In this document: in pieces, positions 1-64,000 of the stretch
Position numbering within the stretch: the stretch's first letter is position 1
Layout of the letters: every line of letters begins with the position of its first letter
DNA from: Desulfovibrio sp. A2
Lineage (GTDB): Bacteria; Desulfobacterota; Desulfovibrionia; Desulfovibrionales; Desulfovibrionaceae
Assembly (NCBI RefSeq): GCF_000226255.1
Contig: NZ_AGFG01000028.1
Span: 1-64,000 of the forward strand
Reading direction: 5' to 3'
DNA length: 64,000 bases
Program-made: the position numbers and the translations under genes
The notes under the pieces: model-generated
What the model saw: only the letters and a program-made list of their open reading frames with translations
Told to the model about the DNA's origin: nothing
Database searches by the model: none

Positions 1-27
1 AGGGAACCTTTTGGAAAAGGTTCCCTT
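1..27. terminator. Hairpin downstream of pheS
   Basis: A near-perfect inverted repeat with arms gggaacctttt / aaaaggttccc and a 2-base loop lies 27 bases past the pheS stop. The stem itself carries an A/T-rich section, so it could act as an intrinsic terminator or attenuator for the minus-strand ribosomal/tRNA-synthetase operon. Whether pheT follows lies outside the window. Confidence 0.6.
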
Positions 28-53
28 CCCCGCCCCCCGGAATCCGAAATCAC

Positions 54-1091
54 TTACCTGAATTGGGACAGGAACCTGACATCATTCTCGAAGAACATGC
101 GCAGGTCACCAATGCCGTACTTGAGCATGGCCACGCGTTCGACGCCAAGGCCGAAGGCGAAGCCGGTGTACACTTCCGGGTCGTAGCCCACGGCGGTGAA
201 CACGGCGGGGTCCACCATGCCGCAGCCCAGGATTTCGACCCAGCCGGTGGTCTTGCACACCCGGCAGGGTTCGTTGCCCACGTGCCCCTTGCCGCCGCAG
301 ATGCAGCACGAGATGTCCACCTCGGCGCTGGGCTCGGTGAAGGGGAAGAAGCTGGGGCGGAAGCGGACCCGGGTATCGCCGCCGAACACGGTGCGCAGGA
401 ACGAGGTGAGCGTGCCGCGCAGATCGGCCATGCTCACGCCCTTGTCCACCATCAGGCCTTCGATCTGGTGGAACATGGGGGTGTGCGTGATGTCCGAATC
501 GCGGCGGTACACCTTGCCAGGGGCGATGATGGCCACCGGGGGTTTGCGCGAAAGCATGGTGCGCACCTGCAACGGCGAGGTGTGGGTGCGCATCAGAATC
601 GATTCGGTGACGTACAGGGTGTCCTGCATGTCGCGCGCCGGGTGTTCGGCGGGCATGTTCAGCGCTTCGAAGTTGTAGTGGTCCATTTCCACTTCCGGCC
701 CGGTCACGATGTCGTAACCAAGGCCCCGGAACACGGAGCAGATTTCCTCCATGACCAGGGTGTCCGGGTGGAGCGAGCCGCGCCACGGCGCGCGGCCGGG
801 CAGGGTCGGGTCGAAGCGCGACAGCGCCTCGGCCTCGCTTGCGGCCTCGATGGCGGCCTTGCGGCCTTCGAAACGCTCTGTGAGGGCCAGCTTCACGCCG
901 TTGGCGGCCTGCCCCAGACGGGGCCGGTCCTCGGGCGAAAGTTCGGGCAGGCGGCCCATGATCTGCGCAAGACGCCCCTTGCGGCCAAGGAAGGCGACGC
1001 GCAGTTCCTCAAGCTCCGTCAACGACGAAGCCTGGTCCAGGCCTCTTTCGAGTTCCGGGACCAGGCTTTCCAGTTCCTTGAGAAGGTCCAT
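54..1091 (-). CDS. pheS: Phenylalanine-tRNA ligase alpha subunit
   Basis: Catalytic alpha chain of the cytoplasmic alpha2-beta2 enzyme that charges tRNA-Phe. At 345 residues it is the usual PheS length. Residues 1-90 form the charged N-terminal coiled-coil region typical of the family. Class II motif 2 appears as [16 protein letters not shown] (residues 194-209) and motif 3 as [13 protein letters not shown] (314-326). A cysteine cluster (CCIC at 262-265 and CRVC at 276-279) looks like a small zinc site present in some bacterial PheS proteins. It is the last gene in the window of a minus-strand cluster (thrS, infC, rpmI, rplT, pheS), starting 21 bases after the rplT stop. The partner pheT would lie beyond the left edge. 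Identification is secure. Confidence 0.97.
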
Positions 1092-1112
1092 GCGTAGAGA
1101 CCCCGTATGGGG

Positions 1113-1466
1113 TTAGTTGAGTTTCGAGGCGGCGAGTTGCGCCAGCTTCGCGAAATCTTCCTTCTCGCGCACGGCAAGGTCGGCAAGCACCTTGCGGTTC
1201 AGGGAGATGCCGGCAAGGGTGAGGCCGTGCATGAACTTGCTGTACGACAGGCCGTGCATGCGGGCGCCGGCGTTGATGCGCAGGATCCACAGCTTGCGGA
1301 ATTCGCGCTTCTTCACCTTGCGGTCGCGGAACGCGTACATCCACGAACGTTCCACGGCCTCGCGGGCGGTGCGGTACAGCTTGCTGCGGCCGCCACGGAA
1401 ACCCTTGGCCGCGTCCAGATACTTCTTGTGACGCCTGTGTGAGGCGAGACCTCTCTTCACGCGCAT
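1113..1466 (-). CDS. rplT: 50S ribosomal protein L20
   Basis: 117 residues, very basic, standard L20 length. The N-terminus [20 protein letters not shown] and the [18 protein letters not shown] segment are diagnostic. L20 binds 23S rRNA early in large-subunit assembly, and in enterobacteria it also represses its own operon by binding the mRNA. A good ribosome binding site (GGAGG, 6 bases upstream) supports this start. The gene is followed closely by pheS. It is separated from rpmI by 270 bases that hold a large nested hairpin (1592-1736), an unusual interruption for a pair that is normally tightly linked. Confidence 0.98.
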
Positions 1467-1591
1467 GGAATACCTCCATCGTGATCTTGACTCCGCGAGG
1501 CGAGAGACCGGGCCAGCGGAGCGGATAATGTAAAGTGCGGGATGCGCTCTCGTTGTTCAGAGAGCACGCCTTGCCGGGGCACAGGCCCCGA

Positions 1592-1736
1592 CGAAGGCGA
1601 TTCAAAAAAAGGAATTTTGTTCTCCGGCAAGGAGGACGCGTCTTTTGCGAAGGGAGTGTACTCTTAGGTACTCGACCGGAGCAAAAGGCGGGTCCGACGC
1701 AGCCGGAGGGCAAAAGTACTTTTTTGAACGCCTTCG
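1592..1736 (-). repeat. Nested-hairpin intergenic element, copy A
   Basis: A roughly 145-base palindromic element between rpmI and rplT that abuts the rpmI stop codon. Outer arms are cgaaggcg..ttcaaaaaa / ttttttgaacgccttcg. Inside these, on the minus strand, are CTTTTGCCC, stem 1 (TCCGGC/GCCGGA), TGCGTC, stem 2 (GGACccGCcTTTTGC/GCAAAAGaCGcGTCC), an apical GTAC..GTAC hairpin, TCCTT, and GAACAAAA. The same linker motifs with different but complementary stems occur at 23229-23328 and 59936-60060. Function is unknown: a REP/BIME-like repeat or a structured RNA element. Confidence 0.75.
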
Positions 1737-1934
1737 TTAGGCGTAGGGCATCATCCGGCGCACAGCCTTCTCATTGGTGCTGTCCACGGTGGCGGACTGG
1801 CCGAGGCGCATGCGGCGCTTGGCGTTCTTCTTCGTGAGGATGTGGCGCAGGTTCTGCTTGCGGCGCTTGAACTTGCCGCTGCCGGTCACGGAGAAGCGCT
1901 TGGCGGCGGAACGCCGGGTCTTCATCTTGGGCAT
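1737..1934 (-). CDS. rpmI: 50S ribosomal protein L35
   Basis: 65 residues, the usual L35 length. MPKMKTRRSAAKRFSVTGSG at the N-terminus and the RRKQNLRHILTKK region are family hallmarks. The protein is a small basic component of the large ribosomal subunit. AAGGAG lies six bases before the ATG. It sits between infC and rplT as in most bacteria. Its stop codon directly adjoins the outer arm of the nested hairpin element at 1592-1736. Confidence 0.97.
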   Translation of the reverse strand: MPKMKTRRSAAKRFSVTGSGKFKRRKQNLRHILTKKNAKRRMRLGQSATVDSTNEKAVRRMMPYA

Positions 1935-2149
1935 TGGATACTCCTTGCCGTTCTCTGCTCGCGCCGTGGCCGCCGGGGCGGCGACGGACGCATGACGAAG
2001 CCCCCCGCGAGGCGGAGGACCCGGTTTGCCTTCTCAAGGACTGGATCGTCGAAAATTCCCGGTCGGTTGCAGCGGCGCAAGCGACCGCACCCCCGGCGAG
2101 AGGGGGCATAATGCGATAAAAACGCGCCGGAAGCAAGGGCCGATACGGC

Positions 2150-2680
2150 CTATTTCTTCGGCAGCGGAGCGAGCATCATGAACAGGGTGCGGCCTTCGGC
2201 GCGGGCTTCCTGGTCCACCTTGGCGATGTCCTTGGTATCCTCGACGATGCGGTCGAGAATGGACTGGCCGCGATCCTTGTGGACGATTTCGCGCCCGCGG
2301 AAGAAGACGGTGACCTTGCAGCGGTCGCCTTCGTCGAGGAAGCGGCGGATGTGCCTGACCTTGGTGTCGTAGTCATGGTCATCCGTCTTGGGCCGGACCT
2401 TGATCTCCTTTATCTGGATCACGGTCTGGTTCTTCTTCGCTTCGGCCTTCTTCTTCTGCTGCTCGTACTTGAAGCGCCCGTAGTCCATCACGCGGCACAC
2501 CGGCGGATCGGCCGTGGCGGCCACCTCGACGAGGTCGAGGCCCAGCTCCTTGGCGTGCGCGATGGCGTCGTTGCGCGACAGGATGCCGAGCTGTTCGCCG
2601 TCCGCTCCGATGACCCGCACTTCGCGGGCACGGACCTGTTCATTACGCCGCACGGTGTCCTGCGGGATATCGCGGCGCAT
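2150..2680 (-). CDS. infC: Translation initiation factor IF-3
   Basis: 176 residues. The N-terminal domain contains the segment NEQVRAREVRVIGADGEQLG. A lysine-rich linker (EQQKKKAEAKKNQ) leads to the C-terminal 30S-binding domain with KEIKVRPKTDDHDYDTK. IF-3 keeps the 30S subunit free and checks start-codon/initiator-tRNA pairing. The ATG follows the thrS stop by only seven bases, suggesting translational coupling. Many IF-3 genes use rare start codons (AUU/AUA) for autoregulation; here an ordinary ATG is the most plausible start. The 215-base gap before rpmI holds G+C-rich dyads but no recognisable gene. Confidence 0.97.
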   Translation of the reverse strand: MRRDIPQDTVRRNEQVRAREVRVIGADGEQLGILSRNDAIAHAKELGLDLVEVAATADPPVCRVMDYGRFKYEQQKKKAEAKKNQTVIQIKEIKVRPKTDDHDYDTKVRHIRRFLDEGDRCKVTVFFRGREIVHKDRGQSILDRIVEDTKDIAKVDQEARAEGRTLFMMLAPLPKK

Positions 2681-2687
2681 CCTGTTG

Positions 2688-4622
2688 TTAGGAGAAGCTA
2701 TAGCTCATTCCTCCACGTTTGAACGGTTCCTGGCAGTCCGCCGTGATCATTTCCGCCACCTCGGCAAGGGTCTTGAGGCCAAGGTTTTCGCCGGTGCGCA
2801 GACGCACGTTGACGCTCCCCGCCTCCACTTCCTTGTCCCCCACCACGAGGATGTAGGGGATCTTTTCCAACTGGGCTTCGCGGACCTTGTAGCCCAGCTT
2901 TTCGTTGCGCGTATCGGCCTCCACGCGAAGACCGGCGGCGACAAGCCGTTCACGCGCGCCCAGTGCGAAATCGTTCTGGGCGTCGGTGACGGTCAGAAGG
3001 CGGGCCTGAACGGGGGCTATCCACGTGGGGAAGGCCCCGGCGTAATGCTCGGTGAGCACGCCGACGAAACGTTCCAGCGAACCCAGAATGGCCCTGTGGA
3101 CCATAACCGGGCGATGGCGCTCGCCATCCTGCCCGATGTACACCAAGTCGAATCGGTCAGGCAAGGTGAAATCGACCTGAATGGTGGACAGCTGCCACTC
3201 GCGGCCGATGGCGTCGGTGACCTTGATGTCGATCTTGGGACCGTAGAACGCGCCGTCGCCCTCGTTGATGGTGTACGACAGGCCCGCCGTGGCCACCGCG
3301 CCGATGAGCGCGTTGGTGGCGCGGTCCCAGTCCTCGTCCGAGCCGATGGACTTTTCCGGCCGGGTGGAGATGACGATGCGGTAGTCGAACCCGAACAGGC
3401 CCATCAAGTCGCGGACCAGGGCTATGACGCCGATGATCTCGGCTTCCAGCTGATCCGGCCGGCACAGGATGTGCGCGTCGTCCTGGGTGAACTGGCGCAC
3501 GCGCAACAGGCCGTGCAGCACGCCCGACTTCTCGTGGCGATGCACCACGCCCAGCTCGAACATGCGGCGCGGCAGGTCTCGGTAGCTGCGCAGGTGGCTC
3601 TTGTAGATGAGCATGTGCGAGACGCAGTTCATGGGCTTCACGCCATAGGCGTTGTCATCGATGACGGTGAAGTACATGTTCTCGCGGTAGTTGTCGTAGT
3701 GGCCAGACTTTTCCCACACCTCGCGGCGCAGAAGCTGCGGCCCCTGCACCAGTTCGTACCCGCGCTTCAGGTGTTCCTTGCGCAGGAAGTCCTCGAGGAT
3801 GGTGCGCAGCAGCATGCCCTTGGGATGCCAGTAGACCATGCCGGGGGCCACGTCTTCATGGAAGGCGAACAGGTCCAGCTGCTGGCCCAGCTTGCGGTGG
3901 TCGCGGCGCTTGGCTTCTTCGATCTGGTGCAGGTAGTCCTTCAGCGCCTTGGGGTCGGCGAAGGCGGTGCCGTACACCCGCGAAAGCATGCGATTCTTCT
4001 CGTCGCCGCGCCAGTAGGCCCCGGCCACGGAAAGCAGCTTGAACGCCTTCACGAAGCTGGTGTCGGGAATATGCGGGCCGCGGCACAGGTCCACGAAGTC
4101 GCCGCTGCGGTACACGGATACCGTGTCCGCCGGAATGTCGCGCACGATCTCGACCTTGTAGGTCTCGCCCATGCCCTCGAACAGGGCCACGGCCTCGTCC
4201 TTGGTCATTTCGGTGCGCGTGAAGGGATGGGCGGCGGCCACGATCTTCTGCATCTCGGCCTCGATGGCCTCGAGGTCGTCGATGGAGAAGGGGCGCTCGT
4301 AATCGAAATCGTAGTAGAACCCGCTGTCGATGGCGGGACCGATGGTCACCTTCACGCCGGGAAAGAGCTTCTGCACCGCTTCCGCCATGATGTGCGCGGC
4401 GGAATGGCGGATGAGCTCGACGCCTTCCGGCGAATCGGCGAAGACCGGTTCGATGGTGGTGGTGTCGGCGGGCACGGCGGCGGTAAGGTCGAGCATGTCG
4501 CCGTTGCAGCGGCAGGCCACGACATTCTTGAATTTCTTCCCGCTCAGGGCGCCCTTGAGGGCGTCACGGCAGGAGACGCCGGACTGCACGTCGAACACCT
4601 GTCCTTCGATGGTCACGTTCAC
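2688..4622 (-). CDS. thrS: Threonine-tRNA ligase
   Basis: Charges tRNA-Thr in the cytoplasm. I place the start at a GTG (4622) preceded at a spacing of six by GAGGAGA, giving 644 residues, the usual ThrS length; an upstream ATG at 4721 would run into the tRNA-Val gene. The N-terminal TGS domain begins [10 protein letters not shown]. The editing domain carries [11 protein letters not shown] and the CRGPH zinc-type motif. The class II core shows [10 protein letters not shown], the HRHEKSG / [14 protein letters not shown]-type motif 2 region and the C-terminal anticodon-binding domain. It heads the thrS-infC-rpmI-rplT-pheS cluster. Confidence 0.96.
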
Positions 4623-4675
4623 GCCGAATCTCCTCGGTGAGTTGGTTGTTGCCGCCGCGCGCACCATAACAAGAA

Positions 4676-4697
4676 AGGGAGGCCGGAACCTCCCTCT
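4676..4697 (-). terminator. Hairpin plus T-rich tract between tRNA-Val and thrS
   Basis: On the minus strand the stem AGGGAGG / CCTCCCT with loop TTCCGG is followed by TTCTTGTT. This resembles a modest intrinsic terminator that would end or attenuate the tRNA-Val transcript before thrS. No T-box-like sequence is visible. Confidence 0.5.
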
Positions 4698-4711
4698 CTG
4701 GGCTTTCGGTG

Positions 4712-4786
4712 TGGTAGGCACGAGCAGATTTGAACTGCTGACCCCTTCCGTGTCAAGGAAGTGCTCTCCCCCTGAGCTACGCGCCT
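4712..4786 (-). tRNA. tRNA-Val(GAC)
   Basis: A 75-base cloverleaf with CCA encoded. Acceptor arms AGGCGCG / CGTGCCT form seven pairs (one G-U) before discriminator A and CCA. The anticodon stem CTTCC/GGAAG encloses loop TTGACAC, anticodon GAC, reading the valine codon GUC. The T-arm GTTCAAATC is normal. It lies upstream of thrS on the same strand. Confidence 0.96.
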
Positions 4787-4946
4787 ACACCTGCGAGGCA
4801 GGAGGGGTATCTACATGGGCACGCCGTCACCGTCAAGCGGTTTCTTTCGCGAGGCCCGGAAAAATGGAAAAACCCGGTTCCGGAAGCGACAGCACAGCCC
4901 CGGCGGAGCCCTGCGCCCGTCGCGGCCTCTCGCGCGTGCGCGTTAC

Positions 4947-4975
4947 AATATAAACGGCCGAAGCATCCCCGGCAA
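4947..4975 (-). promoter_or_regulatory. Candidate sigma-70 promoter for tRNA-Val (and possibly thrS)
   Basis: On the minus strand, TTGCCG (-35) and TATATT (-10) are separated by 17 bases, about 160 bases upstream of tRNA-Val. TATATT stands out in otherwise very G+C-rich DNA. The assignment rests on consensus match only. Confidence 0.45.
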
Positions 4976-5211
4976 TGCCATGCGCCCCGGCGCCCGCCCG
5001 CATGGCCCTCCGTGCGCGACCCTTCCCTGCCCGGGGTCCGCGTTCGCGGCCCGGCCGTGCCCGCCGCACCGCCCGCCTCCACCTTCCAGCCCGCGCGCAG
5101 TCCCCGCATATCCACACGCCCTGCTCCCGGCCTTGTTACCGACGACCGTAACGCCTTGTGGCGCACGGCTTTTGCGCCCCATTGACAGCATGCCCCGACA
5201 GGCGTAGCCCC

Positions 5212-5356
5212 TCGTCGAAATCGCCGAGTTCCGCCCTGGGGGCGGAAGCGGGGGACCCAACAACCGGTCCGCCGGTACGGGGCGCATCGCCGCAAGGCGT
5301 AGGGCAATCTCTTCGGCCCGAGCCCGTCAGCTAACCTCGCAGGCGTCGAAGGGAGA
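5212..5356 (+). ncRNA. c-di-AMP riboswitch (ydaO/yuaA class)
   Basis: The 5' leader of kup contains the hallmark segments of the ydaO/yuaA aptamer in order: the tcgccgagttccgcc region, a G-rich gcggggga/cccaac segment, ggtacggggcg, gcaaggcgtagggc, ttcggcccga, and the near-invariant run gtcagctaacctcgcaggc at about 5326-5344. This family senses cyclic di-AMP and commonly controls potassium transport genes, matching the downstream kup. An intrinsic terminator at 5433-5460 lies between aptamer and start codon. I recognise the motif by eye; exact boundaries are approximate. Confidence 0.85.
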
Positions 5357-5432
5357 GCACCCCTCCGAGCACCTTCCGTGCATCCGTCCGTTGCCATGCA
5401 GCGGGCGGCCACCGCCGGATGGACAGGCCTCG

Positions 5433-5460
5433 GGGTGGGGGAAGCTTTCCCCACCCTTTT
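5433..5460 (+). terminator. Riboswitch expression-platform terminator upstream of kup
   Basis: The stem GGGTGGGG..AAGC / GCTT..CCCCACCC is followed by TTTT, only ten bases before the kup ATG. Flanking sequences aggcctc (upstream) and gaggcct (overlapping the GGAGG ribosome binding site) can extend the stem, so the structure could both stop transcription and hide the ribosome binding site. This fits c-di-AMP turning kup off. Confidence 0.75.
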
Positions 5461-5470
5461 CGGAGGCCTC

Positions 5471-7762
5471 ATGTCCACCGGTTCCGATCCGTTGGGCGAA
5501 GCCGCGTCCGGCAGCATGCCGGACGGCACCGCGTGCGCCTCGCCGCGCACCGATGCCGTTGCGTCCTCGTCCGCCACTTCCATCATCACAGGGCAATCCG
5601 CCCAGCAAGCCTCCGCCACCGGGGGCGCACCGCCCGTGCCTTCCGACGGGTCCGCGCCTGTTGCCGGTCATGAGTCCATGTCCACGCACGCATCGATTTC
5701 CGCCTCTGCCGTGTCTTCCGGCCCGACCGTGCCATCCGCCCAGCCCACGCCGTCCGCTCAATCCGCGCCGGCCGCCCCGTTCATCGAACCCGGCGCAACG
5801 GTGCCCACCCACGCCGCCAACCGCCTGCTGCCCATGGCCCTGGCCGCGCTGGGCGTGGTGTACGGCGACATCGGCACCAGCCCGCTGTACGCCATCAAGG
5901 AATGCTTCCACGGTCTGCATGCCCTGCCGGTGACGCCCACCAACATCCTGGGGGTGCTTTCGCTGGTGTTCTGGGCGCTGACCGTGGTGGTCACCCTCAA
6001 GTACGTGCTGTTCATCATGCGCGCCGACAACGACGGCGAAGGCGGCATCTTCGCCCTGCTGGCCCTCCTGCGCGACGGGTCGCGCGACGGAGCCCGTGAG
6101 AACGCGGCCCGCCAGGCCGCGGGCAGCGACGACACGACGCCGGGGGGCTCGGCAAAGCCCGCGCAGGCCCCGACCATCTCGCGCTTTCGGCGCATGCTGC
6201 CCGTGGTGGGCATTTTCGGCGCGGCGCTGCTGTACGGCGACGGGGTGATCACCCCGGCCATTTCGGTACTGTCCGCCGTGGAAGGGCTGGAGGTGGCCAC
6301 CGAGGCCGCCGCGCCCTTCGTGCTGCCCATCACCATCGGCGTGCTGGTGGGCCTGTTCATGGCCCAGCGGCACGGCACGGAACGCATCGGCAAGGTGTTC
6401 GGCCCGGTGATGGTGGTGTGGTTCGCGGCCATCGCCACGCTGGGCATCATGGCCGCGCTGCGCAACCCGCAGGTGTTCGCGGCCATCAGCCCGACCTATG
6501 CCGTGCGGTTCTTCATGGAAAACCACCTGCACGGCATGGTGGTGCTGGGGTCCGTGGTGCTGTGCATCACCGGGGGCGAGGCGTTGTACGCCGACATGGG
6601 GCACTTTGGCGCGCGGCCCATCCGCCTTTCGTGGATGGCCGTGGTCTTTCCGGCGCTGATGTGCAACTACCTGGGCCAGGGCGCCATGCTGCTGGCAGAC
6701 CCGGAACTGGCGTTCAACCCCTTCTACGCCCTGGTGCCGCGCCCCCTGCTGTACCCCATGGTGGCGCTGTCCACCGTGGCCACGGTCATCGCCTCGCAGG
6801 CCATGATATCCGGCGTGTACTCGCTGACGCAGCAGGGCATCCAGCTGGGCTTCGTGCCGCGCATGCGCATCGTCCACACCTCGGAGGAAACGCGCGGGCA
6901 GATCTACCTGCCCACCGTGAACTGGATGCTGATGATCGCCTGCGTGGGGCTGGTGCTGGCCTTCCAGGAATCCAGCCGACTGGCCGGGGCCTACGGCATC
7001 GCCGTCACCGCCACCATGGGCATGACCTCGCTGCTGTACTACGCCGTGGCGCGCCAGCGCTGGAACTGGCGGGCCTGGCAGGCTTTGCCGCTGGTGGCGC
7101 TGTTCCTGGTCTTCGACGGGGCGTTCCTGTCCGCCAACCTGCTCAAGATCATGGACGGCGGCTGGTTCACCCTGCTGCTGGCCCTGGGCGTCATGACCCT
7201 GATGCTGACTTGGCGCGACGGCCGGGCCGCCCTTTCCGCCCGCTTTGCCGCCGCCTCGGTGCCCTTCGGCACCTTTCTCGAAGGCGTGCGCCGCACCAAG
7301 CCGCTGCGCGTGCCCGGCACGGCGGTGTTCATGTCCGTGAACCCCACGGGCACCCCGCTGCCCCTGCTGCACCATTACAAGCACAACCATACCCTGCATG
7401 AAACCGTGATGCTGCTGACCATCGTGGCCGAGCCCACGCCCTTCGTGCCACGGCCCGACAGGCTGGTGGTGCACAAGCTGGGCGAAGGCTTTCACCGCAT
7501 GGTGGCCCGCTACGGCTTCATGCAGACCCCGCGCGTGCCCGAACTGGTGCAACTGGCCGCCGCGCGCGGCCTGCCCATGCGCATGGAAACCACCACCTTC
7601 TTCGTGGGCCGCGAAACCCTGCTCACCAGCGGCGCCTCGAACATCGCGGGCTGGCGCAAGGCGCTGTTCGCCTTCATGTCGCGCAACGCTTGGAACGCCA
7701 CCACCTTCTTCGGCATCCCGCCTGGGCGGGTCATCGAAATCGGCGCGCAGGTGGAATTGTAG
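5471..7762 (+). CDS. kup: KUP-family potassium uptake transporter
   Basis: Inner-membrane K+:H+ symporter. The start at 5471 is chosen because GGAGG precedes it and because upstream in-frame codons lie within the riboswitch terminator; it gives 763 residues. The KUP core begins near residue 116 with LGVVYGDIGTSPLYAIKECF, the family signature, and is followed by about a dozen hydrophobic segments and a cytosolic C-terminal domain. Two oddities are visible: a Ser/Ala/Pro-rich, presumably disordered N-terminal extension of about 115 residues absent from typical Kup (about 620 residues), and a polar insert (about 35 residues, rich in Asp, Arg and Gly) between two early membrane segments. It is a single gene under a c-di-AMP riboswitch. 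Confidence 0.93.
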   Translation: MSTGSDPLGEAASGSMPDGTACASPRTDAVASSSATSIITGQSAQQASATGGAPPVPSDGSAPVAGHESMSTHASISASAVSSGPTVPSAQPTPSAQSAPAAPFIEPGATVPTHAANRLLPMALAALGVVYGDIGTSPLYAIKECFHGLHALPVTPTNILGVLSLVFWALTVVVTLKYVLFIMRADNDGEGGIFALLALLRDGSRDGARENAARQAAGSDDTTPGGSAKPAQAPTISRFRRMLPVVGIFGAALLYGDGVITPAISVLSAVEGLEVATEAAAPFVLPITIGVLVGLFMAQRHGTERIGKVFGPVMVVWFAAIATLGIMAALRNPQVFAAISPTYAVRFFMENHLHGMVVLGSVVLCITGGEALYADMGHFGARPIRLSWMAVVFPALMCNYLGQGAMLLADPELAFNPFYALVPRPLLYPMVALSTVATVIASQAMISGVYSLTQQGIQLGFVPRMRIVHTSEETRGQIYLPTVNWMLMIACVGLVLAFQESSRLAGAYGIAVTATMGMTSLLYYAVARQRWNWRAWQALPLVALFLVFDGAFLSANLLKIMDGGWFTLLLALGVMTLMLTWRDGRAALSARFAAASVPFGTFLEGVRRTKPLRVPGTAVFMSVNPTGTPLPLLHHYKHNHTLHETVMLLTIVAEPTPFVPRPDRLVVHKLGEGFHRMVARYGFMQTPRVPELVQLAAARGLPMRMETTTFFVGRETLLTSGASNIAGWRKALFAFMSRNAWNATTFFGIPPGRVIEIGAQVEL

Positions 7763-7906
7763 CGCCACAAGGCGCACTGGAATCAAGGGGTGCGGCGGTC
7801 CGCAACGCCACACCCCGCCGGGACGGGCATGCACGCGTGCACGACGCCCTTCCGCCGGAGGCATGCCGCTCCTCGCTTCCGTCGGGTGTCCGTCCCGGCA
7901 CCCCCT

Positions 7907-7954
7907 CATCGCCCCCCTGGAGTTCGCACCGCATGCGAACGCCGGGGGGCGATG
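7907..7954. repeat. Long perfect-arm hairpin downstream of kup
   Basis: Arms catcgccccccTGG / CCggggggcgatg plus an inner GTTCGC/GCGAAC pair form a roughly 48-base near-perfect cruciform/hairpin in the kup-yjiM convergent gap. There is no T tract, so simple intrinsic termination is unlikely. Its role is unknown. Confidence 0.5.
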
Positions 7955-7984
7955 TCGTTGCGGCCGATGGTCGCCCGCCACGGC

Positions 7985-8012
7985 AAAGGGGCCGCCCTTG
8001 CGGACGGCCCCT
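7985..8012. terminator. Convergent terminator hairpin between kup and the double-cubane gene
   Basis: AAGGGGCCG / CGGCCCCTT arms enclose a ten-base loop between two convergent genes. Next to it (8011-8026) is the direct repeat TTGTACA-ca-TTGTACA, of unknown meaning. The rest of the 314-base gap holds only the hairpin at 7907-7954. Confidence 0.55.
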
Positions 8013-8076
8013 TGTACACATTGTACATCCCGGACGCGGCGGCACGGGCAACGCCCGTGCTGCACCCGCCACGAAT

Positions 8077-9216
8077 CTAGGCAATCATTTCCAGAAACGC
8101 CTCAATGCGCACCTTGAGCTGTTCGGCGTCGGCCTCGGAGTAGTCCGTCTCGATGTGCAGGCTGGGCAGGTCGAACCGGTCGCGCAGGAAGTTGCGCACC
8201 TTGTACGCCTCCACGTTGTAGGTATGGCAGGCCTGCCAGGTCAGGTCCACCACGCCGTGCGGCCTGAAGTCGGCCACCAGCCGTTCCAGCAGGTCGAAGC
8301 GGCCCTGGTTGGGGGCCATGACCGAACACGGCGTGGACAGGTACCGGCGCGCCAGCGCGGTGAGCGGGTCGCCTGTCTCGTCCACCAGGTCGGCCTTCTT
8401 GTAGCCGGTGCAGTTTTCCATGCACACCACCTGGCCGCCGCATTCCTCGATGAGCCGCACCACCTTGTGCGAGCCCATGCCCACCGGCACGCCGGTCAGC
8501 AGTATGCGCGGGCCGCCCTTGCGTTCGGACAGGGTTCCGGCCTTGGCCGCGGACTGCACCTCGGCCACCACACCTTCGGCCAGTTCGATGATGGTTTCGC
8601 GGTCGGAGAAAAAACCCAGCTTGAAGAGCATTTCCAGCATCTGCATGCCGGTCACCGGGGCCGGGTCCATCTGCGGCAGGTCCATCAACGCCTTCAACGC
8701 GCGGCGCTCGCGGTTGGCCAGTTTGATGGCGTCGGTCAGGTTCTGCTCGGTGATGGTCACCCCGAAATCGCTCTCCACCCGCTGCACCAGACCTTCCAGC
8801 TGTCCGCGCCAGAAGGGCAGCGCCGCCTCGTCCGGCGTGGACGGCAGGTGCAGCAGGTGCACCGGCTTCATCTCGCCCAACAGCTCGAACATCTTCTTCT
8901 TGCCGTCACAGGTGGTGTCCGCCACCACCAGATCCGCCGCCGACAGGTACGGGCACGAACCTTCCATGGCAAACCCGAAGCTGCTCTTGATGAGCGGGCA
9001 CAGGTTGCGCGGCAGCACCTGCTCGGCCGTGGCAATGGGGTCGTTGCGCGTGCCGCACAGCACCACCGGCACCGCACCCGCCGCCAGCGCGATCTCCGCC
9101 GGCGAGTACAGACAGTACAACCCCACCACCTTGCGGCCCGCCGCCTTGGCCTCGCTGATGGCCAGGGCATTGCGCTCCGCCGCCGTCTTCAGCCGTTCGA
9201 TGCTCTCCCACGTCAT
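8077..9216 (-). CDS. Double-cubane cluster protein, 2-hydroxyacyl-CoA dehydratase family (YjiM-like)
   Basis: 379 residues, colinear with the HgdB/YjiM branch of the 2-hydroxyacyl-CoA dehydratase superfamily. The segments GLYCLYSPAEIALAAGA, LPRNLCPLIKSSFGF, CPYLSAADLVVADTTCDGKK and the later GGQVVCMENCTGYK carry the conserved cysteines expected to hold an iron-sulfur cluster. Family members with a dedicated ATPase partner form a double-cubane [8Fe-9S] cluster and perform ATP-driven low-potential reductions of small molecules. The ATPase partner lies immediately upstream (9486-10292), so the two form a reductase system. The physiological substrate cannot be read from the sequence. The 269-base spacer between them contains a large hairpin repeat. 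Confidence 0.85.
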   Translation of the reverse strand: MTWESIERLKTAAERNALAISEAKAAGRKVVGLYCLYSPAEIALAAGAVPVVLCGTRNDPIATAEQVLPRNLCPLIKSSFGFAMEGSCPYLSAADLVVADTTCDGKKKMFELLGEMKPVHLLHLPSTPDEAALPFWRGQLEGLVQRVESDFGVTITEQNLTDAIKLANRERRALKALMDLPQMDPAPVTGMQMLEMLFKLGFFSDRETIIELAEGVVAEVQSAAKAGTLSERKGGPRILLTGVPVGMGSHKVVRLIEECGGQVVCMENCTGYKKADLVDETGDPLTALARRYLSTPCSVMAPNQGRFDLLERLVADFRPHGVVDLTWQACHTYNVEAYKVRNFLRDRFDLPSLHIETDYSEADAEQLKVRIEAFLEMIA

Positions 9217-9254
9217 GTGCCTGCTCCTTTTTGAAAACTCGTTAAAAGAAAAAC

Positions 9255-9380
9255 GTCATGGGAGGTGAGAACCGGGGAGGGGACCCTTTAACGCTCTGCG
9301 GTCGCCATCCGTAAGGCTCGCGCTACGTGCTCACCTAACGGCTGCCGCAAAGGGTCTCCCTCCCCGGACCCCACCCCCCT
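9255..9380 (-). repeat. Long hairpin containing composite repeat module, copy D
   Basis: Arms of about 18 pairs (CCGGGGAGGG.GACCCTTT on one side, AAAGGGTCCCCTCCCCGG on the other) enclose a core that on the minus strand reads GCGGCAGCCGTTAGGTGAGC followed by TTACGGATGGCGACCGC. The same core, with about 85 percent identity by eye, lies at 23328-23390, and its 3' half lies at 35628-35646. Downstream on the minus strand is the yjiM-like start; the element sits between the two genes of the reductase pair. Confidence 0.6.
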
Positions 9381-9485
9381 AAATTTTTTCATCGGGCATT
9401 CTTCTCCCACGACGACATCCGCACATGAAAACGACTGTTATTCGGTGGTTGTTCACTTTCCCCTCGTCAGAATTTCCTCCCGCAG

Positions 9486-10292
9486 CTACCCCGCCGCCAC
9501 ATCCTGCGCCGCGATGAGAGCCGCGCCGAGAGCCCCGGTGGCCTGGGGCATGTCGGAAACGGTGACGGCAAGGCCGAGGGTATCGGAAAAGATGCGGGCG
9601 AAGGCGGGATTGGTGGCGAGGCCGCCGGTAAAGGCGCAGCCGGGCACCAGGGGCACGCGGCCGGTCAGGGCTTTCAGGCGGCGGGCCACCGAGGCCACGA
9701 TGGAGGCGGCCAGGTCGTCTTTGGAAACCCCTTGGGCGATGAGCCCGATGACTTCGGTTTCAGCGAACACGGCACACATGCTGTTGAGGGGCACGGGGGT
9801 GCCGCGCAGGGCGGCGTCGCCCATCTCGTCCAGGGTCATGTCGAGCACGCCGGTCATGACCTGGAGAAAGCGGCCGGTACCGGCGGCGCACTTGTCGTTC
9901 ATGACGAAGTCGCGCACGTTTCCGCGCTCGTCCACGGCCACCACCTTGCTGTCCTGGCCGCCCACGTCGAGCACGGTGCGGGTATCGGGCGCAAGGTGGT
10001 GCGCGCCGCGCGCATGGCAGGTGATTTCGGTGACGGTGCGGTGCAGGAAGGGCAGGGAGATGCGGCCATAGCCGGTGCCCACCACGCGGGCAACCCGGTC
10101 GATGCGGGTTCCGGCCTCTCGCAGGGCGGCGTCCAGCACCGCCTGGCCGGTTTCACGGGGGTTCCAGCCGGTGGGGGTGACGGCCACGCCCAGCACGGCG
10201 CGCGTCGCGCCGTCGAGCACCACGGCCTTGGCGGCGGTGGAGCCCACGTCCACTCCGGCGACCAAGGCAGCGGCGGGTCGGGCAACGGGCAT
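9486..10292 (-). CDS. ATPase activator of the double-cubane protein (BcrAD/BadF/YjiL family)
   Basis: 268 residues from the ATG at 10292, preceded by AGGAGG; an upstream ATG at 10343 lacks such a site. The ASKHA-type ATPase fold is evident from VAGVDVGSTAAKAVVLDG (phosphate 1), VLDVGGQDSKVV (phosphate 2) and GGLATNPAF (adenosine motif). The bridging [4Fe-4S] cysteines are likely those in NDKCAAGTGRFLQ and NSMCAVFAETEV. These activators hydrolyse ATP to push an electron to their dehydratase-type partner, here the downstream YjiM-like protein on the same strand. The pair is likely co-transcribed. Confidence 0.88.
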   Translation of the reverse strand: MPVARPAAALVAGVDVGSTAAKAVVLDGATRAVLGVAVTPTGWNPRETGQAVLDAALREAGTRIDRVARVVGTGYGRISLPFLHRTVTEITCHARGAHHLAPDTRTVLDVGGQDSKVVAVDERGNVRDFVMNDKCAAGTGRFLQVMTGVLDMTLDEMGDAALRGTPVPLNSMCAVFAETEVIGLIAQGVSKDDLAASIVASVARRLKALTGRVPLVPGCAFTGGLATNPAFARIFSDTLGLAVTVSDMPQATGALGAALIAAQDVAAG

Positions 10293-10343
10293 GGGGCCTC
10301 CTGCGGAAAAACTGTGGCCACGCGCGGTGGCGACGGCTTGCAA

Positions 10344-10853
10344 CTGGATAGCCCACCCGCCAAGTTCCGGTAAAATCGATACTTTCTATCCTGACACCAC
10401 GAATGCATAGACGGCGGCCCGCATATCTTGCGGGCGGCATGTCGGCGCGTTCCCTACTGGCAGGGGCGGGGCTCGCCGGGGCCGGTGGGGGCGTCCTGCA
10501 TGCTCCGCCCGGCGAAAAAATACTGCCCCTTCACGCGCCCGGTGCTATCATGAAGAAGATGCCCGCATCGCTTCGCCGTCGGACCAAGGTTTGCCGGGCA
10601 TTCGCCATCGGCAAAAAAAATCACATTCCGCGCGAAATTCCCCGTGGTTTTGATGCCCGTCACATCGCGCCTTCCCCCCCCGGACTATTGTGCACTCAAC
10701 GACGGGGCGAAAGGCCACGACGGATGCGGCGGATGCGCCGATCCGACGACGCCGCCCCGCCGAACCACAACCACGACGGAGCGAGCCATGGTCCTTTCGA
10801 AGATTTTAGGCCTGTTCGGCCACAAGAATGAACCCCAGAAAAAGGAGAGCCCC
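10344..10853 (+). promoter_or_regulatory. Divergent regulatory region between the reductase pair and hcp
   Basis: About 510 bases without a convincing gene. A Crp/Fnr-like imperfect site TTTGA-N6-TCACA lies at 10649-10664 and could be an HcpR target for hcp. An A-rich tract followed by tcacattccgcgcgaaatt at about 10612-10639 is the other notable non-G+C stretch. An in-frame ATG at 10788 extends the hcp reading frame but has a poorer ribosome binding site than 10854. Confidence 0.4.
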
Positions 10854-12473
10854 ATGTCCATGTTCTGCAACCAGTGTGAACAGACCGCCAAGGGTACCGG
10901 CTGCACCACCATCGGCGTGTGCGGCAAGCAGCCCGAAGTTTCCGCCCTTCAGGATCTGACGGTCTACGCCCTGCGCGGCCTGGCCCTGGTGGCCCTGGAA
11001 GCCCGCAAGAAGGGCATCGTCGATCCCGCCATCGACCACTACGGGGCCAAGGCCCTGTTCACCACCCTGACCAACGTCAACTTCGATCCGGCCCGCTTCC
11101 AGGCGTACATCAACGAGATCGTGAAGCACCGCAACGCCCTGGCCGCCCGCGCGGGTGCCTCGTTCAGCACCGGCCCTGCCTCGTTCCAGCCCGCCGCCAC
11201 CCTGGAAGCCCTGGGCGCGCAGGCCGACGTGGCCGCGCTGACCGCCGACAAGAGCGACCCGGACATCGTCTCGCTGAAGCAGACCCTGCTCTACGGCATG
11301 AAGGGCCTGGCCGCCTACGCCGACCACGCCGCCGTGCTGGGCCAGACCGACCCCGAAGTGTTCGCCTTCCTGTTCAAGGGCCTGGCCGCCGGGTACGACG
11401 GCGTGCAGCGCGACCTTGGCCAGTGGGTGGAACTTGCGCTCGAATGCGGCAAGACCAACCTGCGCGCCATGGAACTGCTGGACGCGGGCAACACCGGCAC
11501 CTACGGCCACCCCGTGCCCACCCAGGTGCCGCTGGGCCACCGCAAGAACAAGTGCATCCTCGTTTCCGGCCACGACCTGCGCGACCTGCACGAACTGCTG
11601 AAGCAGACCGAAGGCAAGGGCATCGACATCTACACCCATGGTGAAATGCTGCCCACGCACGGCTACCCGGAACTGAAGAAGTACCCCCACTTCTACGGCC
11701 ACTTCGGCACCGCCTGGCAGAACCAGCACAAGGAATTCCCGGCCTTCCCCGGCGCCATCCTGTTCACCACCAACTGCATCCAGAAGCCCCAGGATTCCTA
11801 CAAGGACCGCGTGTTCACCACCGGCCTGGTGGGCTGGCCCGGCCTTGTGCACTGCGAGAACTACGACTTCTCGGCCGTGATCAAAAAGGCGCAGGAAATG
11901 CCCGGCTTCACCGAAGACGCGCCCGGCAAGAACGTGCTGGTGGGCTTTGGCCGCAACACCGTCATGAGCGTGGCCGGCCAGGTCATCGACGCGGTGAAGT
12001 CCGGCGCCATCCGCCACTTCTTCCTGGTGGGCGGCTGCGACGGCGCCAAGCCCGGCCGCAACTACTACACCGAGTTCGTGGAAAAGACCCCCAAGGACAC
12101 CGTGGTGCTCACGCTGGCCTGCGGCAAGTTCCGCTTCTTCGACAAGGAACTGGGCGATATCGGCGGCATTCCGCGCCTGCTGGACGTGGGCCAGTGCAAC
12201 GACGCTTACTCGGCCATCCAGATCGCCGTGGCCCTTGCCGGCGCCTTCGAGTGCGGCGTGAACGACCTGCCCCTGTCGCTGGTGCTCTCGTGGTACGAGC
12301 AGAAGGCCGTGGTCATCCTGCTCACCCTGCTGGCCCTCGGCATCAAGGACATCCGCCTCGGACCGTCACTGCCCGCGTTCATCACCCCCAACGTGCTGAA
12401 CTTCCTGGTGCAGAACTACAACATCAAGCCCATCACCACCCCGGACGAAGACCTGAAGGCCATTCTGGGCTAA
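10854..12473 (+). CDS. hcp: Hybrid cluster protein (hydroxylamine / NO reductase)
   Basis: 539 residues from the ATG at 10854 (AAAGGAG seven bases upstream). The N-terminal cysteine motif CNQCEQTAKGTGCTTIGVC (Cys5, 8, 17, 23; spacing CX2CX8CX5C) binds the cubane cluster as in Desulfovibrio Hcp. Downstream segments such as GHDLRDLHELLKQTEGKGI, FTTNCIQKP, GGCDGAKPGRNYY, TLACGKFRF and DVGQCNDAYSAI carry the ligands of the hybrid 4Fe-2S-2O cluster. Hcp protects anaerobes from nitric oxide/hydroxylamine. A ferredoxin gene follows, and an HcpR-like regulator is encoded 5 kb away, the usual neighbourhood in Desulfovibrio. Confidence 0.97.
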   Translation: MSMFCNQCEQTAKGTGCTTIGVCGKQPEVSALQDLTVYALRGLALVALEARKKGIVDPAIDHYGAKALFTTLTNVNFDPARFQAYINEIVKHRNALAARAGASFSTGPASFQPAATLEALGAQADVAALTADKSDPDIVSLKQTLLYGMKGLAAYADHAAVLGQTDPEVFAFLFKGLAAGYDGVQRDLGQWVELALECGKTNLRAMELLDAGNTGTYGHPVPTQVPLGHRKNKCILVSGHDLRDLHELLKQTEGKGIDIYTHGEMLPTHGYPELKKYPHFYGHFGTAWQNQHKEFPAFPGAILFTTNCIQKPQDSYKDRVFTTGLVGWPGLVHCENYDFSAVIKKAQEMPGFTEDAPGKNVLVGFGRNTVMSVAGQVIDAVKSGAIRHFFLVGGCDGAKPGRNYYTEFVEKTPKDTVVLTLACGKFRFFDKELGDIGGIPRLLDVGQCNDAYSAIQIAVALAGAFECGVNDLPLSLVLSWYEQKAVVILLTLLALGIKDIRLGPSLPAFITPNVLNFLVQNYNIKPITTPDEDLKAILG

Positions 12474-12498
12474 TATCCGGACGACGGAAGCAAGCGAC

Positions 12499-12522
12499 GG
12501 GGGGCGGCACGGGCCGCCCCCC
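12499..12522 (+). terminator. Strong hairpin between hcp and the ferredoxin gene
   Basis: Arms GGGGGGCGGC / GCCGCCCCCC with a four-base loop begin 26 bases after the hcp stop; there is no T tract. It could protect the hcp mRNA end or reduce read-through to the ferredoxin gene. The following 200 bases hold a short direct repeat (gggcacggcatca) and nothing else obvious. Confidence 0.5.
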
Positions 12523-12733
12523 CCATTCCGCCCCGGCGCGCCCCGCCAGGGCACGGCATCACCAATCCGGCGCACCACGCCGGGGCACGGCATCAGCGAC
12601 GCACCCGACAGCACCGCCAGGCACCGCGACCGCAACGACCCCCGCCACGCCCGACATCACCCACAGGCCCCATCCCGCATCCACGGGCAGCCGGGGCCGC
12701 CCGCGCTCCAACCCGCGGGCAAGGATCACAGAC

Positions 12734-13579
12734 ATGAAGACCACCCGGAACATCCTGGAAATCGACGAGGAACGCTGCGACGGCTGCGGCGCGTGCGTGC
12801 TGGACTGCGCGGAAGGCGCCATCGCCATCGTGGACGGCAAGGCAAAGATCGTTTCCGACAGCTTTTGCGACGGCCTTGGCGCGTGCATCGGCAGTTGCCC
12901 GCAGGGCGCGCTGCGCATCATCCAGCGCGAGGCCGTGCCCTTTGACGAAGACGCCGCCATGGAACACGTGCGCAAGCGCGACGGGGCCGAAGGGGCCGAA
13001 GCTCCCCAGACGCCTTCCGGCGGCCACCACGCCCACCATGCCCACCACAACAGGCACGACGGACACGGCGTGCACGGCCAGTACGGCCTTGGCGCGCGCC
13101 CGGCAGGACATGGCGGCGGCCACGGCGGCTGCCCCGGCTCCATGATCCGCAGCTTCGCCAAGGCCGACGCCCCCACCTTCGCCGTGGCCGAAGGCCCGGT
13201 GTCCGGCCCCGGCCACTGGCCGCTGAAGATCCGCCTGGTGCCGCCCACGGCCCCCTACCTGAAGGACGCCGACGTGCTGGTGGCGGCGGACTGCGCGGCC
13301 GCGGCCTCGCCCCTGTTCCACAGCCACTTCGCCAGGGGCAAGGTGGTGCTCATCGGCTGTCCCAAGTTCGACGACACCGAAGCCTACGCCCAGCGGCTGG
13401 CCGACATCCTGGCCACCAGCGGCATCCGGTCCATGACCGTGCTGCGCATGGAAGTGCCCTGCTGCCGGGGGCTTACCGCCGCGCTGGCCAAGGCGCGCGA
13501 GCTTTCCGGCACCAATGTGCCGCTGAACGAGATGGTCATGACCTGTCAGGGCGCACCCGCGCCCACCCCGCTGGCCTGA
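12734..13579 (+). CDS. Ferredoxin with His-rich linker, probable electron donor to Hcp
   Basis: 281 residues from the ATG at 12734. Residues 1-60 form a two-cluster ferredoxin domain. The first motif is complete (Cys15, 18, 21, 25), whereas the second (CDGLGACIGSC, Cys45, 51, 55) lacks the second cysteine, which is Leu48, so the second site may hold a [3Fe-4S] or atypical cluster. A linker around residues 95-135 is crowded with His and Gly (HHAHHAHHNRHDGHG). The remaining approximately 145 residues form an alpha/beta domain with further cysteines (VLIGCPKFDD, EVPCCRG, VMTCQG), resembling proteins encoded beside hcp in sulfate reducers. An electron-donor role for Hcp is inferred from position. 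Confidence 0.8.
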   Translation: MKTTRNILEIDEERCDGCGACVLDCAEGAIAIVDGKAKIVSDSFCDGLGACIGSCPQGALRIIQREAVPFDEDAAMEHVRKRDGAEGAEAPQTPSGGHHAHHAHHNRHDGHGVHGQYGLGARPAGHGGGHGGCPGSMIRSFAKADAPTFAVAEGPVSGPGHWPLKIRLVPPTAPYLKDADVLVAADCAAAASPLFHSHFARGKVVLIGCPKFDDTEAYAQRLADILATSGIRSMTVLRMEVPCCRGLTAALAKARELSGTNVPLNEMVMTCQGAPAPTPLA

Positions 13580-13676
13580 CGCGCCAGCGTCAAGACTTCT
13601 GGCCTGACGCGCCAGCGTCAATACCTCTCGCCTGACGCGCCAGCGTCAATACCGCCAGTCTGACGCGCCAGCGTCC
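13575..13676 (+). repeat. Four tandem 28-base repeats, each a small palindrome
   Basis: The unit tgacgcgccagcgtca recurs at 13577, 13605, 13633 and 13661 with an exact 28-base period (the fourth copy ends gtcc instead of gtca). Each unit is an inverted repeat (TGACGC / GCGTCA). The stop codon of the ferredoxin gene is the TGA of the first unit. The spacers differ, so the palindrome rather than the spacer is conserved. Possible roles are RNA 3'-end protection, protein binding, or a REP-like cluster. Confidence 0.8.
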
Positions 13677-13727
13677 GCAGCGTAAACCGCAGGGCGCTCC
13701 GCGCGCCATCCACCCACCGCAGACAAC

Positions 13728-13753
13728 GAACGGCCCGCGCTCGCGGGCCGTTC
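13728..13753 (+). terminator. Hairpin closing the hcp-ferredoxin unit
   Basis: A perfect 12-base-pair stem GAACGGCCCGCG / CGCGGGCCGTTC with a two-base loop lies after the tandem repeats. It lacks a T run. It probably separates the hcp unit from the alcohol dehydrogenase gene. Confidence 0.5.
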
Positions 13754-13757
13754 GCCA

Positions 13758-13774
13758 TTGTGACATTATGTCAA
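13758..13774 (+). promoter_or_regulatory. Crp/Fnr-type palindrome upstream of the alcohol dehydrogenase
   Basis: TTGTGACATTATGTCAA contains the perfect 13-base dyad TGACAT-T-ATGTCA, 120 bases before the alcohol dehydrogenase start. It resembles Crp/Fnr-family operators; the nearest such regulator is the HcpR-like protein at 17704-18393. The link is inferred from position and dyad shape. Confidence 0.55.
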
Positions 13775-13893
13775 GGCAAACGCACAAAAAGGGTGGCGAA
13801 CAGGCCCCGGCTTGCATACAGTGGTGATACGGGGAATCACTGGCGGCGCTTTCTTTGGGGAAAGGCGTCGCATGGCGGCATCGGGGGCGTTCC

Positions 13894-15054
13894 ATGAACG
13901 ACTACGAACTGCGTAAATTCGTCGCGCCGGAATTCGTCTTCGGCTACGGCGCGGCTGGCCTGGCGGGTCGGCACGCGCGCAATCTGGGCGCATCGCGCTG
14001 CCTCGTGGTGTCCGACCACGGCGTGGCCGCGGCTGGGCACACCGAAACGGTGCTGGCTACCCTGCGCGAAGAAGGCATCGCCTGCGCGACCTTTCTGGGG
14101 GTGTCGGAAAACCCCCGCGATACCGAGGTCATGCAGGGCAGCGAACTGTTCCGCGCCGAAGGCTGCGACGCCATCGTGGCCGTGGGCGGCGGCAGCCCCA
14201 TGGACTGCGCCAAGGGCATCGGCATCATGGTGGCCAACGGCGGCCACATTCTGGACTACGAGGGGGTGGACGCCATCCCCAAGCCCATGCCCCCGCTGGT
14301 CTGCGTGCCCACCACGGCGGGCAGCTCGGCCGACGTCTCGCAGTTCGCCATCATCCGCGACACGCCGCGCCGGGTGAAGATCGCCATCGTCAGCAAGGCC
14401 AACGTGCCCGACGTGGCCCTGGTGGACCCGCTGCCCACCCTGACCAAGCCGCGCGACCTCACCGCCGCCACCGGTCTCGACGCCCTGACCCACGCCGTGG
14501 AGGCCTACGCCTCCAACGCCCACTCGCCCGTCACCGACATGTTCGCCCTGGAGGCCATCCGGGGCATCGGAGTGGCCCTGTTCGACGTGCTGGACAACCT
14601 GCACGACAGGGACGCCCGCGCGCGCATGGCCCTTGGCAGCATGAACGCGGGCCTGGCCTTTTCCAACGCCATCCTGGGGGCGGTGCACGCCCTTTCGCAC
14701 AGCCTGGGCGGCATGCTGGATCTGCCCCACGGCGAATGCAACGCCCTGCTGCTGCCCTTCGTGGCGCGCCGCAACTTCACGGCGGCCCCGCAGCGCTACC
14801 GCAAGGTGGCCGAGGCCTTGGGCGTTGCCGATGCCCTGTCCGCGCCCGACGACGAAGTGCGCGACGCGCTGTTCGCCCGCCTTTCCGACATGCGCCGCCG
14901 GGCCGGGTTCGACAAGGGCCTCGCGCAGTACGGCGTCACCCGCGAACAACTGGCGGAACTGGCGCGCATGGCCCTGGAAGATCCCTGCCTTTCCACCAAC
15001 CCGGCCCCGCTCGGCGCGCGCGAACTGGAAGAGCTGTATGCCGAAGCGTTCTGA
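13894..15054 (+). CDS. Iron-containing alcohol dehydrogenase
   Basis: 386 residues, standard for group III Fe-dependent alcohol dehydrogenases, which interconvert primary alcohols and aldehydes with NAD(H). The nucleotide-binding motif GGGSPMDCAKGI is present, as are the metal-ligand segments HAVEAYASN, HALSHSLGGMLDLPHGECN and the preceding Asp region. The start at 13894 has a weak ribosome binding site (gggggc); alternatives upstream would add only 13 residues. It overlaps the following histidine kinase gene by 17 bases, so the two are translated from one message. Substrate specificity cannot be read from the sequence. Confidence 0.92.
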   Translation: MNDYELRKFVAPEFVFGYGAAGLAGRHARNLGASRCLVVSDHGVAAAGHTETVLATLREEGIACATFLGVSENPRDTEVMQGSELFRAEGCDAIVAVGGGSPMDCAKGIGIMVANGGHILDYEGVDAIPKPMPPLVCVPTTAGSSADVSQFAIIRDTPRRVKIAIVSKANVPDVALVDPLPTLTKPRDLTAATGLDALTHAVEAYASNAHSPVTDMFALEAIRGIGVALFDVLDNLHDRDARARMALGSMNAGLAFSNAILGAVHALSHSLGGMLDLPHGECNALLLPFVARRNFTAAPQRYRKVAEALGVADALSAPDDEVRDALFARLSDMRRRAGFDKGLAQYGVTREQLAELARMALEDPCLSTNPAPLGARELEELYAEAF

Positions 15055-16831
15055 CGAGCTGCGGGAAAAGCTCATCGGGCTGGGGCAGGGCTCGACCCGC
15101 AAGAGCTACTACCCGGAACTGCGGGAGCGCATCCAGCAGTTGGAACTGTTTCGCGCCCTGCTGGAAAGCGCGGGGGACGGCGTGCTGTTGCTGGCCGCCG
15201 ACACCCTGATGGTGCTCGACGCCAACGGCGCGGCCTGCCGCTTCGCCGGGCTGCCGTGGGAGGCCCTGACCGGCCGCCCGCTGGCGGCGGCGTTTCCCGA
15301 ACTGGCGGGATGGAAACCGCACCTCACGGGCCTCACGGAGCGCCCCCCACAAGACGGCCCGCGCGACCGCGCGTGGCCCCTGGCCGACGTCCTCCACGCC
15401 ACGCCCCCCCCATCCGGCCCGCCCCCGGTGGGCGGCGAAGAACGCCGCCTGATCCGCCAGCCCGCACCCGGGGCGGACCTGTGGCTGGAACTGGCGCTGA
15501 AGCGCCACGACATCGGCGGAACGCCCTACGTTTCATGCATCGCGCGCGACGTGTCGGAACGGCTGCGCGCCGAAGAAGAACTGCGCGAAAGCGAGCGCAA
15601 GTACCGCGCGCTGTTCGAGGCGGCCAACGACGCCATCTTCCTGATCCGCGACGGCCTGGTGCGCGACGCCAACCGCAGGGCCTGCGAACTGTTCGGCAGG
15701 CCCATGGACCAGTTGACCTCCATGGCCCCGCGCGACCTTTCGCCGCCCGTGCAACCGCTGGGCGGCCCCTCGCCGCAGCAGGAGGGCATGCGCATCGCCA
15801 AGGCCCTGGCCGGGGAGCCGCAGTTCTTCGAGTGGACCCATCTGCGCGCGGACGGCACGCCCTTCGACTGCGAGATTTCCCTCAGCCGGTTCACCCTGCG
15901 CGGCGAACCGTGGCTCATCGCCATCATCCGCGACGTGACCGAGCAGAAGAAACTGCGCGAGATCATGGTGCAAACGGAAAAGATGATGTCCGTGGGCGGC
16001 GTTGCGGCGGGCATGGCCCACGAGATCAACAACCCGCTTTCGGCCATCGCGCAGTCCGCCCAGAACCTGCAACGCCGCCTTGCCCCCGGCGTGCGGGACA
16101 ACGAGGCCGCCGCCCTGATGTCCGGCGTGGACCTTGAGCGCGTACAGCACTACTTCGAGTTGCGCGGGCTGGCCAAGCTGGTGACCAACATCCGCGAGGC
16201 ATGCGGACGCGCCGCCGAAATCGTGCGGCACATGCTGGATTTCGCCCGGCGCAGCGACGCGGAGCGCGCCGAATGCGACCTTGCGGCGTTGCTGGACCGG
16301 GCCGTGGAACTGGCGGAAAACGATTACGACCTCAAGAAGCGCCACGACTTCCGCAACATCCGCATAGTCCGGGAATACGCCCCCGGCACGCCCCCGGCGG
16401 AATGCGCCGCCACCGAGATAGAACAGGTGCTGTTCAACCTGCTGAAAAACGCCTCGCAGGCCATATCGCAGAAGGTCTACCCCGAGGGTGAAGCGCCGCG
16501 CATCATCCTGCGCGTGGGCGTGCAACGCGGCGCGCCGGGCATGCCCGGAGGGGCCGACGGTGTTGTCGGCATCGGGGACGGGCGGGCCGACGCCGACTAC
16601 GTGCGCATAGAGGTGGAAGACAACGGCCCCGGCATCGACGAGCGGACGCGGGTGCGGGTGTTCGAGCCGTTCTTCACCACCAAGCCCCCGGGAGAAGGCA
16701 CGGGGCTTGGCCTTTCGGTCTCGTACTTCATCATCAGCCGCAACCACGGCGGGCACATTCTCGTGGAATCGCAGCCGGGACAGTGGTGCCGCTTCACGGT
16801 GCTGCTGCCCGCGGCGCGCCGCGCGGCGTAA
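15038..16831 (+). CDS. Soluble PAS-domain sensor histidine kinase
   Basis: 597 residues, no membrane segment, so probably a cytoplasmic sensor. An N-terminal PAS-like region (about 30-165) is followed by a clear PAS domain beginning SERKYRALFEAANDAIFLI. The H-box GMAHEINNPLSAI places the phosphoryl-accepting His at residue 328. The N-box NLLKNASQAI, the G1 box DNGPGIDE and the G2 box GTGLGLSVSY complete the HATPase domain, near residues 467, 528 and 554. The ATG at 15038 overlaps the end of the alcohol dehydrogenase gene, with GGAAGAG upstream. No cognate response regulator is adjacent; the nearest in the window is the orphan at 48439. It lies in the hcp/HcpR neighbourhood, so a redox or nitrosative signal is plausible. 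Confidence 0.9.
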   Translation: MPKRSDELREKLIGLGQGSTRKSYYPELRERIQQLELFRALLESAGDGVLLLAADTLMVLDANGAACRFAGLPWEALTGRPLAAAFPELAGWKPHLTGLTERPPQDGPRDRAWPLADVLHATPPPSGPPPVGGEERRLIRQPAPGADLWLELALKRHDIGGTPYVSCIARDVSERLRAEEELRESERKYRALFEAANDAIFLIRDGLVRDANRRACELFGRPMDQLTSMAPRDLSPPVQPLGGPSPQQEGMRIAKALAGEPQFFEWTHLRADGTPFDCEISLSRFTLRGEPWLIAIIRDVTEQKKLREIMVQTEKMMSVGGVAAGMAHEINNPLSAIAQSAQNLQRRLAPGVRDNEAAALMSGVDLERVQHYFELRGLAKLVTNIREACGRAAEIVRHMLDFARRSDAERAECDLAALLDRAVELAENDYDLKKRHDFRNIRIVREYAPGTPPAECAATEIEQVLFNLLKNASQAISQKVYPEGEAPRIILRVGVQRGAPGMPGGADGVVGIGDGRADADYVRIEVEDNGPGIDERTRVRVFEPFFTTKPPGEGTGLGLSVSYFIISRNHGGHILVESQPGQWCRFTVLLPAARRAA

Positions 16832-16888
16832 GGTTACGCCGACAGGGCTTTCACCGGATGGCGCTTCGGCAATCCGCAAGGCGAACGT

Positions 16889-17572
16889 TCAGGCGGGCCT
16901 TCCTGGCCGCAGCTCCCGCGTGCTGCGGTAGCCCGCCAGCAGCAGGAACCCCGCCGTATGCATCACCACGGCGGGCGGCCCCACCACGAACGCGCCATAA
17001 GCCGCGAACTTCCAGATGAACACCGACGGCAAGGCGTCCAGCCCGCCGGACAGGGCAGCCACCCCGCGCCCCACGGCGAACACCCCGGACACCACGTTGC
17101 TGCCCGCGATCAGCAGGGCGGGCCACGGACTGCCCGTGCGCCAGGCCCGCCAGGCCACCTGTGCCAGGTCGGCATAGACCACCAGCATGTGCAGGCTGAA
17201 CACCAGCACCCGCGCGGGCACGCTGAACCGCACCCAGGTGAACCACGAGGCCCAGCAGACCAGGGAGACCAGCACCACGGCAAAGACGCGCCACGGCACC
17301 CGCCTGCCCAGAAACCGGCGCAACCCCGCGGCCGCCAGCATGCCGCCGCCCACCAGGCACAGGTTGGCCCCGATCACGCTGGGCAGCAGCGGCCAGACAC
17401 CCTGTTGCAGCATCAGGAAGATGCCCGTGGCCATCATGAAGCCCCCGCCTGCCCAGGTGAGCATGCCGGGGTACCGGCGCATGCCCAGCGCAAACACGAA
17501 AACGGCAAGGGCGCACAGCGCCATCGCCACCATGAGCACCAGCGCCCAGGCATACGCCTGAGGGTGTTGCAT
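16889..17572 (-). CDS. Seven-helix integral membrane protein of unknown function
   Basis: 227 residues from the ATG at 17572, preceded by GGAGG. About seven hydrophobic stretches cover most of the chain (for example LVLMVAMALCALAVFVFALG, the LLPSVIGANLCLVGGGML segment and VVLVSLVCWASWFTW), with short charged loops. The pattern resembles the stand-alone N-terminal membrane sensor modules that precede diguanylate cyclases or kinases, but no output domain is attached. It lies convergent to the histidine kinase and 131 bases upstream of the HcpR-like gene on the same strand order. I do not recognise a named family. Confidence 0.75.
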   Translation of the reverse strand: MQHPQAYAWALVLMVAMALCALAVFVFALGMRRYPGMLTWAGGGFMMATGIFLMLQQGVWPLLPSVIGANLCLVGGGMLAAAGLRRFLGRRVPWRVFAVVLVSLVCWASWFTWVRFSVPARVLVFSLHMLVVYADLAQVAWRAWRTGSPWPALLIAGSNVVSGVFAVGRGVAALSGGLDALPSVFIWKFAAYGAFVVGPPAVVMHTAGFLLLAGYRSTRELRPGRPA

Positions 17573-17703
17573 CGTTCCTCCACAACGGATTCGCCGCGCG
17601 CGGCGAAGAGAAGCGCCGGGCATCCATTCCCCGCCGGGCGGGCCGACAACGGACGCGGGACGCGGATCGCGCGTCCCCGCGCCCGCGCGCACGGTCCCCG
17701 GCG

Positions 17704-18393
17704 CTACAGCGTCTCGTCTCCGTCAGCCAAGGCCTGCAGATAATCCCGGTCGACGATGGTCACCTCGCGCCCGTCCACGGAAACAGCCCCCCGCTCCACC
17801 AGCTTGCCGAGGCAGCGCGAAAGCGTTTCGCGCGCGGTGCCCAGCATGCCCGCCAGCACCCCCTTGGCCATGTCCAGCCGGAAGGTGTCGGCATCGCCCT
17901 TCAGTTCGCTGGCGTGCAGCAGGTAGGCGGCAAGGCGCTGCGGCGTCTCGTGCAGGGTCAGGGATTCCACCTTGTTGGTGAACACGCGCAGCTTGCGCGA
18001 CAGCGCGGCCAGCATGTTCATGGCCAGGGTGGGGTCGCGGGTGATGCGGTCCACCAGCCCCTTGCGCGGCAGAAACAGCACGCGGGCGTTTTCCACGGCC
18101 ATGGCGTGGGCGGGAAAGGTGCCGCCCTGGAACACGGCCACCTCGCCGAAGGTTTCGCCGGGGCCCATCACGTGCATAACGGCCTCGCGCCCGTCTGGCG
18201 CGGTCTTGAATATCTTCACGCGGCCCTCGGCCACCACGTAGAATCCCTCCGCCGGGGACGATTCGAAAAAGATCATCTGTCCCTTGTCCACGCGGCGGTC
18301 TACCACGATGCCCGCAAGGCCCTCCAACTGGGCGTCGGACAGGCCGTCGAACAGGGGCAGGCGTTCGATGATGCGGCGGTTCTGCTGGGTCAC
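17704..18393 (-). CDS. hcpR: Crp/Fnr-family regulator, probable HcpR
   Basis: 229 residues starting at GTG 18393 (AGAGGA upstream). An N-terminal cyclic-nucleotide-type beta-barrel (residues about 10-130, with GETFGEVAVFQGGTFPAHAMA) is followed by a dimer helix and a C-terminal winged helix (KGVLAGMLGTARETLSRCLGKL). It lacks the Fnr cysteine set, so it is not an O2-sensing Fnr. HcpR proteins of sulfate reducers regulate hcp and its ferredoxin in response to NO, and are encoded near them, as here. The name is inferred from family and context; another Crp-like role remains possible. Confidence 0.75.
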   Translation of the reverse strand: MTQQNRRIIERLPLFDGLSDAQLEGLAGIVVDRRVDKGQMIFFESSPAEGFYVVAEGRVKIFKTAPDGREAVMHVMGPGETFGEVAVFQGGTFPAHAMAVENARVLFLPRKGLVDRITRDPTLAMNMLAALSRKLRVFTNKVESLTLHETPQRLAAYLLHASELKGDADTFRLDMAKGVLAGMLGTARETLSRCLGKLVERGAVSVDGREVTIVDRDYLQALADGDETL

Positions 18394-18609
18394 TGGCGTT
18401 CCTCTGGTTGCTGTCGTGGGGAGGTTGCAGCATAGGACACGTCGGGCCACTGGGCAAGAACGGGACGCGCCCGGACACGGGGAAGACAACAAGGAGGCCA
18501 TGACGAGGGGCCGGGACCGGCGTGCGACTGACTGTTGCGGCCGTGCGCGGGGTGCGGTAAGCGGTGAGTGACCACGGGCGCGCGCGCCCCATCCACAGGA
18601 GACAATCCC

Positions 18610-19104
18610 ATGAAATACGGCAGCAAGGTGGCGGCCCGCGTCGAGGAACTGCTGCGCGAGCAGTTGGAAGACCTTGGCGAGAACCCCGGAGCCATAGACG
18701 CCCACGCCATCGCGGCGCACATGCGCTGCGAGATATGGCCGGACGACACCATGATCTACATCTGGAAGGAAACCCCCATCCTGCGCGTATCCTCGGAACA
18801 GCACGAGGACGGCAGCGTGACCTGGCGCATGTTCACCCGCGACGACGAAGGGGACGGCTTCGCATCCGACCCGGCGGACCGGATGACCCGCGACGACGGC
18901 CCCCTGCTGGACATGGACCGCGCCTACGGCAGCGGTGATCCGGACGAGGGCGACGATGAGGACGACGACGATCTGGACGAGGACATCCTTGCCAGCCTGC
19001 TGGACGACGAGGATTCCGGCAACGACGACTTCGACGACGAGGAAGACGAAGACGACGGCGGCGATGCGGCCACGCGGCGCAACGGCGGCTATCCGGTTCA
19101 GTAG
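18610..19104 (+). CDS. Hypothetical protein with highly acidic C-terminal tail
   Basis: 164 residues from the ATG at 18610 (GGAG upstream). Residues 1-100 look globular (KYGSKVAARVEELLREQLED; IYIWKETPILRVSSEQHEDG). The last approximately 60 residues are dominated by Asp and Glu, including DDEDDDDLDED and DFDDEEDEDDGGD, giving a strongly negative tail. The gene is single, followed by a perfect bidirectional terminator. I do not recognise the family. A nucleic-acid-mimic, chaperone-like or metal-buffering role could be imagined from the tail, but nothing in the sequence proves one. Confidence 0.7.
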   Translation: MKYGSKVAARVEELLREQLEDLGENPGAIDAHAIAAHMRCEIWPDDTMIYIWKETPILRVSSEQHEDGSVTWRMFTRDDEGDGFASDPADRMTRDDGPLLDMDRAYGSGDPDEGDDEDDDDLDEDILASLLDDEDSGNDDFDDEEDEDDGGDAATRRNGGYPVQ

Positions 19105-19155
19105 CGCGCGGGCCGCCCGGCGCTGGCCGGAGCTCGCCCGCACAGACAGATGACG

Positions 19156-19187
19156 AAAAAGGGGACGCCGTACGGCGTCCCCTTTTT
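19156..19187. terminator. Bidirectional intrinsic terminator
   Basis: A perfect 32-base palindrome: AAAAA-GGGGACGCCG / CGGCGTCCCC-TTTTT. It has A and T tracts on both sides, so it serves both the acidic-tail gene (plus) and the HD-GYP gene (minus). Confidence 0.9.
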
Positions 19188-19285
19188 GACGTCCAAAGCC
19201 ATCAGCAATCAGCGGGACTGGGGCGCTGGCGGGACAGGCAGCATCCGGCAGCACCCGGGCCCGGGCCAGACCGGGCCGCGCCGTC

Positions 19286-20542
19286 TCAACGCCCCAGATG
19301 GCGCGAGAACTTGTTGCGCGCCTCGCGCTGGGCCGCGTCGGAAATGTCGATGATATCGTCGCGCCGCGATTCCAGCGTGGCCACCACGGCCTTGTCCAGC
19401 AGGCCCCGGCGCACGCCGTCGCGCAGCACGTCGATGATCTCGTCGCGGCGCATGCCCCGCCGGTAGGGCCGGTCTTCGGCTAGGGCGGTGCACATGTCGG
19501 CCACGGCCATGATGCGCGAGCCGATGCTGAGCCCCCCCGCGCCGATGCGGAAGGGATAGCCGGAACCGTCGAGCTTCTCATGGTGGAAGGCCGCCCATTC
19601 GGAAATGCCGCCAAGCCCCTTCATGGAATTGAGCACCAGATAGGTGTGGTAGGTGTGCTGGCGCATGACGGCGAATTCCTCGTCGGAGAGGGGCCCCGCC
19701 TTTTCCAGGATGGCGTTGGGCACCACCATCTTGCCAAGGTCGTGCAGGTTGCCCGCGATCTCCAGCAGCCGCGCCTCGGGCTCCGGCAGGCCGAAGGCCC
19801 GCGCCAGCGCCCCGGCCGAGGCGGAAACCCCGGCCGAATGGGTGGCCGTGAACGGAGAACGGAAATCGATGATCTCGCGCACCAGCAGCGACCACGTGCG
19901 CACGCCGTCCAGGTCCAGTTGCAGGCGGCGGCAGGGGTTGCGCTCGCTGAGAAAGGCGAACAGGCGCGGTGAGACGAGGTTCAGCCAGAATTCGTCGCGG
20001 CCGGAAACCAGCAGGAATGCCTCCACCACCCGGCGGTCGATGGCGCAGCCGGACATGCGGCGGATTTCGGCGGTGAGGTCGTCGTGCTGGTGCAGCACGT
20101 AGATGCGCCGGTCCATGGAGCGTTCAAGCGTGTCCGCCAGCAGCACGATCTGGGCCAGCAGGGCCACCCGCTGGTCCGGCCCGCGCACCTCCAGTTCCGG
20201 CAGGATGGCGTGGTGCAGCCGCACCACCTCGGCCGCCTCGGCCAGGCCCGGCCCCTGCGCCAGCAGCCCCGCGCCCACGGCGCAGTGCTCGTCCATGCTT
20301 TCCACGCGCGAGGCGCGCACGTCCATCTTGTCTTCCGGCGACAGCGCGCCCACGTCGTGCAGCAGCGCCGCGATGAACAGCGTCTCCTTGTCCTTCTGCG
20401 GCAGGTCCAGCGCCTCGGCCAGTTCCCACGCCACGAAGGCGACCCGCAACTGATGCTGCGACAGCGAAGGGCTCGCAAGGTCGAGCGCTTCCGATATGGA
20501 CAACAGCATGTCCGACAGGTCGACCGAAATCCCCGAATACAT
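19286..20542 (-). CDS. HD-GYP domain protein, predicted c-di-GMP phosphodiesterase
   Basis: 418 residues from the ATG at 20542. Two HD modules are visible. An N-terminal HD-like half has ALLHDVGALS and VVRLHHAILPE. The C-terminal full HD-GYP half has NLHDLGKMVVPNAIL, the QHTYHTYLVL helix and HHEKLDGSGYP, the signature that separates c-di-GMP-degrading HD-GYP from ordinary HD enzymes. No receiver or sensor domain precedes it and no membrane segment is present. It probably lowers cellular c-di-GMP, opposing enzymes such as the GGDEF protein at 40152-41777. The start codon has only a weak G-rich ribosome site, so the N-terminus is less certain. Confidence 0.88.
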   Translation of the reverse strand: MYSGISVDLSDMLLSISEALDLASPSLSQHQLRVAFVAWELAEALDLPQKDKETLFIAALLHDVGALSPEDKMDVRASRVESMDEHCAVGAGLLAQGPGLAEAAEVVRLHHAILPELEVRGPDQRVALLAQIVLLADTLERSMDRRIYVLHQHDDLTAEIRRMSGCAIDRRVVEAFLLVSGRDEFWLNLVSPRLFAFLSERNPCRRLQLDLDGVRTWSLLVREIIDFRSPFTATHSAGVSASAGALARAFGLPEPEARLLEIAGNLHDLGKMVVPNAILEKAGPLSDEEFAVMRQHTYHTYLVLNSMKGLGGISEWAAFHHEKLDGSGYPFRIGAGGLSIGSRIMAVADMCTALAEDRPYRRGMRRDEIIDVLRDGVRRGLLDKAVVATLESRRDDIIDISDAAQREARNKFSRHLGR

Positions 20543-20653
20543 GGCCCCCCCGGCATGAAACCGCGCGCTGCGGACGGCTTGCGGCCGCTCCCCGCCGCCC
20601 GGCCTCCGCGTCGGAATGCCTGACGCTGGCCGGTCACTTGGATGATTGCAGAC

Positions 20654-20681
20654 TTTATCGACCAGCAAATGGCGATGTCAA
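20654..20681 (-). promoter_or_regulatory. Candidate promoter of the HD-GYP gene with flanking direct repeats
   Basis: On the minus strand a perfect TTGACA (-35) and GATAAA (-10) are 16 bases apart, about 110 bases before the gene. Two 13-base direct repeats, agcaaatgRcgat at 20664 and 20684 (20-base period), flank and overlap the promoter, as expected for a regulator that binds one face of the helix. The regulator is unknown. The remainder of the 591-base gap to gltX shows only the terminator at 20808-20838. Confidence 0.5.
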
Positions 20682-20807
20682 CAAGCAAATGACGATTTAC
20701 CGGATTCCCCTACCCCCGAACGGAGGAACAGGGAGCAGAGCACGGCGGGGCATCCGCACGCGTTCCGTCAGGCCCGCGCTTGGCCCAATGCGCACGGCAT
20801 AACGACA

Positions 20808-20838
20808 AGGGGCCGGAAGCATTCGCTTCCGGCCCCTC
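20808..20838 (-). terminator. Terminator hairpin downstream of gltX
   Basis: The stem GGGGCCGGAAGC / GCTTCCGGCCCC with loop ATTC lies about 300 bases past the gltX stop. On the minus strand it is followed by TTGTCG, so the T tract is weak. Confidence 0.55.
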
Positions 20839-21133
20839 TGCAAGGCATGCTTCATTCCGCATCATGCCCGCGCGCGGCGCGATGCCGGGCTTTGCGGCGC
20901 TTTTCCGCGGCCCCGGCATGCCGCCATTGCCGCGACACAGGCGCGATGCGCCCGGCGCGCGGGCCGCGGTGCATGGCGTTGCGGAGCCGACACTGTGACG
21001 GAGCGGCCGCGCTGCGGCGGCACTACGATCTTCCGCCCCTTTCTGAACGGCGTCGGTCCCCGTCCTGTCCGGCCAGCCCCGGCAGCCCCAGCCAGCCCCA
21101 GCCAGCCCCGACCAGGACACGGTCAGAACAAGG

Positions 21134-22528
21134 TCAGGCCAGCGCCACGGCCCTGTCGAGACGGGCCAGCGTTTCCGCGCGGCCCAGAAACTCCATGATA
21201 TCGGGCAGGGCGGGGCCGCCCATCGCCCCCACCAGGGCCGCGCGCAGCGGCGGCCCCACCTGCTTGAACTTCAGGCCGCCCTGCTCCACGTAATCGTGCA
21301 CCACCTTCTCCAGCGCGGCCTTGTCGAAGGGCTCGGCCGTCTCCAGCAGGCCGCGCAGGGCGGCAACGTGGGCCTTGCCCTCTGCGGTCAGGGCCTTGGC
21401 AACGGCGGCGGGGTCGTATTCCAGCGCGGCGGCGTCCACCAACATGAAGCGCATCACCCTGGCCAACTCGGCCAGGTTCGAGGCGCGCTCGCGAAACAGG
21501 GGCACCAGCGCGGCCAAGCGTTCCGGGGCCACGTCGAACCCTTCAGCCTTCACGAAGGGGGCGGCAAGGCGCGCCAGTTCGTCCACCGGGGTCTCGCGCA
21601 GGTAGTGGGCGTTCAGCCACTGCAACTTGTCCGGGTCGAAGGCGGCGGGCGCGCTGTTCAGGTTGTCTGTGGTGAACTTTTCCACCAGTTCTTGCAGCGC
21701 GAAGATTTCCTGGTCGCCGAACGACCAGCCCAGGCGCACCAGATAGTTCACCAGGGCCTGGGGCAAAAGGCCGTCCTGCTCGTACTCGATGACCGCGCGC
21801 GCGCCGTGGCGCTTGGACAGCTTCTTCTTGTCCGGGCCAAGGATCATGGGCACATGGCCGAACACCGGCAGGGGCAGGCCCAGCGCCTGATAGATCAGCA
21901 CCTGCTTGGGGGTGTTGGACACGTGGTCGTCGCCGCGCAGCACATGGGTGACGCCCATGGTGGCGTCGTCCACCACCACGGCCATGTTGTAGGTGGGCGC
22001 GCCGTCGGAGCGGCGCAGCACCATGTCGTCCAGTTCCGCCGCGTCGAAGGCCAGGGTGCCCTTGACCAGGTCCTCGAACACCACGCGCCCGGTCAGGGGA
22101 GCCTTCAGGCGCACCACCCGGCCGGGGCCGGGGCCAAGGCCGCGCTCGCGGCAGCGCCCGTCATACTTGGGCTTCAGGCCGCGCGCGCGCGCCGTTTCGC
22201 GCATCTGCTCCACTTCTTCGGGCGTGCATTCGCACCAGTAGGCGTGGCCGGTTTCCAGCATGCGGTCGATGTAGCCGTTGTAGATGTCGAAACGCCGGCT
22301 CTGGTAGATAAGGTCGCCGTCCCAGTCCAGGCCCAGCCAGCGCATGGAGGCCAGGATGGAGTCGGTGTACTCCTGCAGCGAGCGTTCCTGGTCGGTATCC
22401 TCGATGCGCAGCAGAAAGGTGCCGCCGAAGTGGCGGGCCAGCAGCCAGTTGAAAATGGCGGTGCGCGCCCCGCCGATATGCAGGTGCCCCGTGGGGCTCG
22501 GCGCGAAGCGCGTGACGACCTTGGTCAT
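21134..22528 (-). CDS. gltX: Glutamate-tRNA ligase
   Basis: 464 residues, a typical length for bacterial class I GltX. The HIGH motif is in FAPSPTGHLHIGGARTA near the N-terminus and the KMSKS equivalent is KKLSKRHGARAV. A zinc-like segment YWCECTPEEVEQM is in the usual position. The C-terminal half is helical, the anticodon-binding domain. GGGGAG lies six bases before the ATG. No amidotransferase context is visible, so whether the enzyme also charges tRNA-Gln cannot be decided here. Confidence 0.96.
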   Translation of the reverse strand: MTKVVTRFAPSPTGHLHIGGARTAIFNWLLARHFGGTFLLRIEDTDQERSLQEYTDSILASMRWLGLDWDGDLIYQSRRFDIYNGYIDRMLETGHAYWCECTPEEVEQMRETARARGLKPKYDGRCRERGLGPGPGRVVRLKAPLTGRVVFEDLVKGTLAFDAAELDDMVLRRSDGAPTYNMAVVVDDATMGVTHVLRGDDHVSNTPKQVLIYQALGLPLPVFGHVPMILGPDKKKLSKRHGARAVIEYEQDGLLPQALVNYLVRLGWSFGDQEIFALQELVEKFTTDNLNSAPAAFDPDKLQWLNAHYLRETPVDELARLAAPFVKAEGFDVAPERLAALVPLFRERASNLAELARVMRFMLVDAAALEYDPAAVAKALTAEGKAHVAALRGLLETAEPFDKAALEKVVHDYVEQGGLKFKQVGPPLRAALVGAMGGPALPDIMEFLGRAETLARLDRAVALA

Positions 22529-22734
22529 GATGTTCTCCCCGTTCTTCGGGTGTCGATATGGCGTGGAAAGCGTGCACGCACCGGTCGGACCGGGTCAGGC
22601 CTGGCAGGCAGCCGGACAATGACGGCACAACACGGACGGCGTGACGAAGGAAAGCTGCGCGAATCCGGAACGCGGACGCGCCCGGCGTGGAAACGATGCG
22701 GAAAAATCGCGGAAAACGGCGCGCGGCGCGGAGG

Positions 22735-22968
22735 CTACACTGCCTCGACGCGCTTCACCTCGGCCACTTCCTTCAGCACCATGCGCTCCACGCCGCCCTT
22801 CAGGGTCTGCTGCGACATGGGGCAGCCCTTGCACGCGCCGGTCAGGCGCACGCGGACCACGCCGTCGGCGGTGATGTCCACCAGTTCGACGTCGCCGCCG
22901 TCGCCCTGCAAATAGGGACGGACCTTGTCGAGGGCAGCCTGCACTTTTTCGCGGATGGCATCGGACAT
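22735..22968 (-). CDS. NifU C-terminal-domain (Nfu-type) iron-sulfur scaffold protein
   Basis: 77 residues consisting of the Nfu domain alone. The cluster-binding CXXC is in TGACKGCPMSQQTL, preceded by VRPYLQGDGGDVELVDI, both characteristic. Such small proteins carry a [4Fe-4S] cluster as homodimers and deliver it to client enzymes, of which this region has many (BioB, Hcp, ferredoxin, double-cubane protein). GGAGG lies five bases before the ATG. The gene is monocistronic between gltX and a composite intergenic repeat. Confidence 0.92.
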   Translation of the reverse strand: MSDAIREKVQAALDKVRPYLQGDGGDVELVDITADGVVRVRLTGACKGCPMSQQTLKGGVERMVLKEVAEVKRVEAV

Positions 22969-23160
22969 GGAAACCTCCAGGAATTCCCCCGCATGGGGGC
23001 GGATGGCGCGCCCCCCACGGGCCAGCGGACGCCGCGCCCTTCTACTGCCTTCGGCGGCGGGGTGTCAAACCACGGGCGGGGGGCGGGACGGTACAAAGAA
23101 GCTGACCAGAAACATATGGCCACTTCACGCCCTCTTCCCACTCATTCAAAAAATGCCTTT

Positions 23161-23415
23161 CTTCCTTACACTCCGCGCCGGGCTTCCGGCGCGGATGGCT
23201 GGTGCGGGGACAATGCGAGGAATTACGAGTTTTGTCCTCCGGGCAAGGCGAATTTGCGTTTTTGAGCGCAACGTACTTTTGTACGTGAGCATCAAAAACG
23301 CAAATTCAACGCTGCCCGGAGGCAAAAGCGGCAGCCGTTATGTGAGCGAAGCGAACATTACGGATGGCGACCGCAGCGCGTACGGATTCCGAACGCAGTG
23401 TACCCGCGCTACCCT
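23161..23415 (+). repeat. Composite intergenic repeat, copy B (contains the nested hairpin 23229-23328)
   Basis: This element explains most of the 479-base gap between the Nfu and DUF2156 genes. In order it holds cttccttacac, a perfect 10-bp hairpin TCCGCGCCGG/CCGGCGCGGA, tggctggtgcggg, a nested hairpin of the same design as copies A and E, GGCAGCCGTTATGTGAGC, and ttacggatggcgaccgcagcgcgtacggattccga (written in pieces; 23363-23397). The left hairpin and the right module recur at 35556-35676 without the nested hairpin. Part of the right module recurs in 9255-9380. Confidence 0.75.
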
Positions 23416-23447
23416 GTAAGCTGCCTGCGCCTCTCCCCATCCTTTCC

Positions 23448-24347
23448 CTACGCCGGGGCCACGTCCACCGCGAACTTCTTCAGGAAGCCCACGGGATTGT
23501 AGCTCTCCTTGGCCTGCCGCAGGCCCAGGTCGTCCAGATCCTGCTCGCGGTTGATGTACCGAAAGCTCATGGCGTGCTCGCGCGCGTACAGGTTGTTGAT
23601 GGCCTGATACACCCCGCGATACTCGGGCTTGGCCTTCTCGAAGTGCACCACCAGGGTCTCGTCGTCCAGCCGTTCGCCCACGGTGTAGGCGATCATGGCG
23701 CCGTCCACGTACAGCGCGCCGCCGGAAAGCCCGGGAATTCTGTCCCAGTGCTCCAGCACCCGGCGCACGGCGGTGTTCTCGGCCACCAGCGCGTGCGACT
23801 CGTCGCACTCGCGCCACTTGCACCACTCCTCCTGCATGTCCAGCACCGCCTCGATGCAGTCCGGGGTCATGGGGTGGTACTCGTGCGGGTAGGCCTTCAG
23901 AAAGCCGTTCACGTGGTTCTTCTTCTTGTGGAACCTGTTGCCCTTCAACTCCGCCAGGTCCTGCGCCCCGTACAGGTAGTCCCACTGGCCGCGCGACTCG
24001 GTCAGCGTCACCCGGTCGCCCAGGGTCTGCTGCCAGTGCACGGCCAGCGACTCGGGCACGCGGATGAACCGCGCCCCCGCGCCCAGCAGCGCGCATCTGC
24101 TCCAATCGGCGTCCAGCCACGGCCCCACGGGGGCCCACCACACCGGCTCGGGCCGGGTCTGGCGCAGCCAGCACAGGCCGTGCGCAAAGGTCCATTCCAG
24201 GCCGTAATACTCGGCCCAGCCCCAGACGTTGGTGAAACTGTAGTCCGACGCGTGCTGCGGCGTGCGGGAGAAAAGGTCGAGATACTCGGCCATGCGGTCG
24301 AGCGAGACGGGCCGGAACTCTCCGGGGGTCAACTCACTGTCGGTCAT
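23448..24347 (-). CDS. DUF2156 protein, GNAT-like aminoacyl-transferase fold
   Basis: 299 residues. The segment ASDYSFTNVWGWAEYYGLEW near the start, the basic stretch LKGNRFHKKKNHVNGFLKAY and the C-terminal FRYINREQDLDDLGLRQAKESYNP are characteristic of DUF2156. This domain is also the C-terminal catalytic part of phosphatidylglycerol lysyltransferase (MprF), with two fused GNAT folds. Here it stands alone without membrane helices, so lipid modification is possible but unproven. Its start overlaps the MATE exporter stop by 14 bases, so the two are co-translated and may act on the same process. Confidence 0.8.
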   Translation of the reverse strand: MTDSELTPGEFRPVSLDRMAEYLDLFSRTPQHASDYSFTNVWGWAEYYGLEWTFAHGLCWLRQTRPEPVWWAPVGPWLDADWSRCALLGAGARFIRVPESLAVHWQQTLGDRVTLTESRGQWDYLYGAQDLAELKGNRFHKKKNHVNGFLKAYPHEYHPMTPDCIEAVLDMQEEWCKWRECDESHALVAENTAVRRVLEHWDRIPGLSGGALYVDGAMIAYTVGERLDDETLVVHFEKAKPEYRGVYQAINNLYAREHAMSFRYINREQDLDDLGLRQAKESYNPVGFLKKFAVDVAPA

Positions 24348-25755
24348 GCGAGGCAGCTCCTTGTGGCGCGGCCGTGCGGCCGTTGCGCCGGATCATGCTG
24401 AACCGGCTCCAGTCACGCGTGTAGAACAGCCACAGCATGACCGAAGACTGGAACACCTGGGAAATGAACATGGCAAGAAAGATCCCCGCCGCATCCTTCC
24501 ACACCATGTGGCCCATGATCCATGCCAGCGGCAGCCGCACGAACCACGTGGCCGAACCGTACACCAGGAAGGAATACAGGGTGGCGCCCGCGCCGGTCAT
24601 GACCCCGCCAAGGGTCATGCTGGCCACGGTGAAGGGGATGGAGACGAGGTTGTAGCGCAGATAGCTGACCACCTGCGCGGCCACGGAAGGTTCCGGGGCA
24701 AGCCAGGCGGCGATGTCCGCCGTCCACGGCCACAGCAGCACGGCGAACACGCTCATGGAGGCGCAGCCGGTGACCAGCAGGCGCAGGCTTACCCGAATGG
24801 CCTCGGGCTTGCGCCCCGCGCCCAGCAGGTGGCCCACCAGCACGGAGGCAGTCATGTTGAAGGCCAGCGCGGGCAGAAAGATGAACGACTCCACCCGCAT
24901 GCCCGCCGTCATGCCTGCCAGGGCAGCCACGCTGTCCATAGGCAGCGAGGCGGTGATGGCGAACAGCACCAAGTAGCCGAGGTTCCACATGATCTGCAGA
25001 CCGGCCGCCGGAGCGGCCACGCGGATCAGGTAGGGCGCGCCGCGCCGCATCCACCGCAGCGGGGGAAACGAGGCGCGTTGCAGCAGTTCCCTGTCGCGGG
25101 CCAGCATGAGCATGTTCAGCGCGGCCCCGATGATGATGGCCACGAAGGTGGCCCAGGCCACCCCGGCATACCCGTAGGAGGGCAGGCCCCACAGCCCGAG
25201 GCCGAAGCCCAGGGTGGCCCCGGCGTTGACGACGCAGACCGCCACCATGGACACCAGCGGCGCGATCATGCGCTTGCGGGCGCGGAACACCGCCCCGGTG
25301 ATGGTGAACAGGTAGTTGGCGGGCAGGCCCAGCAGGTACACCTTCCAGAAATACGAGGCCACCGGCAGGATGGGGTCCGGCACCTGCAACAGGCGCAGGA
25401 AGGGATCAATGGTAGCCAGGCCCAGCAGCATGATGCCCACGCCCACCGTGCAGCCCCCGGCCAGCACCATGCCCACGTACCGGCGGGCGCGGGGCAGCAG
25501 GCCCGCGCCCAGCGCCTGGCTGATGGCCGCCACCCCGGCGTTGGCCCCGGCCACGGCCACCACCAGCAGAAAGAACAGGCACTGCGAAACAAGGCCGATG
25601 GCGGCCTGCACCTCTGGCTGGATGCGGCCGGCCACCCATACGTCGGTGAAACCGATGAGGAAGTGGAAGACCATCATCAGCATCTGGGGCCATGTCAGCC
25701 GCCAGATGCCGCGATAGGAAGCGTCGTCGCCGCCGGGGCGCGCGTGTTGCGACAT
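24334..25755 (-). CDS. MATE-family multidrug/metabolite exporter
   Basis: 473 residues from the ATG at 25755, with about twelve hydrophobic segments in two homologous halves. WRLTWPQMLMMVFHFLIGFTD at the start of the first half matches the MATE pattern in which the first helix carries polar residues. The second half contains MRVESFIFLPALAFNMTASV. MATE proteins export cationic compounds in exchange for Na+ or H+ across the inner membrane. An in-frame ATG at 25878 would prepend a basic, low-complexity segment and is less likely. It is co-transcribed with the DUF2156 gene. Substrate is unknown. Confidence 0.88.
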   Translation of the reverse strand: MSQHARPGGDDASYRGIWRLTWPQMLMMVFHFLIGFTDVWVAGRIQPEVQAAIGLVSQCLFFLLVVAVAGANAGVAAISQALGAGLLPRARRYVGMVLAGGCTVGVGIMLLGLATIDPFLRLLQVPDPILPVASYFWKVYLLGLPANYLFTITGAVFRARKRMIAPLVSMVAVCVVNAGATLGFGLGLWGLPSYGYAGVAWATFVAIIIGAALNMLMLARDRELLQRASFPPLRWMRRGAPYLIRVAAPAAGLQIMWNLGYLVLFAITASLPMDSVAALAGMTAGMRVESFIFLPALAFNMTASVLVGHLLGAGRKPEAIRVSLRLLVTGCASMSVFAVLLWPWTADIAAWLAPEPSVAAQVVSYLRYNLVSIPFTVASMTLGGVMTGAGATLYSFLVYGSATWFVRLPLAWIMGHMVWKDAAGIFLAMFISQVFQSSVMLWLFYTRDWSRFSMIRRNGRTAAPQGAASHDRQ

Positions 25756-25985
25756 CTCGTGCCGTCCGTTCGGTTCGGTGGTGGGCGTCGCACCCGCCCG
25801 CAGGCATGATCCGGCGCGGGCCACGGGACGCCGCCGCGCGCATGCACGGCTGGCCTCGCCCGGGGCCGGGCGCGCCAAACCACACGGCCGCGCCGGAAAA
25901 ACCGGCGGGCCGACGACAAGGCGCGCCGCCGCGCCCCGCGCCGGTGCGTCACACCGGCCGGTCGCGGCCCCGAAGAGATAGGTGC

Positions 25986-26984
25986 TTACGGCCTGCTGTC
26001 AATGACGTCGCCCGCATGCAGGCGATGTTCGTGCCCCGTGGCGTCCACCAGCCGCAGCAGGCCGTTTGGGTCCACGTCGGCCACCAGGCCCTCCACCACG
26101 CCGTGCGGCGTGCCCACCCGCAGGGGGGTGCCCACGATGGCGGAAAGTTCCTTCCAGCGGGCGATGACCGGGCCGGGGTCGCCCTCGCGCAGGGCCGTGT
26201 ACCAGTGCTCGGCGCGTTCCAGAAAGGCGCGCAGCACCTCTACCCGCGACACCGGGCGGCCCAGCTCGATGGCCAGCGATGTGGCCTTGTCGCGCAGGTC
26301 TTCGGGCAGGTCCTCCACGCGGGTGTTCACGTTGATGCCCGCGCCGGTGACCACGTGGGACACCGCATCGGCCACCGTGGACACCTCGGTCAGGTTGCCC
26401 GACACCTTGCGGCCGTGCAGCAGAACGTCGTTGGGCCATTTGGCGCGCGGGGCAAGGCCGGTGACCTCGGCCACCGCCTCGGCGACGGCCACGGCGGTCA
26501 GCAGGGTGACCAGCGGTGCGGCCTGCGGGGCCAGACGGGGCCGCAGCACCAGCGAGACGTACACCCCCACCCCGGCGGGCGAAGCCCAGGGCCGCCCGGT
26601 GCGGCCGCGCCCGGCGGTCTGCTCCGACGCGACCACCACGGCGCCCTCGGAGGCGCCGCCCAGGGCCAGCAACGCGGCCTCGCGGTTGGTGGAGTCGGTG
26701 CGTTCGAGCAGGACGAAGTCGCCCTGCCCGAAGCAGACGGTGCGCAGCCCCCGGCGGAGTCCGCCCACCGTGAGCACGTCGGCCTCGGCCAGCAGCCGGT
26801 AGCCCCTGCGGGTCATGGCCTCGATCTGGTGCCCTTCGCCGCGCAGCGTGCGCACGTGCTTGGCCACGGCGGCCCGGCTCACGCCGAGCAGCCGCGAAAG
26901 TTCCTCTCCGGATCGCCAGTTGCCGCCCGCTTCGAGCAACATGGCGAACACCCGCCCCTTCGTGGTCGTCCTGTCAGTGTCCAC
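25986..26984 (-). CDS. birA: Bifunctional biotin-protein ligase / biotin operon repressor
   Basis: 332 residues. An N-terminal winged helix (residues 1-65, LLGVSRAAVAKHVRTLRGEGH) marks the repressor type. The ligase domain shows the biotinyl-AMP loop GRGRTGRPWASPAGVGVYVS (125-144) and the KWPNDVLLHGRKVSGNLTE active-site segment, followed by the SH3-like C-terminal domain. It attaches biotin to acceptor lysines and, as biotinyl-AMP complex, represses bio genes. It is divergent from bioB, with a recognisable operator in the 96-base gap (26990-27022). Confidence 0.96.
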   Translation of the reverse strand: MDTDRTTTKGRVFAMLLEAGGNWRSGEELSRLLGVSRAAVAKHVRTLRGEGHQIEAMTRRGYRLLAEADVLTVGGLRRGLRTVCFGQGDFVLLERTDSTNREAALLALGGASEGAVVVASEQTAGRGRTGRPWASPAGVGVYVSLVLRPRLAPQAAPLVTLLTAVAVAEAVAEVTGLAPRAKWPNDVLLHGRKVSGNLTEVSTVADAVSHVVTGAGINVNTRVEDLPEDLRDKATSLAIELGRPVSRVEVLRAFLERAEHWYTALREGDPGPVIARWKELSAIVGTPLRVGTPHGVVEGLVADVDPNGLLRLVDATGHEHRLHAGDVIDSRP

Positions 26985-26989
26985 GGCGA

Positions 26990-27022
26990 TTGTAAACCAC
27001 TAGGCAATTGTTTGGTTGACAA
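26990..27022 (+). promoter_or_regulatory. BirA operator between birA and bioB
   Basis: TTGTAAACC - 15 bases - GGTTGACAA, matching the bacterial BirA box (TTGTAAACC-N14-16-GGTTTACAA) at all but one position. It overlaps a TTGACA that could be the bioB -35 element and, on the minus strand, a TACAAT that could be the birA -10. BirA would therefore control both the biotin operon and itself. Confidence 0.9.
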
Positions 27023-27080
27023 AAAGGAACACGCCCGCTACTCGCCCTGAACTGCCATTCAACAGGAGCGATACCGGTAC

Positions 27081-28169
27081 ATGAACCCCCTGCTGGAACG
27101 TCTGCGCGCGCGCCTTTCGGACACCATTCCCCCCGGAACGGAGACTCCGTGCGCATCGCCCGGCCGCGCCCACGCGGCGGCCCCCTCCATTCCCTGCGGC
27201 ATCACCGGGGAAGAGGCGCTCGCCGTGGCGCGGCTGCCCGCGTCCGACATCCTGGACATCCTGGCCGTGGCGCAGGCCGTGCGTTCGGCCCGCAAGGGGC
27301 CGCTGGCGACCACCTGCGGCATCGTCAACGCCAAGTCGGGCCGCTGCGGCGAGGACTGCGCCTTCTGCGCCCAGTCGTCGCACCACGACACGGGCGCTCC
27401 GGTGCATGCGCTGCTTGGCCCGAACGCGCTGCTGCGCCATGCGGAAGAACTGGCCCGCGCCGGGGTGCGTCGCTTCGGCATCGTGACCAGCGGCAACGCC
27501 CTTTCGGAACGGGAATTCGACGCGGTCTGCCATGCGGCGCGCCTGCTGCGCGAACGGGTGGACATCGGCCTGTGCGCCTCGCTGGGGCAACTCGCGCCGG
27601 GGTCCGGAAACCCCGGGGAACGAGCGCTCCGCCTTAAGGACGCAGGCATTTCCAGCTACCACCACAATCTGGAAACGGCCAGAAGTTTTTTCCCGCAGGT
27701 ATGTACCACGCACCCCTACGACGACGACCTCGCCACCGTGCGCGAGGCCGCGCGGGCGGGGCTGCGCACCTGTTGCGGCGGCATTCTGGGCCTTGGCGAA
27801 ACGTGGGAACAACGTGTGGAACTGGCCCTTACCCTGCGCGAACTGGACGTTGATTCCATCCCGCTGAACTTCCTGCATCCCATTCCGGGCACACGGCTGG
27901 GCCACCGCAGTCCGCTGCCGCCCATGGAGGCGCTGCGGACCATCGCCGTGTTTCGGCTGTTGCACCCGGCGCGGGACGTCCTGGTCTGCGGCGGGCGCGA
28001 GGCCACGCTGGGCCCGTGGCAGGCGTGGGTGTTCGCCGCCGGGGCCAACGGCCTGATGGTGGGCAACTACCTGACCACGGCGGGCCGCGCCCTTGCCGAC
28101 GACATGGAGATGCTGGCCGCGCTGGGCGTGGGGGGCCTTGCCGCCAACGGCGGGGAGGCGCGGGCATGA
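27081..28169 (+). CDS. bioB: Biotin synthase (radical SAM)
   Basis: 362 residues. The radical-SAM motif is Cys89-X3-Cys93-X2-Cys96 (CGEDCAFC). The conserved SSYHHNLET, GGILGLGE and ELDVDSIPLNFLHPIPGTRL segments follow. The enzyme inserts sulfur into dethiobiotin, the last biotin step, using SAM and a sacrificial [2Fe-2S] cluster. It is first in a nine-gene operon directly under the BirA operator. Its stop overlaps the bioA start (ATGA). Confidence 0.96.
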   Translation: MNPLLERLRARLSDTIPPGTETPCASPGRAHAAAPSIPCGITGEEALAVARLPASDILDILAVAQAVRSARKGPLATTCGIVNAKSGRCGEDCAFCAQSSHHDTGAPVHALLGPNALLRHAEELARAGVRRFGIVTSGNALSEREFDAVCHAARLLRERVDIGLCASLGQLAPGSGNPGERALRLKDAGISSYHHNLETARSFFPQVCTTHPYDDDLATVREAARAGLRTCCGGILGLGETWEQRVELALTLRELDVDSIPLNFLHPIPGTRLGHRSPLPPMEALRTIAVFRLLHPARDVLVCGGREATLGPWQAWVFAAGANGLMVGNYLTTAGRALADDMEMLAALGVGGLAANGGEARA

Positions 28170-29620
28170 GCGAACGGAAGACGGCAAACGGCATGCCCGC
28201 AGAAGCCATTACGCCCACCGCCGCGACGCAGCGGCTGCGCGCGCTGGACAAGGCCCACGTCTGGCACCCGTTCACCCAGATGCGCGACTGGCTGGCCGCC
28301 GACCCGCTGATCATCGCCGCCGCCGAGGGCAACCGGCTTATCGACACCGACGGCGCGTCCTACCTGGACGGCGTGTCCTCGCTGTGGACCAACGTGCACG
28401 GGCATCGCCACCCCCGGCTGGATGCGGCCGTCCGCGCGCAACTGGACAAGGTGGCCCACACCACCCTGCTGGGCCTTGGCAGCGAGCCATCCATAGAACT
28501 GGCGGCGCGCCTTGCCGCCATCGCCCCGCAGGGGCTGACGCGGGTGTTCTATTCCGACAGCGGGTCCACGTCGGTGGAAGTGGCGCTGAAGATCGCCTTC
28601 CAGTTCCACCGCCAGGCCCCGGCAGAAATCGGCGGCGATGCGCGGCGCACCCGTTTTCTCAGCCTGCGCAACGCCTATCACGGCGACACCGTGGGGGCCG
28701 TGGCCCTGGGCGGCATGGCCCTGTTCCACTCCATCTATGCGCCGCTGCTGTTCGACACGGTGAAGGCCGAAAGCCCCCACTGCTACCGCTGCCCGTTCGG
28801 GCGGCAGGCCGGGGCGTGCGAGCGGGAATGCATCACCCACATGGAAACGCTGTTCGCCCGCCACGGGCACGAACTGTGCGCCGCCGTGGTGGAGCCGCTG
28901 GTGCAGGGAGCGGCGGGCATGCTGTTGCAGCCCCCCGGCTGGCTGCGCAGGGTGCGTGAGTTGTGCGACGCGCACGGGGTGTTCCTGGTGGCGGACGAGG
29001 TGGCCGTGGGCTTCGGCAAGACCGGCACCCTGTTCGCCTGTGAGCAGGAAGGGGTGACCCCCGACTTTCTGTGTCTGGCCAAGGGCATCACCGGCGGCTA
29101 CCTGCCGCTGGCCGCCACCCTCACCACCGAACGGGTGCACGACGGCTTTCTGGCCCGCCACGAGGAACTGCGCACCTTCTTCCACGGCCACACCTACACC
29201 GGCAACCCGCTGGCCTGCGCGGCGGCGCTGGCCTCGCTGGACGTATTCGACGAAGAGCGGGTGATGGAACGGCTGCAACCGAAGATCGCCCGGCTGGCCG
29301 CCCGGCTGGAAACGCTGCGCGGCCTGTCCCACGTGGGGGATATCCGCCAGCGCGGGGTGATGACCGGCATCGAACTGGTGCGAGACCGGGGCACGAAGGA
29401 AGGCTACGACCTGGCCCAACGCATCGGCCACCGCGTCACGCTGGAAGCCCGGCGGCGCGGGGTGATCATCCGCCCGCTGGGCGACGTGATGGTGCTCATG
29501 CCGCCGCTGTCCATCACCGACGAGGAGATCGACCTGCTGGTGGACGCCACGGGCGAGGCCATCCGCGCCGTGACCGAGCATGGCGCCACCGGCGGGTTGG
29601 ACGTGCCGGGGTCGGCATGA
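28166..29620 (+). CDS. bioA: Adenosylmethionine-8-amino-7-oxononanoate aminotransferase
   Basis: 484 residues from the ATG that overlaps the bioB stop. It is a PLP fold-type I aminotransferase converting KAPA to DAPA. KAHVWHPFTQMRDW at the N-terminus is the BioA substrate-site signature. The PLP lysine lies in LAKGITGGYLPLA, and VADEVAVGFGKTG supplies the PLP-ring aspartate. It is longer than enterobacterial BioA (about 430), with the extra length mostly in the segment around FGRQAGACERECI. It is coupled to the next gene by another ATGA overlap. Confidence 0.96.
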   Translation: MSERKTANGMPAEAITPTAATQRLRALDKAHVWHPFTQMRDWLAADPLIIAAAEGNRLIDTDGASYLDGVSSLWTNVHGHRHPRLDAAVRAQLDKVAHTTLLGLGSEPSIELAARLAAIAPQGLTRVFYSDSGSTSVEVALKIAFQFHRQAPAEIGGDARRTRFLSLRNAYHGDTVGAVALGGMALFHSIYAPLLFDTVKAESPHCYRCPFGRQAGACERECITHMETLFARHGHELCAAVVEPLVQGAAGMLLQPPGWLRRVRELCDAHGVFLVADEVAVGFGKTGTLFACEQEGVTPDFLCLAKGITGGYLPLAATLTTERVHDGFLARHEELRTFFHGHTYTGNPLACAAALASLDVFDEERVMERLQPKIARLAARLETLRGLSHVGDIRQRGVMTGIELVRDRGTKEGYDLAQRIGHRVTLEARRRGVIIRPLGDVMVLMPPLSITDEEIDLLVDATGEAIRAVTEHGATGGLDVPGSA

Positions 29621-30156
29621 CCGCCGCGCAGGAAGGCAGCGGAACCGTGCGGAGCGGGGTGTTCCGCTTCGACCCGGCCCACCCGCTGTTCGCGGATCAT
29701 TTCCCCGGCGCCTCCGTGGCGCCCGGGTCGTGCATCGTGCAGGCCTTTGCGGACGAAGCGTCGCGCTGGGCCCACGAGAGCACTCGGGGGGACGGAGGGG
29801 CACCGGCAGGGAGGCAGGCCGGGCGACAGCCAGCACCGCTGGCGACGCCCCTGGCCGTGTCCGCCGGTGTCCCTCCGCATTCCGCCATGCACGGGCACGA
29901 CGCGAATGCGGGCCGGAACGGCGAACGGGGTGAAGGGGACCATGAAACGCGGCCCTTTCCGTTTTCCGGACCGCCGCGCGCGGTGCGCGGGTTCCGCTTC
30001 CGGCGCTTCGTGACGCCGGGCGACTACACCTTCCGCATGGAATGCACGGACGACGGGCTGCGCTGCTCGCTGCACGCACTGGAGGACGCCACGGCAGCCG
30101 CAAGGTCCGGGGCCGCACAGTCGGCTCCGCTGGTGACGGGAGTGCTGGCATGGTAG
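29617..30156 (+). CDS. Hotdog-fold protein 1 of the biotin operon, FabZ-like
   Basis: 179 residues; the start overlaps the bioA stop. HPLFADHFPGASVAPGSC (residues 22-39) aligns with the FabZ active-site loop (HFPxxPVxPG), retaining catalytic His28. The following helix reads IVQAFADEA where FabZ has IxEAMAQ, so the catalytic Glu is Gln42 here. A low-complexity insert of about 60 residues rich in Gly, Arg and His interrupts the domain before RAVRGFRFRRFVTPGDYTFRM. A 3-hydroxyacyl-ACP dehydratase role in making the pimeloyl chain is inferred from operon context. A second hotdog protein at 32912 keeps the Glu, so they could form a heterodimer. Confidence 0.75.
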   Translation: MTAAQEGSGTVRSGVFRFDPAHPLFADHFPGASVAPGSCIVQAFADEASRWAHESTRGDGGAPAGRQAGRQPAPLATPLAVSAGVPPHSAMHGHDANAGRNGERGEGDHETRPFPFSGPPRAVRGFRFRRFVTPGDYTFRMECTDDGLRCSLHALEDATAAARSGAAQSAPLVTGVLAW

Positions 30157-30980
30157 CTGGCGCTCCCCCGCAGGATTCCCCTATGCGCGGCCCCGTGCTC
30201 ATCGCCGGGGGCTCGTGCGAACTGGGGCTGGCCCTGGGGGCGGCGCTGGCCGCCGACGGCATGGCCGTGGCCCTCACCGCGCGCGATGCGGCGGGCGCGG
30301 CGCGCATCCGCGCGGCCCTGCCGGAGGCGGCGGTGCTGCCCTTGTGCGCGCGCGGACCGGAACGTGGTGGCGCGCACGAAGATTTCGCGCCAGCGGCGGC
30401 AGAAGGGGACGACGCCGAAGACGACACCCCGGAAACCCTGCCCGAACGCGCCCGCGCGGCGCTGGGGGCCGCGCCCCGGCTGTTCGTGGACCTGCTGCAC
30501 TCGCGCTTCGAATGCCTGCTGGCAGGGGCCGACCCCGCCGCCATCGACCTGTGGGCCTCGCGCGACATCGCCTTCCGCGCCCGGCTGCTGCGGGCCGTCA
30601 GCCGGGCCATGCTGGCAGCGCGCGACGGGCGGTGCGTGTTCGTCTCGTCCTCCGCCGCCGAGCGCGCCGCGCCCGGACAGGGCTACTACGCCGCCGCCAA
30701 GCTGGCCGGGGAGGCCCTGTACCGCGCCGTGGGCGTGGAACTGGCCCCGCGCGGGGTCACCGCCGGCTCGTTGCGGCTGGGCTGGCTGGACGCGGGCCGG
30801 GGCGCGCCGTTCCTGCAATCCCGCGCCGCAAACGCCCCCCTGCCGCCCACCGGGCGCACGGTGACCGTTACCGAGGCCGTGCAGACCCTGCGTTTTCTGC
30901 TATCCGCCCCGGCCACGGCCATCAACGCCACCACCCTGACCTGCGACGGCGGCTTCGGCGCGCTGAAGCCGACGGGCTGA
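30150..30980 (+). CDS. Short-chain dehydrogenase/reductase, FabG-like, in biotin operon
   Basis: 276 residues from the ATG at 30150, overlapping the previous stop. The Rossmann motif is PVLIAGGSCELGLALG (15-30). The catalytic triad is in FVSSSAAE and GYYAAAKLAG (Tyr180-X3-Lys184). The C-terminal TCDGGF matches FabG-type SDRs. An acidic insert around residues 70-95 (AAAEGDDAEDDTPETLPE) is unusual. It probably reduces a 3-oxoacyl-ACP intermediate with NADPH during pimeloyl-chain assembly; this role is inferred from its neighbours. A 132-base gap with no recognised element separates it from the ACP gene. Confidence 0.82.
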   Translation: MVAGAPPQDSPMRGPVLIAGGSCELGLALGAALAADGMAVALTARDAAGAARIRAALPEAAVLPLCARGPERGGAHEDFAPAAAEGDDAEDDTPETLPERARAALGAAPRLFVDLLHSRFECLLAGADPAAIDLWASRDIAFRARLLRAVSRAMLAARDGRCVFVSSSAAERAAPGQGYYAAAKLAGEALYRAVGVELAPRGVTAGSLRLGWLDAGRGAPFLQSRAANAPLPPTGRTVTVTEAVQTLRFLLSAPATAINATTLTCDGGFGALKPTG

Positions 30981-31112
30981 TCCACCCTTCCATGCGCACG
31001 ACCGGCCCGACTGCATGAACTGGCCAGGCTGGACCGGCTGCCCCGGCTGGCGCGCATCCCGGCGCGGGACCAGCCGCCACACTTCCCATCATTACCCACA
31101 GGCAGAAACACC

Positions 31113-31535
31113 ATGCCCGAACACATCCGACACGAACCGCACGACATCGCGGCGGCCATAGCCACGCTGGTGGCGCCCATTTTCGACGTGGACGCCGCCA
31201 CCCTGTCGCCCTCCACCCGGCTGATGGCCGATCTGCCCTGCGAATCCATCGACCTGCTGGAAATCGGCGCGGGGCTGAATCGCCGCTTCGCCATTCCGGT
31301 GCGCGACGCCGCCGCCTTTCTCACCGACCTGCGCATCCACGTGCTGGAGGCGGAACGCACCGGCGAAGCCCCCGAAGCCCGGCTGGCGCGGGAATACCCG
31401 CACCTGTCCGCCGCACGCGTGGCGGAGGTGCTGGCCGCCGTGCGCGTGCCCGGCGCGCCGCCGGTACTGACCATCGGCGACGTGGCGGCGTATGTGGCGT
31501 GGAGCCTTGCCCGGCACGCGGGTACATCGGCCTGA
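31113..31535 (+). CDS. Acyl-carrier-protein-like protein of the biotin operon
   Basis: 140 residues, longer than a normal ACP (about 80). The phosphopantetheine site is LPCESIDLLEIG with Ser45, preceded by the ACP-like helix I segment ATLVAPIFDVDAATLSPSTRL. The C-terminal approximately 60 residues form an additional, mainly helical region (LSAARVAEVLAAVR, IGDVAAYVAWSLARH), the second part resembling the end of an ACP helix IV. This suggests an insertion within an ACP fold. It likely carries the growing pimeloyl precursor specifically for BioF, separate from the main fatty-acid ACP. Confidence 0.8.
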   Translation: MPEHIRHEPHDIAAAIATLVAPIFDVDAATLSPSTRLMADLPCESIDLLEIGAGLNRRFAIPVRDAAAFLTDLRIHVLEAERTGEAPEARLAREYPHLSAARVAEVLAAVRVPGAPPVLTIGDVAAYVAWSLARHAGTSA

Positions 31536-31568
31536 GCGGCATCGCCTGCTCCCCTGCCAGCCAGACAT

Positions 31569-32915
31569 ATGCAGTCTTTCTCTTCTCCCCCTCATCATTC
31601 CCGTCGTGTGGTCATCACCGGCGCGGGCGCGGTGACCCCGCTGGGGCACACCCCGCGGGACATGGCGCGCGCCATCCGCGAGGGGTACAGCCCGTTCCGC
31701 CACGCCGCTGGCCTGCCCGGCGCGGCATGTGCCCCGGTGCGGGACTTCGACGAGGCGGCCGCCACGGGCCGCTGGCGACACCGCCGCTATCTTTCGCGCG
31801 GGGGACTGCTGGCGTTGGCGGCGGCCCTGGCCGCCGCCGGGCAGGCCGGATACGCCTGCACCGCCACGCCCGGCATGCCGGGCGTGGCGACGGACGGCGA
31901 CGCCCCGCATCCGCAGCCCTTCCCTGAAGACACCGCACTGGTGGCCGCCAGCGGCCCCAACATGGACGTGGGGGCAGACTTCCCCGCCGCGTGCGCCCCA
32001 CGCACCGGGGACAGCACCGTTGCGCCCGGTCTGGAACACCCCGGCCTGGACGCCCTGTGGATGCTGCGCTGGCTGCCCAACACCGCCGCCTCGGCCGTGG
32101 CCATGCGCTGCGGAATCCGGGGCGAGGGGCTGGTGCTGGGCACGGCCTGCGCCGCCTCATTGCAGGCCGTGGGCGAGGCCGCCCGGCGGGTGCGCTGGGG
32201 CCTAGCCCCGGCGGCGCTGGCCGTGGGCGGCGATTCGCGCCTATCGGAAGGGGGGCTGCTGAGCTATGCCCGCGCCGGGGCCATCCAGCGCGACCTGAAC
32301 CCCGCCGATGCCGCCGCCCCGCACCACGCCTGCCGCCCCTTCGACGCCGCGCGGCGCGGCTTCGTGCCCGGCGAAGGGGGCGCTGCCTTCGTGCTGGAGC
32401 CGCGCGACGCAGTGCTGGCGCGCGGGGCCGCGCCGCTGGCCGAAGTGCTGGGCATGGGAGCCACGCTGGACGGCCACGCCCTGACCGCGCCGGAGCCCGA
32501 CGCCCGCCGGGCCGAGGCCGCCGTGCGCGGCGCACTGGCCGAGGCGGGCCTGTCGCCCGGCTACGTGCACTGGGTAGCCGCCCACGGTACCGGCACCGTA
32601 CTCAACGACGCGGCAGAAATCCGCCTGCTGGAACGGATGTTCGCCGACGCGGGCCACGCGCCCGCCGTCACCGCCGTGAAGTCGTGGACCGGGCACTGCG
32701 CCTCGGCCTGCGGCGCGGTGGAACTGGCAGTGCTGCTGGCCTGCGCAGCTGACGGCTTTCTGCCGCCGGTGCGCAACCTGTCCGCGCCGGAAAGCGACCG
32801 ACTGGACTTCGTGCGCGAGGCGCGCCCCCTGCCCGGCAACGGGAATGGCTCCATCGGGCTGCTGCTCAATTTCGGCTTCGGCGGGCAGAACGCGGCATTG
32901 GTGGTGCGGTTGTGA
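31569..32915 (+). CDS. Beta-ketoacyl-ACP synthase (KAS I/II type) of the biotin operon
   Basis: 448 residues with the thiolase-fold active-site triad Cys194 (GTACAASLQ), His339 (AHGTGTVLND) and His376 (KSWTGHCASACG), and the C-terminal NFGFGGQNAALVV signature. VVITGAGAVTPLG at the N-terminus is typical FabF. It condenses an extender unit with an acyl-ACP. In this operon it would elongate a dicarboxylate-derived primer to the C7 stage; the primer cannot be read from sequence. The stop overlaps the start of the next gene (GTGA). Confidence 0.88.
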   Translation: MQSFSSPPHHSRRVVITGAGAVTPLGHTPRDMARAIREGYSPFRHAAGLPGAACAPVRDFDEAAATGRWRHRRYLSRGGLLALAAALAAAGQAGYACTATPGMPGVATDGDAPHPQPFPEDTALVAASGPNMDVGADFPAACAPRTGDSTVAPGLEHPGLDALWMLRWLPNTAASAVAMRCGIRGEGLVLGTACAASLQAVGEAARRVRWGLAPAALAVGGDSRLSEGGLLSYARAGAIQRDLNPADAAAPHHACRPFDAARRGFVPGEGGAAFVLEPRDAVLARGAAPLAEVLGMGATLDGHALTAPEPDARRAEAAVRGALAEAGLSPGYVHWVAAHGTGTVLNDAAEIRLLERMFADAGHAPAVTAVKSWTGHCASACGAVELAVLLACAADGFLPPVRNLSAPESDRLDFVREARPLPGNGNGSIGLLLNFGFGGQNAALVVRL

Positions 32916-33391
32916 CACCCATCGTCGCCGCCCTGCCGGAAAATACCCCCGCCCGCTTCCTGCTGCTGGACCGGGTGGACCACTGCGACGCGGCGGCGGC
33001 CACGGCCCGTCGCGCCTTCACCAGCGCCCCCGCATGGCAGGGGCTGGAAGCCATGGCCCAACTGGCCGCCCTGCACGCCCGCTGGGCAGCCGGATTCGCC
33101 CGCCACGCCTTCCTGCTGACGGCAGATGAATGCACCTGGCCGTCCGCCGGAGCACTGCATGGTGCTCTGTACATCCGGGCCGATCTGCTGGCCGAAAGCG
33201 ACAGTGCGGCCACCTATGCCACCAGCATCACGCCCGCACCGCACGGGTTCGGCGGCGACACCGCGACAATGGGCACCTGCATGACCGCCACCCTGACCAT
33301 CGGGCGCACGAACTACGACACCCGCTTCAACGGCGACGTCCTCGCCGCCCGCTACCAAGAGACCTTCGCATGGCTGACCAGAACCGCCTGA
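32912..33391 (+). CDS. Hotdog-fold protein 2 of the biotin operon, FabA/FabZ-like
   Basis: 159 residues from a GTG overlapping the KAS stop. PARFLLLDRVDHCD (13-26) matches the FabZ/FabA LVDRV strand and GLEAMAQLAALHARW (44-58) matches the catalytic helix, keeping Glu46 and Gln50. The HFPG loop is shortened to FTSAPAWQ, so the catalytic His is absent. It is therefore the complement of the other hotdog protein (29617), which has the His but not the Glu. A dehydratase subunit role is inferred. It overlaps bioF by 22 bases. Confidence 0.75.
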   Translation: MTPIVAALPENTPARFLLLDRVDHCDAAAATARRAFTSAPAWQGLEAMAQLAALHARWAAGFARHAFLLTADECTWPSAGALHGALYIRADLLAESDSAATYATSITPAPHGFGGDTATMGTCMTATLTIGRTNYDTRFNGDVLAARYQETFAWLTRTA

Positions 33392-34764
33392 CCGCCGCCT
33401 TGGCGGACGACATTCCCACCGCGCCACACCTGGCCACGCCCGGCCTGCTGGCCGCGCGTCTGGCCCTGCGGGTGGGGGAATTGCGCGCCGCCGGGCTTGG
33501 TCGCAGCGCCCCGCTGCTGGAAGGACTGCCCGCGTCCGCCCCTTCCGCACCCTTCGCCGGAGCCAGCGTGACCGCCAGGAAGGCGGATTCCCCCTCTCCG
33601 GCGCTGGTGCGCATGGATGGCCGTCCCCTGCTGCATTTCGCGGGCAACGATTACCTCGGCCTGGCCGCCGACGGGGAATGGCGGGCCACGGTGGCCGCCT
33701 GCTTCGCGCGCCACGCGCCCTCGGGCACGGCCTCGCGCCTGGCCGCCGGGCACACAGCCCTGGCGGCGGAGGCGGAGGCCGCCTGGGCCGACTACTTCGG
33801 CTACGCCGAATGCCTGTTCCTGCCCAGCGGCTACCAGGCCAATCTTGCCCTGCTGTGGGGGCTGCTGGGGCACGGCGATGCCGTGTTCCTGGACCGGCGC
33901 GTGCACGCCAGCATGGCCCACGCCCTGCCGCCCACCGGCGCGCGGCTGCACACCCACCGCCACGGCGACATGGACGACCTGTCGCGCCGTCTGGCCGCGT
34001 GGCGGGCCGAGGCCGACGGAGGGAACGGCGTCCCGCCCGCCTGCGGGACGACCGCCGACACGGGGGCCCCGCAGCCCGTTATCCTGGCCGAATCGCTGTA
34101 CAGCATGGACGGCACCCTGCCGGACATGGCGCGCCTTGGCGCGGTGGTCCGCGAGCACGGGGCCTTCGTCATCGTGGACGAGGCGCACGCCTTCGGCGCT
34201 CTGGGCACGGGCGGGCGCGGCCGGGCGCATGGCGTGGCCGACGCCGCCGTGGGCACGCTGGGCAAGGCGCTGGGGCTGTTCGGGGCATTTCTGCTGTTGC
34301 CGCGCGGTACCCGCAATGCGTTGGAAAACCTAGCCTCCCCGGTGATCCATTCCACCGCCCTGCCCGAGGCGCACGCCGCCTGCTGTCTGGCCCTGCTGGA
34401 CCTGCTGCCCCGGCTGGACGACCGCCGCCACCACCTTGCCGCGCTGGGCGCGGCCCTGCGCGCCGGGCTGCGCGCCGAAGGCGTGCCGGTGCGCGAGGGC
34501 GCGCACGTGGTCTGCGTGGATGTGGGCGACGAGGAGCGCTGCACGCGGCTTGCCGCGCAACTGCGCGAACCGGACGACGGCGGCCCCGGCGTGCTGGCCC
34601 TGGCCGCGCGCCATCCCACCGTGGGGCGCGGCGCGGCCGTGCTGCGCCTGGGGCTTACCGCCCTGCACCGGGTGGACGACGTGGCACGTTGCGTGGAGTT
34701 GCTGACCCGCGCGTGGAAAGAAGAGGAAGCAAAGCGGGGCGGTGCCCCCGGAGATCAATCATGA
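33370..34764 (+). CDS. bioF: 8-amino-7-oxononanoate synthase
   Basis: 464 residues from the ATG at 33370, inside the end of the preceding gene. The PLP-dependent alpha-oxoamine synthase signatures are FAGNDYLGLA, SGTASRLAAGHTALAAEAE, IVDEAHAFGALGTGGRG and the PLP lysine in GTLGKALGLFG. BioF condenses pimeloyl thioester with alanine, releasing CO2, to give KAPA. Its location directly after ACP, KAS and hotdog genes suggests it takes pimeloyl-ACP. The chain is about 80 residues longer than E. coli BioF, with extra length at the N-terminus (residues 1-60) and a loop near residue 215. Confidence 0.95.
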   Translation: MADQNRLTAALADDIPTAPHLATPGLLAARLALRVGELRAAGLGRSAPLLEGLPASAPSAPFAGASVTARKADSPSPALVRMDGRPLLHFAGNDYLGLAADGEWRATVAACFARHAPSGTASRLAAGHTALAAEAEAAWADYFGYAECLFLPSGYQANLALLWGLLGHGDAVFLDRRVHASMAHALPPTGARLHTHRHGDMDDLSRRLAAWRAEADGGNGVPPACGTTADTGAPQPVILAESLYSMDGTLPDMARLGAVVREHGAFVIVDEAHAFGALGTGGRGRAHGVADAAVGTLGKALGLFGAFLLLPRGTRNALENLASPVIHSTALPEAHAACCLALLDLLPRLDDRRHHLAALGAALRAGLRAEGVPVREGAHVVCVDVGDEERCTRLAAQLREPDDGGPGVLALAARHPTVGRGAAVLRLGLTALHRVDDVARCVELLTRAWKEEEAKRGGAPGDQS

Positions 34765-35495
34765 ACGCAATGAACATCCCCCCCTCCCGCGCCCTGTTCG
34801 TGGTGGGCACGGACACGGGCGTGGGCAAGACGGTGGTTTCGATGCTGCTGGTTCGCGAACTGTTCGCGCGGGGGGAGCGGCCCTTCTACGCCAAGCCCAT
34901 GCAGACCGGGTGCACAAACCCGTACGACACGGACAGCGACGCGGCCTTCGTGTACCGGCACGTTCCGGAACTGGCCGGGCGCGACCCGGCGGAGGCGGTG
35001 GGGTGGTGCTTCGCGGCGCCTAAGGCTCCGCTCCACGCCGCGCGGGACGAAATGCGCGGCGTGGAGACGGAAGACCTGGTGCGCAGTCTGGCATGTCTGC
35101 GCGGTGAACACGCCTCACTGATCCTTGAAGGCGCGGGCGGTCTGATGGTGCCGTTCACGCCGGAGGCCCTGTGCATCGACTGCATCCGGGCCGCCGACGC
35201 CCGTCCCGTGCTGGTGGCGCGGGCGGGGCTGGGCACCGTGAACCACACGCTCCTCTCGGTGGAGGCGCTGGTCCGGAGAGGGATGGAACCGGCAGGGATC
35301 GTTTTCGTTCACACCAAGGAACGTTCCGCATCCCCGGACCTTGTGCGGGACAACATGGAGGCGGTAGCCATGCTGTCCGGTTTTCCGGTGAGCGGCGTGG
35401 TGCCGCCCATCGAAAATCTGCGTAATCCGCCCGACGCCGCCTTCGCGCCCTTGCGGCGCATGCTCGACGTGCTGGACGGGGTGGAAATCAGCTAA
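34761..35495 (+). CDS. bioD: Dethiobiotin synthetase
   Basis: 244 residues. The P-loop GTDTGVGKT lies at 16-24, and KPMQTGC, EGAGGLMVPF and ARAGLGTVNHTLLSVEAL are standard BioD motifs. It closes the ureido ring of DAPA with CO2 and ATP. GGAG precedes the ATG, which overlaps the bioF stop. It is the last gene of the operon; a hairpin overlaps its stop codon. Confidence 0.96.
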   Translation: MNAMNIPPSRALFVVGTDTGVGKTVVSMLLVRELFARGERPFYAKPMQTGCTNPYDTDSDAAFVYRHVPELAGRDPAEAVGWCFAAPKAPLHAARDEMRGVETEDLVRSLACLRGEHASLILEGAGGLMVPFTPEALCIDCIRAADARPVLVARAGLGTVNHTLLSVEALVRRGMEPAGIVFVHTKERSASPDLVRDNMEAVAMLSGFPVSGVVPPIENLRNPPDAAFAPLRRMLDVLDGVEIS

Positions 35496-35512
35496 CTCCC
35501 TTAGGGGTTAGC
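35491..35512 (+). terminator. Hairpin at the end of the biotin operon
   Basis: GCTAACTCCC / GGGGTTAGC arms (with a G-T pair) and a TTA loop overlap the bioD stop codon. There is no T run, so it may be an RNA-stabilising or Rho-independent-like end. Confidence 0.5.
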
Positions 35513-35555
35513 TCCAGAGTTCAAACCCTGCATAACTTCCCGTTATTCCCGTCTT

Positions 35556-35676
35556 CTTCCTTACACGCCGCGCCGGCTTGGCGACGCGGCTGGCTGGTGC
35601 GGGCTTGATGCAGCGAAGCACGAGCCCTACGGATGGCGACCGCAACGAGTACGGATTCCGACAGCAGCGGGCCCGC
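35556..35676 (+). repeat. Composite intergenic repeat, copy C
   Basis: A shorter relative of 23161-23415, located between bioD and the convergent lysA. It shares tcttccttacac, a hairpin with GCCGCG/CGCGGC arms (TCCGCG/CGCGGA in copy B, a compensated change), tggctggtgcggg, gcgaagc, and tacggatggcgaccgca followed by gagtacggattccga. The nested hairpin present in copy B is missing here. Confidence 0.7.
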
Positions 35677-35689
35677 GCATCCCCGCCGC

Positions 35690-36955
35690 CTACGCGTCGG
35701 GGAACAACGCCATCAAATCCGAAAGCTCTTCCCGGCGGCGGATCAGCCGGGGCTGGCCATCAAGACCGATGAGCACCTCGGCCGGGCGCAGCCGCTGGTT
35801 GTACGTGGAACTCATGGCGTAGCCGTAGGCCCCGGCGTCCAGCACGCCCAAAATGTCGCCCTCTTGGATGGCGGGCAGCTGCCGTTCCTTGGCCATGATG
35901 TCGCCGCTCTCGCAGATGTTGCCCACCACCGTCTGGGGATGCAGGGCCGCGTCGGGGGTGCCGCCCGTGCGGTACACCTCGATGTCGTGGTGCGCGTCGT
36001 ACATCATCGGGCGGGCCAGCACGTTGAAGCCAAGGTCGGTGCCCACGTAGCGGGTGGGGCCGTTGTTCTTGGTGGCGTGCACGGTGCCCAGCAGCAGGCC
36101 GCATTCGGCCACCACGTAGCGGCCCGGCTCGATGTAGAAGCGGCCCTTGTAGCCGGTGCGTTCCGCCCAGCCGCTGATGAGCGCGTGCAGGCGTTCCGCC
36201 GTGGCGGCCAGGTCCAGCCGGGGCTGGTCCTCGTACTTGCGGTAGGGAATGCCGAAGCCCCCGCCGAAGTCGATGACCTCCACGGTGTCGAACTTCTCGG
36301 CCACGGACAGCAGGAATTCCGCCGCCGCCACGTACCCTTCCGGCTCAAGGAACAGCGAGCCGATGTGCTGGTTGATGCCCGCCAGGGTCATCTCGTGTTT
36401 GGCCAGGATGGCCCGCAACTCGGCCAGCGAGGCGTCGGACGGGTCCACGCCGAACTTGGTGGCCTTGCCCGCCGTGACCACCTTCTGGTGGTGCCCCGCT
36501 CCGATGCCGGGGTTGAAGCGCACCATCACCTTGCCGCCCCGGTTCACCCTGCCCAGGGTGTCCAGCTGCGACAGCGAATCCACGCTCACCAGCAGCCCGT
36601 GCGACACGGCGTTGGCCAGTTCCGCCTCGGACACGTTGTTACACACGTACAGGATCTGGTCCGGGGTGAACCCGGCGGCCTTGTTGACGTGGATTTCGCC
36701 GGGCGACATGGCGTCCACCACCAGCCCTTCCTCGCGCACGATGCGCAGCAGGGAAAGGTTGGTGTTGGCCTTGGCCGAATAGTTCACGAAAAAGCCGGGG
36801 TGCGACGAAAGGGCCTTCATCTCGCGACAGCGCGCGCGCAGCATATCCTCGCTGTAAACGTACAGGGGGCTGCCGTAGGCGGCCACCAGTTCTTCGGGCG
36901 TGGTCCGGCCGAAGAAGCCGACCGCATCGGTGTACGTGGAACGGACGTTGGGCAT
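35690..36955 (-). CDS. lysA: Diaminopimelate decarboxylase
   Basis: 421 residues, PLP fold type III. The PLP lysine is in FFVNYSAKANTN, the conserved HIGS and EPGRYVV motifs follow, and the substrate-site CESGD motif occurs in VVGNICESGDIMAK. It decarboxylates meso-diaminopimelate to lysine, the last biosynthetic step. GGAG precedes the ATG. It lies 64 bases downstream of the TrmB-type regulator on the same strand. Related carboxynorspermidine decarboxylases are shorter (about 380) and differ in the active-site motif, so LysA is favoured. Confidence 0.92.
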   Translation of the reverse strand: MPNVRSTYTDAVGFFGRTTPEELVAAYGSPLYVYSEDMLRARCREMKALSSHPGFFVNYSAKANTNLSLLRIVREEGLVVDAMSPGEIHVNKAAGFTPDQILYVCNNVSEAELANAVSHGLLVSVDSLSQLDTLGRVNRGGKVMVRFNPGIGAGHHQKVVTAGKATKFGVDPSDASLAELRAILAKHEMTLAGINQHIGSLFLEPEGYVAAAEFLLSVAEKFDTVEVIDFGGGFGIPYRKYEDQPRLDLAATAERLHALISGWAERTGYKGRFYIEPGRYVVAECGLLLGTVHATKNNGPTRYVGTDLGFNVLARPMMYDAHHDIEVYRTGGTPDAALHPQTVVGNICESGDIMAKERQLPAIQEGDILGVLDAGAYGYAMSSTYNQRLRPAEVLIGLDGQPRLIRRREELSDLMALFPDA

Positions 36956-37019
36956 GAAGGTCTCCGTCGTGTTTCCGGTGCGCGGGTCGCGTTGGCGCGT
37001 GGCCCGGTCCGGTGGTGCG

Positions 37020-37757
37020 TCAGTTGTCCGAAACGGGGTCCGCTGCTGCGCCCGGCATGGCCGCGCGGATGCGGATCAGCTCCATTTCGTGCAGTATGGC
37101 CTCGCGCATCAGGTACACGAGGTGCTCGTTGCGCGAATACAGGCAGCGCCCGCTCACGCCCGGTTCCAGCAGGCCCGCGATGACCTCGCTGGTGTCGGCG
37201 ATGAGCTTCACGTGGCCGCTGCCCGCCTGGTTCTTCAGAAAGGTGGCCCCGGCGATGCCCGGATCAGCGTTGGACAGCAGCACCACCTTCAGCCCCCGCG
37301 CCACGCAGTCGTCGAACTCGCGCCGGAACAGCGCCACGTTGTCCGCATGCATGGAGGCGTACACCCGCAGCCGCGCCAGGTGCAGCATGTTGCGGATCTT
37401 GTCCTCGGTGTTGCGCAGCCCCGCCACGGTCAGGTAGGGCGTCTCGTCGGGCTCCGTCTCGGGCAGGTGGGCTTCAAGGAAGGCCAGCGTGCCTTCGGCG
37501 TCGCGCCGCAGGTTCAGCAGCAGTTCCTCGCGCGGGATGGCCATGTAGCGGCTGGTGTCGCCGCTGGCCACCACGGCCCCGCCCTTCTCCACCAGGCTCG
37601 ACAACGCCGCGTAGGCGTTGGAGCGCGAAATTCCGGCGGCCTTGGCCGCCTCGTACCCGGTCATGGGATTCTGGCCCGCGTGCCGCAGCAGGGTGAGGTA
37701 CATCAACGATTCCTGCTGGGTGAAGCCGAACTTCCGCAATGCCTGAATGAGTTCCAT
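37020..37757 (-). CDS. TrmB-family transcriptional regulator
   Basis: 245 residues from the ATG at 37757 (AAAGGA upstream). The N-terminal winged helix (about 1-70) reads LRKFGFTQQESLMYLTLL followed by GYEAAKAAGISRSNAYAALSSLVEKG, the TrmB pattern. A helical linker leads to a phospholipase-D-like effector domain (about 115-235). TrmB relatives sense sugars or amino acids. It is upstream of lysA and divergent from an M20 amidohydrolase. A perfect GTGGTAC-N6-GTACCAC dyad lies in the intergenic region (37972-37991), so it likely regulates one or both neighbours. The ligand is unknown; lysine or an acylated amino acid would fit the context. Confidence 0.85.
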   Translation of the reverse strand: MELIQALRKFGFTQQESLMYLTLLRHAGQNPMTGYEAAKAAGISRSNAYAALSSLVEKGGAVVASGDTSRYMAIPREELLLNLRRDAEGTLAFLEAHLPETEPDETPYLTVAGLRNTEDKIRNMLHLARLRVYASMHADNVALFRREFDDCVARGLKVVLLSNADPGIAGATFLKNQAGSGHVKLIADTSEVIAGLLEPGVSGRCLYSRNEHLVYLMREAILHEMELIRIRAAMPGAAADPVSDN

Positions 37758-37971
37758 GCGCATCCTTTCAAAAGCCCGCCGGAACGCGGCGGGGTACCGG
37801 TGCATGAGGGCCGCCGGACGGCAATACGGCGGCGGGGCTGACGGCGATGCCGCCTTGCGCTACACTGTGCCCGTGCACCGTCCGTGGCGTTTCTTCGCCC
37901 GCTCCGTGCGCCTTGGCAGTTGTTGGCCAGGGCGGCACCGGGTCCCGTGCGGGACGAAGGAAACCTCATGC

Positions 37972-37991
37972 GTGGTACTGATTGGTACCAC
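37972..37991. promoter_or_regulatory. Perfect dyad operator between the TrmB regulator and amidohydrolase
   Basis: GTGGTAC - TGATTG - GTACCAC, a perfect seven-base inverted repeat with a six-base spacer (one and a half helical turns in all). It lies about 215 bases upstream of either start and in a slightly A+T-richer patch than its surroundings. It is the best candidate operator for the divergent TrmB regulator. Nothing else recognisable is in the 446-base gap. Confidence 0.65.
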
Positions 37992-38203
37992 TAACCCTGC
38001 GGACGCGGATTGTCAACGCCAAAGCCGCACATCCGGCCGCCTCCATGACGGCAGCGCGGCACTGCCGTGGTGCCCCGCGCCATCCTCTCCACGCCACCTT
38101 CCGGACTGCGGACTGACGTGGCGCGGCGTCATCGGCCGTGCTCCCGCAGGGGCAGCGGCACCGCATACCGCCGCCCCCTTCCGGGGATGCGGCAGGAGAC
38201 TTC

Positions 38204-39445
38204 ATGGATTCCCTTTCCGCCCGCGTCCGCGCTGCCACACCGCACATCGTGGAACTGCGCCGCCGTCTGCACCGCATCCCCGAAACCGGCTTCAACGAGG
38301 TGCGCACCTCCGCCCTGGTGGCTGAAGAACTGGCCGCGCTGGGGCTGCCCGTGCGCACCGGCATCGCCGGAACCGGCGTCACCGCCCTGCTCGATTCCGG
38401 GCGGCCCGGCCCCACGGTGATGCTGCGCGCCGACATGGACGCCCTGCCCATCACCGAAGCCACGGGGCTTCCCTACGCCTCGGAACACCCCGGCCGCATG
38501 CACGCCTGCGGGCACGACATGCACATGGCCATGCTGCTGGGCGCGGCGCGGGTGCTGGCAGCGCTTGCCGCCGAAAGCCCCACCGCGTTGCGCGGGCGCA
38601 TCCTGTTCCTGTTCCAACCGGCGGAGGAAGGCCCCGGCGGCGCGCAGCCCATGATCGACGCGGGCGTGCTGGACGCTCCGAAGGTGGACGTGTGCCTTGG
38701 CGCGCATGTCTGGCCCGAACTGCCCGCCGGTTCCGTGGGGGTGAAGCCCGGCCCGCTCATGGCGGCCATGGACCGCTTTGAACTGACGGTGCTGGGCAAG
38801 GGAGGGCACGCCGCCAACCCGCACCTGTGCGTGGATGCGCTGGAAACGGCCACCCAGGTGGTGGGCGCGCTGCAACGGGTGGTCAGCCGCATGACCAGCC
38901 CGCTGGAGCCGGTCATCCTGACCATTGGCGAGCTGCACGCGGGCACGGCGTACAACGTCATCCCCGGCGAGGCGCACATGGCGGGCACGGTGCGGGCCTT
39001 TGCGCCTGAGGTGCGCAACCTGTGGGAGCAGCGCATCAACCAGGTGGCGGGCGGGGTGTGCGCGGCCATGGGAGCCACGCACCGGCTGGACTTCCACTGG
39101 TGCCACCCGGCGGTGATCAACGAGCCGCGCGCGGCGGCCGTGGTGCGCCGGGCCGCGCTGGACGCCGTGGGGCCGCAGCACGTGGTGGAGCCGTTGCCCA
39201 CCATGGGCGGCGAGGATTTTTCCATGTTCCTGCAACGCGTGCCGGGGTGCTTCTTCTTCGTGGGGTGCGGCGGGCCGGGCGTGGCCCCGGTGCACAACCC
39301 GCGCTTTGCCCCGGACGAGGCCTGCCTGCCCGTGGGGACCGAGGTGCTGTGCCGCGCCGCCGCGCTGCTGTGCGCTGGGTGGGATGCGCCCGCCGCGACG
39401 GGGCAGGACCGCCCCGGCATGGCCCCGCGCCAGAATAAGTTTTGA
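38204..39445 (+). CDS. M20-family amidohydrolase (HipO/AbgB/ama type)
   Basis: 413 residues from the ATG at 38204 (GGAGA upstream). Metal-binding motifs are MLRADMDALPI, HACGHDMHMAMLLGAA (His and Cys ligands) and FQPAEEGPGGA, with the lid-domain GKGGHAANPH and C-terminal MGGEDFSMF. Members hydrolyse N-acyl or N-aryl amino acids, for example hippurate or N-acetyl-diaminopimelate. The TrmB regulator and lysA next door make an N-acyl-diaminopimelate or lysine-related substrate conceivable, but specificity is not determined by sequence alone. Confidence 0.9.
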   Translation: MDSLSARVRAATPHIVELRRRLHRIPETGFNEVRTSALVAEELAALGLPVRTGIAGTGVTALLDSGRPGPTVMLRADMDALPITEATGLPYASEHPGRMHACGHDMHMAMLLGAARVLAALAAESPTALRGRILFLFQPAEEGPGGAQPMIDAGVLDAPKVDVCLGAHVWPELPAGSVGVKPGPLMAAMDRFELTVLGKGGHAANPHLCVDALETATQVVGALQRVVSRMTSPLEPVILTIGELHAGTAYNVIPGEAHMAGTVRAFAPEVRNLWEQRINQVAGGVCAAMGATHRLDFHWCHPAVINEPRAAAVVRRAALDAVGPQHVVEPLPTMGGEDFSMFLQRVPGCFFFVGCGGPGVAPVHNPRFAPDEACLPVGTEVLCRAAALLCAGWDAPAATGQDRPGMAPRQNKF

Positions 39446-39549
39446 CATTCCGCACCCGGCGGGCGATGGTCCACGGGTCCGCCCGGCCGCCGCGTTCTCC
39501 GACATGGCTGGCGGACACCCACCACAGATTCTCCCTCAAGGAGCCCCAA

Positions 39550-39972
39550 ATGGCACTCAAGAACGGCGATACCGTCCGCGTCCACTACACCGGCACGCTG
39601 GACGACGGCACCGAATTCGACTCCTCGCGCGACCGCGAACCGCTGGAATTCACCCTGGGCGAAGGCATGCTCATCCCCGGCTTCGAAAAGGCCGTGATCG
39701 GCCTTGGCAAGGGCCAGTCGGTGAAGGTCACCATTCCCGCCGCCGAAGCCTACGGCGAACACGTGGAGGAAATGGTCATCACCGTGCCGCGCGACCAGGT
39801 GCCCCCGCACATCGAGCCCGAAGTGGGCCTGATGCTCCAGCTCATGACCGACGACGGCGAACTTGACGTCACCGTCACCGACGTCACCGAAGAGCACGTC
39901 ACCCTCGACGCCAACCACCCGCTAGCCGGCGAAGACCTGACCTTCGACATCGAACTGGTCGAAATCTGCTAG
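39550..39972 (+). CDS. SlyD-like FKBP-type peptidyl-prolyl isomerase
   Basis: 140 residues. The FKBP core is split by an inserted flap domain: VRVHYTGTLDDGTEFDSS and GMLIPGFEKAVIGLGKGQ flank the insert-in-flap region AYGEHVEEMVITVPRDQVP. The C-terminal DANHPLAGEDLTFDIELVEI closes the FKBP barrel. This is the SlyD architecture with foldase and isomerase activity. It lacks the His/Cys-rich metal tail of E. coli SlyD, so a nickel role is not suggested. AAGGAG precedes the ATG. Confidence 0.93.
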   Translation: MALKNGDTVRVHYTGTLDDGTEFDSSRDREPLEFTLGEGMLIPGFEKAVIGLGKGQSVKVTIPAAEAYGEHVEEMVITVPRDQVPPHIEPEVGLMLQLMTDDGELDVTVTDVTEEHVTLDANHPLAGEDLTFDIELVEIC

Positions 39973-40033
39973 CGCGCCGCCTGTCCGGACTGCCCGGCCC
40001 CACGGGCCGGAACGCACGGCGGGTCATGAATGC

Positions 40034-40069
40034 AAAGGACGGCGTCCCCACCCGGGGACGCCGTCCTTT
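40034..40069. terminator. Bidirectional terminator between slyD-like gene and diguanylate cyclase
   Basis: A 16-base-pair stem AAAGGACGGCGTCCCC / GGGGACGCCGTCCTTT with loop ACCC between convergent genes. Short A and T ends serve both directions. Confidence 0.85.
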
Positions 40070-40151
40070 CACGTTCACGCGACACGCATGGGCGTCCCGT
40101 GCGGTCCATAATCCCGTGCGGCCTCTGTGTCCCATGCGTCTCGGGGGCGTC

Positions 40152-41777
40152 CTATGCGTCGGGGGCGTCCGGCGGGGCGTGCCCCGCGCCCCCCGCCGCC
40201 CGGCCGGGGGAATCCTCCACCCACGGCGACACCCGGTTGCGCCCCTCCTGCTTGGCCCGGTACAGCGCGTGGTCGGCCTTGGCCAGCAGGTCCTCCAGCG
40301 GTCCCGCGCCGTAGCGCTGCCCGCCGGACATGTCGGCCACGCCCACACTGATGGTGGCGGGCACGGCCATGCCCCCCCGGCGCAGGTCGATGCGCTCCAC
40401 GGCCTGGCGGATGCGTTCCGCCAGCACCATGGCGTGGGCGGCGTCGGTATTGGGGGCGATGATGGCGAACTCCTCGCCGCCCATGCGCACCGCGAAGTCG
40501 GACGAGCGCACCGTGGCCGCGATGGCGGCGGCCAGCCTGCGCAGCACTTCGTCGCCGGTGGCGTGCCCGTACACGTCGTTGATATGTTTGAAATGGTCGA
40601 GATCCAGCATCAGGCAGGCGCACGGGTGCCCCGCCCGGCGACAGATGCTGACGATGCGCGCGCCCTCGTCGGCCAGCAGGCGGCGGTTGGCGAGGCCCGT
40701 CAGGGCATCGGTGCCGGAAAGCCGTTCCAGCTCGCCCACGTGCGTGCCGATGCGCTCGGCCATGCGGCAGAAGTTGCGGTACAGGCGCTCCAGTTCCGGC
40801 GTCATGGCGGCAACGTCGAGGCCGGGGCAGGCGCTGCCGTATTCGCCCGCCATGATCCGCTCGGACATGGCGGAAATGCCCTCGATGGGTTCGGTGACGC
40901 GCCGGGCAAGGCGCAGCAGGAAGGGCGTGAGCACGGCGATGGTAGCGCCCGACAGCGCCAGCAGAAGCAGCAGCAGGCGGTGCATGTCGCCCAGCACGTC
41001 GGCCACGGCGCGCTCCTGCACCAGCAGCCATTCACCGTTCTTGAGCGGCAGGCCAACCCCCAGCACGGGAGAACCGTCGCGATTCGGATAGGGGGTGGGG
41101 CCATCGGCCAGGGCGGCGCGATCCGGCAGCGGGATGGGCGACGCGCCTTCCGGGGCCGACAGCGGCACGCCGGTGGCCGCGTCCACCAGAAAGGGCGGGT
41201 CCACGGGGGTGCGCCGCAGGCTGCTGACCATGTCCAGCAGCGCGTCGATGCGCACGGAGCCGAAGACCAGCCCCGCGAAGTCGCCCTGCGGGTCCAGCAC
41301 CGGCGCCGAAAAGATCACGATGGGCTTGCCGGAAGTGCGCCCCACCAGCACGCGCGAAATGAACGGCTGCCCCTGCCGCGCCCGCAGGTAGTATTCGCGG
41401 TCGGACAGGTCCACCCCGCCCTCGGGCATGTCCAGGTCGAGCGTGGTGCGTCCGGTGGCGTCCACGTAGACCAGCGACCGGAAGTCGCCGTGCGCGTCGA
41501 GAAACGCGTGAAAGTCACGCGTCATGGCGGGCAGGTCCACGCGGCGCACCGCATCGGTGCGGGCCACGTGCGCCACGTCGGCCAGGCGGTAGGCCAGCCA
41601 CTGCTCCACGTCGAAACGGTGGTGGCGCAGTTCCGCCTGCATGTCGCGCTGGGCCCTGCTCAGCCCTTCGGTGCGCAGCACGCCGTAGAACACGGCCAAT
41701 GCCAGCCCGAGCGGCAGCAGGATGAGCAGCAGCGAATAGAACCTGAGTTGCGCCTTGATGCTACGGTCGCTCCGCAT
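40152..41777 (-). CDS. Membrane-bound diguanylate cyclase with periplasmic Cache sensor
   Basis: 541 residues from the ATG at 41777. The first membrane helix is near residues 12-34 (FYSLLLILLPLGLALAVFYG). A periplasmic double-Cache region with the YVDATGRTTLDLDMPEGGVD and SDREYYLRARQGQPFISRVL segments follows, then a second helix (LLLLLLALSGATIAVLTPFL), a HAMP-like linker and a GGDEF domain. The active site RMGGEEFAII is intact, and RSSD five residues upstream is a product-inhibition I-site. It makes c-di-GMP in response to an external small-molecule ligand, with feedback control. It is a single gene; the start site has a weak, G-rich ribosome binding region. Confidence 0.92.
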   Translation of the reverse strand: MRSDRSIKAQLRFYSLLLILLPLGLALAVFYGVLRTEGLSRAQRDMQAELRHHRFDVEQWLAYRLADVAHVARTDAVRRVDLPAMTRDFHAFLDAHGDFRSLVYVDATGRTTLDLDMPEGGVDLSDREYYLRARQGQPFISRVLVGRTSGKPIVIFSAPVLDPQGDFAGLVFGSVRIDALLDMVSSLRRTPVDPPFLVDAATGVPLSAPEGASPIPLPDRAALADGPTPYPNRDGSPVLGVGLPLKNGEWLLVQERAVADVLGDMHRLLLLLLALSGATIAVLTPFLLRLARRVTEPIEGISAMSERIMAGEYGSACPGLDVAAMTPELERLYRNFCRMAERIGTHVGELERLSGTDALTGLANRRLLADEGARIVSICRRAGHPCACLMLDLDHFKHINDVYGHATGDEVLRRLAAAIAATVRSSDFAVRMGGEEFAIIAPNTDAAHAMVLAERIRQAVERIDLRRGGMAVPATISVGVADMSGGQRYGAGPLEDLLAKADHALYRAKQEGRNRVSPWVEDSPGRAAGGAGHAPPDAPDA

Positions 41778-41977
41778 GGCGTCGTCCCCCCCCCGAAAGC
41801 TTGTCCCCGCGCGTCCCTCGCCTGTGCGGCATGCCCCCCGGCGCGCCACACAGTGGAAACTCGGCCAATGTAAACGGCACGATACCGACGCGCAAGCGGA
41901 CATGTGCGGCGGAGCCGGACCGGAAGCCGTCACAGTGCGGGTCGACGCATGCCCTCCGATGCAACGGCCCAACGCGA

Positions 41978-42003
41978 ACGGGGCGTCCATAAGGACGCCC
42001 CGT
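41978..42003 (-). terminator. Terminator hairpin after feoB
   Basis: ACGGGGCGTCC / GGACGCCCCGT, an 11-base-pair stem with a four-base loop, about 50 bases past the feoB stop. There is no strong T run on the minus strand. Confidence 0.6.
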
Positions 42004-42050
42004 GTGGTTGCGAAGGAAACGCGGGCGCGGGCCCGCCAGGCCGCGCCCGG

Positions 42051-44354
42051 CTAGCCGCCGGACAGCATGGAGGTGCCGATCTGGTACACCGCCACCGCAA
42101 GGCCGAAGGCCAGAATGGTGCTGAACACGGTGCTGAAGATGGCCCAGCCCCACGAACCCGATTCCTGCTTGATGGCCACCACGGTGACGAAGCAGGGGGC
42201 GTACAGCAGCACGAAGACCATCAGCGCGGCGGCCGCGGCCGGGGTCCAGTGCGGGTCGGCCTTGATCTGCTCGGCCAGCGGCGCGGCGTCTTCCGCGTCC
42301 ACCTCGCCCAGCGAGTAGGCCGTGCCGAGGGTGGAGACGATGACTTCCTTGGCCGCGAAGCCGCCCACCAGGGCGATGTTGGTGCGCCAGTCGAACCCGG
42401 CCACCTTGGTCACCGACTCGAGGGCGACGCCCACGCGACCGGCGATGGAGTATTCCAGACCGGCGGCGGCTTCGGCCGCGTCGATGGCGGCAAGCTGCGC
42501 GTCGAACGGGTTTTCTTCCTCGTCGGCGGCTTCCTCACCGGCGGGTTCCCCGGCCGGGGCATCTGCTGCGCCAGCGGGGGCTTCGGCAACTGCCTCGCCA
42601 GAGGCATCGGAACCGGCTTCCTGCCTGGCCGTGGCTTCCACCGCTTCCTTCTGGGCGGTAATGGCCGCGCGCTGTTCCTCGAACGCTGCCGTCTTGTCTT
42701 CCGGCAACTGCGGGAAGGTCATGGCCGCCCACAGCAGGATGGAGATGGCCAGAATGACGGTGCCGGCCTTCTTGATGTACTGCCAGGTGCGCTCCCAGGT
42801 GTGGATGAGAATACCGCGCAGGGTGGGCAGGCGGTACGGGGGCAGTTCCATGACGAAGGGGGTGGATTCGCCCTTGATCACCGTGGAGCGCAGCAGACGC
42901 GCCACGATGAGCGCCATGCCCCAGCCCAGCAGGGTAAGGGCGAACATGGCCTGGGCCTGCTGCTCGGCGAAGAACACGCCCACGAACAGGATGAACACCG
43001 GCAGCTTGGCGCCGCAGGTCATGAACGGCGCGGTGAGGATGGTGGCCAGCCGCTCGCGCGGGCTGCGCAGGGTGCGCGCGGCCATGACGCCGGGCACGGC
43101 GCAGCCGCCCGCGATGCCGCCGGACACGATGTAGGGCATCACCGAGCAGCCGTGCAGGCCGAACATGCGGAACACCCTGTCCAGCATGTAGGCCACGCGG
43201 GCCATGTAGCCGGAGTCTTCCAGGAAGGCGATCATCATGAACATCAGCATGATCAGCGGCACGAAGCCCATGACCCCGCCCACGCCGTCGATGATGCCGG
43301 ACACCACCAGCGACTTCAGCAGACCGTCGGGCAGCGCGGCGGACGCCGTCTCGTTCAGCCAGCCGAAGAACGCCTCCACCCAGCCCATGGGGTATTCGCC
43401 GATGGCGAAGGTGACCTCGTAGATGCCGTACAGGATCGCCAGCATGATCACCGGGCCGAGCACGCGGTTGGTGAGCACGCGGTCCATGCGGTCGGAGGCC
43501 GCGAGGCGCTGTGAAAGTTCGTCGTGGCGGATCAGCACGCCCTGGCGCAGCACGCCGGAAATGTACCCGTACCGGTAGTCGGCGATGACGGCTTCGGGGT
43601 AGCTGTTCAGGGTCGCGTCGAGGTGGCGGGCCACTTCGGCGGCCATGGCTTCCAGCTCGGCCGAAAGGGGGCCTGCGGCGCGGCCAAGGGTACGCATGTC
43701 CTCGTCGCTTTCAAGGTACTTCAGGGCCACCCAGCGGGCCGGGTACTTGTCGGTGAGGAAGCGCGCGGCCTCGATGCGTTCCACCATGCGGGCGATGACG
43801 GGATCGAGGTCGGGACCGTAGGAGATTTCCAGCGGCTTCCAGGGGGTGCCGCGCCGGGCGTCGCCATGGGCGATGGCGGCGGACATCAGGTCCTTCAGCC
43901 CTTCGCCGGTGCGGGCCACGGTTTCCACCACGGGCAGGCCCAGCAGCTGCGACAGGCGCGCGGCGTCGATGCGCAGGCCCTGCTTGCGGGCCTCGTCGAT
44001 CATGTTCAGGCCGAGGGCCACGGGAATGCCCAATTCCATCAACTGTACGGCCAGGTACAGGTTGCGCTCCAGCGCGCCCGCGTTGAGCACGTCGATGACC
44101 ACGTCGGGCCGGTCTTCCACCAGCACGCGGCGGGCCACCACTTCTTCCTGGGTGTAGGCGGTGAGCGAATAGGTGCCGGGCAGGTCCACCACGCGCACCT
44201 CGCGCCCGTCCACGCGGGCGATGCCTTCCTTCTTTTCCACCGTGATGCCGGGGTAGTTGCCCACGTGCTGGCGCGAGCCGGTGTACTCGTTGAACGCGGT
44301 GGTCTTGCCGGAGTTGGGGTTGCCCGCAAGGGCGACGATGACGTTGGCGGACAT
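42051..44354 (-). CDS. feoB: Ferrous iron transporter FeoB
   Basis: 767 residues from the ATG at 44354 (AGGAG upstream). The N-terminal G domain has G1 GNPNSGKT (11-18), VEKKEGIA, G3 DLPGTYSLTAYT and G4 LNMIDEA, followed by the helical regulatory domain and a C-terminal membrane domain with paired Gate motifs (SGGIAGGCAVPGVMAART and MTCGAKLPVFILF). Between two late membrane segments is an unusual Ala/Glu/Gln-rich insert of about 80 residues (EEQRAAITAQKEAVEATARQ through ADEEENPFDAQLAAI). It imports Fe2+ across the inner membrane. feoA lies two bases upstream. Confidence 0.96.
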   Translation of the reverse strand: MSANVIVALAGNPNSGKTTAFNEYTGSRQHVGNYPGITVEKKEGIARVDGREVRVVDLPGTYSLTAYTQEEVVARRVLVEDRPDVVIDVLNAGALERNLYLAVQLMELGIPVALGLNMIDEARKQGLRIDAARLSQLLGLPVVETVARTGEGLKDLMSAAIAHGDARRGTPWKPLEISYGPDLDPVIARMVERIEAARFLTDKYPARWVALKYLESDEDMRTLGRAAGPLSAELEAMAAEVARHLDATLNSYPEAVIADYRYGYISGVLRQGVLIRHDELSQRLAASDRMDRVLTNRVLGPVIMLAILYGIYEVTFAIGEYPMGWVEAFFGWLNETASAALPDGLLKSLVVSGIIDGVGGVMGFVPLIMLMFMMIAFLEDSGYMARVAYMLDRVFRMFGLHGCSVMPYIVSGGIAGGCAVPGVMAARTLRSPRERLATILTAPFMTCGAKLPVFILFVGVFFAEQQAQAMFALTLLGWGMALIVARLLRSTVIKGESTPFVMELPPYRLPTLRGILIHTWERTWQYIKKAGTVILAISILLWAAMTFPQLPEDKTAAFEEQRAAITAQKEAVEATARQEAGSDASGEAVAEAPAGAADAPAGEPAGEEAADEEENPFDAQLAAIDAAEAAAGLEYSIAGRVGVALESVTKVAGFDWRTNIALVGGFAAKEVIVSTLGTAYSLGEVDAEDAAPLAEQIKADPHWTPAAAAALMVFVLLYAPCFVTVVAIKQESGSWGWAIFSTVFSTILAFGLAVAVYQIGTSMLSGG

Positions 44355-44356
44355 GC

Positions 44357-44614
44357 TTACTCCTGCGGACGGGGCTGGGCGTCGGTCTCGACGGCGATGA
44401 AATCGGCCTCGTTGTTGCGCAGCGAAAGGGTGAACCCCTTCAGGCGCAAGGCCACCGGATCCCTCAGGGGCGCGCGCCCCACGACTTCCACTTCCGCGCC
44501 GGGGATCAGCCCCATGTCGCGGATGCGCCGCCCGAGTTCGCCGTGCGCGTCCACCTTGGCGATGCGCGCCCGCTGGCCCACGGCCAGTTGCCGCAGGGGA
44601 ATGGTTTTGCCCAT
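44357..44614 (-). CDS. feoA: FeoA protein, partner of FeoB
   Basis: 85 residues, an SH3-like FeoA domain: PLRQLAVGQRARIAKVDAHG, GRRIRDMGLIPGAEVEVV and a final strand ending DFIAVE. It binds FeoB and supports Fe2+ transport. GAGGAGG lies ten bases upstream of the ATG. The feoB start follows with a two-base gap. A Fur-like box at 44665-44679 lies upstream. Confidence 0.95.
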   Translation of the reverse strand: MGKTIPLRQLAVGQRARIAKVDAHGELGRRIRDMGLIPGAEVEVVGRAPLRDPVALRLKGFTLSLRNNEADFIAVETDAQPRPQE

Positions 44615-44664
44615 CTTCGTGTGTCCTCCTCAAGCTGCGCGAGGGCTGGCTGCTCTCGCGAAAT

Positions 44665-44679
44665 TGAAAATCTTTCTCA
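44665..44679 (-). promoter_or_regulatory. Fur-box-like site upstream of feoAB
   Basis: tgaaaatctttctca, 12 of 14 positions matching the Desulfovibrio-type Fur pattern tgaaaat-n-attttca. It lies about 50 bases before feoA, in the only A+T-rich patch of the intergenic region. Iron-replete Fur would repress feoAB. Confidence 0.65.
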
Positions 44680-44691
44680 TCAGCTGGCGTT

Positions 44692-44720
44692 AAAAAAAAG
44701 GCGCGGCCCTCGGGCCGGCC
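44692..44720 (-). terminator. Intrinsic terminator of the feoA2 / Cys-rich gene unit
   Basis: On the minus strand a GGC.CGGCCC / GGGCCG.GCC stem (one bulged base) is followed by eight T residues, just past the small Cys-rich gene. It separates this unit from the feoAB promoter. Confidence 0.8.
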
Positions 44721-44739
44721 ATTTCCAGCACTGTCAGCG

Positions 44740-44931
44740 CTACTTGCCGCAGCCGCATGATGCGCCCGGCTTGGAGGCGATGTGCCCCCCGCCGCCGCAG
44801 CAACCCGAGCCGCCGGAACCGCCAGAGCAGCCGCATCCGCAACCGCCCGACTTTCGGAACAGGTAGCGTCGCGCGACATACCCCGCCGCCGCCACCACGA
44901 TGGCGACAACCACAAGGGTGTCCCAGGTCAT
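44740..44931 (-). CDS. FeoB-associated Cys-rich small membrane protein
   Basis: 63 residues from the ATG at 44931; an ATG two codons earlier is too close to the AAGGAGA ribosome site. A single hydrophobic helix (TLVVVAIVVAAAGYVARRYLF) is followed by a Gly/Ser/Cys-rich tail (CGCGCSGG, GCCGGGG, SCGCGK), ten Cys counted to the end. Such proteins occur next to feo genes (FeoB-associated Cys-rich family). It probably helps FeoB at the membrane, possibly by binding Fe2+ or a cluster. It lies between two FeoA genes. Confidence 0.8.
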   Translation of the reverse strand: MTWDTLVVVAIVVAAAGYVARRYLFRKSGGCGCGCSGGSGGSGCCGGGGHIASKPGASCGCGK

Positions 44932-44958
44932 CAGCATTCTCCTTGCGTCAGCGCGCCG

Positions 44959-45225
44959 CTATCGACGCGGCGCATCATGTGCGGAGTCCAGCGGCGCGGA
45001 GGCCACCGGCTCGCAGTAGACGTCGCAGGCAAGCGTGTCACCAAGCACCAGCGAGGCGTCACGCACCCGTATGCAACACGAACCCGACTGCGAGCAGACC
45101 TCAAGCTCCGTGCCGGGCGTTATGCCCAGCGCGCACAGCCTGCCCCGCTCGCCCTGCTTGTCGCACAGGCGACGCACCCGGACCCGGCACCCGGCGGGAA
45201 CATCGCTCAACTTGCAACAGGGCAT
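44959..45225 (-). CDS. Second FeoA-domain protein, Cys-rich
   Basis: 88 residues from the ATG at 45225 (AAGGAG upstream). The FeoA/SH3-like fold is visible in KLSDVPAGCRVRVRRLCDKQ, RGRLCALGITPGTELEVC and the final strand LACDVYCEP. Nine or so cysteines, including MPCCK and SGSCCIRV, set it apart from the feoA at 44357 and suggest metal or redox sensitivity. It precedes the Cys-rich membrane gene on the same strand and is preceded by a Fur-like box at 45358-45372. Likely an accessory of ferrous iron uptake. Confidence 0.85.
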   Translation of the reverse strand: MPCCKLSDVPAGCRVRVRRLCDKQGERGRLCALGITPGTELEVCSQSGSCCIRVRDASLVLGDTLACDVYCEPVASAPLDSAHDAPRR

Positions 45226-45357
45226 ATGGAACTCCTTGGTTCGGTCAGCGGCCGTCGCCGCACCGTTGCCGCCCTGCCCCTGCGCCGCGCATGCGCTGTC
45301 GCGGGGAACGGGACGACCGCCGGACGTGCACGCCCGACGCCCCATATCTGCACCTCC

Positions 45358-45372
45358 TGAAAATGATTGTCA
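45358..45372 (-). promoter_or_regulatory. Fur-box-like site upstream of the second FeoA gene
   Basis: tgaaaatgattgtca matches tgaaaat-n-attttca at 13 of 14 defined positions. It lies 132 bases before the second feoA start and about 250 bases before the divergent M20 gene. The rest of this 395-base gap contains only a small GCCGCC/GGCGGC dyad near 45390-45416. Confidence 0.75.
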
Positions 45373-45620
45373 AGTTCCTTCTCGACAAAGCCGCCTTCTT
45401 CTGGGCAGCAGGCGGCTACTCGTGCACGGCCGCAGGCATTCCGCCCGCCCTGCCGTCAGAGCACGGCCTTGCCGCGCCCCCGCCATCAACCTTCCCCCGC
45501 CCCGGCGAACTGGACGCGCCTCGCCCGCTGCGGTAGCCTTGCGGACGGACCGGCCAGACCCGCGCAACATACGGAAAGCCCGCACCGGCCCCACATCGCA
45601 TCCACGGAGCCTTCACCGAA

Positions 45621-46940
45621 ATGCCGCATCGCACCGCCGACCGCGCCGCCGAAAACCATACCGTCATCGGGGGCGAGACCACAGCCGCAACTCCCAACGC
45701 CTCCTTCACCACGTTCGCCGAACAGGCCCGCGCCTGCCTGCCCCCCGGACTTGCCCTCGCCACTGCGGAAGACATCGCCGACATGGTGGCGCTGACCGCC
45801 CGGCTCATGGCCATCCGCTCCACCGCCTCGCGCCCGGCCGAGGTGGGCCGCTGCGCGGACGTCATCGCCGCCTGGCTGGCCGACAACGAAATTCCCTGCA
45901 CCCGCATGGAGCACGAAGGCGTGCCCTCGCTGCTGGCGGGCAACCCCGCCCATGCCGCGCCGCTGGCCTTGCTGGTGCATTTCGACGTGGTGGACGGCGC
46001 GGACGAGATGTTCACGCCGCGCATCGACACGGCCACCGGCGTGCTGCACGGGCGCGGCGCCATCGACGACAAGTACGCCGTGGCCATGGCCCTGGTGTTG
46101 TGCCGCCGCTGCTTGCGCGAGCTTGCCGCGCGCGGCCGTGGGGCGGAGTCCCTGCCCCTGGTGCTGGTGATCACCGGCGACGAGGAAACCGGCGGGCGCA
46201 ACGGCGCGTTCCGCGCCCTGCCTCACATCCGCGCCGACTTCTGCGTGGCGCTGGACGGCGGCGCGCCCGGCTCCGTCATTACAAGGGAAAAGGGCGTCAT
46301 CGACCTTGTGCTCACCGCGCGGGGCAAGAGCGCCCACGGCGCGCGGCCGTGGCTGGGCGAAAACGCCGTGGACGCGCTGGTGCGCGATTACGAGGCGCTG
46401 AAGCCGCTCTTTCCCGCCCAGTACCCCGGCCTGCACTCGGGATGCCCACCCGAAGGGGCTGCCATCCCTGCGGCCGACCACTGGCACCGCACCATGAACC
46501 TGGGCCTGCTGCACGCGGGCACGGCGGTGAACCAGGTGCCCGGCGAGGCCGTGGCCCATCTGGACGTGCGCTACACCGAACACGACGACCCGCAGCGGCT
46601 GGTGGCCGACATGCGCGCCGCCGTGCAAGGGGAACTGGCCGTCACCCGCATGGAGCCGCTGTTCGTCACCGACGACACGCCGTGGTTGGGCAGGCTGCTG
46701 CATTGCGCCCCCGGCGCGGCCCCCGGCTGCGCCCACGGGGCCAGCGACGCCCGCTTCCTGACCGACCTTTCCATGGCCGGGGTAGTCTGGGGCGCGGAGG
46801 GCGAAACCAGCCAGCATACCGACCGGGAGCACCTGCTGATCCCCAGCCTGGTGCCGGTGTACGAGGCCTTGCTGGCCCTGGCGCGCGAGGCGGCCGAAAC
46901 GACCGAACCGCAAGGACAGCCGCACCGGGCCGGGGCATAG
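45621..46940 (+). CDS. M20-family metallopeptidase / deacylase
   Basis: 439 residues. Metal ligands are in [27 protein letters not shown] and [13 protein letters not shown] (the EE pair), with the lid-domain [12 protein letters not shown] and the C-terminal His segment [13 protein letters not shown]. The arrangement resembles PepV/ArgE/DapE-type dipeptidases rather than the HipO type at 38204. It is followed after 58 bases by an oligopeptide-type ABC ATPase gene, so peptide handling is the most likely role. GGAG lies 12 bases before the ATG. Confidence 0.88.
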
Positions 46941-46998
46941 CCGCCGCCCGCCCCTACCGTTGCTGGCAACATCCGCAGGAAACAGCTACAGGCCAGAC

Positions 46999-48162
46999 AT
47001 GACCAACGCCAACACCTCCATGACCGACGCAATGCCCGGCCAGGCTCCCTCGCCCGCGCCTCGCGCACAGGCACCCGCCGGGGTTCAGCACCTGTCCGGC
47101 CCGACGCCCCGCCCCCTGCTGGACGTGCGCGAACTGACCGTGGAGTTTCCCGGCCGCCCCGGCGCGGGCGGCGCGGGCGGCGCGGGCGATGCGGCAGACG
47201 CCGCCCCCCTGCAGGCCGTGGCGGGCGTCTCCTTCGCCATAGAGCCGGGGCGCACCCTATGCCTGGTGGGTGAATCGGGCTGCGGCAAGAGCATGACGGC
47301 GCTGGCCCTGCTGCGCCTGGTGCCGGAGCCGGGGCGCATCGCTTCCGGCTCGGTGCGGCTGGAAGGGCGGGAGTTGCTGACCCTGCCGGAACAGGACATG
47401 CGCGGGGTGCGCGGGCGCAGCATCTCCATGATCTTCCAGGAGCCCATGACCTCGCTGAACCCGGTGTTCCGGGTGGGCGAGCAGATCGCCGAGGGGCTGC
47501 GGCTGCACCTGGGCCTTTCGCGCGGCGAGGCCGCCGCCCGCGCCGTGGACCTGCTGCGCCAGGTGGGCATTCCCTCGCCGGAACTGCGCGCCCGCGACTT
47601 TCCGCACCAGATGAGCGGGGGCATGCGCCAGCGGGTGATGATCGCCATGGCCCTGGCCTGCGACCCGCGCCTGCTCATCGCCGACGAGCCCACCACCGCG
47701 CTGGACGTGACCATCCAGCGCCAGATACTGCGCCTGATGCGCGAACTGGCGGCCCGCCGGGGGGCGTCCGTGCTGCTGATCACCCACGATCTTGGCGTGG
47801 TGGCGGAAACCGCCGACCACGTGGCCGTGATGTACGCAGGGCGGATAATGGAATACGCGCCGGTGGGCGAGTTCTTCGCCCGGCCGCTGCACCCGTATGC
47901 CATCGGGCTGATGCATTCGGTGCCGCAGGCGGTTTCCGGCCCGCGCGCCAACCGTCTTTCGGCCATTCCGGGTACGGTGCCGCCGCTGTGGGCCCTGCCC
48001 ACGGGCTGCACCTTTCGCGACCGCTGTCCGCACGCCTTCGCGCGGTGCGCGGAAGAAGAACCGCCCCTGCTCGCCCCCGACCGCGAGGTGGGGGAGCCCC
48101 CCAATGCCGCCCCCCATGCACGCGGCGTGCGCTGCTGGCTGCACGCACAGGACGCGCAATAG
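46999..48162 (+). CDS. Oligopeptide/dipeptide ABC transporter ATP-binding protein (OppD/DppD type)
   Basis: 387 residues if the ATG at 46999 is used; the first 40 residues are Pro/Ala-rich and the start is uncertain. Walker A is [16 protein letters not shown], the Q-loop is [14 protein letters not shown], the signature is [15 protein letters not shown], and Walker B is [13 protein letters not shown]. The C-terminal OppD/DppD extension has the [16 protein letters not shown] motif. A Gly/Ala repeat ([11 protein letters not shown]) interrupts the first strand pair. No permease, binding protein or second ATPase gene is nearby, so its partners are encoded elsewhere. The upstream peptidase suggests peptide uptake. 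Confidence 0.88.
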
Positions 48163-48359
48163 CCGGACGGCCCGCAGTGCCGCCCGCATAGGGCTGGAAC
48201 GCGCGCTGCACGCACCCCGCGCCGCATGCGCCGTCACAGCAGCGCACAGGCGCGCCGCTCCATTTCCCGCAGCGTTGCGGTGGCGCGTGCATGCATGCCA
48301 TGGCGCGCGCCACCGCCCTACGTTATAATGGGGAATAACCCTACTGCGCCGAAAGCAGG

Positions 48360-48388
48360 TTTACAATTCCAACCGGGGCACATATAAG
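48360..48388 (+). promoter_or_regulatory. Candidate sigma-70 promoter of the LuxR response regulator
   Basis: TTTACA and TATAAG are separated by exactly 17 bases, about 50 bases before the ATG. A second TATAAT occurs at 48324-48329 but lacks a clear -35. The 276-base gap upstream holds no gene. Confidence 0.6.
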
Positions 48389-48438
48389 GTATCGTGTTAT
48401 TTTCAGACCAGCGCACATCATAGTCAAAGGCTGCCAAC

Positions 48439-49089
48439 ATGTCGAAAACCGTTGTGCTCGTTGAAGACCTCGATATCGTCCGTGAAGGGCTGAAGGCCCT
48501 GCTCGGGGCCTATCCCGCGTTCACCATCGTGGGTGAAGCCCCGGACGGCATCCAGGCCCTGAAAATCGTCGAAAAGCACACGCCGGACATCGTGTTGATG
48601 GATCTGACGCTGCCGCTCATGGACGGCACGGAAGCCATTCGCGAAATCAAGCGGCGCTGCGAGCACACCAAGGTGCTGGCGCTGACCGCCCACAAGAAGG
48701 ACAGCCTGATCTACCGCACCCTCAGCGCGGGCGCCGACGGCTACGTGCTGAAGAACGTCTCCAGCGACATCCTGGTGCAGGCCATGGAGACGGTGCTTTC
48801 CGGCCGCCGCTACATCAGCCCGGAAATCTCCGAGCTGCTCATAGAGGATTTTCTGCGGCACGGACGCCGCGAAAGCGGGTCGCTGCTCGACCTGTTGAGC
48901 GACCGCGAAAAGCAGGTGCTGAAGCTGGTGGCCGAGGGCCACGGCAACAAGATGATCGCGGACAAGCTGTGCATCAGCCACAAGACCGTGGAAAAGCACA
49001 AGGCCAACCTGAAGCGCAAGCTGGGCGCGGACAGCACGGCCGAACTGGTCAGCTTCGCCATCGAGCACGGGCTGACCGTCACGCCGTAG
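48439..49089 (+). CDS. NarL/FixJ-type response regulator
   Basis: 216 residues. A receiver domain (1-120) has the acidic pair Glu9-Asp10 (VLVEDLD), phosphoacceptor Asp55 (IVLMDLTLP) and Lys105-type lysine in GYVLKNVSS. A C-terminal LuxR helix-turn-helix (about 150-216) shows LSDREKQVLKLVAEGHGNKMI and SHKTVEKHKANLKRKLG. It is an orphan: no histidine kinase is adjacent, though a soluble PAS kinase without a regulator lies at 15038. A perfect palindromic terminator follows. Targets are unknown. Confidence 0.92.
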   Translation: MSKTVVLVEDLDIVREGLKALLGAYPAFTIVGEAPDGIQALKIVEKHTPDIVLMDLTLPLMDGTEAIREIKRRCEHTKVLALTAHKKDSLIYRTLSAGADGYVLKNVSSDILVQAMETVLSGRRYISPEISELLIEDFLRHGRRESGSLLDLLSDREKQVLKLVAEGHGNKMIADKLCISHKTVEKHKANLKRKLGADSTAELVSFAIEHGLTVTP

Positions 49090-49165
49090 CCGGGCACGGT
49101 GCGGCGATGCAACGCGGCCCGCATGCCGGGCTCCATCGCGCCCTGCATCACGAAACGACACTGAC

Positions 49166-49199
49166 GACGGGCCGGACTCCCATGGGAGTCCGGCCCGTC
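49166..49199. terminator. Perfect-palindrome terminator
   Basis: GACGGGCCGGACTCCC / GGGAGTCCGGCCCGTC, arms of 16 bases around a central dyad (AT), between the response regulator and the convergent Hpt gene. No T tract. Confidence 0.65.
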
Positions 49200-49339
49200 G
49201 ATGCGTTCGCGCCCCAAGCCCGCCGGAACCGCCGGGTTCACCAGGGCATCCGGAAAGGCATCGGAAAAGGGTAAGGAGAAAATCGCCGAACCCTGGCGGC
49301 GCTGACCGCTTGCGGCGGCGCCGCCGAAGAGCGCGACGC

Positions 49340-50251
49340 TTAATCGCGCTCCGGAATCCCCGCCTCGCGGGCCATGGCGACCAAGGAAGCCAGGGCGGCC
49401 ACGGCCACCCGCAGCCACGCCAGGGCGTCTGCCGCCGCATCCACGTCGCCTCCATGGGCCGAGCGTTCCAGCGCCGCCGAACAGGCAGCCAGTTCCGCCA
49501 TGGCGTAGTTGGCCGCCATGCCCCGCAGGGTGTGTCCAACGCGGGCCAGCAGCGCCTGGTCGCCCGCCGCCAACGCCGCCTCCGCCTGCCCCACCAGGGC
49601 GTCGGTCGTGCGCTGCACGCCGGGCAGCAGCGGGCGCATCACTTCAGGCACCCCGGCGGCCAGGGCCGCTCCGGAAAGCCCGTGGCCGGACGACGCATCC
49701 GGCACGACCACCCGTCGCAACTGGCCGCAGCGCGCCAGGGCCAGCGCCAAATCGGCAAGGTCCACGCGCCCGGCCGGGGGGGCATTGCGCCTTGTGACCG
49801 CACGGTCTCGCGGCGCGGCGACGGCTCCGTCGCCGTCCACGTCACGGGGACGCACGTCGACCACCGGAACACCCTCCCAGCCCGGGGGAATGGGGATGCC
49901 CCCATCCGCACTGCGCACCACCAGACGGGCGGCCGGGTCAAAAGAAGCGGCCGAACCAGACGGGCCAGACTGACCACACGGGCCAGCGGAGGCTCCGCCA
50001 GCGACGGCATCCCCTTCCGTGCCCGAGGCAGGCCGCGCCCCCGGCAGCAGCAAGGCCACCTGCGCCGCCAGGGCATCGCGCGTGGCCGGGTGCGCGTCGA
50101 GCACCAGCACGAGGCACCCCGCATGATCCCCCATGCCGGGGCGTGCGGCATCCATATCACCCACGGCGGCGCACCGCGGCTCGGGCGCATCCGTTCCGGC
50201 ATCATCCCTGTGCAGGGCCAGCGTGTCGCCCCCCTTCAAGACCTTTGACAT
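49340..50251 (-). CDS. Hpt-domain phosphotransfer protein with degenerate N-terminal domain
   Basis: 303 residues from the ATG at 50251 (GGAGA upstream). The C-terminal domain (about 200-303) is an Hpt four-helix bundle with the phosphorylatable His in LLARVGHTLRGMAANYAMAEL. The N-terminal part has a receiver-like first strand CLVLVLDAHPATRDALAAQV with the conserved acidic pair reduced to one Asp and no clear phosphoacceptor, and a long low-complexity Gly/Ser/Pro linker. It would shuttle phosphoryl groups between a hybrid kinase and a regulator, possibly the response regulator encoded convergently 250 bases away, but that link is only positional. Confidence 0.8.
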   Translation of the reverse strand: MSKVLKGGDTLALHRDDAGTDAPEPRCAAVGDMDAARPGMGDHAGCLVLVLDAHPATRDALAAQVALLLPGARPASGTEGDAVAGGASAGPCGQSGPSGSAASFDPAARLVVRSADGGIPIPPGWEGVPVVDVRPRDVDGDGAVAAPRDRAVTRRNAPPAGRVDLADLALALARCGQLRRVVVPDASSGHGLSGAALAAGVPEVMRPLLPGVQRTTDALVGQAEAALAAGDQALLARVGHTLRGMAANYAMAELAACSAALERSAHGGDVDAAADALAWLRVAVAALASLVAMAREAGIPERD

Positions 50252-50484
50252 CGCATCTCCAGTTCCCTCGTGCCGGGCGACGCTGTCGCGCCTGTCCACA
50301 TGCCCGCCCCGGTGCTATCGGCAGGCATGACGCATTGCCTTAGCCCACGCCCGCAGCGCAAGTATTTTTCCGCGCCCGCCAACGACACATGGGGAGACGG
50401 CAACCAACTTTGGCCGGAATTCCCACGGGCTTTGAAAAAAACGCTTGCCAACCTCCCCCCCTTTTGGCTAGAAGACCCTCCTGC

Positions 50485-50571
50485 GCCGAAGTGGTGGAAT
50501 TGGTAGACACGCTAGGTTCAGGGTCTAGTTCCCGCAAGGGAGTGGGAGTTCGACTCTCCCCTTCGGCACCA
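50485..50571 (+). tRNA. tRNA-Leu(CAG)
   Basis: An 87-base class II tRNA with encoded CCA. Acceptor arms GCCGAAG / CTTCGGC are complete. The anticodon stem CTAGG/TCTAG encloses TTCAGGG, anticodon CAG, reading CUG. The long variable arm TTCCCGCAAGGGAG and T-loop GTTCGACTC are typical of tRNA-Leu. CUG is the dominant leucine codon in this G+C-rich genome. Confidence 0.97.
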
Positions 50572-50579
50572 TCGCACGC

Positions 50580-50607
50580 AAAGGTCCCGGCATCCGCCGG
50601 GACCTTT
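50580..50607 (+). terminator. Intrinsic terminator of tRNA-Leu
   Basis: AAAGGTCCCGGC / GCCGGGACCTTT with loop ATCC, followed by CTGCATTTT, directly downstream of the tRNA. Confidence 0.85.
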
Positions 50608-50762
50608 CTGCATTTTCAGCCCGCCCATCGTGCCACCCCGCGCCTTTCCCCCCGCATTCCCTTCCTTGCGCGAAAATCTCTAACCGCGTTGCCGCTACCC
50701 TCAAAATCATGCATGGCACAAGAGATTTCCATTCAATCGCGCCATGATGAAAGGGAGTGACC

Positions 50763-52679
50763 ATGCCGTTGCCCGCTGATCGTCCGCCGTTGCGTTCCGC
50801 CGTCGCCATCGTGCGCGGGGGGCTGGGCCTGGGCCTTTCCATCGCCTGCGTGTGGTACCTCATGCGCGCGGGCCTCTTGCGCGCCCACCTGCCGCAGGTG
50901 CTGGCCCTGCCGGAGACCGCCGGGGAATGGGTGATGCCCATCGCCATCATGACCATGCTGGCCTGTTCGCGCTGCGTGGCCCTGATGCCGCGCGCCACGC
51001 ATCTTTCACGGGTGCACGACGCGGCGTTGGCCGCGCTGCTGCTGCCCCTGCTGGGACTGGTGCCGGGCCTTGGCCCGCTCGCACCGGGCATCGGGATACT
51101 GTGCGGTGGGCTGGCCGTGGCCGGGGCCACGCTGCTGTTCCACGGATGGGGCGTGCGTCTGGCATCCCTGTCCAGCCTGGACGCCGCGCTCTGTTTCGCC
51201 ATGGCCACCTTCGTGGCGGAATCGGTGCTGGCGCTGTCCATTTCCGGGCTGGGCGGCGAAGCCGCCTGGCTGGCCGTGGGCGTGGGCCTGCCGCTGGGCG
51301 CGCGCCTGCTGCTGGGCAACGTATCCCTGCCCGGAGTGCCCGACGGCAGGGAACCCGCTCCGCTGCGGCCCCTGCCCCCTTCGCTGCTGGCGGCGCTGTT
51401 TTTGGCCAGCGCGGCGTGCGGACTGTTCTACCAACTGCTGGATCAACTGCCCCCGGAAAGCGACGCCACGGTCATGGCCTCCAGCGCGGTGTTCTGCGGG
51501 GTTGCGCTGTGCGCTGCCACCCTGCTGCGTTTCCAACCTACCGTGGCTCCGCGCCATCTGTTCCGCCTGGCCCTGCCCTTGCTGGGCCTTGGCTTTGCCA
51601 CGCTGATGCTGCTGGGCCAGCGCATGCCGCGCGTGCCCATGTTCATCCAGCTTTCGGGCAGCGCGTTGCTGGACGTGTTCATGTACACCTCGCTGCTGCA
51701 CAGCGCGGGGCTGCACGCGAGCCGTAACCGCGCGCGCATCGTGGCATTGTACTGGGCCCTGATCTTCGGGGCGCAGTGGACCGGCAGTCTGCTGTCCATG
51801 GGACTCGGATTGCTGCTGCCGCCGGATATCGCCCACATCCAGATCATCTCGCTGGCGGCGGTGTGCGCCATCATTTCCATCATGCTGGTGGTGCGCCCCG
51901 ACCCGGCCACCTACATGGGCTGGCGGCTGCCAGGCCACGTGCCGGACGACGGCGCATCCGACATCGCCTGCCCGGTGGACGACGCCGACTGCGATGACAA
52001 CGCCACGCTACGGACCATCCTTTCCGACATGGCGACGGAAGCGGAAGAAACGACGGCGACGGCCGCCTGCGCCGCGTCACGACGACAGGCCACGGACAGT
52101 GCGCTTGCGGATGCCGCAATCACGGACGCGCCCCCCCAAGCCTGGTCAACCGAGTCGGCCCCCGTTCCCGGCGCGCCCGCCCCCGGCGAGCCCTCGCGTT
52201 CCGCCCCCATCGAGCCCGCCGCGCCGGAACACCCGGTCATGCCGCGCCACCCCGCCCCCGTGGGCGCGGACGGCGCGGAACTGCCGCTGCCCACCCCGTT
52301 CACCCTGCCCGGCATGGGGGCAACGATAAGTGCGCCAGCCCACGCATCGGCCAGCGGCCCCGGCGACGCGACGCAGCCCGCGCCACCGGCCCGCCCCGCC
52401 CCATCCGCCTCGGCCGCGCCGCGCCCCTACCCTTCGGCCCCGCCCGCCGAGTGCCTGGCCGATTCCCTGCGCCGCATGGGGCTGACCCGGCAGCAGGTGG
52501 CCGTCACCCTGCTGCTGGCCGACCGCCACTCCGGCCCCGAAATCTGCGACCGGCTGAACATTTCCTACAACACCCTGAAGACCCACGTGCGCAACATCTA
52601 CCGCCAGCTCGGCGTGGCCAACCAGCAGGAATTGCGCAACGCCGTCACGCGGTTCGACCCCGCCCGGCCAAGCGCGTAG
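50763..52679 (+). CDS. Polytopic membrane protein with C-terminal LuxR helix-turn-helix
   Basis: 638 residues from the ATG at 50763 (GGGAG upstream). Residues 1 to about 385 contain roughly ten to twelve hydrophobic segments (for example ALLLPLLGLVPGLGPLAPGI, LFRLALPLLGLGFATLML). A Pro/Ala-rich linker of about 160 residues follows. The last approximately 70 residues are a LuxR-type DNA-binding domain: MGLTRQQVAVTLLLADRHSG, SYNTLKTHVRNIYRQLG. The architecture fits membrane-anchored LuxR regulators that sense at the membrane and bind DNA directly. The ligand and target are unknown; the next downstream operon encodes pili. Confidence 0.8.
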   Translation: MPLPADRPPLRSAVAIVRGGLGLGLSIACVWYLMRAGLLRAHLPQVLALPETAGEWVMPIAIMTMLACSRCVALMPRATHLSRVHDAALAALLLPLLGLVPGLGPLAPGIGILCGGLAVAGATLLFHGWGVRLASLSSLDAALCFAMATFVAESVLALSISGLGGEAAWLAVGVGLPLGARLLLGNVSLPGVPDGREPAPLRPLPPSLLAALFLASAACGLFYQLLDQLPPESDATVMASSAVFCGVALCAATLLRFQPTVAPRHLFRLALPLLGLGFATLMLLGQRMPRVPMFIQLSGSALLDVFMYTSLLHSAGLHASRNRARIVALYWALIFGAQWTGSLLSMGLGLLLPPDIAHIQIISLAAVCAIISIMLVVRPDPATYMGWRLPGHVPDDGASDIACPVDDADCDDNATLRTILSDMATEAEETTATAACAASRRQATDSALADAAITDAPPQAWSTESAPVPGAPAPGEPSRSAPIEPAAPEHPVMPRHPAPVGADGAELPLPTPFTLPGMGATISAPAHASASGPGDATQPAPPARPAPSASAAPRPYPSAPPAECLADSLRRMGLTRQQVAVTLLLADRHSGPEICDRLNISYNTLKTHVRNIYRQLGVANQQELRNAVTRFDPARPSA

Positions 52680-53042
52680 CAACCGCTCCCGCCGCAGCGG
52701 TCCCCGTGCTGGCGGTCGGCCATGTCGCGCAACAGGCGCGCCACCGTTCGCAACGGGTCGCAACGGGTCGTTACTGACCGCAAGTGTTCGCGACAACGCG
52801 CAAAGCGCCCTGCCATGGCCCGCGCCGCGCCACCCCCCTGAAAATCACCCCAAATTTCACCCGCCGATTCCACGGCGGGTGATTGTTTTTTTCCTTTCGA
52901 CGGATATCTTGGCAGCACCGTTACCTTTCCATCGCCAAGCCCGACCTGCGGCCGACGCCCGGCAAACCGCCTGCGCGCCCGGCCAGGGCCGCCCGGCCGG
53001 TCAAATGATGTAACGGTGTGTGGCCTTTTCTCTAGAAAAGTT
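52680..53042 (+). other. Intergenic region before the pilus operon with terminator and palindrome
   Basis: Part of a 692-base gap. It contains an intrinsic terminator at 52858-52892, listed separately, and a perfect seven-base inverted repeat CTTTTCT-ct-AGAAAAG at 53025-53040 directly upstream of a promoter-like pair. The rest shows no gene. The A+T-rich palindrome is unusual in this sequence and could be an operator for the pilus operon. Confidence 0.5.
52858..52892 (+). terminator. Intrinsic terminator downstream of the membrane LuxR gene
   Basis: CACCCGCCG / CGGCGGGTG stem with a six-base loop, followed by ATTG and seven T residues. It lies 179 bases after the LuxR-type gene stop. Confidence 0.85.
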
Positions 53043-53071
53043 TTAACACGCTTGCGCGTCAGCAATATGCT
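53043..53071 (+). promoter_or_regulatory. Candidate sigma-70 promoter of the pilus operon
   Basis: TTAACA and TATGCT are separated by 17 bases; the palindrome at 53025-53040 ends two bases before the -35. It lies about 300 bases before the first pilus gene, leaving a long leader without another gene. Confidence 0.55.
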
Positions 53072-53371
53072 GTAGCAAGGTCGCAGCCGCATTGAGGGGG
53101 GGATACGCCGGGCCGCAGGGGGGGCCTTTCGTCCCGGCGCATTCCAACGTTTCCACACATGCAGCACCGGACGGACACCTCACCGTCATGACCTGGTGGC
53201 ACCTATGGGGCCGCCGGGAAATGACAAGCGGTTGAGCATGGCCCGCGCGGCAGCCAGCCGTCGCCCCGGCGACGGCCAGCCACGCGCGCCGCGCATCGAC
53301 CTTGCGATACGGCACGACAACCACGGGCGGCTCCGCGCCGCCCGGGAAACCGTAATCGGGATGGTGGCTTC

Positions 53372-55291
53372 ATGGGTCTGCACGCCAATGCGTCCTCCAC
53401 CGGGCGTCTGCTCGAACTCATCCGCAAGGGCGATTCCGCGCGCCCCGCGCCACGGCCCGAGCCGGGGCCCGGCAAGTGGAACATCCCGCTGCTGCGCCCG
53501 CTGAAGGAACGCCGCGTGCTCGGCGTGGAATGGCGCGGCCGCTGCCTGTACCTGGCGGAAAGCCGCCACGGCCGCATCGGGCTGCCGGTGCTGCAAGGGG
53601 TGCAGGCCATCCGCATTCCCGCAGGCATCCGCCCCGGCGACGACGCCTTCTCCTCCTTTCTCCGCCAGCAGATACTCGATTTCTGCGGCCCCGCGCCCGA
53701 CCTTGAGGTGTGGGCCGCCCTGCCCGACGAACACGCCGAACACTGGCACTTTCGCATTCCCAAGGTTGCGGCCAAGGAACGCGACGACGTGGCTTTCTGG
53801 ACCGCCCGCAAGGAACGCGAGTTCGACGAGCGGCAGTCTGTGTTCGACTGCACCATCGGTGGCGAGATCATCGAAAAGGGCGTGCCCAAGCTCCCCGTCA
53901 CCGCCACCCTGGCGGTGCGCGCGGCCCTTGGCGAAGTGCGCAACATCGTGCAGCGGGCGGGCTTTGCCCTTGCCGGGGCGGCCACGCGGGTCATCGCCTC
54001 GCACAACCTGTTCACCACCGGCTGGCTGGACCCGGCCACCGAACAGTTCGCCGTGCTGCACATCGACGAGGAATCGACCCGCATCGACATCTACTCCTCG
54101 TCGCAGGTGGTGCTGAGCCGCATGGTCAAGACCGGCTTCGCCAGCCTGGCCCGCGCCCTGGTGGAATCCACCGCCGCCACCGCCCACCCCCTCGCCGACG
54201 CCGAAGCCCGCGAACTCTTGCTGCGCAACGCCTCCTGCACGCTGGCGGGGCCTGTTGCCGCCCACGCCACGGGGTCCACCGGCCAGCCCGTGCCCGTGCC
54301 CGCCGCGCCCACGGCGCAAGCCGCCTCACCGGCGGGGCCGCCGGTGGCGGACATCGGCGCCAGCATCGCCTCTGCCGTGGAACGGCTGGTGCGCCAGTTG
54401 GAACGCACCATGGACCACTTCGCCAACACCCTCGGCTACCCGGCCGTGTCGCGCATGTTCCTTTCCACCCCCGGCGGCTGCCTGCAACCGCTGGTGGACG
54501 AATTCGGGCGGCAGGTGGGCATTCCGTGCGCGGCGCTGAACAGCCAGCGCGGCCCGGCCACGCCCGGCGCGGAACTGGACATCGCCAAGCTGCCGTCCGA
54601 CTGCGCCGAGGCCCAGTGGGCCATCGGGCTTTCGCTGTCGGACGACGCCCGCACCCAGAACTGCGTGAACACCTTCCGCGAGCGCAAGGAAGCCCGCAAG
54701 CGCGAACGCATCCGCATGGCGGTGGCCGTGGGCAGCATCGTCGTGGTGCTGTGCACGGCGGTGTTCGCCAGCTTCCAGGGGGCGGCCCTGCTGTCCGCCC
54801 GGTCCGACCGCGACGCGCTGCGCCAGCAGCTTGCCGCCTACGGCGAAACCCTCGACAAGCCGAAGCTGCTGGCCGCATCGGCCAAGGGCAAGGCGTTGCG
54901 CCTTGCCGTGCAGTCCATGAGCAGGCGGCAGGTATCCGTGGCGCTGCTGTCGGAACTGGCGGCCGTCACCCCTTCGGGGGTGCGCCTTTCCGGCCTGCGC
55001 CTTACCCAGCTCGACCAGCCGGGGCAGACCCAGGGAGCAAAGGACGCCAGGGGCAAGGCCGCGCAGCAGCAGGGCAAGCCCGAAGACGCGGCGGCCCAGG
55101 CCACGGCCATGGCCGTGGTGACGGGCGTGGTTTCCGGCGACATGCTCCAGCGAGAAGCCATGCTGGCCGACTTCCTGTATCGGCTTGAACGCTCCCCCAT
55201 GGTGCTTTCGGTGACGGTGGAGAAAAAGACCCCGGAAACGGGCGCTTCCACCGAATCGCTGCAGTTCATAGCCACCCTCAAACTGGTGTGA
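53372..55291 (+). CDS. PilM-PilN-like fusion protein of the pilus assembly platform
   Basis: 639 residues. The N-terminal approximately 430 residues have a PilM/MshI-like actin fold (RRVLGVEWRGRCLYLAES; FAVLHIDEESTRIDIYSSSQ). A single membrane helix follows near 450-470 (MAVAVGSIVVVLCTAVFASF). The C-terminal part resembles PilN: a periplasmic coiled coil plus ferredoxin-like domain ending MVLSVTVEKKTPETG. In most systems these are two proteins. It would link the cytoplasmic ATPase to the inner-membrane complex. It heads the operon and the next gene is coupled (GTGA overlap). Confidence 0.8.
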   Translation: MGLHANASSTGRLLELIRKGDSARPAPRPEPGPGKWNIPLLRPLKERRVLGVEWRGRCLYLAESRHGRIGLPVLQGVQAIRIPAGIRPGDDAFSSFLRQQILDFCGPAPDLEVWAALPDEHAEHWHFRIPKVAAKERDDVAFWTARKEREFDERQSVFDCTIGGEIIEKGVPKLPVTATLAVRAALGEVRNIVQRAGFALAGAATRVIASHNLFTTGWLDPATEQFAVLHIDEESTRIDIYSSSQVVLSRMVKTGFASLARALVESTAATAHPLADAEARELLLRNASCTLAGPVAAHATGSTGQPVPVPAAPTAQAASPAGPPVADIGASIASAVERLVRQLERTMDHFANTLGYPAVSRMFLSTPGGCLQPLVDEFGRQVGIPCAALNSQRGPATPGAELDIAKLPSDCAEAQWAIGLSLSDDARTQNCVNTFRERKEARKRERIRMAVAVGSIVVVLCTAVFASFQGAALLSARSDRDALRQQLAAYGETLDKPKLLAASAKGKALRLAVQSMSRRQVSVALLSELAAVTPSGVRLSGLRLTQLDQPGQTQGAKDARGKAAQQQGKPEDAAAQATAMAVVTGVVSGDMLQREAMLADFLYRLERSPMVLSVTVEKKTPETGASTESLQFIATLKLV

Positions 55292-55851
55292 CGGGCACAG
55301 CCATGCAAGCATCCAAAAGCACATCGCCCTTTCTCGTCCCGGGGCTGTCCCTGGCGGCCATCGTGGGCATGGCGGCCCTGCTCATCGCGCCCGCCATGCG
55401 CGAAACGGCCCGCGTGCGCGAAGAAACGGCGCAGGTCCGCGCCATGTTGCAGATGCAGCAGGCCTTCGCCCCGGTCATCGCCGAAATGAAGGCCGACGCG
55501 GCCCGCTTCGACGCGCCCCTGTCGCGCCGCACCGCGCTGGCCTCGCCCAACCCGCCCGCGCTGGCCGAGGCCATCGGCACGCTGCAGGAAATGGGCAACC
55601 ACGCCTCGCTCAAGGGCGTGCGCTTCGTGCCGCTGGCGGAATCGGTGCTGGGCGGCAGCAACCTGGTGCGGCTGGACGGCGTGATGGACGGCCCGCTGGA
55701 ATCGTTCCGCGCTTTCCTCATGCAGGTCACCGCCCAGCCGTGGCTGGACAGGGTGGAATCGATGGAAGTGGCCGCGGGCACCCAGTGGCCCGGCTACAAG
55801 GTGTCCATCTGGGTGAAGGTTAACGGCGGCGCGACGCGCATCGGTGGATAA
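55288..55851 (+). CDS. PilO-like inner-membrane pilus assembly protein
   Basis: 187 residues from a GTG overlapping the previous stop, or 182 from the ATG at 55303; neither has a strong ribosome site. One N-terminal membrane helix (GLSLAAIVGMAALLIAPAM), a short coiled coil (RVREETAQVRAMLQMQQAF) and a C-terminal ferredoxin-like domain give the PilO/MshJ arrangement. It probably heterodimerises with the PilN part of the preceding fusion. Sequence similarity in this family is weak, so the call relies on topology and position. Confidence 0.7.
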   Translation: MTGTAMQASKSTSPFLVPGLSLAAIVGMAALLIAPAMRETARVREETAQVRAMLQMQQAFAPVIAEMKADAARFDAPLSRRTALASPNPPALAEAIGTLQEMGNHASLKGVRFVPLAESVLGGSNLVRLDGVMDGPLESFRAFLMQVTAQPWLDRVESMEVAAGTQWPGYKVSIWVKVNGGATRIGG

Positions 55852-55855
55852 CGGC

Positions 55856-56443
55856 ATGACCACCAGGGAAAAGATTTTGCTCGGCATGGCGGGCGTCGCG
55901 GCCATCGCGGCGGTGGTCATCCTGTTGATTCCGTCGGGTTCTTCGCGGCCCGTCCCGGCCGCCGGAGCCCCCGGCTCCATGTCGTCCAGCCTTGCTGGCC
56001 CGACGGGTGCGACCGGTGCGACGGGCGGCGCGGAAGCCTCCGGCCCCCCGCAGGCCCCGCAGGCCATTGTCGAGCAGGCCCGCAAGACCCTGGCCGAGGC
56101 GGTGGTGACCCAAAGCCAGCTCTACGTGCTGGACGCGGCAACCCGGCAGGCGGCCCCCAACCCCTTCCACCCCGTGCCGGGCAAGGGCGACGGCACGGGC
56201 GGCACGGGCGGCGGGCAGTATGGAAAGGACGGCAAGAGCGCCGCGCACGACATCGCCTTTACGGGCTACGTGGCCATCGGCAACAGCGTGCTGGCCATAC
56301 TGGACGGGCTTGAATACCGCGTGGGCGAAACCGTTGCGGACACCGGATACGTGGTGAAGTCGATAACGCCGGGCAAGGTCGTCCTGGCATCGCCGGGCGA
56401 TGTGACCGACAGGGAAATTCCCTACTCGGGCGACGACCTGTAA
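55856..56443 (+). CDS. PilP/MshK-like periplasmic linker protein
   Basis: 195 residues from the ATG at 55856; a GTG four codons earlier is an alternative. An N-terminal hydrophobic helix (ILLGMAGVAAIAAVVILLI) anchors it. A Gly/Ala/Thr-rich, collagen-like stretch (GPTGATGATGG) follows. The last approximately 65 residues form a small beta domain (AHDIAFTGYVAIGNSVLAIL; GYVVKSITPGKVVLASPGD) like the PilP/GspC homology region that contacts the secretin. It lies directly upstream of the secretin gene. Confidence 0.7.
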   Translation: MTTREKILLGMAGVAAIAAVVILLIPSGSSRPVPAAGAPGSMSSSLAGPTGATGATGGAEASGPPQAPQAIVEQARKTLAEAVVTQSQLYVLDAATRQAAPNPFHPVPGKGDGTGGTGGGQYGKDGKSAAHDIAFTGYVAIGNSVLAILDGLEYRVGETVADTGYVVKSITPGKVVLASPGDVTDREIPYSGDDL

Positions 56444-56469
56444 CCTGCGAGCAGTACGGGAGAATTCTG

Positions 56470-58167
56470 ATGCGCTCCATGAGAAGACACGTTCCCCTGG
56501 CCTTCGTCGTCCTGCTTGCGGCGGCATTCATCGTCGGCGCTCTGGGTTGCGCCCAACGCAAGGAAGAGGCCGACCCGTTCTTCGACAAGTGGAAGACCAT
56601 GGCCACCAACTCCACGGGCTTCTCGCCCTCGCGCGAAACGCGCGACCTCAAGCCCCGCGCCGTGCTGCGGCAGGAAAAGGTGGCGGAAGAGCAGGACCAG
56701 CAGGCCCGTCCGCTGCCCACCGTGCCGGTAACGCTGAAGCTCCATAACGTGGACGTGGGCGTGGCCCTGCGCAGCCTGGCCGCCGCCGCTGGCCGCAACA
56801 TCATCCTCAGCCCCGGCGTGAAGGGCGCGGTGAACGTCAACGTCAACCGCGTGCCGTGGGCCGACGTGTTCAAGGGCATGCTGGACAGCAACGGGCTGGA
56901 CTACGCGTGGCAGGGCGAGCTGATCAAGGTCATGACCATGGCCGACAAGAAGGCCGAGCTTGAACGCACCACCCTGGAAAACCAGCGCATGGCCCAGAAG
57001 CTGAAGGGCCGCAAGGTTGGCCCGCTCATCACCTCCGTGCTCGACGTGCGCTACGCAGAGGCGGCGGAACTGAAGAAGAACCTGGAAGGCTTCCTTTCCA
57101 AGGACGACATGGGCAAGCCCGTGGGCTCGGTGGTGGTGGACACCTTCACCAACTCGCTGATCATCCAGGCCGTGGAAGACGACCAGCGCAAGCTGATGAC
57201 TCTGGTCGCCAACCTCGACAAGCCCCGTTCGCAGATCCAGCTCAAGGCGCACATCGTGGAAGCCACCAAGGAAACCGCGCGCGACCTGGGCATCCAGTGG
57301 GGCGGCGTGAACCGCGTGGGCAACATGGCGGGCAGCAACAGCCTGTGGATCACCCCCGGCGGCACCAACGGCGCGCCCAGCACCACCTATCCCGGCACAT
57401 GGTCGTACAATCCCTTCTTCGGCTCGCCCGGCGTCAGCGGGCAGGGCAGCGGCATCAACTTCCCCATCGACACCACGGGCAAGTCGGGCGCGGGCTCCCT
57501 TGGCCTGATGTTCGGCACCATTGGCGGCAACATCCTGGAAATGCAGCTTTCCGCCCTGCAGGAAAACAGCAAGATCAACATCCTCTCGTCGCCCTCCATC
57601 TCCACGCTGGATAACCAGATGGCCTTCACCGAAAACGGCGAGAAGGTGCCCTACGTTTCCACCAACGCCCAGGGCGACCGCGAGGTGAAGTTCGAGGACG
57701 CGGTGCTGCGCCTTGAAATCACCCCCCACGTCATCGACGAAAAGAACCTGAAGCTGAAGGTGCTGGTGAAGAAGGACGAGGTGGACCTTACCCGCACGGT
57801 GGAAGGCAACCCCTTCATCATCAAGAAGCAGACGGAAACCACCCTTATCGTGCAGGACGGCGAGACCATCGTCATTTCCGGCCTGACCAAGGACCGCAAG
57901 ACCACCAGCCGCGAGGGCATTCCCGGCCTGCATGACGTGGAAGGGCTGGGCTGGCTGTTCGGCCGCGACGCCAAGGGCAGCAAGCTGGAAGAAGTGCTGA
58001 TCTTCATCACCCCCACCGTGCTGCCCTACCGCGAACTCGCGGAACAGGGCGGCACCCAGAGCATCACCGTGCAACCGGGCCAGATCGGCCAGATCGGGCA
58101 GACCATCCAGTCCGGCCAGCAAGGCCAGTCCCCCGTGGTCAGCCAGCCGGTGCTGCCCCGCCAGTAG
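56470..58167 (+). CDS. Secretin lipoprotein (MshL/PilQ/GspD family)
   Basis: 565 residues. An N-terminal lipoprotein signal ends in GALGC, with lipidated Cys27. A short N-domain region (VTLKLHNVDVGVALRSLAAA; TSVLDVRYAEAAELKKNLEG) is followed by the secretin pore domain with ILSSPSISTLDNQMAF, KVPYVST and GETIVISGLTKDRKT, ending in the typical VLIFITPTVLP. It forms the outer-membrane gated channel for the pilus. The single N1-type repeat and lipid anchor resemble MshL rather than long PilQ. A Gln/Gly-rich tail (QPGQIGQIGQTIQSGQQGQS) is an extra feature. Confidence 0.92.
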   Translation: MRSMRRHVPLAFVVLLAAAFIVGALGCAQRKEEADPFFDKWKTMATNSTGFSPSRETRDLKPRAVLRQEKVAEEQDQQARPLPTVPVTLKLHNVDVGVALRSLAAAAGRNIILSPGVKGAVNVNVNRVPWADVFKGMLDSNGLDYAWQGELIKVMTMADKKAELERTTLENQRMAQKLKGRKVGPLITSVLDVRYAEAAELKKNLEGFLSKDDMGKPVGSVVVDTFTNSLIIQAVEDDQRKLMTLVANLDKPRSQIQLKAHIVEATKETARDLGIQWGGVNRVGNMAGSNSLWITPGGTNGAPSTTYPGTWSYNPFFGSPGVSGQGSGINFPIDTTGKSGAGSLGLMFGTIGGNILEMQLSALQENSKINILSSPSISTLDNQMAFTENGEKVPYVSTNAQGDREVKFEDAVLRLEITPHVIDEKNLKLKVLVKKDEVDLTRTVEGNPFIIKKQTETTLIVQDGETIVISGLTKDRKTTSREGIPGLHDVEGLGWLFGRDAKGSKLEEVLIFITPTVLPYRELAEQGGTQSITVQPGQIGQIGQTIQSGQQGQSPVVSQPVLPRQ

Positions 58168-58224
58168 CCGCAGGAACGCGAACCATGACGCCACACCATC
58201 ACCCCGTAGCAAGGTAGGAACGCC

Positions 58225-59931
58225 GTGCGTCAGCGTGTACGATTGGGCGAACTGCTGGTGCAGGCCGGGCTGCTCACCGACGAGCAGCTCAAGGCCGCCC
58301 TGCGCGAACACAAGAAAAGCGGGCTGCGCCTTGGCCAATACCTGACCAAGACCAACCTGTGCCGCGAAGCCGACGTGGTGGAACTGGTCAGCCGCCAGTT
58401 GAAGATAGACCGGTACACCCCGCAGCAGTACCCGCTCAGCCTGAACATGGCCGAGCGCCTGCCGCTGGACGCCGCGCAGAAGTGCAGCGCCGTGCCCATC
58501 CAGCAGCACGGGCACGTGCTGGTGGTGGCCATGGTCGACCCGCTGGACATCGACGCGCTGGACACGCTGGAGTTCATCACCAACAGCGAGGTGGAGCCGC
58601 TCATCTGCACCGAGCAGGAGTACAACCAGCTCTTCAGCGCCATCTACGGCATGTTCACCAACCTTGACGGCGTCATCGAAAGCCTGGGCGACCTGCAAAC
58701 CGCCGCCGCCAGCACCACAGACGCCGCCGAGCGCGACGTGGCCGTGGACGAACTGGCCAACCAGGCCGACCTTGCGCCCATCGTGCGGCTGGTCAACTCC
58801 ATTCTCGCGCAGGCCGTGCGCGAAGGCGCGAGCGACGTGCACATCAGCCCCGAAAAGGACAGCGTGCAGGTGCGCTTTCGCATAGACGGCAAGCTGCGCG
58901 AGGCCCCGGCCCCGCCGCGCAGCGTTGCGCCCGCCGTTGTTTCGCGCATCAAGATCCTGGGCAACATGGACATCGCCGTCACCCGCGTGCCGCAGGACGG
59001 CCGCTTCACCATGCACCTGGACAACCGCGAGATAAACGTGCGCGTGTCCAGCATACCCACCATCTACGGCGAAAACATGGTGATGCGCCTGCTGGACATG
59101 AGCGGGCGCGACTACACGCTGGACATGCTGGGCATGCAGCGCAACGACCACGTGACCATCGAAGGGGCCATCCACAAGCCCTACGGCATGATCCTGTCCA
59201 CCGGCCCCACGGGCAGCGGCAAGTCCACCAGCCTGTACGCCATCCTGAAAAGCATCAACCGACCGGACATCAACATCATCACCCTGGAAGACCCGGTGGA
59301 ATACCGCATCCGGGGCATCCGCCAGGTGCAGCTCAACCGCAAGGCGGGCATGACCTTTGCCAGCGGCCTGCGCTCCATTCTGCGGCAGGACCCGGACGTG
59401 GTGATGGTGGGCGAAATACGCGACGCGGAAACCGCCGCCATTGCCGTGCAGGCCGCCCTTACCGGGCACCTGGTGCTGTCCACCCTGCACACCAACGACG
59501 CGGCGGGCGCGGTGACGCGCCTCATCGACATGGGCATAGAGCCGTTTCTGGTGTCTTCGGTGCTGCTGGTCTCGTTCGCGCAGCGGCTGGTGCGCCGGGT
59601 GTGCACCAACTGCGCGGAACCCTACGAGCCGCTGCCCGCGGCCCTTGCCGCCTTCGGCCTTGCGCCGGACACGCCGGGGGCCACCTGGCTGAAGGGGCGC
59701 GGCTGCCACCACTGCGCGCATACCGGCTACCGGGGGCGCACCGGGGTGTTCGAGATACTGCCCATGACCCAGACCATCCAGGATCTGGTGATCAAGCGCA
59801 GTTCCACGCAGGTCATCGCGGAAACGGCCATCGAGGCCGGGCTGATGCGCACCCTGAAGCAGGACGCGGCGCAGAAGATTCTGCGGGGGACGACCACCGT
59901 TGAGGAGGCCGCCACCTCCGTCATGCTTTAG
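58225..59931 (+). CDS. Pilus extension ATPase (PilB/MshE/GspE family)
   Basis: 568 residues from the GTG at 58225 (AGGTAGG upstream). An MshEN-type N-terminus is present: RLGELLVQAGLLTDEQLKAA followed by a second RLGQYL, the pattern that binds c-di-GMP in MshE, but the usual Gln is His (LREHKKSG). The ATPase core has Walker A GPTGSGKS at about 327-334, ITLEDPVEYRI, Walker B VVMVGEIRDAET and the four-cysteine zinc motif CTNC / CHHC. It powers pilus subunit assembly. It is followed by a nested-hairpin repeat before the gene for its membrane partner. Confidence 0.93.
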   Translation: MRQRVRLGELLVQAGLLTDEQLKAALREHKKSGLRLGQYLTKTNLCREADVVELVSRQLKIDRYTPQQYPLSLNMAERLPLDAAQKCSAVPIQQHGHVLVVAMVDPLDIDALDTLEFITNSEVEPLICTEQEYNQLFSAIYGMFTNLDGVIESLGDLQTAAASTTDAAERDVAVDELANQADLAPIVRLVNSILAQAVREGASDVHISPEKDSVQVRFRIDGKLREAPAPPRSVAPAVVSRIKILGNMDIAVTRVPQDGRFTMHLDNREINVRVSSIPTIYGENMVMRLLDMSGRDYTLDMLGMQRNDHVTIEGAIHKPYGMILSTGPTGSGKSTSLYAILKSINRPDINIITLEDPVEYRIRGIRQVQLNRKAGMTFASGLRSILRQDPDVVMVGEIRDAETAAIAVQAALTGHLVLSTLHTNDAAGAVTRLIDMGIEPFLVSSVLLVSFAQRLVRRVCTNCAEPYEPLPAALAAFGLAPDTPGATWLKGRGCHHCAHTGYRGRTGVFEILPMTQTIQDLVIKRSSTQVIAETAIEAGLMRTLKQDAAQKILRGTTTVEEAATSVML

Positions 59932-59935
59932 CGCT

Positions 59936-60060
59936 CCAAAGCGTCCTTTTGCCCGTTGGCGTCGTCAACCTTCGCCTGCCATTTCGGTCGAATACAGCAA
60001 GAGTATACTCCCTCATGGCAGGCTTGGTTTCCTCGCCAGCGAACAAAAATCCTGCTTTGG
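59936..60060 (-). repeat. Nested-hairpin intergenic element, copy E
   Basis: It lies between the pilus ATPase and platform genes, just after the ATPase stop. On the plus (mRNA) strand it reads outer arm CCAAAGC, CTTTTGCCC, stem 1 GTTGGC, GTCGTC, stem 2 AACC..GCCTGCCAT, a loop TTCGGTCGAATAC..GTATACTCCCTC, stem 2' ATGGCAGGC..GGTT, TCCTC, stem 1' GCCAGC, GAACAAAA, outer arm GCTTTGG. The linkers match copy A while each stem has a different, still complementary sequence. Confidence 0.75.
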
Positions 60061-60147
60061 AAAAAGGCACTCAAGAAACAAGAGAAGAGTTTGAGGCCAC
60101 GGGCCGGACTTCGCACCATAACTGGTAACACTACTGACAGGCACGAC

Positions 60148-61362
60148 ATGCCCACCTACGTCTACACCGCGCTGAACGAAAACGGCGTGAACATGCAAGG
60201 CGCCATCGACGCGGACACCGCAGACGCCGCCCGCGCCCTGCTGCTGTCGCGCGGCTACGTGCCCATGAAGGTCAAGGCGCAGGGGGCCAGCTTCGAGTTC
60301 GGCGCGCTGGGCGACATCCTGAACCCGGTAAAGCCCAAGGAACTCATCCTGTTCACCAAGCAGTTCCGCACCCTGTTCCAGGCGGGCATACCCATCACCC
60401 AGCTGTTGCAGGTGCTGCAGAACCAGACGGAAAGCAAAAAGCTCAAGCGCGTGGCGGCGGACATGGCCCAGTCCATCGTGGGCGGCAGCACCCTGTACGA
60501 CGCCTTCAAGGCGCACCCCCGCGTGTTCAGCGAACTGTACTGCTCCATGATGCGCGCGGGCGAGGCCAGCGGCGCGCTGGGCGACGTGATGGAACGCCTT
60601 GTCTACCTGCTGGAGCACGAGCACAAGATACGCTCCGACATCAAGTCGGCCATGCGCTACCCCAAGATGGTGGTGAGCGCGCTGGTCATCGCCTTCTTCG
60701 TGCTGCTGAACGTGGTCATCCCCAAGTTCGTCATCATCTTTTCGGCCGCCAAGCTGGAACTGCCGCTGCCCACCAGAATCGCCATCGGCATGCACCATGG
60801 CATCAACACTTACTGGCCGTTCATGCTGGCGGCGCTGGCGGTGCTGGTGGCGGCCTACAAATGGTGGACCCGCACGGAAACGGGCAAGTACTGGCGCGAC
60901 AGCCTGCTGCTGCGCATGCCCATTACCGGGCCGGTGTTGCAGAAATCGGTCATGGCCCGCTTCGCGGCCATATTCTCCATCATGCAGTCCAGCGGCGTCA
61001 GCGTGCTGGATGCGCTGGACATTCTGACCAACACCATCGGCAACGCGGCCATCGCCCGCGAATTTCGCAGGATACAGGACAAGCTGCGCGAAGGCCGGGG
61101 CATTGCCGACCCGTTGAAATCGGCCAGATTCTTCACCCCGCTGGTCATCAACATGGTGGCCATCGGCGAGGAATCGGGCAGCCTGGACGCCATGTTGAAG
61201 GACGTGGCCACCCACTACGACGAAGAAGTGGAATACGCCGTGGCGGGCATGGCCGAGGCCATCGGCCCCATCCTCATCATAGTGCTGGCGGCGGTGGTGG
61301 GCTTTTTCGCCCTCGCCATCTTCATGCCCATGTGGGACCTGACCAAGATGGTCAGGCGCTGA
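60148..61362 (+). CDS. Pilus inner-membrane platform protein (PilC/MshG/GspF family)
   Basis: 404 residues from the ATG at 60148. Two GspF domains (about 70-190 and 270-395), each with ELILFTKQFRTLFQAGIPI-type starts (second: RFAAIFSIMQSSGVSVLDAL), surround three membrane segments (VVSALVIAFFVLLNVVIP; FMLAALAVLVAAYKWW; LIIVLAAVVGFFALAIFMPM). The ending PMWDLTKMV is classic. It couples the cytoplasmic ATPases to subunit extraction. A 216-base gap containing the hairpin element separates it from the ATPase gene; no better upstream start exists. Confidence 0.94.
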   Translation: MPTYVYTALNENGVNMQGAIDADTADAARALLLSRGYVPMKVKAQGASFEFGALGDILNPVKPKELILFTKQFRTLFQAGIPITQLLQVLQNQTESKKLKRVAADMAQSIVGGSTLYDAFKAHPRVFSELYCSMMRAGEASGALGDVMERLVYLLEHEHKIRSDIKSAMRYPKMVVSALVIAFFVLLNVVIPKFVIIFSAAKLELPLPTRIAIGMHHGINTYWPFMLAALAVLVAAYKWWTRTETGKYWRDSLLLRMPITGPVLQKSVMARFAAIFSIMQSSGVSVLDALDILTNTIGNAAIAREFRRIQDKLREGRGIADPLKSARFFTPLVINMVAIGEESGSLDAMLKDVATHYDEEVEYAVAGMAEAIGPILIIVLAAVVGFFALAIFMPMWDLTKMVRR

Positions 61363-61528
61363 CAACAGGCAAACAAGCCCATGCATGCCGGGGCGCGGGG
61401 CACGACTCGCAGGGGGGGCGCTGCCCGCCCGCACCGGCGCCACATAGGGAGGGGGACGGACTGTCCGGAACCCACGTGGAAACAGAGATTCACCACATCG
61501 TAACACCACGCATCAGGAGGAACACCCC

Positions 61529-61945
61529 ATGACCCAGAGCAGGAAGGATCGAAAGAAGGAACAGGGCTTCACCCTCATCGAAATCGTGGCCGTGCTGATC
61601 ATCCTCGGCATTCTCGCCGCCGTGGCCGTGCCCAAGTATTTCGACCTGCAGGCCGATGCCCGCTCCAACGCCGCCATGGCGGCCGTTGCCGAAACCCAGT
61701 CCCGCCTGAACGCCGAGTTTGCCCGTCAACTGTTGCAGGGGCAGGCATGCAGCGCCGCCACCATCGCTACCGCCATCGCGGCCGCCGAGGGTGACCTTGG
61801 TAATGGCTGGACCTCCGACATTGGCACCATTAACGGAGACGTCGCTCCTGTCACCCTTACCTTTGACCCCGGCACGGGCACGGCCGCTGCCGTTACCAAC
61901 ACCTCGGGTCGGGCTTGGAACGTCGCCATTCCCGATTGCGACTAG
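61529..61945 (+). CDS. Type IV prepilin-like major pilin candidate
   Basis: 138 residues. The class III signal KKEQG-FTLIE has the cleavage Gly13, Phe14 and Glu18 (Glu5 of the mature chain), followed by the hydrophobic helix IVAVLIILGILAAVAVPKY. The C-terminal globular part is small and contains two cysteines (QACSA and PDCD) that may close a disulfide loop. AGGAGG lies eight bases before the ATG, the strongest ribosome site in this operon, and a G+C-rich hairpin follows the stop, both fitting the highly expressed major subunit. Confidence 0.9.
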   Translation: MTQSRKDRKKEQGFTLIEIVAVLIILGILAAVAVPKYFDLQADARSNAAMAAVAETQSRLNAEFARQLLQGQACSAATIATAIAAAEGDLGNGWTSDIGTINGDVAPVTLTFDPGTGTAAAVTNTSGRAWNVAIPDCD

Positions 61946-61961
61946 CAGTTGAGTTGCCTGC

Positions 61962-61988
61962 GGCGGCGGCGCACAACGCGCCGCCGCC
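61962..61988 (+). terminator. Hairpin after the pilin gene
   Basis: GGCGGCGGCGC / GCGCCGCCGCC stem of 11 pairs with a five-base loop, 16 bases past the pilin stop, followed by CTTCCCCTCT. It may stabilise the pilin mRNA or reduce read-through to the PilT-like gene. Confidence 0.6.
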
Positions 61989-62015
61989 CTTCCCCTCTAC
62001 GCACGGACGCCCGTC

Positions 62016-63308
62016 ATGAACGAAGCATTCAGCCGCATCATCTCCCAGGCCGTGGCCCTTGGCTGGTCCGACGTGCACATCACCGGCGGCCACCCGGTGG
62101 CCTACCGCAAGGACGGCGACATCGGCATGCTGCGCGATACGGTGCTGTCGCCCGTGGAAGTGGACGGGCTGGCCCGCGACCTGCTGACCCCGCACCGGGC
62201 GGACATACTGCGCCGCCGCTGGTCGGTGGACTTCGCGCATTCCGTGGCGGGCATCCGGGTGCGGGTGAACATCTTCAACACCACGCGGGGCCTCAGCCTG
62301 GCCGTGCGGCTGCTGGCCGGGCGCATCCCCACCCTGGCCCACCTGAACCTGCACCCCTCGCTGGAAGAATTCACCCGCCTGCGGGCCGGGCTGATACTGG
62401 TGTGCGGGGCCACGGGCAGCGGCAAGACCACCACCATGGCCGCCATGCTGGACGAGATAAACCGCAACCGCCCGGCGCACATCATCACCCTTGAAGACCC
62501 CATCGAATACCGCTTCGCCTCCAAGAAAGGCTTCGTGGAGCAGCGGGAACTGGGGGCGCATTTTCCCAGCTTCGAGCGCGGCCTTCTGGACGTGCTGCGC
62601 GAAGACCCGGACGTGATCCTGGTGGGCGAACTGCGCGAGGCGGAAACCATCCGCCTTGCCCTTTCCGCCGCGGAATCGGGCCACCTGGTCATTGCCTCGC
62701 TGCACTCGGCCACGCCGGAAGAAGCCCTGTACCGGCTGTGCAACGCCTTTCCGCTGGAGGCGCAAGACCTGGTGCGGCACCAGTTGTCGTCCACCCTGCA
62801 CGCCATCGTGGTGCAGCAGTTGCGCATGCACCCCGTGGCCCGCTTCCGCGTGCCGGTACTGTCGCTGCTCATCGGCACCCACCCCGTGCGCATGCTGGTG
62901 CGCGAGGGCAAGTTCGCCCAGTTGCACAGCATCATGGAAATGGGGCGCGGCGAGGGCATGTACACCATGGACGCCTACTACGACGACTTCCTGAACCGGC
63001 CGCAGCGCTTTTCCGCCCCGTCCAACGTGTTCCGCCCCGCGCCGGAGGAAGACCAGCAGCCGGACTACGATTCTCCGCTCATGGACCGGGGCTTGGGCAC
63101 CACCCACTACACCCCGGAATCGGCCCGGCATCTGGCCCGGCCGGATGGACCGGCCCTGCACGCGGCCATGCACGCGTCCGTGGACGCGGCCCAGCCGGGC
63201 GCGGGCCACATGGGCATGGCGCGGCCCGACGAACCCGGCGAGCCGGTGTACACCCTGACCGACGAGGGCAGGCTGGAGGATGTGTTGCGGGAGTTTACCG
63301 AGCGATAG
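62016..63308 (+). CDS. PilT/PilU-like pilus ATPase
   Basis: 430 residues. The N-terminal PAS-like half (SDVHITGGHPVAYRKDGDIG) and the core Walker A GATGSGKT (131-138), LEDPIEYRFASKKGFVEQRE and the His-box segment HLVIASLHSATPEEAL define a PilT-type retraction ATPase. The Walker B stretch is VILVGELREAET where PilT normally has GEMRDxET, an Asp-to-Glu change at the second acidic site. A C-terminal extension of about 90 residues, poor in secondary structure, is additional. No zinc motif is present, unlike the GspE-type protein. It lies between two pilin genes. Confidence 0.9.
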   Translation: MNEAFSRIISQAVALGWSDVHITGGHPVAYRKDGDIGMLRDTVLSPVEVDGLARDLLTPHRADILRRRWSVDFAHSVAGIRVRVNIFNTTRGLSLAVRLLAGRIPTLAHLNLHPSLEEFTRLRAGLILVCGATGSGKTTTMAAMLDEINRNRPAHIITLEDPIEYRFASKKGFVEQRELGAHFPSFERGLLDVLREDPDVILVGELREAETIRLALSAAESGHLVIASLHSATPEEALYRLCNAFPLEAQDLVRHQLSSTLHAIVVQQLRMHPVARFRVPVLSLLIGTHPVRMLVREGKFAQLHSIMEMGRGEGMYTMDAYYDDFLNRPQRFSAPSNVFRPAPEEDQQPDYDSPLMDRGLGTTHYTPESARHLARPDGPALHAAMHASVDAAQPGAGHMGMARPDEPGEPVYTLTDEGRLEDVLREFTER

Positions 63309-63453
63309 AACACGCTACCGGCAGGCGCGGGGCGGGCACAAGGCAGGGGGAAGGCCGCCACAGCCCGCCACGCGGCAGCACGAATCTTTTCACGCCTTAC
63401 GGGCGGGCCAGCGCCCGCCGCAACGGCCGGGCCAGCGCCCGGCGGGCACGCAC

Positions 63454-63960
63454 ATGACGACGCGCACTCCGCATACCGCATCCACGCCCCCCGCCGGGCA
63501 ACGCGGCTTCACCCTGATCGAAGTGGTGACCGTGCTGCTCATCATGGCCGTGATCACGGCCGTGGCGGTGGAGCGCATGTTCACCCAGGACGACGCGCAA
63601 CTGGGGGCCATCGCCGCCAGCGTGCGCAACAACCTGCGCTACGCCCGCACCCGGTCCATGAACAGCGACGAGGTGTTCGGGGTGCAGATCATTTCCTCCA
63701 CCACCTATGCCGTGTTCCGCGATGGCGACACCAGCGACCGGGTGCTCATGCCCGGCGAGGTGAACAACGGCATCATCACCCTGGAAGCCGGGGCCACCTT
63801 CACCACCGCCGCCACCATCATCAGCTTCGACGAATGGGGGCGGCCCTGCTCCAACGCGGCGGGCACCACCCTGCGCACGGCCAACGTCACCGTCACCATC
63901 AGCTATCAGGGCCAGACGGAAAGCATCGTCGTCGTCCGCAACACGGGGTTTCTGCAATGA
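63454..63960 (+). CDS. GspH/FimT-type minor pseudopilin
   Basis: 168 residues from the ATG at 63454. The prepilin signal is unusually long: Gly18-Phe19 cleavage in GQRGFTLIEVVTVLLIMA with Glu23 as mature Glu5. The following RNNLRYARTRSMNSDEVF segment is the hallmark of GspH/FimT minor pilins. The stop overlaps the ATG of the next gene. Just upstream, a short G+C-rich direct repeat (gggccagcgcccg, at about 63408 and 63431) fills the 145-base gap. Confidence 0.85.
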   Translation: MTTRTPHTASTPPAGQRGFTLIEVVTVLLIMAVITAVAVERMFTQDDAQLGAIAASVRNNLRYARTRSMNSDEVFGVQIISSTTYAVFRDGDTSDRVLMPGEVNNGIITLEAGATFTTAATIISFDEWGRPCSNAAGTTLRTANVTVTISYQGQTESIVVVRNTGFLQ

Positions 63961-64000
63961 AACGGCACACGCCCCCCGCCACCCGCCGCCCCGCGCAGGC
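63957..64000 (+). CDS. Start of a further pilus gene (partial)
   Basis: An ATG overlapping the GspH-like stop (ATGA) opens a frame MKRHTPPATRRPAQ that leaves the window. Coupling and position suggest another minor pilin of this operon, but the prepilin cleavage site has not yet been reached. Confidence 0.5.
   Translation, partial: MKRHTPPATRRPAQ

Follow-up and report, generated by a model that had tools for sequence, protein, structure and literature searches.

The biotin operon of Desulfovibrio sp. A2 raises the question of where the pimeloyl thioester used by BioF comes from, and why five genes resembling those of fatty-acid synthesis lie among the bio genes. We analysed the 64,000-nucleotide stretch of contig NZ_AGFG01000028.1 that contains it ('the window'), in which the order is birA, BirA operator, bioB–bioA–hotdog1–reductase–ACP–KAS–hotdog2–bioF–bioD (Table 1). 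Two known pathways invite comparison. In Escherichia coli, the terminal carboxylate is masked as a methyl ester. The BioC–BioH pathway reaches pimeloyl-ACP by elongation of the fatty-acid type, as we propose here, but it does so with the general fatty-acid synthase and methyl esters, and the window genome has neither bioC nor bioH above cut-off. The BioZ pathway of alpha-proteobacteria, which starts from a glutaryl primer, employs a bio-specific ketosynthase, as the window operon does; BioZ is described, however, as being of the KAS III type, whereas the operon ketosynthase is FabF-like and belongs to a cassette with its own ACP. The likely answer, in our view, is a Desulfovibrio-type biotin operon equipped with a dedicated mini fatty-acid synthase, in which a route started from malonyl groups would be served by a composite dehydratase of the two hotdog proteins (hd1 and hd2) and by an enoyl reductase from outside the operon.

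Table 1. Features of the biotin operon and its divergent regulator gene, with positions in the window
Feature	Position	Strand	Basis
birA, biotin-protein ligase / biotin operon repressor, divergent	25986..26984	-	TIGR00121, 172.5 bits (cut-off 83.1); HTH_11
BirA operator, TTGTAAACC-N15-GGTTGACAA	26990..27022	+	consensus with 1 mismatch; sole match in the window, 0.00 expected
bioB, biotin synthase	27081..28169	+	TIGR00433, 370.4 bits, above NCBIfam equivalog cut-off
bioA, DAPA aminotransferase	28166..29620	+	TIGR00508, 553.1 bits, above NCBIfam equivalog cut-off
hotdog1 (hd1), FabA/FabZ-like putative half-dehydratase	29617..30156	+	PF07977, 24.1 bits, marginal (cut-off 23)
FabG-like SDR reductase	30150..30980	+	PF13561/PF00106
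Noncanonical acyl carrier protein (ACP), 140 aa	31113..31535	+	PP-binding, 19.7 bits, below cut-off 20.8
FabF-like ketosynthase (KAS)	31569..32915	+	ketoacyl-synt N and C
hotdog2 (hd2), putative half-dehydratase	32912..33391	+	AlphaFold hotdog fold; Foldseek
bioF, 8-amino-7-oxononanoate synthase	33370..34764	+	TIGR00858, 244.6 bits, best family, below its cut-off
bioD, dethiobiotin synthase	34761..35495	+	TIGR00347, 128 bits, above NCBIfam equivalog cut-off

Family profiles and, for hd2, structure place all the genes named in the earlier note where it had put them, between 27081 and 35495 and in the order given, and the single BirA operator that it described ahead of the operon is likewise there. 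It had allowed for one gap, however, and there are two, of 132 nt between the reductase and ACP genes and of 33 nt between the ACP and KAS genes; with the gene starts adopted, the remaining junctions are overlaps of 4–22 nt. Between 26900 and 35700 we found no sigma-70-like site, and the five terminator-like matches there are close to the mean for shuffled sequence (3.7, sd 2.1). The KAS has the catalytic Cys-His-His and Lys, and the reductase retains YxxxK (K184). In alignments, the ACP displays the serine motif ESIDLLE together with an inserted segment carrying a YPHLS-type motif. Neither a malonyl transferase nor an enoyl reductase is encoded in the operon, and so the cassette still depends in part on enzymes from outside.

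This type of operon is already known. An extended biotin operon was predicted in Desulfovibrio by Rodionov 2004, and the BirA site given there for D. vulgaris is identical in form to the window's operator (PMC545781). The earlier note mentioned such a bioinformatic notice, correctly, although since 2023 the evidence has been genetic as well: by transposon fitness, Trotter 2023 found that D. vulgaris requires the cassette when biotin is withheld, nine genes of the cluster being needed, both hotdogs among them (PMC10102598). As published, the D. vulgaris operon (birA, DVU2557; cluster, DVU2558–DVU2565) has the same gene set as the window's, lacks bioC and bioH, and has its BirA site between birA and bioB; it belongs to a different genome, however, and section 17 of Trotter 2023 assigns its two hotdog proteins just FabZ-like domains (PMC10102598). 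How the first stage works biochemically is not settled by that paper (PMC10102598), and a search of the open-access PMC literature found no biochemistry of the primer or intermediates.

The absence of bioC, bioH and bioW, which the earlier note reported for the operon, extends to the whole window genome, which is 99.98% complete. The best matches reach 50.4 bits for bioC, against a curated cut-off of 184.95, and 40.3 bits for bioH, against 206.95; none is above the curated cut-off for bioW. In each of these searches at least one of 14 control genomes scored above cut-off. We also carried out the co-occurrence check suggested earlier, with the operon ACP profile as marker of the cassette and a match at E ≤ 1e-30 as the definition of a bioC-like gene. 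Among 150 genomes of the same order, 38 have the operon ACP (one of them, G023, being doubtful, with a 51-bit match and two internal stops), 56 have a bioC-like gene, and none has both: across these 150 genomes, the two are mutually exclusive. The 131 genomes that possess bioB divide in the same way (ACP 37, bioC-like 53, both 0; Fisher 5.6e-11, phylogeny not corrected for), and within one genus of 26 genomes the ACP marker occurs in five and a bioC-like gene in six. Neither occurs in 41 of the 131, which means that the order must also use other routes. At phylum level, the cassette ACP is present in 8 of 395 genomes, the window's own included, with at least 94 bits in each; a looser threshold (E 1e-8) returned 42 of 395, of which those at or below 41 bits resemble ordinary ACPs and were discarded. 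Together with the conservation of the cassette and the fitness data from D. vulgaris (PMC10102598), these absences and the zero overlap support a dedicated route to a pimeloyl thioester on its own carrier protein, as originally proposed.

For comparison of residues we assembled 45 cassette loci, the window included, from which hd1 was recovered at 38 and hd2 at 43; L090 and L062 are one contig, and distinct loci therefore number 37 and 42. Gene order is conserved, and bio genes adjoin the cassette in 42 of the 44 fetched loci; at L091, which is cut by a contig end, no bio gene is visible. Seven loci lack hd1, five of them at an upstream contig end (L073, L076, L088, L198 and L200) and the others being L071 and L081. 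Two are missing from the hd2 residue count: L203, which does have hd2 (E 0.0025 unfiltered, Glu motif present), and L200, where the ACP and a nitroreductase gene are present and KAS and hd2 are absent from the 7.5 kb downstream. One further hd2 match, L080 (E 0.0056), was discarded, there being no bio genes at the locus. The KAS profile was a poor finder of cassettes, which occupied only five of its best 80 contig loci (L088–L092), the rest being general FabF; the 75 non-cassette loci supplied the FabF, FabZ-like and FabG-like controls.

Why should such a cassette include two FabZ-like genes? In neither protein of the window do the FabZ-type His and Glu occur together in one chain. The catalytic His is present in hd1 (H28), with Gln at the Glu position and a long insertion at about residues 55–115; in hd2 the Glu is present (E46) and the HFP loop is missing. 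The same division runs through the loci: hd1 has the FabZ His in 38/38 and Glu in 6/38, and hd2 has the Glu in 43/43 and HFP in none, although in six some His lies 10–18 residues before the Glu, never as HFP. Among 37 FabZ-like control matches, the 31 with HFP carry Glu in 30 cases and Gln in one; this count is of those 31, the other six lacking HFP, and the pattern used was slightly looser than that for hd1.

Structure prediction supports hd2 as a hotdog protein (AlphaFold model, pLDDT 80.8); by sequence, the window protein matches no Pfam or NCBIfam family at E ≤ 0.1, and 23 members gave no relevant Pfam match at E ≤ 1 that would mark hd2 as ApeP. Its best Foldseek match is 6qsr_B (E 1.7e-6), with chains of homodimeric FabZ close behind (E 1.8e-5). 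For hd1, modelled with moderate confidence (pLDDT 67), the best match is 6qsr_A, weakly so (E 0.032, prob 0.99, rmsd 7.4); searched with its sequence profile, 6qsr_A comes at E 1.1e-6, behind several FabZ chains, and of 20 hd1 members seven reach E ≤ 1 against the ApeI-like family of Pfam, the strongest at 2.7e-4. These two chains make up ApeI:ApeP, the dehydratase of aryl polyene synthesis, which is described as heterodimeric, with just one active site (PMC8041823), and is likewise built of two unlike hotdog chains; hd1 and hd2 are encoded together in one operon. The comparison with hd1 and hd2 was by structure search and sequence profile, and ApeI:ApeP serves a secondary-metabolite pathway, whereas hd1 and hd2 sit in a biotin operon. 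A second two-component hotdog assembly, the YcsD–FabZ complex model (PDB 9a6k), ranks sixth and tenth for hd2, below 6qsr_B. By sequence and predicted fold, then, hd1 and hd2 resemble two halves of a single dehydratase that complement each other, and we infer that they would form an obligate heterodimer in which both contribute to one shared site. This reading is an addition to the known operon, section 17 of Trotter 2023 proposing no such site, and offers a simple account of why both FabZ-like genes are needed.

The two proteins might instead act separately, one as a complete dehydratase (perhaps alongside general FabZ) and the other as a thioesterase or structural hotdog. We regard this as improbable, though it has some footing. 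The Glu position of hd1 is acidic in 10 of 38 loci (E in six, D in four), and in those loci a self-sufficient hd1 homodimer is possible; 4-hydroxybenzoyl-CoA thioesterases are among the Foldseek matches of hd2, some thioesterases of the hotdog fold work with just an acid where FabZ has its Glu (PMC2698920), and at L071 and L081 hd2 is present with no hd1 or reductase in the available upstream sequence, even unfiltered. Against it, the losses of His and Glu are complementary at nearly all loci, the top structural matches of hd1 and hd2 are the two different chains of a single heterodimer, and D. vulgaris requires both without biotin (PMC10102598). That the five genes make some other product and merely happen to lie in a biotin operon is very improbable indeed: the function of each enzyme is assigned by homology alone, but the cassette and the bio genes have a BirA operator in common and adjoin one another at nearly all fetched loci, bioC-like genes never accompany the cassette, and the fitness phenotypes of D. 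vulgaris without biotin point the same way (PMC10102598).

A different primer likewise seems unlikely. Glutaryl-CoA or glutaryl-ACP, with five carbons, could be extended to pimeloyl-ACP in one round, in the manner of BioZ, in place of a start from malonyl-ACP. A one-round route by way of BioZ is known (PMC7645780, PMC8024396), and for a single round the KAS, the reductase and the composite dehydratase of the operon would be enough; the FabF-like character of the operon KAS and the lack of any glutaryl-supplying gene in the operon argue the other way. In the malonyl-started route that we prefer, a general malonyl transferase would malonylate the operon ACP, and the KAS would join a dicarboxyl starter, probably malonyl-ACP, to malonyl-ACP. 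The SDR would then reduce the 3-oxo group, hd1:hd2 would dehydrate the product with His from hd1 and Glu from hd2, and an enoyl reductase encoded elsewhere, probably of the FMN/Fe-S nitroreductase fold, would saturate it. Two rounds would yield pimeloyl-ACP, for direct use by BioF. If free carboxylates are tolerated throughout, methylation by BioC and demethylation by BioH would be unneeded.

How the free carboxylate might be held is suggested by residues peculiar to the cassette families. The KAS forms a branch separate from FabF (support 100/99, in a tree omitting L070 and L090 and using every second control FabF, 38 of 75), and its invariant DSR motif (D222, R224) is found in 43/43 cassette proteins and in 6/78 and 3/78 controls. 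The SDR has family-specific R143, R209 and R217, and hd2 has R57, which also occurs in 3 of 12 controls. The pathway-specific arginines of KAS and SDR are candidate carboxylate contacts; since the conserved family-specific polar residues also include acids (KAS E186 and D222; SDR D114 and E121), they are candidates and not proof of carboxylate binding. A fuller version, which we put forward tentatively and with doubt, has an obligate heterodimer with a His(hd1)–Glu(hd2) site, KAS R224, SDR R143, R209 and R217, and hd2 R57 holding the free terminal carboxylate, and a nitroreductase-fold enzyme replacing FabI. The split-site reading names residues whose mutation would reveal how free carboxylates come to be accepted without methylation, and a working cassette would be a compact supply of pimeloyl-ACP for engineered hosts.

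For a nitroreductase-fold enzyme acting as an enoyl reductase, the C-terminal domain of FbiB is the comparison case. Within the operon itself, a nitroreductase-like gene adjoins the ACP gene in 6 of the 40 loci screened (L061, L071, L199, L200, L201 and L202; L088–L092 lay outside the screen). Orthologues of the nitroreductase of locus L082 (at least 53% identity) occur in 7 of the 150 genomes, all of them cassette-bearing, and 31 of the 38 cassette genomes are without one; the tie by co-occurrence is suggestive only. In D. vulgaris, the nitroreductase DVU1220, which is unlinked to the cluster, is required without biotin (PMC10102598).

The biotin operon forms one co-directional run, bioB-bioA-hd1-SDR-ACP-KAS-hd2-bioF-bioD, with birA divergent from it (both within window positions 25986-35495). 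Here hd1 and hd2 are two hotdog (dehydratase-like) genes, SDR is a FabG-like reductase and KAS a FabF-like ketosynthase; the five genes from hd1 to hd2 are termed the ‘cassette’. The run lies behind one BirA operator, as the earlier note had observed. That note had counted a single gap between genes; there are two, because neither SDR and ACP (132 nt apart) nor ACP and KAS (33 nt) overlap. The remaining junctions are overlaps of 4-22 nt. Operons of this type are already known. A novel pimeloyl route was predicted from five additional genes present in each of the two Desulfovibrio species studied (Rodionov et al. 2004, PMC545781), and in D. vulgaris ten genes are specifically important without biotin: nine in the biotin cluster and an unlinked nitroreductase, DVU1220 (Trotter et al. 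2023, PMC10102598). No later biochemical study of the Desulfovibrio-type route was found in open-access PMC. The interpretation first drawn, a dedicated pimeloyl-thioester route with its own carrier protein, holds, and D. vulgaris genetics support it; what is new, and testable, is the proposed split dehydratase and the residues named below.

The earlier note had also reported bioC, bioH and bioW missing, and this extends from the window to the whole genome (99.98% complete), where none exceeds curated cut-offs. Used as a protein query against this genome, KAS matches at three sites: its own gene, a FabF-like gene outside the operon, and a ketosynthase domain in a 5716-aa open frame (G000:C35, near 238398-239108), a putative giant PKS/FAS-like gene. 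Among 150 genomes of the same order, the operon ACP occurs in 38 and a bioC-like gene (E<=1e-30) in 56, only 4 of which exceed the curated cut-off; the two never overlap. The 131 bioB-positive genomes divide into 37 with the cassette, 53 with a bioC-like gene, none with both and 41 with neither (Fisher p 5.6e-11 for the exclusion, shared ancestry uncorrected). The two routes alternate even inside one genus, since among 26 genomes of g3 five have the cassette and six a bioC-like gene. Given the 41 with neither marker, the order may have additional routes to pimelate.

In a phylum-wide sample, 8 of 395 genomes carry the cassette ACP. One cassette among the KAS-profile matches listed (L089) is on a contig labelled Elusimicrobia, which may be mis-binned. 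Of 44 fetched loci, 42 have bio genes adjoining the cassette; the exceptions are L091, truncated where its contig ends, and L200 (G218:C111), with only the ACP and a nitroreductase-like gene, and KAS, hd2 and bio genes absent in 7.5 kb downstream. In L062-L068 the cassette directly follows bioB, with no bioA found in the 16 kb. The bio genes of L070 (G051, genome 43% complete) are broken into several frames, perhaps by poor assembly or decay.

FabZ and FabA catalyze dehydration with one His and one acid. H[FL]P is kept in all 38 hd1 found in the 45 loci examined, and their Glu position holds G (10), Q (7), E (6), H (6), D (4), A (3), S (1) or R (1). All 43 hd2 found in these loci keep the Glu; none has HFP before it, and 6 have another His in that stretch. 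Of 37 FabZ-like controls, taken from 75 non-cassette loci among the best 80 KAS-profile matches, 31 have HFP, 30 of these with the Glu. No Pfam or NCBIfam model matches hd2 at E<=0.1, and 23 relatives scanned gave no relevant Pfam match at E<=1; in NCBIfam three of them have a weak FabZ match (best E 0.043). Its predicted fold (AlphaFold, pLDDT 80.8) is a hotdog. With Foldseek, against 350,542 PDB chains, hd2 best matches 6qsr_B (E 1.7e-6), followed by FabZ chains (from 1.8e-5), the YcsD-FabZ complex model 9a6k also being matched; hd1 best matches 6qsr_A (E 0.032, prob 0.99), with nothing under 0.001. The hd1 profile finds 6qsr_A among PDB sequences at E 1.1e-6, several FabZ chains scoring better, and in 20 members scanned with Pfam, ApeI-like appears in 7 at E<=1 (best 2.7e-4) and FabA in all 20. 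By predicted-structure matching, then, hd1 and hd2 resemble opposite chains of the ApeI:P dehydratase heterocomplex (6qsr), and ApeI/ApeP is heterodimeric with a single active site (PMC8041823). The two look like halves of one enzyme, and we infer an obligate heterodimer in which hd1 would supply the His and hd2 the Glu. As exceptions, L071 and L081 contain hd2 but lack an upstream hd1.

In this genus hd1 has a long insertion whose length varies (window 29780-29960); it is absent from aligned hd1 of other genera. Six FabZ-like genes beside FabF-like genes, mostly at planctomycete FabF loci among the KAS-profile matches listed, lack the HFP His (L125, L142, L144, L149, L152, L161). In L125, L142, L152 and L161 this gene keeps the Glu and a second FabZ-like gene, with HFP, lies in the same operon; such pairs are perhaps other heterodimeric dehydratases.

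The window operon contains no enoyl reductase. A nitroreductase-like gene adjoins ACP in 6 of 40 loci screened; in five of the six, KAS flanks it on the other side. Three in-operon proteins scanned gave sub-threshold matches to BluB and FbiB C-terminal models; FbiB has a role in ene-reduction. Nitroreductase-like genes in such operons of other genomes were already noted by Trotter (PMC10102598). The window genome encodes two nitroreductases, the second (L083) with no orthologue-level match in G122, one of the genus's four other genomes.

Coordinates of the operator and of the two nitroreductases of the window genome
Feature	Position	Remarks
BirA operator	26990-27022	single site
Nitroreductase 1	L082:2161-2985	ferredoxin-like Cys motif; kept at 93-94% in the genus's four other genomes
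Nitroreductase 2	L083:1861-2811	ferredoxin-like Cys motif

KAS keeps its Cys, both His and Lys, and in a tree of 42 cassette KAS and 38 FabF the cassette branch stands apart (support 100/99). Within an invariant DSR motif, D222 occurs in 43/43 (6/78 controls) and R224 in 43/43 (3/78 controls). L106, L122 and L165 (Gemmatales/Gemmataceae), loci with no bioF, hd1 or hd2 found, have a KAS that shares the ADSR motif and GFGGQN with cassette KAS. SDR keeps K184 (39/39), R143 (35/37), R209 (37/39) and R217 (37/39), the arginines each 0/37 in FabG-like controls; hd2 keeps R57 (39/39 versus 3/12 controls). Judged from conservation, these family-specific residues are candidate contacts of a free carboxylate; the conserved set includes acids besides arginines. 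The ACP has an ESIDLLE-type serine motif; roughly 45 residues are inserted, among them a conserved segment of YPHL type.
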